Source: Desulfocapsa sp. (GTDB taxonomy: Bacteria; Desulfobacterota; Desulfobulbia; Desulfobulbales; Desulfocapsaceae). Taken from it: a stretch of DNA of 14,636 nucleotides. The stretch spans positions 1 to 14,636 of the forward strand of contig JAOZLI010000034.1 in the NCBI GenBank assembly GCA_029934915.1. Reading direction: 5' to 3'. Below are positions 1 to 14,636 of the stretch, one piece after another. The notes under the pieces are model-generated. The model was not told the DNA's origin. It saw only the letters and a list, made by a program, of their open reading frames with translations, and did no database searches. The translations under genes and the position numbers were made by a program. Each line of letters begins with the position of its first letter. Positions within the stretch are counted from its first letter, which is position 1.

Positions 1-736
1 GATCATGGCGTATCATCTGCAGATCACCGCCATACATATTCTGAATCAACTCACCAGTCAGTGCGCTGGTGGGGTGAATCACAACTTTATTATTGACACA
101 GGCAATACGTTTAAAAAATGTGGAGGCAAAGCCCACTTCATGAGTCACCATAAGAATGGTCATCTTTTTATTAAGATCGGTGAGCAGATCAAAGAACTTC
201 GTCTCTGCAGTGTGATCAATATTGGCGGTGGGTTCATCGAGAATAATAATATCCCCGCCAGTTGCCAGAGCCCGGGCAATAAGCACTCTCTGCCGCTGCC
301 CTCCTGACAAAGCAGAGAAAGGTTTTTCTGCATATTGTCCCAGATCAACTTTTTCAAGAGCAGCCATTGCTATCTCTTTATCAGAGGCCGAATATCTGCC
401 GCTAAAAGATGTTCCAAGTCGGCCCATACGAACCACTTCCTTTACCGATATTGGAAAAAAGGGGTCAAAACTTGCGTACTGTGGAACATAGCCCATTCGC
501 AATCTGGCCTGCCGGGGTGTACCACCAAAGACCCTGACTTCTCCCTTATCCGGAGTGAGTAAACCGAGGATCATTTTTATCAGGGTTGTTTTCCCCCCGC
601 CATTGGGCCCAACAATACAGATTGAATCCAGAGGATAGATATCCAGATTCACATCGGTGAGCACCAGATTTTGTTCGTAGCTGAAACTAAGATCCTGAAT
701 TGCCACTATTGGTATGGAGGATTCGTTTGACTGCAT
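1..736 (-). CDS. znuC: Zinc/manganese ABC transporter ATP-binding protein (ZnuC-like), 3' end beyond the window
   Basis: Cytoplasmic ATPase that would power metal uptake with ZnuA and a membrane permease. The minus-strand frame stays open from an ATG at 736 to the left edge (245 codons), so the stop is outside. It shows a Walker A motif GPNGGGKTT (residues 43-51), a Q-loop Gln about residue 86, the ABC signature LSGGQ (143-147), Walker B ending in LDEP (166-169) and an H-loop MVTHE near residue 200. Only a short tail is missing compared with ~250-residue ZnuC proteins. It begins 12 bases after the znuA stop, so the two are surely cotranscribed. The substrate (Zn rather than Mn) is inferred from the His-rich partner next door. 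The ribosome binding site is weak (AGGT about 10 bases upstream). Confidence 0.93.
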   Translation of the reverse strand, partial: MQSNESSIPIVAIQDLSFSYEQNLVLTDVNLDIYPLDSICIVGPNGGGKTTLIKMILGLLTPDKGEVRVFGGTPRQARLRMGYVPQYASFDPFFPISVKEVVRMGRLGTSFSGRYSASDKEIAMAALEKVDLGQYAEKPFSALSGGQRQRVLIARALATGGDIIILDEPTANIDHTAETKFFDLLTDLNKKMTILMVTHEVGFASTFFKRIACVNNKVVIHPTSALTGELIQNMYGGDLQMIRHD

Positions 737-748
737 AGTATGATTTAC

Positions 749-1624
749 CTATCGGCTCAAAGCAGAATGAATGTTACGGGAGATATCAAGCAAATTTTCA
801 ACCACATTCTCCGCGAGTGGGTTTAAGGGTAAAACCTTCGCACCAGTGGCCTGAGCCACGACTTGCGCGCTTCTAGGATCAAACTGTTCCTGAACAAAAA
901 GAACCTTCACTTTTTCCTTTTTGGCTTTTGCTATAAGTGCTGCCAACTGCTTCGGTGTGGGAGATTTCCCCCCGACCTCCACTGCTTCCTGGTGCAGATT
1001 ATAACTTCTTGCAAAATAGGCAAAGGAGGGATGGAAGACATAAAAGGTCGCACCTGCGAAGGGAGCGAGTTCTTTTTGGATTACCCGATCTAACTCGTCC
1101 AGTTCACCAACAATACTTTCCAGGTTCTTTTTATAGAGCTGTTCGTTCATTGGATCCACAGAGCTCAACGCCTCTACCATATTCGCAGCCATGATTTTCA
1201 AATTCGCTGGCGCAAGCCATACGTGAGGATCCAGGACCGCGTGTTTTCCGCCATGATGATCATGATCTTGCAAAGGGACTTTCTCAATGGACCTGACAGA
1301 ATTAACCACCTGCAGAGACTGTACGGATTCTTCCAGCTTGTGGACAAAGATATGTTCAAATTCCATATCCACGGTGAAAAACACTTTGGCCTGTGACAAG
1401 GCCATAACCTGTTTACTCGTGGGTTGAAACAGATGGGGGCTTTGCCCTTCTCCAACCAGGACATGCGTTTTAACATAGCCCCCCCCCAGCCTATCCACTA
1501 AATACTTTTGCGGAGGAATAGAAACAAACACCTCCAGAGGTGCCGCAGCAGCCAATGTTACCCAAAACGACAAAACACAGACACTCAGGGCAACAGACAG
1601 AGTAATTTTTATAATTTTATTCAA
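749..1624 (-). CDS. znuA: Zinc ABC transporter periplasmic solute-binding protein (ZnuA-like)
   Basis: Exported metal-binding protein of the cluster A-I/ZnuA family that delivers Zn(II) to the ABC importer. Numbered from the proposed start (291 aa), there is a signal peptide at about 1-28 ending LAAAA. Likely metal ligands are His64 (GQSPHLFQ), His134 (DPHVW), His198 (FHPSF) and the acidic residue in the QEQFDPRS segment near 246-249. A short His-rich loop (DHDHHGGKH, 120-128) sits where zinc-specific proteins carry theirs. No ATG lies in a sensible place: the only in-frame ATG (1729) is deep inside the aquaporin gene. I therefore choose TTG at 1624, which gives a normal signal peptide and overlaps the aquaporin stop by 8 bases. 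TTG at 1630 is an alternative. Rare start plus overlap suggests translational coupling. Confidence 0.9.
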
Positions 1625-2312
1625 CTTCAAACCATCGGTAAACGATACCGGCAAGTAACGCTCCGACAAGAGGAGCCAGCCAGAAAAGCCACAATTGAGA
1701 CACGGCCCAACTTCCCTGAAATATAGCAACTGCAGTACTTCTTGCAGGATTTACAGATGTATTCGTCACGGGAATACTAATAAGATGAATAAGGGTAAGA
1801 CCAAGACCGATGGATATTGGTGCAAATCCCTGGGGTGCACGCTTATCCGTTGCTCCCAGAATAATCATAAGAAACATAAAGGTCATAACAATCTCGGTGA
1901 CCAATGCCGCAACCATACTGTATCCACCTGGTGAATGGGCGCCGAAACCGTTAGCAGCAAAGCCCCCGGCAGTCGCATCAAAACCAGCCTGCCCTGAGGC
2001 AATAACATACAACACAGCAGCTCCACCAATTCCACCTGCAACCTGTGCAGCAACATATGGCCCCAGCTCTGTCACAGAAAACCTGCCACCGATACAAAGC
2101 CCTAGAGAAACGGCTGGATTCAAATGGCAACCGGAAATATGACCAATGGCAAAGGCCATCGTTAAGACAGTAAGACCAAAAGCAAAAGAGACACCAAGTA
2201 AGCCAATACCTACATCAGGAAATGCGGCGGCAAGTACGGCACTGCCACAGCCTCCCAGTACCAACCAGAATGTTCCAAGACTCTCAGCAGCTAATTTTTT
2301 TACTAATGTCAT
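1617..2312 (-). CDS. aqpZ: Aquaporin Z water channel
   Basis: Six-helix inner-membrane water channel of the MIP family, 231 aa, the same length as E. coli AqpZ and very similar to it throughout. Both NPA boxes are intact (65-67 and 188-190). The selectivity filter matches the water-specific form: Phe45, His176, Thr185, Arg191. Small residues rather than glycerol-type ones fill the filter, so glycerol facilitation is unlikely. The start at 2312 is chosen over an ATG at 2348 because GGGG lies about 9 bases upstream of it and because it matches family length. The gene is first in a run with znuA and znuC. Its stop (TAA, 1617-1619) lies inside the start region of znuA. Why a water channel leads a zinc-uptake operon is not obvious. 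Confidence 0.95.
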
Positions 2313-2333
2313 TTGTTGTTCCCCTGTTATTAT

Positions 2334-2356
2334 CATCTTACATTCCATAACATCTC
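2334..2356. promoter_or_regulatory. Possible Zur-type operator half-site
   Basis: The + strand at 2347-2356 reads ATAACATCTC, a 9/10 match to the right half (ATAACATTTC) of the enterobacterial/gammaproteobacterial Zur palindrome. It covers the predicted transcription start of the zinc operon, a good place for repression. The left half (2334-2343) matches poorly, so this is a half-site at best. Zinc regulation is expected from gene content; the operator itself is weakly supported. Confidence 0.25.
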
Positions 2357-2359
2357 ATA

Positions 2360-2388
2360 AGGTATATCAATTCGCAAGATATTGTCAA
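2360..2388 (-). promoter_or_regulatory. Probable sigma-70 promoter for aqpZ-znuA-znuC
   Basis: Read on the minus strand, a perfect -35 TTGACA (2388-2383) is followed after 16 bases by TATACC (2366-2361), a 4/6 match to the -10 box. Transcription would begin near 2353, giving a leader of about 40 bases before the AqpZ start at 2312. No other good promoter is seen inside the three-gene run. Confidence 0.5.
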
Positions 2389-2461
2389 TTATACTCTTTT
2401 TTATTTCCACCTCAGAAAATTGAAACACCCAGCCAGGTACCACCGCGTGACACTTTTTTTC

Positions 2462-2490
2462 TTGATATTACCTTTAGGAATACTTATCAT
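2462..2490 (+). promoter_or_regulatory. Sigma-70 promoter for the DVU0772-like gene
   Basis: TTGATA (2462-2467), a 17-base spacer and TATCAT (2485-2490) form a near-consensus sigma-70 promoter. The predicted start of transcription near 2497 gives a ~65-base leader. It is divergent from the aqpZ promoter; together they account for most of the 250-base gap between the two genes. Confidence 0.6.
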
Positions 2491-2563
2491 AGAATGATGA
2501 TTACGACAAATGTATTGTTCAAGAGTCACCCTGAATCCTTTAACCCAAAACAGGAGATATCTT

Positions 2564-2959
2564 ATGTTGAGCGTCAAACAGTTAAAGAAAGACCGGACAT
2601 TAGTGAACAATATCGATTGGGCAATGACCCCCGAAAAGGCAGTTGAAATGTATCTGGAATGGGGAACAGGCTGGATACGCGGTAACGATTTTGTTTCATC
2701 TGCCGATGACGAATCGTTCTACTTTGTCATTTTTGACTGGGAAACGGATCCTCCCGTTGTGACACTTCTCCACCGAACCCTGGAGGGAGCCGACGAACTG
2801 GCAAAGATCCAGGTTCCTCAAGAATTGTTTGATGCCTCCTGCAAAGAAGATGGGTACAGACCCGGCGGCACGGTGCATCCACTGAACTTAAAGCTGAAAG
2901 AGTGGGTGAATAGCTTGATTCATGGTCCGGCCGTTGAGTTTTTTAATACTGAACATTGA
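2564..2959 (+). CDS. Small uncharacterised protein, DVU0772-like
   Basis: A 131-residue soluble, acidic protein with no signal peptide, membrane segment or metal motif. The N-terminal third (MLSVKQLKKDRTLVNNIDW, then a segment with MTPEKAV and YLEWG) resembles, from memory, a family of short uncharacterised proteins in sulfate reducers named after Desulfovibrio DVU0772. Many aromatic and acidic residues follow (around 35-65), and an EWV-containing tail closes the protein. The start at 2564 is set by AGGAG about 8 bases upstream; an in-frame ATG at 2510 has no such site. It stands alone with its own promoter and faces the antiporter gene. Function unknown; its presence supports a Desulfobacterota or Desulfovibrio-type host. 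Confidence 0.75.
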   Translation: MLSVKQLKKDRTLVNNIDWAMTPEKAVEMYLEWGTGWIRGNDFVSSADDESFYFVIFDWETDPPVVTLLHRTLEGADELAKIQVPQELFDASCKEDGYRPGGTVHPLNLKLKEWVNSLIHGPAVEFFNTEH

Positions 2960-2981
2960 TAGATTCGTAAAAACCTACTCT

Positions 2982-3064
2982 ACCATGAAGCGCATGAAGG
3001 GCATGAAGAAAAGAATAACAGCGAATCAGTCTTTTAACTTCACGTTCTTCATGCCCTTCATGGT
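2982..3064. repeat. Inverted repeat built of 9-bp CATGAAGNN units
   Basis: Three tandem ATGAAG blocks spaced 9 bases apart (2984-3008) are followed after a 34-base loop by their reverse complement. The 18 bases at 2993-3010 pair perfectly with 3045-3062. It lies between two convergent genes, so it could act as a bidirectional terminator, although no long T-run follows on either side. A diverged copy of the right arm lies at 11544-11563 (16 of 20 bases identical). This suggests a dispersed repeat rather than a plain terminator. Confidence 0.75.
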
Positions 3065-3075
3065 TTAAGGTTTAT

Positions 3076-3116
3076 ATGAAAGTAACTCCGCCAGACGGGT
3101 GGAGATCAACTTTCAT
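3076..3116. repeat. 41-bp hairpin between convergent genes
   Basis: ATGAAAGT (3076-3083) pairs perfectly with ACTTTCAT (3109-3116). Inside, CTCCgCC pairs with GGgTGGAG around an AGAC loop. It sits 35 bases beyond the antiporter stop on the minus strand and may end or stabilise that transcript. No T-tract follows. Confidence 0.4.
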
Positions 3117-3150
3117 GTTTCGTTGTGCCCGCTGTTGCCGGCCATGGGTG

Positions 3151-4764
3151 TTACTTCTTAGAGGAATCTGAAAATTCAGTATTAGCCAAAAAATCATTCC
3201 GCGCATATTCGGCATATGCGGCTCCCACCCCTGAAAAAACATTATAGACTGAATGAACCCCCATGTTTTTCAGTTCGGTCACCTGATCCTCGTATCTAGC
3301 CGTTGCTGCCAAAAAACCTTGATATCCAGCCTTCTGTAACTGCTCAACAGCCACAATATTGGCCTCATGCTGTGGCATGCATAGAGCTACAAAGCGCACC
3401 TGCTCTGGACTGATTTTATCCCAAAAATCAAGATCAGTCACATCCCCAAAAATAACATCTCTACCTGCATCAGTATGCTGCCCGACAACATCTTTACAAC
3501 TATCGAGTCCCACGACTTTTCTGCCGTAGGTCTCCTTTGCTGCTTCATAGGTTCCTGTGCCGATTCTCCCCATGCCAAAGACAAGAAGATCGGCATCCAA
3601 CTCAATGGGAAGCTCTACCGGATGAACGCCAGGTTTTTCACAACGCTTTAAAAAAGTTCTGAACCGGGCATAAATATCATACACAGAGCTGTTTAATGGA
3701 GCCCCCCCGACAAATGAAAACGTAAGGGCCATGGCCACCAGTATCAACCACGAGCCATCAATCCAGCCCGACTTCACCCCAACCACCGCCACAATCAATC
3801 CGAACTCACTGTAATTGGAAAGTGGTACTGTGGTAAAAAAAGCAGACCGTGCCCGAAAATTAAACATGCTCAACAGTCTGAAAAAGAGCCAGCTTTTAAA
3901 GATAATACAGAGGCAGAGAATTGCAGCAGCCACCAATATCTTGGCATCTGGCAAGCCAGAAAGGCCAATACTTAGAAAGAATGCCACTAGAAAAAGGTTC
4001 TTAAATCCCATCAATGTGTAACCCAGTTCTTTGGCCTTAGGATGGGTTCCTATCAATATCCCCATAACCAGTGCGCCGAGATCAGGTTTTAACCCCACCA
4101 ACTCAAAACTTCCTGCCCCTGCGACAATGGCCAGAAAGAGCCCCAGCAGAGCTAACAATTCACCGTGATCGCTTAATTCCAAAAGTTTAAAAAAGAGAGG
4201 ACGTAAGAAATAGAGCAGAGGCAAAGCCAGGGCCCAGACAGAAGGGATTTTCCCGGCTGATATGGTTAAAAATACCACGGCAATAATATCCTGCATAACC
4301 AGAATACCCATGGCAGTTGCACCGTGCAGCGCATTCAGTTCGCCACGATCTTCAAGAATTTTAATGGCAAAAACGGTGGAAGAAAAAGAGAGAGCGAAAC
4401 CAATCAGAACAGCAGTAACAAATGGAACACGACCAAGAAGAGGAGTCAAAGTGAGGAGGAAAACAACCCCGCCCAATACTACTGTACTGATCATCATATG
4501 CAGACTGGTGCCAAGCCAGATTTCCCGGCGCAGCAGACTCTTCACGTCCAGTTTTAAACCGATAGTAAACAGGAGTAACGTTACACCCAAATCTGCCAAT
4601 TCCTGCAGCGCTGCCCCCTGCTGACGAATGCCAAGGCCATTCAAAAGGAAGCCTGCTACCAAGAAACCTATAAGAGGCGGAAACTTGCCAATCTTCGCTA
4701 TAAAACCACAAATGAAGGCGAAGGATATCCAGGCACAGTCCACTAACCAGATTGGGGTTTCCAT
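3151..4764 (-). CDS. KefB/KefC-type cation:proton antiporter with RCK_N nucleotide-binding domain
   Basis: Inner-membrane monovalent cation:proton antiporter of the CPA2 family, 537 aa. About twelve hydrophobic helices fill residues 1-370, including the conserved ALSFSSTVFAIKILEDRGE stretch and the VMQDI helix with the transport-associated Asp159. A cytoplasmic RCK_N/TrkA-N Rossmann domain follows, with GMGRIG at 397-402 and an acidic residue (GLD) at the end of the second strand, suggesting NAD(H) sensing. There is no RCK_C domain, and the protein ends soon after. It resembles YbaL/KefB more than Na+-specific NhaA. The likely role is K+ efflux or pH control; the ion cannot be told from sequence. 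The ribosome site is modest (GGA about 9 bases upstream). The remnant of a polyferredoxin gene lies 32 bases upstream on the same strand. Confidence 0.9.
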   Translation of the reverse strand: METPIWLVDCAWISFAFICGFIAKIGKFPPLIGFLVAGFLLNGLGIRQQGAALQELADLGVTLLLFTIGLKLDVKSLLRREIWLGTSLHMMISTVVLGGVVFLLTLTPLLGRVPFVTAVLIGFALSFSSTVFAIKILEDRGELNALHGATAMGILVMQDIIAVVFLTISAGKIPSVWALALPLLYFLRPLFFKLLELSDHGELLALLGLFLAIVAGAGSFELVGLKPDLGALVMGILIGTHPKAKELGYTLMGFKNLFLVAFFLSIGLSGLPDAKILVAAAILCLCIIFKSWLFFRLLSMFNFRARSAFFTTVPLSNYSEFGLIVAVVGVKSGWIDGSWLILVAMALTFSFVGGAPLNSSVYDIYARFRTFLKRCEKPGVHPVELPIELDADLLVFGMGRIGTGTYEAAKETYGRKVVGLDSCKDVVGQHTDAGRDVIFGDVTDLDFWDKISPEQVRFVALCMPQHEANIVAVEQLQKAGYQGFLAATARYEDQVTELKNMGVHSVYNVFSGVGAAYAEYARNDFLANTEFSDSSKK

Positions 4765-4796
4765 AATTTTTCCGTTTTAATTGATAATACTGAAAA

Positions 4797-5203
4797 TCAC
4801 TTGAGGACACCTTGAAAAGAAAGGACATCTTTAGGACAGTTCGTCACACAATTTGAGCAGCGTATACAATCAATACTGGGTACCTGGGCTGGTCCTTCAT
4901 CTTTCTTAAAACTACCGGGATAGGTGGAGATTGGACAGACACGCATACATTTTTTACATTGTACACAACTATCGTCCACGGTAAGCAGATAGGTATTCCC
5001 GGAACTCACCCCCCGCATAGCCCCCATGGGGCAAAGCCACCCACAGTAAAAACGACCGCGCTGGCTGGCTAAATCATAAATAGCCGCCCACTAGTCCACC
5101 TCTTCTCCCTGTGAGTTTACTGGCAAATTTCCATAATATCAAGTTCAAGCCAAGGAGGGGGGCAGTATCTATTAACTATTTCTTTTCTTTTCTTTTTCAT
5201 CAT
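4797..5203 (-). pseudogene. Frameshifted polyferredoxin (NosR/NapH-like YCGWLCP protein)
   Basis: The last frame (from about 5090 to the stop at 4797) reads WAAIYDLASQ, RGRFYCGWLCPMGA, then two ferredoxin motifs: CVQCKKCMRVCP and CIRCSNCVTNCP. The YCGWLCP motif is typical of membrane-associated electron-transfer polyferredoxins. It lies upstream of the only ATG of that frame (5027), and a TAG stands at 5091-5093. Just upstream in a second frame is LLGLNLILWKFASKLTGRRG followed by GL, which joins naturally to WAAIYD if one base is dropped near 5092. A third frame starts with two ATGs at 5203 and 5200 and runs to a run of six Gs (+ strand 5157-5162), where a second one-base shift would join it. 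Two apparent insertions, one in a homopolymer, mean decay or sequencing error. If intact it would bind four iron-sulfur clusters. Confidence 0.65.
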
Positions 5204-5295
5204 TGTGAACTTCAATAGATGCACGTGGCATCCGATTTACCGTGCATTACTGTTGTTTTCGAAGCCTTACCCTGCTACCCACGAAGGAGATCCCC

Positions 5296-6173
5296 ATGTC
5301 TATGCCATCAGTTATGCGTATGTTTCCAGCCGTTCTATTCCTGATCATATCTTCCACATCACCTGTTGCTGCCGAAATTATTGTGAGTACGGTGGCACAA
5401 CTTGTTGCTGCAGTAAATAACACGCAAAATGGCGAAAATCGTACCATCCTTATTGCTGATGGTAATTATCCATTAAATGGCAGCTATCTTCGTATCGCAG
5501 TAAACGATGTTACAGTAAAATCACAAAGTGATTGCCATCATACTCGGGTGCTACCTACGGGAAAATCAACACCTGGGTTTTTGAGCATAATGGAGGTTTA
5601 CGATCCGGCTGGCCACAACTTGCAAACAGTTCAGATTCAGCCTATGGCGTATTTAACGATAACACCTGGGGTGACGATCTAAATAATGATGGTCAAAAAG
5701 ATATTATCGTTCCATCGGATGTGACCAGAATCTGTGCCTACAGCCCTAATGGCGTTCAACTGGCTGCCAGTTCCATTTATGGTGATAAAAAATGAGGTGT
5801 AAGGGTTCGGTAAGAAATATCGCACTGAAAGCTACAGAACCAACTTCGCCCTCGGAGCCGGAGTAATTGTTGATGTGGACGGCGACGGCAACAAAGAAGT
5901 GGTTATTACCGACAATATGTACAACTGCAACCTGGTCACCCGCCGGGAAAATATATGGCACTGTTTATTTTCAATGCAGATTGCAGCAGGTTCAAAAAAG
6001 GTATCTGGAACTGGGAACAGGCCCCCATAAACACCATCCATTCTGGATTTGTTGCCTACGACCTGCCAGGCTCTGCCGGGGCGAAAATTCAATGGCAAAG
6101 CGGGCACAATCGTGGTGGAAAGTTAGACAAAAATGGTAGTGTACCACCCTTAATCTATTTACTTCTGCATTAA
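5296..6173 (+). pseudogene. Broken exported beta-helix / FG-GAP repeat protein
   Basis: A strong ribosome site (GAAGGAG) precedes ATG 5296. The first frame gives a signal peptide (ending SPVAA) and a parallel beta-helix beginning (AQLVAAVNNTQNGENRTILI to VTVKSQS, to about 5535). From 5532 a second frame carries an FG-GAP/VCBS propeller segment (GWPQL, then DDLNNDGQKDIIV) until TGA at 5793. A third segment in the first frame (about 5807-5940) carries another calcium-type loop, VDVDGDGNKEVVIT. A fourth (about 5940-6173) reads GKYMALFIFNAD to a final TAA. Each join needs a shift, and the switch from beta-helix to propeller suggests an internal deletion as well. The ancestral product was probably a large secreted or surface protein. 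No intact reading is possible. Confidence 0.75.
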
Positions 6174-6206
6174 TTCTGATAGATTCGGGCAAAAAAAGCA
6201 CCCACC

Positions 6207-6836
6207 ATGAAAATAGTAGCATTCAGCGACACCCACACACTCCACCAGAAAGTGGAAATTCCAGACGGAGATCTGCTCATCTTTGCAGGGGATATGTCTG
6301 TCTGTAAAACCTCACAGGATGTGACAGGCTTTAACAACTTTCTGAAAACACTGCCACACACATATAAAATTGTCGTTGGCGGTAATCATGATCACCTTCT
6401 GGCATCCTCTCCTGAACTGGGACAGGAATTGCTGCAGGATGCCATTTATCTCCAAGATTCGTTCACCATAATCAATGGAATAAAGATCTACGGTTCACCG
6501 TGGCAACCAACCTTCAACACCAAAGCCTGTGATGCTTTTGCCCTACCACGAGGAAAAGCAATACGCGAGAAATGGAATCTGATCCCAGACGATACAGATA
6601 TCCTTATCACTCACTCTCCGCCCTGCGGCATCATGGACGAAGATGGTGGAGTTTCCCATGGCTGCTCCGACCTGCTCGAACGGGTACTGCAGATCAAGCC
6701 ACGAGTACATATATTTGGACATATCCACAACCATAACGGCATCACAAATATTGGCAAAATTCGCTTTATTAACTGCAATGTAAAAGCAAAAAAGGGAATC
6801 GTGCGCCCTGCTCTTGCATTTGATTATTATTCATAA
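6207..6836 (+). CDS. Calcineurin-like metallophosphoesterase (MPPED/YfcE-type)
   Basis: Cytoplasmic dimetal phosphoesterase of 209 aa with the full set of family motifs: D8-x-H10 (SDTH), GD at 28-29, GNHDH at 59-63, THSPP with His136, and GHIH with His172 and His174. These residues normally hold two Mn, Fe or Zn ions and attack phosphodiesters or phosphomonoesters. The compact size and the NHDH/THSPP spacing recall the mammalian MPPED1/239AB group and bacterial relatives. The natural substrate is not predictable. There is no signal peptide. The start has no clear Shine-Dalgarno sequence (GGGCAAAAAAAGCACCCACC precedes it), so expression may be low or from a short leader. It is the first intact gene after the decayed region. 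Confidence 0.88.
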   Translation: MKIVAFSDTHTLHQKVEIPDGDLLIFAGDMSVCKTSQDVTGFNNFLKTLPHTYKIVVGGNHDHLLASSPELGQELLQDAIYLQDSFTIINGIKIYGSPWQPTFNTKACDAFALPRGKAIREKWNLIPDDTDILITHSPPCGIMDEDGGVSHGCSDLLERVLQIKPRVHIFGHIHNHNGITNIGKIRFINCNVKAKKGIVRPALAFDYYS

Positions 6837-6892
6837 TAGAATAGCAATAAAATTTCACAATACCCTTCTTCCCTCAAATGGAGTCTTTTTTT

Positions 6893-8392
6893 ATGACTGA
6901 ACAGTCACAGGTTCTTCTTGGAGCTAACAAAACTGAGAAACAGCTCTTTCTTGATCCTGCCATGGCAAATCGGCATGGTCTTATCACTGGTGCCACTGGA
7001 ACTGGAAAGACCGTAACTCTGCAAGTTCTGGCAGAAGCATTTTCTCGTCTTGGCGTTCCTGTTTTTTCGGCCGATGTTAAGGGAGATCTTTCAGGTATTG
7101 CACGTCCCGGAATGCCTCACAAAAAAATAACTGAACGTCTGAATCGAATGGGTGTGACAGACCATCCCTTTGAAGGCTGCCCCACCCTGTTTTGGGATAT
7201 TGAAGGAAAAACAGGGCATCCAATCCGAACCACCATTTCTGAAATGGGTCCGGTATTACTTGCGAACATCCTTGAATTAAACGATACCCAGACCGGAATT
7301 TTACATGTAGCCTTTGCCATTGCAGATGACCAGGGATTACTCCTGCTCGACTTGAAAGATCTACGCTCCATGCTCAACTGGATGGCAGAAAACCGTAAAA
7401 AGCTGGCCAGTGAATATGGAAACATCGCCAGCCAGTCAGTTTCTGCCATTCAACGTAAACTGCTTGTTTTAAGAGAGGCTGGAGGGGATCAATTTTTTGG
7501 AGAACCAGCTCTTAGCATTCAGGATCTGATGCATGCTGACTTTTCAGGCCGCGGAGTAGTGAGCCTTCTTGATGCATCATCTCTCTATTCTAATCCTAAA
7601 ATATACACCACATTCCTCCTCTGGCTTCTTTCTGAACTCATGGAAGAACTGCCTGAACAAGGTGATGCACCGTTACCAAAACTTGTGTTTTTTTTCGATG
7701 AAGCCCATCTTCTTTTTAAGAATTCGCCAAAGGCGTTGATTGACCGTATTACACAGGTGGTGCGCCTGATCCGCTCTAAGGGAGTTGGGATTTTCTTTAT
7801 CAGCCAATATCCGAATGATATCCCGGATGAAGTGCTGGGACAACTTGGTTGTCGTATTCAACATGCACTCCGGGCCTTTACTCCTAAAGATCAAAAAGCA
7901 GTGCGGGTAGCGGCTCAGACCTTTCGGCAAAACCCTGAAATAGACACAGAAGAAACCATCACCAGCCTGGGACTTGGGGAAGCTCTTATCTCAACTCTGG
8001 ACAGCAGGGGAACGCCCACCATGGTTGACTGGTGCCTGCTCGCACCACCTCATTCCCAAATCGGCCCCATCACAACTGATGAAAAAAGTACACTAATGGA
8101 TCGTTCCCCCATTAAAGGACGATATGAGATCATGCTTGACCGTGAATCAGCCTACGAACGCCTGGGCAAGCGTGAAGCAGAGCTTATCAAAAAACGTCAG
8201 GAAGCTACAGCAGAGCTGGAACGGGAAAAGGCTGCGAGCAAAGCTGAGAGACAGAGCAGCAAGAGCCCTCGCAGCAGAAGGCAAAGCCCTGGTGAAGCCT
8301 TTGTAAAATCAATAGCCAGAAGCTTTGGTTCTCAAATCGGCCGAACTCTTGTCCGTGGAATATTGGGATCTTTAATCGGCAAAAAAAGATGA
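6893..8392 (+). CDS. HerA-like ATPase, YjgR/DUF853 family
   Basis: P-loop ATPase of the HerA/FtsK superfamily, 499 aa, close in length to E. coli YjgR (about 500 aa). Walker A GATGTGKT lies at 33-40, Walker B is FFFDEAH with Asp269 as the key acid, and a sensor-like FFISQYPND follows about 35 residues later. The C-terminal ~80 residues are highly charged (about 430-465) and end in a basic SIARSFGSQIG...GILGSLIGKKR tail, as in YjgR proteins. The start at 6893 is chosen because GGAG lies 9 bases upstream; ATG 6878 has no such site. The cellular job of this family is unknown. No NurA or other nuclease partner is nearby. Its TGA overlaps the ATG of the next gene (ATGA), so the pair is translationally coupled. 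Confidence 0.92.
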   Translation: MTEQSQVLLGANKTEKQLFLDPAMANRHGLITGATGTGKTVTLQVLAEAFSRLGVPVFSADVKGDLSGIARPGMPHKKITERLNRMGVTDHPFEGCPTLFWDIEGKTGHPIRTTISEMGPVLLANILELNDTQTGILHVAFAIADDQGLLLLDLKDLRSMLNWMAENRKKLASEYGNIASQSVSAIQRKLLVLREAGGDQFFGEPALSIQDLMHADFSGRGVVSLLDASSLYSNPKIYTTFLLWLLSELMEELPEQGDAPLPKLVFFFDEAHLLFKNSPKALIDRITQVVRLIRSKGVGIFFISQYPNDIPDEVLGQLGCRIQHALRAFTPKDQKAVRVAAQTFRQNPEIDTEETITSLGLGEALISTLDSRGTPTMVDWCLLAPPHSQIGPITTDEKSTLMDRSPIKGRYEIMLDRESAYERLGKREAELIKKRQEATAELEREKAASKAERQSSKSPRSRRQSPGEAFVKSIARSFGSQIGRTLVRGILGSLIGKKR

Positions 8393-8751
8393 ATAACTCC
8401 AGGAAACAATCCTGCCCAGGTTGCAGCGGCACAGGCCAGGTCAGCTGGTTTGGTGGTGTCAGCAGGTTTCAGTTTACCTACTCCGACTGCCCCGAATGCA
8501 ATGGAACCGGGTTCTTAGATAACTCAACAGCCAAACAATTACAGCCTAAAGGAGAGCCAATCATGTGGCAAATCAAAGTAGATACAGAAAAATGTGATGG
8601 CTGCGGAGAATGCGCAGAGAGCTGTCCTGGCGAGGTATACGAACTTGTCGAAAACAAAGCCACCGTGGTCAACGAAGAGGAATGTCATGGTTGTCATACC
8701 TGTGAAGATGTTTGCGAGGCAGATGCCATTACCGTTGAAGAAAAAGAGTAG
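8389..8751 (+). CDS. Zinc-knuckle protein fused in frame to a dicluster ferredoxin
   Basis: A 120-residue ORF that starts inside the stop codon of the HerA-like gene. Residues 1-45 carry two DnaJ-type CxxCxGxG knuckles, CPGCSGTG (9-16) and CPECNGTG (34-41), which would bind one zinc ion. After a short linker the frame runs without a stop into a complete 62-residue ferredoxin (from Met59) with motifs CDGCGECAESCP and CHGCHTCEDVCE, for two [4Fe-4S] clusters. There is no good Shine-Dalgarno at 8389, so translation would depend on coupling. Because the ferredoxin has its own strong start at 8563, the cell may make the knuckle-ferredoxin fusion, the ferredoxin alone, or both. Confidence 0.75.
   Translation: MNNSRKQSCPGCSGTGQVSWFGGVSRFQFTYSDCPECNGTGFLDNSTAKQLQPKGEPIMWQIKVDTEKCDGCGECAESCPGEVYELVENKATVVNEEECHGCHTCEDVCEADAITVEEKE
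8563..8751 (+). CDS. Dicluster [4Fe-4S] ferredoxin (internal start)
   Basis: A 62-residue acidic electron carrier of the bacterial 2[4Fe-4S] type, common as a stand-alone gene in sulfate reducers. Cluster I motif CxxCxxCxxxCP and cluster II motif CxxCxxCxxxC with Glu in place of the usual Pro. AAAGGAG (8548-8554) sits 8 bases before ATG 8563, the best ribosome site in this neighbourhood. MWQIKVDTEKCDGCGEC is a typical family beginning. This independent start is the reason to annotate it apart from the longer fusion that contains it. Confidence 0.8.
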   Translation: MWQIKVDTEKCDGCGECAESCPGEVYELVENKATVVNEEECHGCHTCEDVCEADAITVEEKE

Positions 8752-8777
8752 ACAAACTCCCACGAAGTGGTAATAGT

Positions 8778-8804
8778 AAGGATAATCATTTACGAATCAT
8801 CCTT
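8778..8804. promoter_or_regulatory. 27-bp dyad upstream of the permease gene
   Basis: AAGGATAAT and ATCATCCTT frame a 9-base centre: six perfect outer pairs, one mismatch, then two more pairs. The left half resembles a Fur/DtxR-type half-site (GATAAT). It ends 17 bases before the permease ATG at 8822, so it could be an operator for the permease-rhodanese-glucokinase run or a short hairpin after the ferredoxin gene. No T-run follows. Confidence 0.4.
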
Positions 8805-8821
8805 AACGTACAGGCAATGCT

Positions 8822-10060
8822 ATGAAATCACCCATCCTGCTGTCACTTGCTCTTGGATGTGGCTGGCTGTTTTCACCGGAAGTATTAGTTATCACGGGAA
8901 ACAGTGCGGGAAATCTCGGCCTGCTGGCCATCCCTTTCCTGGCATTGGCAGCGTTTCTTTTTTCTACCTGTGGCAAAACTATAAACAGTGTTCAACTAGA
9001 ATCGGAAAGAAATAATGAACTGCAGATTCTTCAGCAAAGCATAGGAGCAATTCCAGCAGCCAGCCTCACTCTTGCCGCCTGCTTTCCCTTACTTATTCTT
9101 GCTGCCACTGCACTGCTTGTCACATCAGGATATACGTTTAATGAGGTTTTCCTCTACTGGTTTCCCAATTTTGGTTTTGCTTTTTTACTCCTTGGCCTGC
9201 TCACACTGGTGCAATTTCTTCCCATGAAGCTGCTGCTGCGTGTACAGCTTTTTTGTGTAAGCCTTGCCGGTGGTGGAATTTTGATCCTTGCGCTTTATGG
9301 TTCTGGAACATCTGTCATCCCCCTAAGTGCTCTATTACATATGCCGGAGCCACTCTCTCAGGCAGCGTTTTCCTCCACAATGCTCCTGTTTCTTTTTGTG
9401 GGATCCAATCTTTTCCATGGACAACAGGGACGTTGTTCTCTGGTTCCACGCCTTGCATTCTTTGTTTTTGCCCTGTGGATGTTTGCCTCTCTCAGCCATG
9501 TGAATCCTGAACGCCTCGCCAGCTCTACTATTCCTTATATGACCGCATCAAGAAGAATCCTTGGAGATACCGGTCGCCAGATTATGGGTGTTGTGGTTAT
9601 CAGTGGAAGTTGTGCCGCAGTTATCGGACTGACACTACTCTGCAGAGAAAAACTCACAGATCTTGTGCAGGCTCTTATGGCTCCCGGGTTCCTGGCAAAG
9701 GGTGATGGACGGTGGGTACTGCCTCCCCTTGTGGCTATTGCGACTGGTATTTGTATGGCCACAGGACTTGCAGGAGATGAAATTCTCGAAACACTTTTAA
9801 GAAGTGCGCTGCTGCTCTGGCTGCTCTATTACAGTGCAGTGAGTCTGGCCGCTATTCATGTATTGAGAAAAGAACAGCAAACGGTTTCCCTGCCTGCGCG
9901 TGTTGCTCCTCTTCTTCTCTTTGCAGGATTATTAGCCGTTCTGCTCACCAATCCGCAGCGCTCTGAAATGTTCGTAATTATAGTATGTTTACTTGTTGCC
10001 AGCAGTGCTCTTGCAGCCCTCTGGTTTTTTATCAACTCTGAGAGAAAGGAAACACCATGA
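8822..10060 (+). CDS. APC-superfamily-like 12-TM permease
   Basis: An integral inner-membrane protein of 412 aa with about twelve hydrophobic helices. The first helix carries a glycine-containing break (LGCGWLFSP, residues 11-19), like the substrate-binding unwound helix of amino acid/polyamine permeases, and the overall length fits the APC superfamily. No residue set identifies the substrate. The ATG at 8822 follows AGG by 8 bases. The gene ends in ATGA overlapping the next start, so it is coupled to the exported rhodanese. This suggests a sulfur- or selenium-containing substrate, but that is inference only. An operator-like dyad lies just upstream. Confidence 0.7.
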   Translation: MKSPILLSLALGCGWLFSPEVLVITGNSAGNLGLLAIPFLALAAFLFSTCGKTINSVQLESERNNELQILQQSIGAIPAASLTLAACFPLLILAATALLVTSGYTFNEVFLYWFPNFGFAFLLLGLLTLVQFLPMKLLLRVQLFCVSLAGGGILILALYGSGTSVIPLSALLHMPEPLSQAAFSSTMLLFLFVGSNLFHGQQGRCSLVPRLAFFVFALWMFASLSHVNPERLASSTIPYMTASRRILGDTGRQIMGVVVISGSCAAVIGLTLLCREKLTDLVQALMAPGFLAKGDGRWVLPPLVAIATGICMATGLAGDEILETLLRSALLLWLLYYSAVSLAAIHVLRKEQQTVSLPARVAPLLLFAGLLAVLLTNPQRSEMFVIIVCLLVASSALAALWFFINSERKETP

Positions 10061-10446
10061 AAAGATTCCTCCCCTTATTGCTACTCTTCTTCTTTGCGGG
10101 AGCATCGCTTTTGCATGCCTCGGACGTTCCCACCGTAAGCAAAGATGAACTCAAAGCACAACTCGACACAGGTACCATTGTTCTGGACGTACGTTCAGGC
10201 CGTGACTGGAGCTCCAGTGAATTCAAAATTAAAGGTGCCATCCGTGCCTCCGGAGACGATATCGGCAAATGGTCAAAGGATTACAAAAAAGACCAGAAAC
10301 TAGTGCTCTACTGCGCCTGACCTAACGAAGCAACCAGTGCCAGTTTGGCACGGCAGCTTATGGACCTGGGTTTCAGTGACGTTTCCGCCTTAAAAGGTGG
10401 CTGGCGTGATTGGTTTAGATCAAAATATCCTGTGGAAGAACGATAG
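10057..10446 (+). CDS. Exported rhodanese with UGA-encoded selenocysteine
   Basis: Periplasmic single-domain sulfurtransferase, 129 residues if TGA at 10318-10320 is read as selenocysteine. A signal peptide ends LHA at residue 21. The CDC25-like rhodanese features follow: VLDVRSGRDW, then the strand LVLYC with Cys86 at the catalytic position. Sec88 comes two residues later, then PNEATSASLARQL, a FSDVSALKGGW helix-strand and a TAG at 10444-10446. Cysteine homologues that I recall read YCACPNEATSA, so TGA replaces a conserved Cys. The frame downstream of TGA is rhodanese-like to its natural end, which argues against a plain nonsense mutation. A SECIS-like hairpin follows. The gene overlaps the permease stop by four bases (AGGA ribosome site), and its stop touches the glucokinase ribosome site. 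Confidence 0.87.
10328..10359 (+). promoter_or_regulatory. Bacterial SECIS-like hairpin
   Basis: Directly downstream of the in-frame TGA, GTGCCA (10337-10342) pairs perfectly with TGGCAC (10346-10351) around a GTT loop. Four more pairs, AAGC (10328-10331) with GCTT (10356-10359), close the stem below a small internal loop. The loop G lies 22 bases after the TGA, within the usual 16-37 base range, and falls in the first two loop positions as bacterial SECIS models require. It would bind SelB and direct Sec-tRNA to the TGA. Confidence 0.75.
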
Positions 10447-10456
10447 GATACAAAAC

Positions 10457-11476
10457 ATGGCCCTTCTTTTAGCAGCAGATATTGGCGGCACCAAAAGTGA
10501 TCTGGCAATTATCGATCTTTTGCAACAGCCAGGTGCGGATACGGTACGCCATAAGCGCTACAGGAACAGAGAATTCACAGATTTTGAAACTATTCTGGCG
10601 GATTTCCTCAGCAACTCTCCGGTGCCGGAATATGGGTGCCTGGGAGTTGCCGCTGTTATCAAAAACGACACTGCAAATCTCACCAATCTGGACTGGAGCC
10701 TGAGCCAGGAAACTCTCCAGGAACAGTTCGGCCTCAAAAAGGTCTGGCTGATCAACGACCTCACCGCAGTCTGCGCAAGTCTGCCTCTACTTCGGAAAGA
10801 TGAACTTTTTACAATCCAGACAGGCCAGCCGGCAAACCACGGGATCCGGGCGGTGATTGCTCCGGGAACAGGCCTTGGCGAAGGTTTTCTCCTCAACCGG
10901 GAAAACTGCCTGTTTCCACAGGGCTCAGAAGGTGGCCATTGTGATTTTGCTCCACTCAATAAAGAACAGGAAAAACTTCTGTCTTTTATGCAGCAAAAGT
11001 ACAGACCTGTAAGCTATGAGCTCCTCTGTTCCGGGCTTGGTATTCCTCATATCTTTGACTATTTTTCCACAACAGATATTCCACGGGATGCAAAACGTTT
11101 TGCTCTCATCACTGCAGCAATTGACAGGACACCCTTTATTGTCGAAGGAGCACATGCCAAAACGGTCTGCCCACTCTGTGCAAAAACACTTTCTGTATTC
11201 CTGGAGATTCTTGGCTCCGAGGCCGGCAATCTGGCTCTTAAAACATATTGTGTCGACGGACTTTTTATCGGTGGTGGAATATTACCCAGACTCGTGGAAC
11301 ATGTATCCTTTACACCGTTTTTAGCAAACTTTCGCCAGAAAGAGAAAATGACAAAACTCATGGAGTCGATCCCTGTTCATATCATAATGAAAAAGGATGC
11401 TGCTTTACTGGGAAGTGCGCACTATGGACGCCACCTTTACCAATCTTACAAATTGCCAACTACTGATAACCACTAA
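10457..11476 (+). CDS. glk: Glucokinase
   Basis: Cytoplasmic enzyme that phosphorylates glucose with ATP at C6, first step of glycolysis or glycogen reuse. It has 339 aa, against 321 in E. coli Glk. ASKHA-fold motifs are present: phosphate loop LAADIGGTKS with Asp8 and GGT 10-12, the catalytic Asp101 in LINDLTA, the second phosphate motif APGTGLGEG (135-143), the sugar-binding EGGHCDF segment, and the adenosine motif FIGGGILPR near residue 275. The start at 10457 is chosen for AGGAT 6-10 bases upstream and for family length; an earlier in-frame ATG (10397) lies in the rhodanese gene. Only ten bases separate it from the selenoprotein stop, so it belongs to the same operon. Confidence 0.93.
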   Translation: MALLLAADIGGTKSDLAIIDLLQQPGADTVRHKRYRNREFTDFETILADFLSNSPVPEYGCLGVAAVIKNDTANLTNLDWSLSQETLQEQFGLKKVWLINDLTAVCASLPLLRKDELFTIQTGQPANHGIRAVIAPGTGLGEGFLLNRENCLFPQGSEGGHCDFAPLNKEQEKLLSFMQQKYRPVSYELLCSGLGIPHIFDYFSTTDIPRDAKRFALITAAIDRTPFIVEGAHAKTVCPLCAKTLSVFLEILGSEAGNLALKTYCVDGLFIGGGILPRLVEHVSFTPFLANFRQKEKMTKLMESIPVHIIMKKDAALLGSAHYGRHLYQSYKLPTTDNH

Positions 11477-11543
11477 AAAAATACTGATTCAGCAATACTC
11501 TACAATCGTTCGCGGGGGCAAACTCCTACAGCAAATATAATGG

Positions 11544-11563
11544 TCTTCGTATCCTTCGTGGTT
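11544..11563. repeat. Diverged copy of the ATGAAG/CTTCGT 9-bp repeat
   Basis: TCTTCGTATCCTTCGTGGTT here matches TCTTCATGCCCTTCATGGTT at 3047-3066 in 16 of 20 bases and keeps the 9-base period. No matching left arm is found nearby, so it is a half element. It lies in the 229-base gap between glucokinase and the chemotaxis gene (11477-11705). Otherwise I see only A/T-rich sequence there, with no clear terminator and no convincing sigma-28 or sigma-70 promoter. Confidence 0.5.
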
Positions 11564-11705
11564 GAAAAGTTTTGACGAGTTTATCAGTACTAAAAAAAAT
11601 CCACAAAAAAGAGTGGTTTCAATTTCACTTTTTAACCTTGTTTGTGATACACTTTTTTTATGGATAAGGTTTTTATGATGCTTTTCTCTATCACAACCAT
11701 GGAAA

Positions 11706-13703
11706 ATGATGAAGTCTCTATCACTGAAAATTAAAATCATGGGCATGACAGCCCTGCCCATAATTCTGTTCCTTCCTGTTTTTTTCTTCATCTATAATCA
11801 GGGAACGAGTGAACTGAAGCATGAACGTAACCGCAGCATGCATATTGGTGATACCATTGCGTTGGACGGTGCCATATCCAATCAGCGCCCCGTCCTTGAA
11901 AAGGCAATAACCAATATCCTGAACACCGATGAAACGGTGAGCTTTATCTCTAACCCTGAGGACAGCAACGCCAAAATGGTGATAGAAGGGATGTTCCTTT
12001 CGCTGCAAGAGCAGGGTATCTCCAGACTTGTAGCATACAACGCTAATTTCAAGGTTCTTTTGCAACAGCAAAAAGAGAATCTCCCAGCCTATACGACAAA
12101 ACTCCCGACTACCCTTGAACCCCTTTTCAAGCAGTCTGAAAAAGACTTCGAATATCATTATTTTTTCAGGGCTCCCACACCTGCAGAACCACTTTTCCCC
12201 GTTGCCTATAGTGTGATTACTGTTATCACTGATTTTGACGACAACACTGTAGGCTATGTAGAACTCACTCTGGATTCTGCACCATTAGTGAAACAAATTG
12301 CAGAACGTACCACGAATACAGTAATGCTGTACTCTCCCGCACACCATGCAATCAGCTTGTCGAGCAACAGTGAAATGGCAAAAGAATTATTGCCTACCCT
12401 GCCAGAAGAGTTAGAGAGTAAATCCTTTATACAAACCACCACTAAGTCTGCTGACCTTCTCACCGATATCCTGCCCATCAAAGGGTATGATGAAAAAATT
12501 ATTGCCATGGCACTGATAGTAAGCGATGCCACCAGCTTTATGCAGTCAGAAAAGAAACGATGGCTTTTTGGTATGGGCACAACATTCTTCATTATCCTTC
12601 TCTCTCAGGCAATTGTCTACTTTGCCGTAACAAAAGGAATTATTGCCCCAATCAAGCAGGTTATCAATTTCGCATCCACCCTTGCATCCGGAGATTCATC
12701 CTCCTTGCTTACAATGAAAGCGGGTAAAGAACTGACCAGGATGGCAGAGGCATTAAATACCATGGCAAGTCATATCCAGGAACGTTCCAGCCAGGCCGAA
12801 GCAATAGCAGCGGGTAATCTGGCAGTGACCATTGAGGTCTATTCGGATAAGGACGTTTTAGGAAAATCACTGAGTGCTATCACCAGTAACATTGGCCAGA
12901 TCATCCGTGATATCAGTGACAATGCGGATAATCTCCTGCAAGCCTCTCAACAGGTCACAGATCTTTCCGGTGATCTGGAGATTACCTCACATCTGATTGA
13001 AGCCAGAGCGCAAGAGATGGAAATCTCTTTTGACTCTGTGAAAGACAATCTTCAAATTGTGGCAGATGGAACGGAAAGGATGTCTCTTTCCATCAGAGAA
13101 ATCAGTGAAAATACCGAAACAAGTAACCAGACTACAGATGAAGCAAAACAGGTGGCTCAGGAATCAGCAGATATTATTCAACAGTTGAACAAAGTAGTTA
13201 TCTCCATCGCCAAAGCCAATCAATCCATCACCGAATTTGCAGACCAGACAAACCTACTGGCGCTCAATGCGACAATCGAGGCGGCCCGTGCCGGAGAAGC
13301 CGGCAAAGGATTTGCTGTTGTTGCTTCAGAAGTAAAAGAACTGGCAAGTCAAAGCATGACAACTGCCAAAGCCATCCGCTCAGACATTGATAACATCCAG
13401 ATATTTACCGAAAAAGCTGTGACTTCTGCCGGCAATATTTCAGAAGTTATCGAACAGGTTCGTGAATCATCGCAGATTATCGCCACTGCCGTCAATGAGC
13501 AGACAGCTGTGGCCGATGAGATTTCCAGCAACACAATAAGTGCCCATGACACAACCGGAGGATTTTCCAAAAATATCGAAGATATCTCCACGGCAGCCAA
13601 TATAACCACAGACACCATGGCTGCGCTCAATGACAGTGCCAAAGAACTTGAAACCATTGCTCAGAAATTACGTAACAAAGTAGAGGCATTTACATTGCCG
13701 TAA
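11706..13703 (+). CDS. Methyl-accepting chemotaxis protein
   Basis: Membrane chemoreceptor, 665 aa. TM1 lies about 10-30, a large periplasmic sensor about 31-284, TM2 about 285-308 and a HAMP domain about 309-362. A second HAMP-like stretch ([20 protein letters not shown]) follows. A long coiled-coil signalling domain extends to the C-terminus. The CheA/CheW-binding hairpin tip is intact and highly conserved at about 510-550 ([19 protein letters not shown], then [15 protein letters not shown]). The sensor has no recognisable ligand motif; [19 protein letters not shown] recalls Cache-type strands. There is no C-terminal pentapeptide for CheR tethering. The start ATG 11706 has only a weak GGA upstream. 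It is probably cotranscribed with the rhodanese that follows 34 bases later. Confidence 0.95.
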
Positions 13704-13737
13704 CTGAACCATTGAACCGATACCACCAGGAGACCAC

Positions 13738-14310
13738 ATGACGAACAAACTGCTCAAACCCGTGTTTCTGCTTGCTCTCACATTCTTCTTTCTTTCCATT
13801 ACAAATTCATTGATGGCAGGAGAAGTTGGGAAAGGAAAGATCCCTGCAGATCAACTATCAAAAACATTCAAAACTCTGGCATGGGGAGCACCTATCTGGG
13901 ATGTACCGGAAGCCGTAGCAGCGTTAAAGACAGGAAAAGACACCCTCTGGGTAGATACCCGTCCAGAGAGTTTCTTTAAAAAAGGAACGGTGGCTAATGC
14001 GGTTTTACTTATCTATAATAAAAAAGACAAAGAGGAAAACACCTTAACGCCGGAATCATTGGAGAAAGCAATGGCTGACAAAGGAATAGCAAAGGAGAAT
14101 GCGACAATCGTCTTTTTCTGCCAGGGACCTAAATGCCATCGCAGTTACAACGCCAGCTTTGCCGCTATTACAGAATGGGGCTATGCTCCTGAACAAATTG
14201 TCTGGTTCCGTGATGGATACCCGTTCCTCTTCAAGGAAGTACAGGAGAATGCCAAACTCAAACGAAAAGCAAAACGCTATATCAGCGACGCTGGTGTTAA
14301 ACAGCTATAA
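13738..14310 (+). CDS. Exported rhodanese-like protein with a C-x4-C active loop
   Basis: Periplasmic protein of 190 aa with a signal peptide ending SLMA (residue 27), then a rhodanese domain. WVDTRPESFFKKGTVANAV is the substrate-entry region. IVFFCQGPKCHRS is the active loop with catalytic Cys128 and a second Cys133. EQIVWFRDGYPFLF closes the domain. AGGAG lies 5 bases before the start. The second cysteine inside the loop could form a disulfide with the first, suggesting thiol redox or sulfur-carrier work rather than plain thiosulfate cleavage. It follows the chemoreceptor by 34 bases and is closed by the terminator at 14351. Confidence 0.88.
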   Translation: MTNKLLKPVFLLALTFFFLSITNSLMAGEVGKGKIPADQLSKTFKTLAWGAPIWDVPEAVAALKTGKDTLWVDTRPESFFKKGTVANAVLLIYNKKDKEENTLTPESLEKAMADKGIAKENATIVFFCQGPKCHRSYNASFAAITEWGYAPEQIVWFRDGYPFLFKEVQENAKLKRKAKRYISDAGVKQL

Positions 14311-14350
14311 GCTCTCCTTCCTCCCACAGCATTCACTTCCCTGAATGCTC

Positions 14351-14390
14351 AAAACGGTGCCATGGATTTCATCCATGACACCGTTTTTTT
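14351..14390 (+). terminator. Rho-independent terminator of the MCP-rhodanese unit
   Basis: AAAACGGTG(C)CATGGAT pairs with ATCCATG(A)CACCGTTTT around a TTC loop, 16 pairs with a single mismatch, followed by a T-run to 14390. The A-run on the left arm would serve as the T-tract on the other strand, so it may also stop minus-strand transcription. A smaller hairpin, GCATTC/GAATGC, precedes it at 14329-14348. Confidence 0.9.
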
Positions 14391-14395
14391 CTTAT

Positions 14396-14521
14396 GTAAC
14401 AGTTCGCCAGCACTCCACCTTTGTCCATTTCGGTCTGCTCACATATAACTACATATGCTACGCAGCCCCAAATGAACAGGTAAGCGTAGACTCCGAATGT
14501 AAAGCACTCGCAAACTGTTAC
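14396..14521. repeat. 126-bp nested palindromic element
   Basis: Outer arms GTAACAGTT (14396-14404) and AACTGTTAC (14513-14521) pair perfectly and continue imperfectly for about ten more bases. A second set, CATTT (14426-14430) with AAATG (14470-14474), and an apical CATAT (14442-14446) with ATATG (14453-14457) fold inside. No coding potential is seen. The form suits a small non-autonomous mobile element or an extragenic palindromic repeat. Confidence 0.6.
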
Positions 14522-14584
14522 TGAGCAGGGTTACCATAAACGTCTGTTTTGCTAATGAACTTACAACAAAATTGCGAATAACAG

Positions 14585-14636
14585 TTATTCTGCCATTGCG
14601 TTCATAGCTCTTTTAGGATCGGCTTCAACTTTTTTC
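14585..14636 (-). CDS. Possible C-terminal end of a gene entering from the right
   Basis: On the minus strand an open frame enters from the window edge and ends at TAA (14585-14587). It reads KVEADPKRAMNAMAE, which has ordinary coding character. Only 16 codons are visible, so the product cannot be named, and chance is not excluded. Its orientation would make it convergent with the rhodanese gene, which fits the two-way terminator between them. Confidence 0.3.
   Translation of the reverse strand, partial: KKVEADPKRAMNAMAE

Follow-up and report, generated by a model that had tools for sequence, protein, structure and literature searches.

A predicted exported selenocysteine rhodanese of Desulfocapsa and its upstream APC-fold transporter

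The window analysed here, a stretch of 14,636 nucleotides from contig JAOZLI010000034.1 of Desulfocapsa sp. (assembly GCA_029934915.1), very probably contains the gene for an exported, single-domain rhodanese of the family NF041203 with a selenocysteine (Sec) decoded from an in-frame TGA. On every sequence test made except covariation, the product behaves as a selenoprotein. It belongs to an established selenoprotein family, being a fresh member of NF041203 ('rhodanese_LYCAU', an equivalog of rhodanese-related (seleno)proteins). The part worth following up is its pairing with the gene directly upstream, which encodes a membrane transporter. The features concerned are the following.

8822-10060, forward strand: APC-fold membrane transporter of 412 amino acids; its stop codon overlaps the rhodanese start (ATGA, 10057-10060).
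10057-10446, forward strand: rhodanese with signal peptide, 129 amino acids with TGA read as Sec (translation, PF00581, NF041203); ATG start at 10057, TAG end at 10444-10446.
10057-10119, forward strand: predicted signal peptide MKRFLPLLLLFFFAGASLLHA, cleavage site placed by eye.
10312-10314, forward strand: Cys86 (codon TGC), first residue past the strand and the canonical Cys in strand register (model secondary structure, profile alignment).
10318-10320, forward strand: predicted Sec88 (in-frame TGA), the same codon being kept in orthologues and named-genome loci.
10337-10351, forward strand: SECIS-like hairpin GTGCCA-GTT-TGGCAC with six pairs and the loop GTT.
10457-11476, forward strand: glucokinase, with its ATG at 10457, 10 bases past the rhodanese stop (PF02685, 296.8 bits on the open reading frame 10397-11476).

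The start and end of the rhodanese gene agree with the initial annotation, which had described a rhodanese frame continuing past the TGA to a TAG. Its translation carries the motif LVLYC86-A-U88-PNEATS; with the TGA as a stop, the protein would have 87 amino acids. Both profile and fold place the protein in the rhodanese superfamily. The PF00581 match scores 51.8 bits (cut-off 22.2), and the NF041203 match reaches 168.7 bits against a curated cut-off of 115, covering residues 14-129 of the protein and positions 10-126 of the 126 in the model. The N-terminus is built like a Sec-type signal peptide, in agreement with the initial annotation, and its best hydrophobic 12-mer has a mean of 2.5. We further applied simple rules, not a dedicated predictor, to the best 80 of 283 confirmed loci from named genomes. 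Among the 79 with a usable start (L125 was left out), 77 showed a hydrophobic segment of at least 2.0; a Lys or Arg close to the start was seen in 71, a small-x-Ala site in 75. These features indicate that the rhodanese is probably exported past the inner membrane. A second rhodanese-domain protein is encoded at 13738-14310 on the forward strand (PF00581, 34.7 bits); it has an N-terminal hydrophobic segment, the loop FFCQGPKCHRS and a TGA-free frame.

Rhodaneses of this kind have been catalogued before. Among the predicted families in Table 1 of a 2026 review (PMC13188914), of which part was covered, 'Rhodanese-like domain-containing protein form 3' is listed as NF041203 with a CxU motif and a reference to Zhang & Gladyshev 2005; a CxU rhodanese form is likewise listed in the covered part of PMC9312934. 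What the initial annotation had mainly put forward as new is thus already on record. Within the literature searched, NF041203 appears by name only in PMC13188914, and a transporter partner is not mentioned in the covered part of that review. The protein described here shares with NF041203 the LYCAU motif, the Sec codon and a score above the cut-off, and no difference in the protein was found. With the other selenocysteine forms of the same table (1, 2, 4 and 5/TsoB; PMC13188914, covered in part) it shares a rhodanese domain with Sec, but their motifs are UxxS, UxxG, UxxG and UxxxxU, respectively, instead of CxU. GlpE-type rhodaneses (PDB 1gmx) have the fold and a Cys straight after the strand in common with it at 17-20% identity, whereas the signal peptide, the Sec at +2 and an active-site loop that is presumably two residues longer set the present protein apart.

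The TGA is strongly conserved. Orthologues were defined in 56 relatives as strong matches with exactly one TGA, and in all 22 (22 genomes, source genome included) this TGA occupies the same codon, within C-A-U-P in 21 cases and C-S-U-P in one; 16 of the 20 same-genus genomes contain such an orthologue. A loss of the TGA in close strains, which the initial annotation had regarded as evidence against its reading, was thus not observed. Among the best 80 of the 283 confirmed loci, TGA is found in 79 and TGT (Cys) in one; as this set overlaps the 22 orthologues by 16 loci, the two counts are not independent. The titles of the 80 loci are mostly Desulfo- names or Deltaproteobacteria, with three Proteobacteria or Pseudomonadota and one title each of Nitrospiraceae, Nitrospirota and Methylomirabilota. 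In the protein databases, 96 of 103 homologues stop exactly at YCA, that is at the TGA, two stop one residue sooner at VLY and five run on. The shortened entries include P0013 (89 amino acids), named for Desulfocapsa sulfexigens DSM 10523.

The cut-off of NF041203 was passed in 61 of 395 phylum genomes with 84 hits in all, at most ten first-look candidates being scored per genome, so that copies can be missed. At least one TGA, counted anywhere in the hit, is present in 75 hits, while eight are stop-free and one has a TAA only. The nine hits lacking TGA, which were aligned together with nine further places scoring lower, comprise two C-x-C and five C-x-S forms, one form with neither Cys and one C-x-S form with a TAA just 5' of the motif. 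Sec88 is thus dispensable in some paralogues. The paralogues L131-L135 from three genomes of one family (G421, G266 and G349; f22) are C-x-S forms apart from L135, which has neither Cys; G266 and G349 additionally hold TGA copies. These paralogues are possibly inactive or regulatory duplicates.

For relatives with a Cys at the TGA position, the initial annotation had given the motif YCACPNEATS, and this is the actual sequence of P0008/L060, a Cys homologue with TGT at the Sec site. L060, from a Desulfatitalea metagenome-assembled genome and the sole Cys form among the best 80 loci, retains a complete SECIS-like hairpin (464-478). In the tree it is placed amid Sec forms (support 93/82, with few columns and a bootstrap that had not settled). 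Hairpin and tree position would fit a recent change from Sec to Cys. The tree comprised 77 of the 80 loci, L125, L115 and L094 having been dropped, and L135, L136 and L138-L145 lie outside it. Trp forms (C-A-W; P0004, P0007, P0009 and P0021), of which there are 13 among the best 120 listed cousins (see below), were rejected as real variants. L080, which is near P0007, has a TGA, and C-A-W was therefore taken as a translation of TGA as Trp, presumably a gene-calling artefact; such calls in metagenome proteins would hide selenoproteins. A pattern search of viral contigs returned 17 matches, none of which is a relative.

If the TGA were a plain stop, the gene would yield the truncated product or be in decay. 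The many database homologues that end at YCA are in favour of this, as are two of the nine non-TGA paralogues, in which there is an in-frame TAA or both Cys are missing. The coding signature (21 rows) and the protein alignment (22 of 22 translations), however, carry on past the TGA. At the three codon positions, in the order 1, 2 and 3, pairwise mismatch amounts to.296,.219 and.583 upstream of the TGA and to.260,.223 and.567 downstream of the hairpin (21 of the 22 orthologues, L023 having been dropped). Moreover, the truncated form would, according to the structural model, lack the helix and strands after the active-site loop, and Sec machinery exists in the genome (see below). A plain stop or pseudogene was rejected in view of the conservation and the coding signal, and we regard it as extremely improbable.

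Codon choice over the hairpin is constrained, as judged from the same alignment. Codon identity exceeds the expectation from codon usage 2.69-fold at codons 93-98, where the hairpin lies, compared to 1.29 at codons 1-87 and 1.13 at codons 99-129. The top three six-codon windows of the gene begin at codons 93-95 (2.55-2.94); windows beginning at codons 48-50 are likewise high (1.92-2.24), at a place with no known hairpin. Bacterial SECIS elements are hairpins soon after the TGA, with a G opening the apical loop. The hairpin found here corresponds to this description and to the initial annotation, with the loop G at 10343 and 22 bases between TGA and loop G. Folding of the 48 bases from the TGA on (10318-10365) gave a z-score of -2.49, which was equalled by two of 200 shuffles. 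The five pairs of the stem core are intact in 77 of the 79 TGA loci, and in all 79 the second of the five bases enclosed by these pairs is a G. Over the 22 rows, the hairpin pairs 97.7% of the cells, a value beaten by none of 500 shuffles, and slid versions reach 53% at most. Taken alone, the covariation evidence is weak. One pair shows a compensatory change, from U-A to C-G (2 of 22 rows and 6 of 79 loci), a count not above chance, given that 210 of 500 shuffles reach it, and the covariation score of 0.114 does not exceed the controls slid by -1 and -2 columns (0.117 and 0.140). The four Rfam matches (E 0.39-0.93) all remained under their gathering scores and none lies at the hairpin.

The genes selA, selB, selC and selD, the search for which the initial annotation had proposed as a check, are all present in the source genome, which is 83% complete and consists of 606 contigs. 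The tRNA-Sec scores 71.5 bits against a cut-off of 47 and was also called by ARAGORN (tRNA-SeC, anticodon tca), and SelA and SelD score 604 and 377 bits, respectively. SelB was found in two contig-edge pieces, each below the whole-protein cut-off: the end of C571 covers residues 1-121 and the start of C496 residues 108-580. Most simply, both belong to a single gene that is interrupted by a gap in the assembly. The SelD gene (L045, C454:77-1018) itself holds one in-frame TGA, suggesting that SelD is probably a selenoprotein, too. A tRNA-Sec over the cut-off was detected in 49 of the 56 relatives and, with stricter filters, in 18 of the 22 genomes with the TGA gene. With these filters it stayed below the cut-off in G001, G014, G017 and G029, which are multi-contig drafts, one of them 98% complete. 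G023 has four matches over the cut-off (69.1, 62.3, 47.6 and 47.5 bits).

The active-site loop of rhodaneses comprises six residues, the first being the catalytic Cys. According to the initial annotation, Sec88 lies beside the canonical Cys and not at its position, a statement that stood in one register and not in the other. In the AlphaFold2 model (pLDDT 87.5, with Cys in place of Sec) a strand spans residues 82-85 and a helix residues 92-103; this strand register and the HMMER alignment, which matches the canonical rhodanese Cys to Cys86, both make Cys86 the canonical residue. Counted from Cys86, the loop is presumably two residues longer than that of GlpE, and it has six residues when counted from Sec88. 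Read back from the helix, this extra length would place Sec88 at the canonical position. Among the best 120 listed of 2793 cousins, a sample shaped by the chosen query alignment, we found 79 C-x-C, 18 S-x-C, 13 C-x-W and 10 other forms; position 88 is Cys in 97 of these 120, and three are C-x-S or C-x-A. As S-x-C and C-x-S/C-x-A cousins both occur, either position may hold the lone Cys. One group of cousins combines Ser86 with a lone Cys88 (YS[TS]CPGDERS: P0252, P0288 and L143 1192-1503); P0252 is named a sulfurtransferase of Geobacter sp.

Sec88 could accordingly be the primary nucleophile at the canonical position of a longer loop, with Cys86 as a helper or resolver. The six residues from Sec88 to Thr93, the usual loop length back from the helix, are in line with this, as is the frequency of Cys at position 88 among the best 120 listed cousins, including the 18 with Ser86, whereas the strand register and the HMMER alignment point to Cys86, which C-x-S and C-x-A paralogues retain alone. 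We give this assignment slightly less than an even chance; it is compatible with the sulfane-sulfur function proposed below and represents a choice inside it.

The partner transporter has the APC fold. The source copy gave no match to Pfam and NCBIfam models, and PF13520, the Pfam amino acid permease family, matches four of 30 transporter members, the source copy not being one of them. These 30 aligned members (the source copy and 29 of the 51 found) share the conserved block GxxFNExFxxxFPNFxF. This block and the lack of a family-model match for the source copy set the partner apart from the APC amino acid transporters AdiC, y+LAT1 and BasC. Among the best 80 of 283 loci, the transporter gene lies directly upstream on the same strand in 51, in 20 of which it overlaps the rhodanese gene by four bases, and in the tree the pairing is spread across the main TGA clade. 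In the phylum sample the transporter occurs in 12 of 395 genomes, and all 12 copies adjoin an NF041203 gene (E <= 1e-30; at most four first-look candidates were scored per genome, so that copies elsewhere can be missed). These observations argue against the transporter being a mere neighbour with no functional tie. That explanation can draw on the 29 of 80 loci with no transporter upstream, three of which have less than 330 bases of upstream DNA, and on the 49 of 61 NF041203-bearing phylum genomes in which the profile did not find it at E <= 1e-30; on balance, we consider it unlikely. The glucokinase gene was dismissed as a functional partner, as it is next downstream in only 11 of 80 loci and thus loosely linked. 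No publication joining rhodanese, selenoprotein and amino acid permease was found in the literature searched. The pairing is possibly a new clue to the function of the rhodanese.

Together, the two genes may form a module of a dedicated APC-fold transporter and an exported C-x-Sec rhodanese. In bacteria that disproportionate sulfur or reduce sulfate, this pair would channel sulfane sulfur or sulfur amino acids through the periplasm, with Sec as the nucleophile accepting the sulfur and Cys resolving. We put this forward tentatively. SelB and tRNA-Sec very probably decode the UGA, the hairpin lying 17-31 bases downstream, and the periplasmic Cys86-x-Sec88 pair may handle sulfane sulfur. The selenolate might accept this sulfur with polysulfide, thiosulfate or a low-molecular-weight persulfide as the donor. 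Cys86 would then resolve the Se-S species to a selenenyl-sulfide, a plausible state of this pair, whereby sulfide is released or the sulfur handed on, and a periplasmic thiol reductant would complete the cycle. This catalytic cycle is likewise a tentative proposal. It may be speculated, with somewhat less confidence, that the transporter takes a small-molecule partner through the inner membrane, be it cysteine, cystine, a persulfide or some other sulfur amino acid.

On the other hand, the protein could use its rhodanese scaffold mainly for thiol-disulfide or peroxide redox reactions in the periplasm and not transfer sulfur at all. A Cys and a Sec two residues apart would suit redox work, and the covered parts of two reviews expect redox roles for most uncharacterised selenoproteins (PMC9312934, PMC13188914). 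The retained rhodanese fold and active-site loop speak against such a role, and the Desulfo- names that prevail among the loci fit sulfur chemistry, although they do not demonstrate it. We consider a purely redox function rather unlikely.

Sulfur disproportionation supports growth of D. sulfexigens (PMC3739170). Nine rhodanese-related proteins are listed in this genome paper, and a word search of it brought up no 'seleno-' word. In Desulfolithobacter, a rhodanese was detected solely under thiosulfate disproportionation, according to the covered part of PMC9751629, where it is not shown to belong to NF041203. The sequence confirms a widely conserved, probably exported selenoprotein that is mostly stored in shortened form in the databases (96 of 103 homologues), and the partner transporter is a concrete lead for a family known from sequence alone. 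If it is true that the module handles sulfane sulfur, this would bear on the first steps of sulfur disproportionation.
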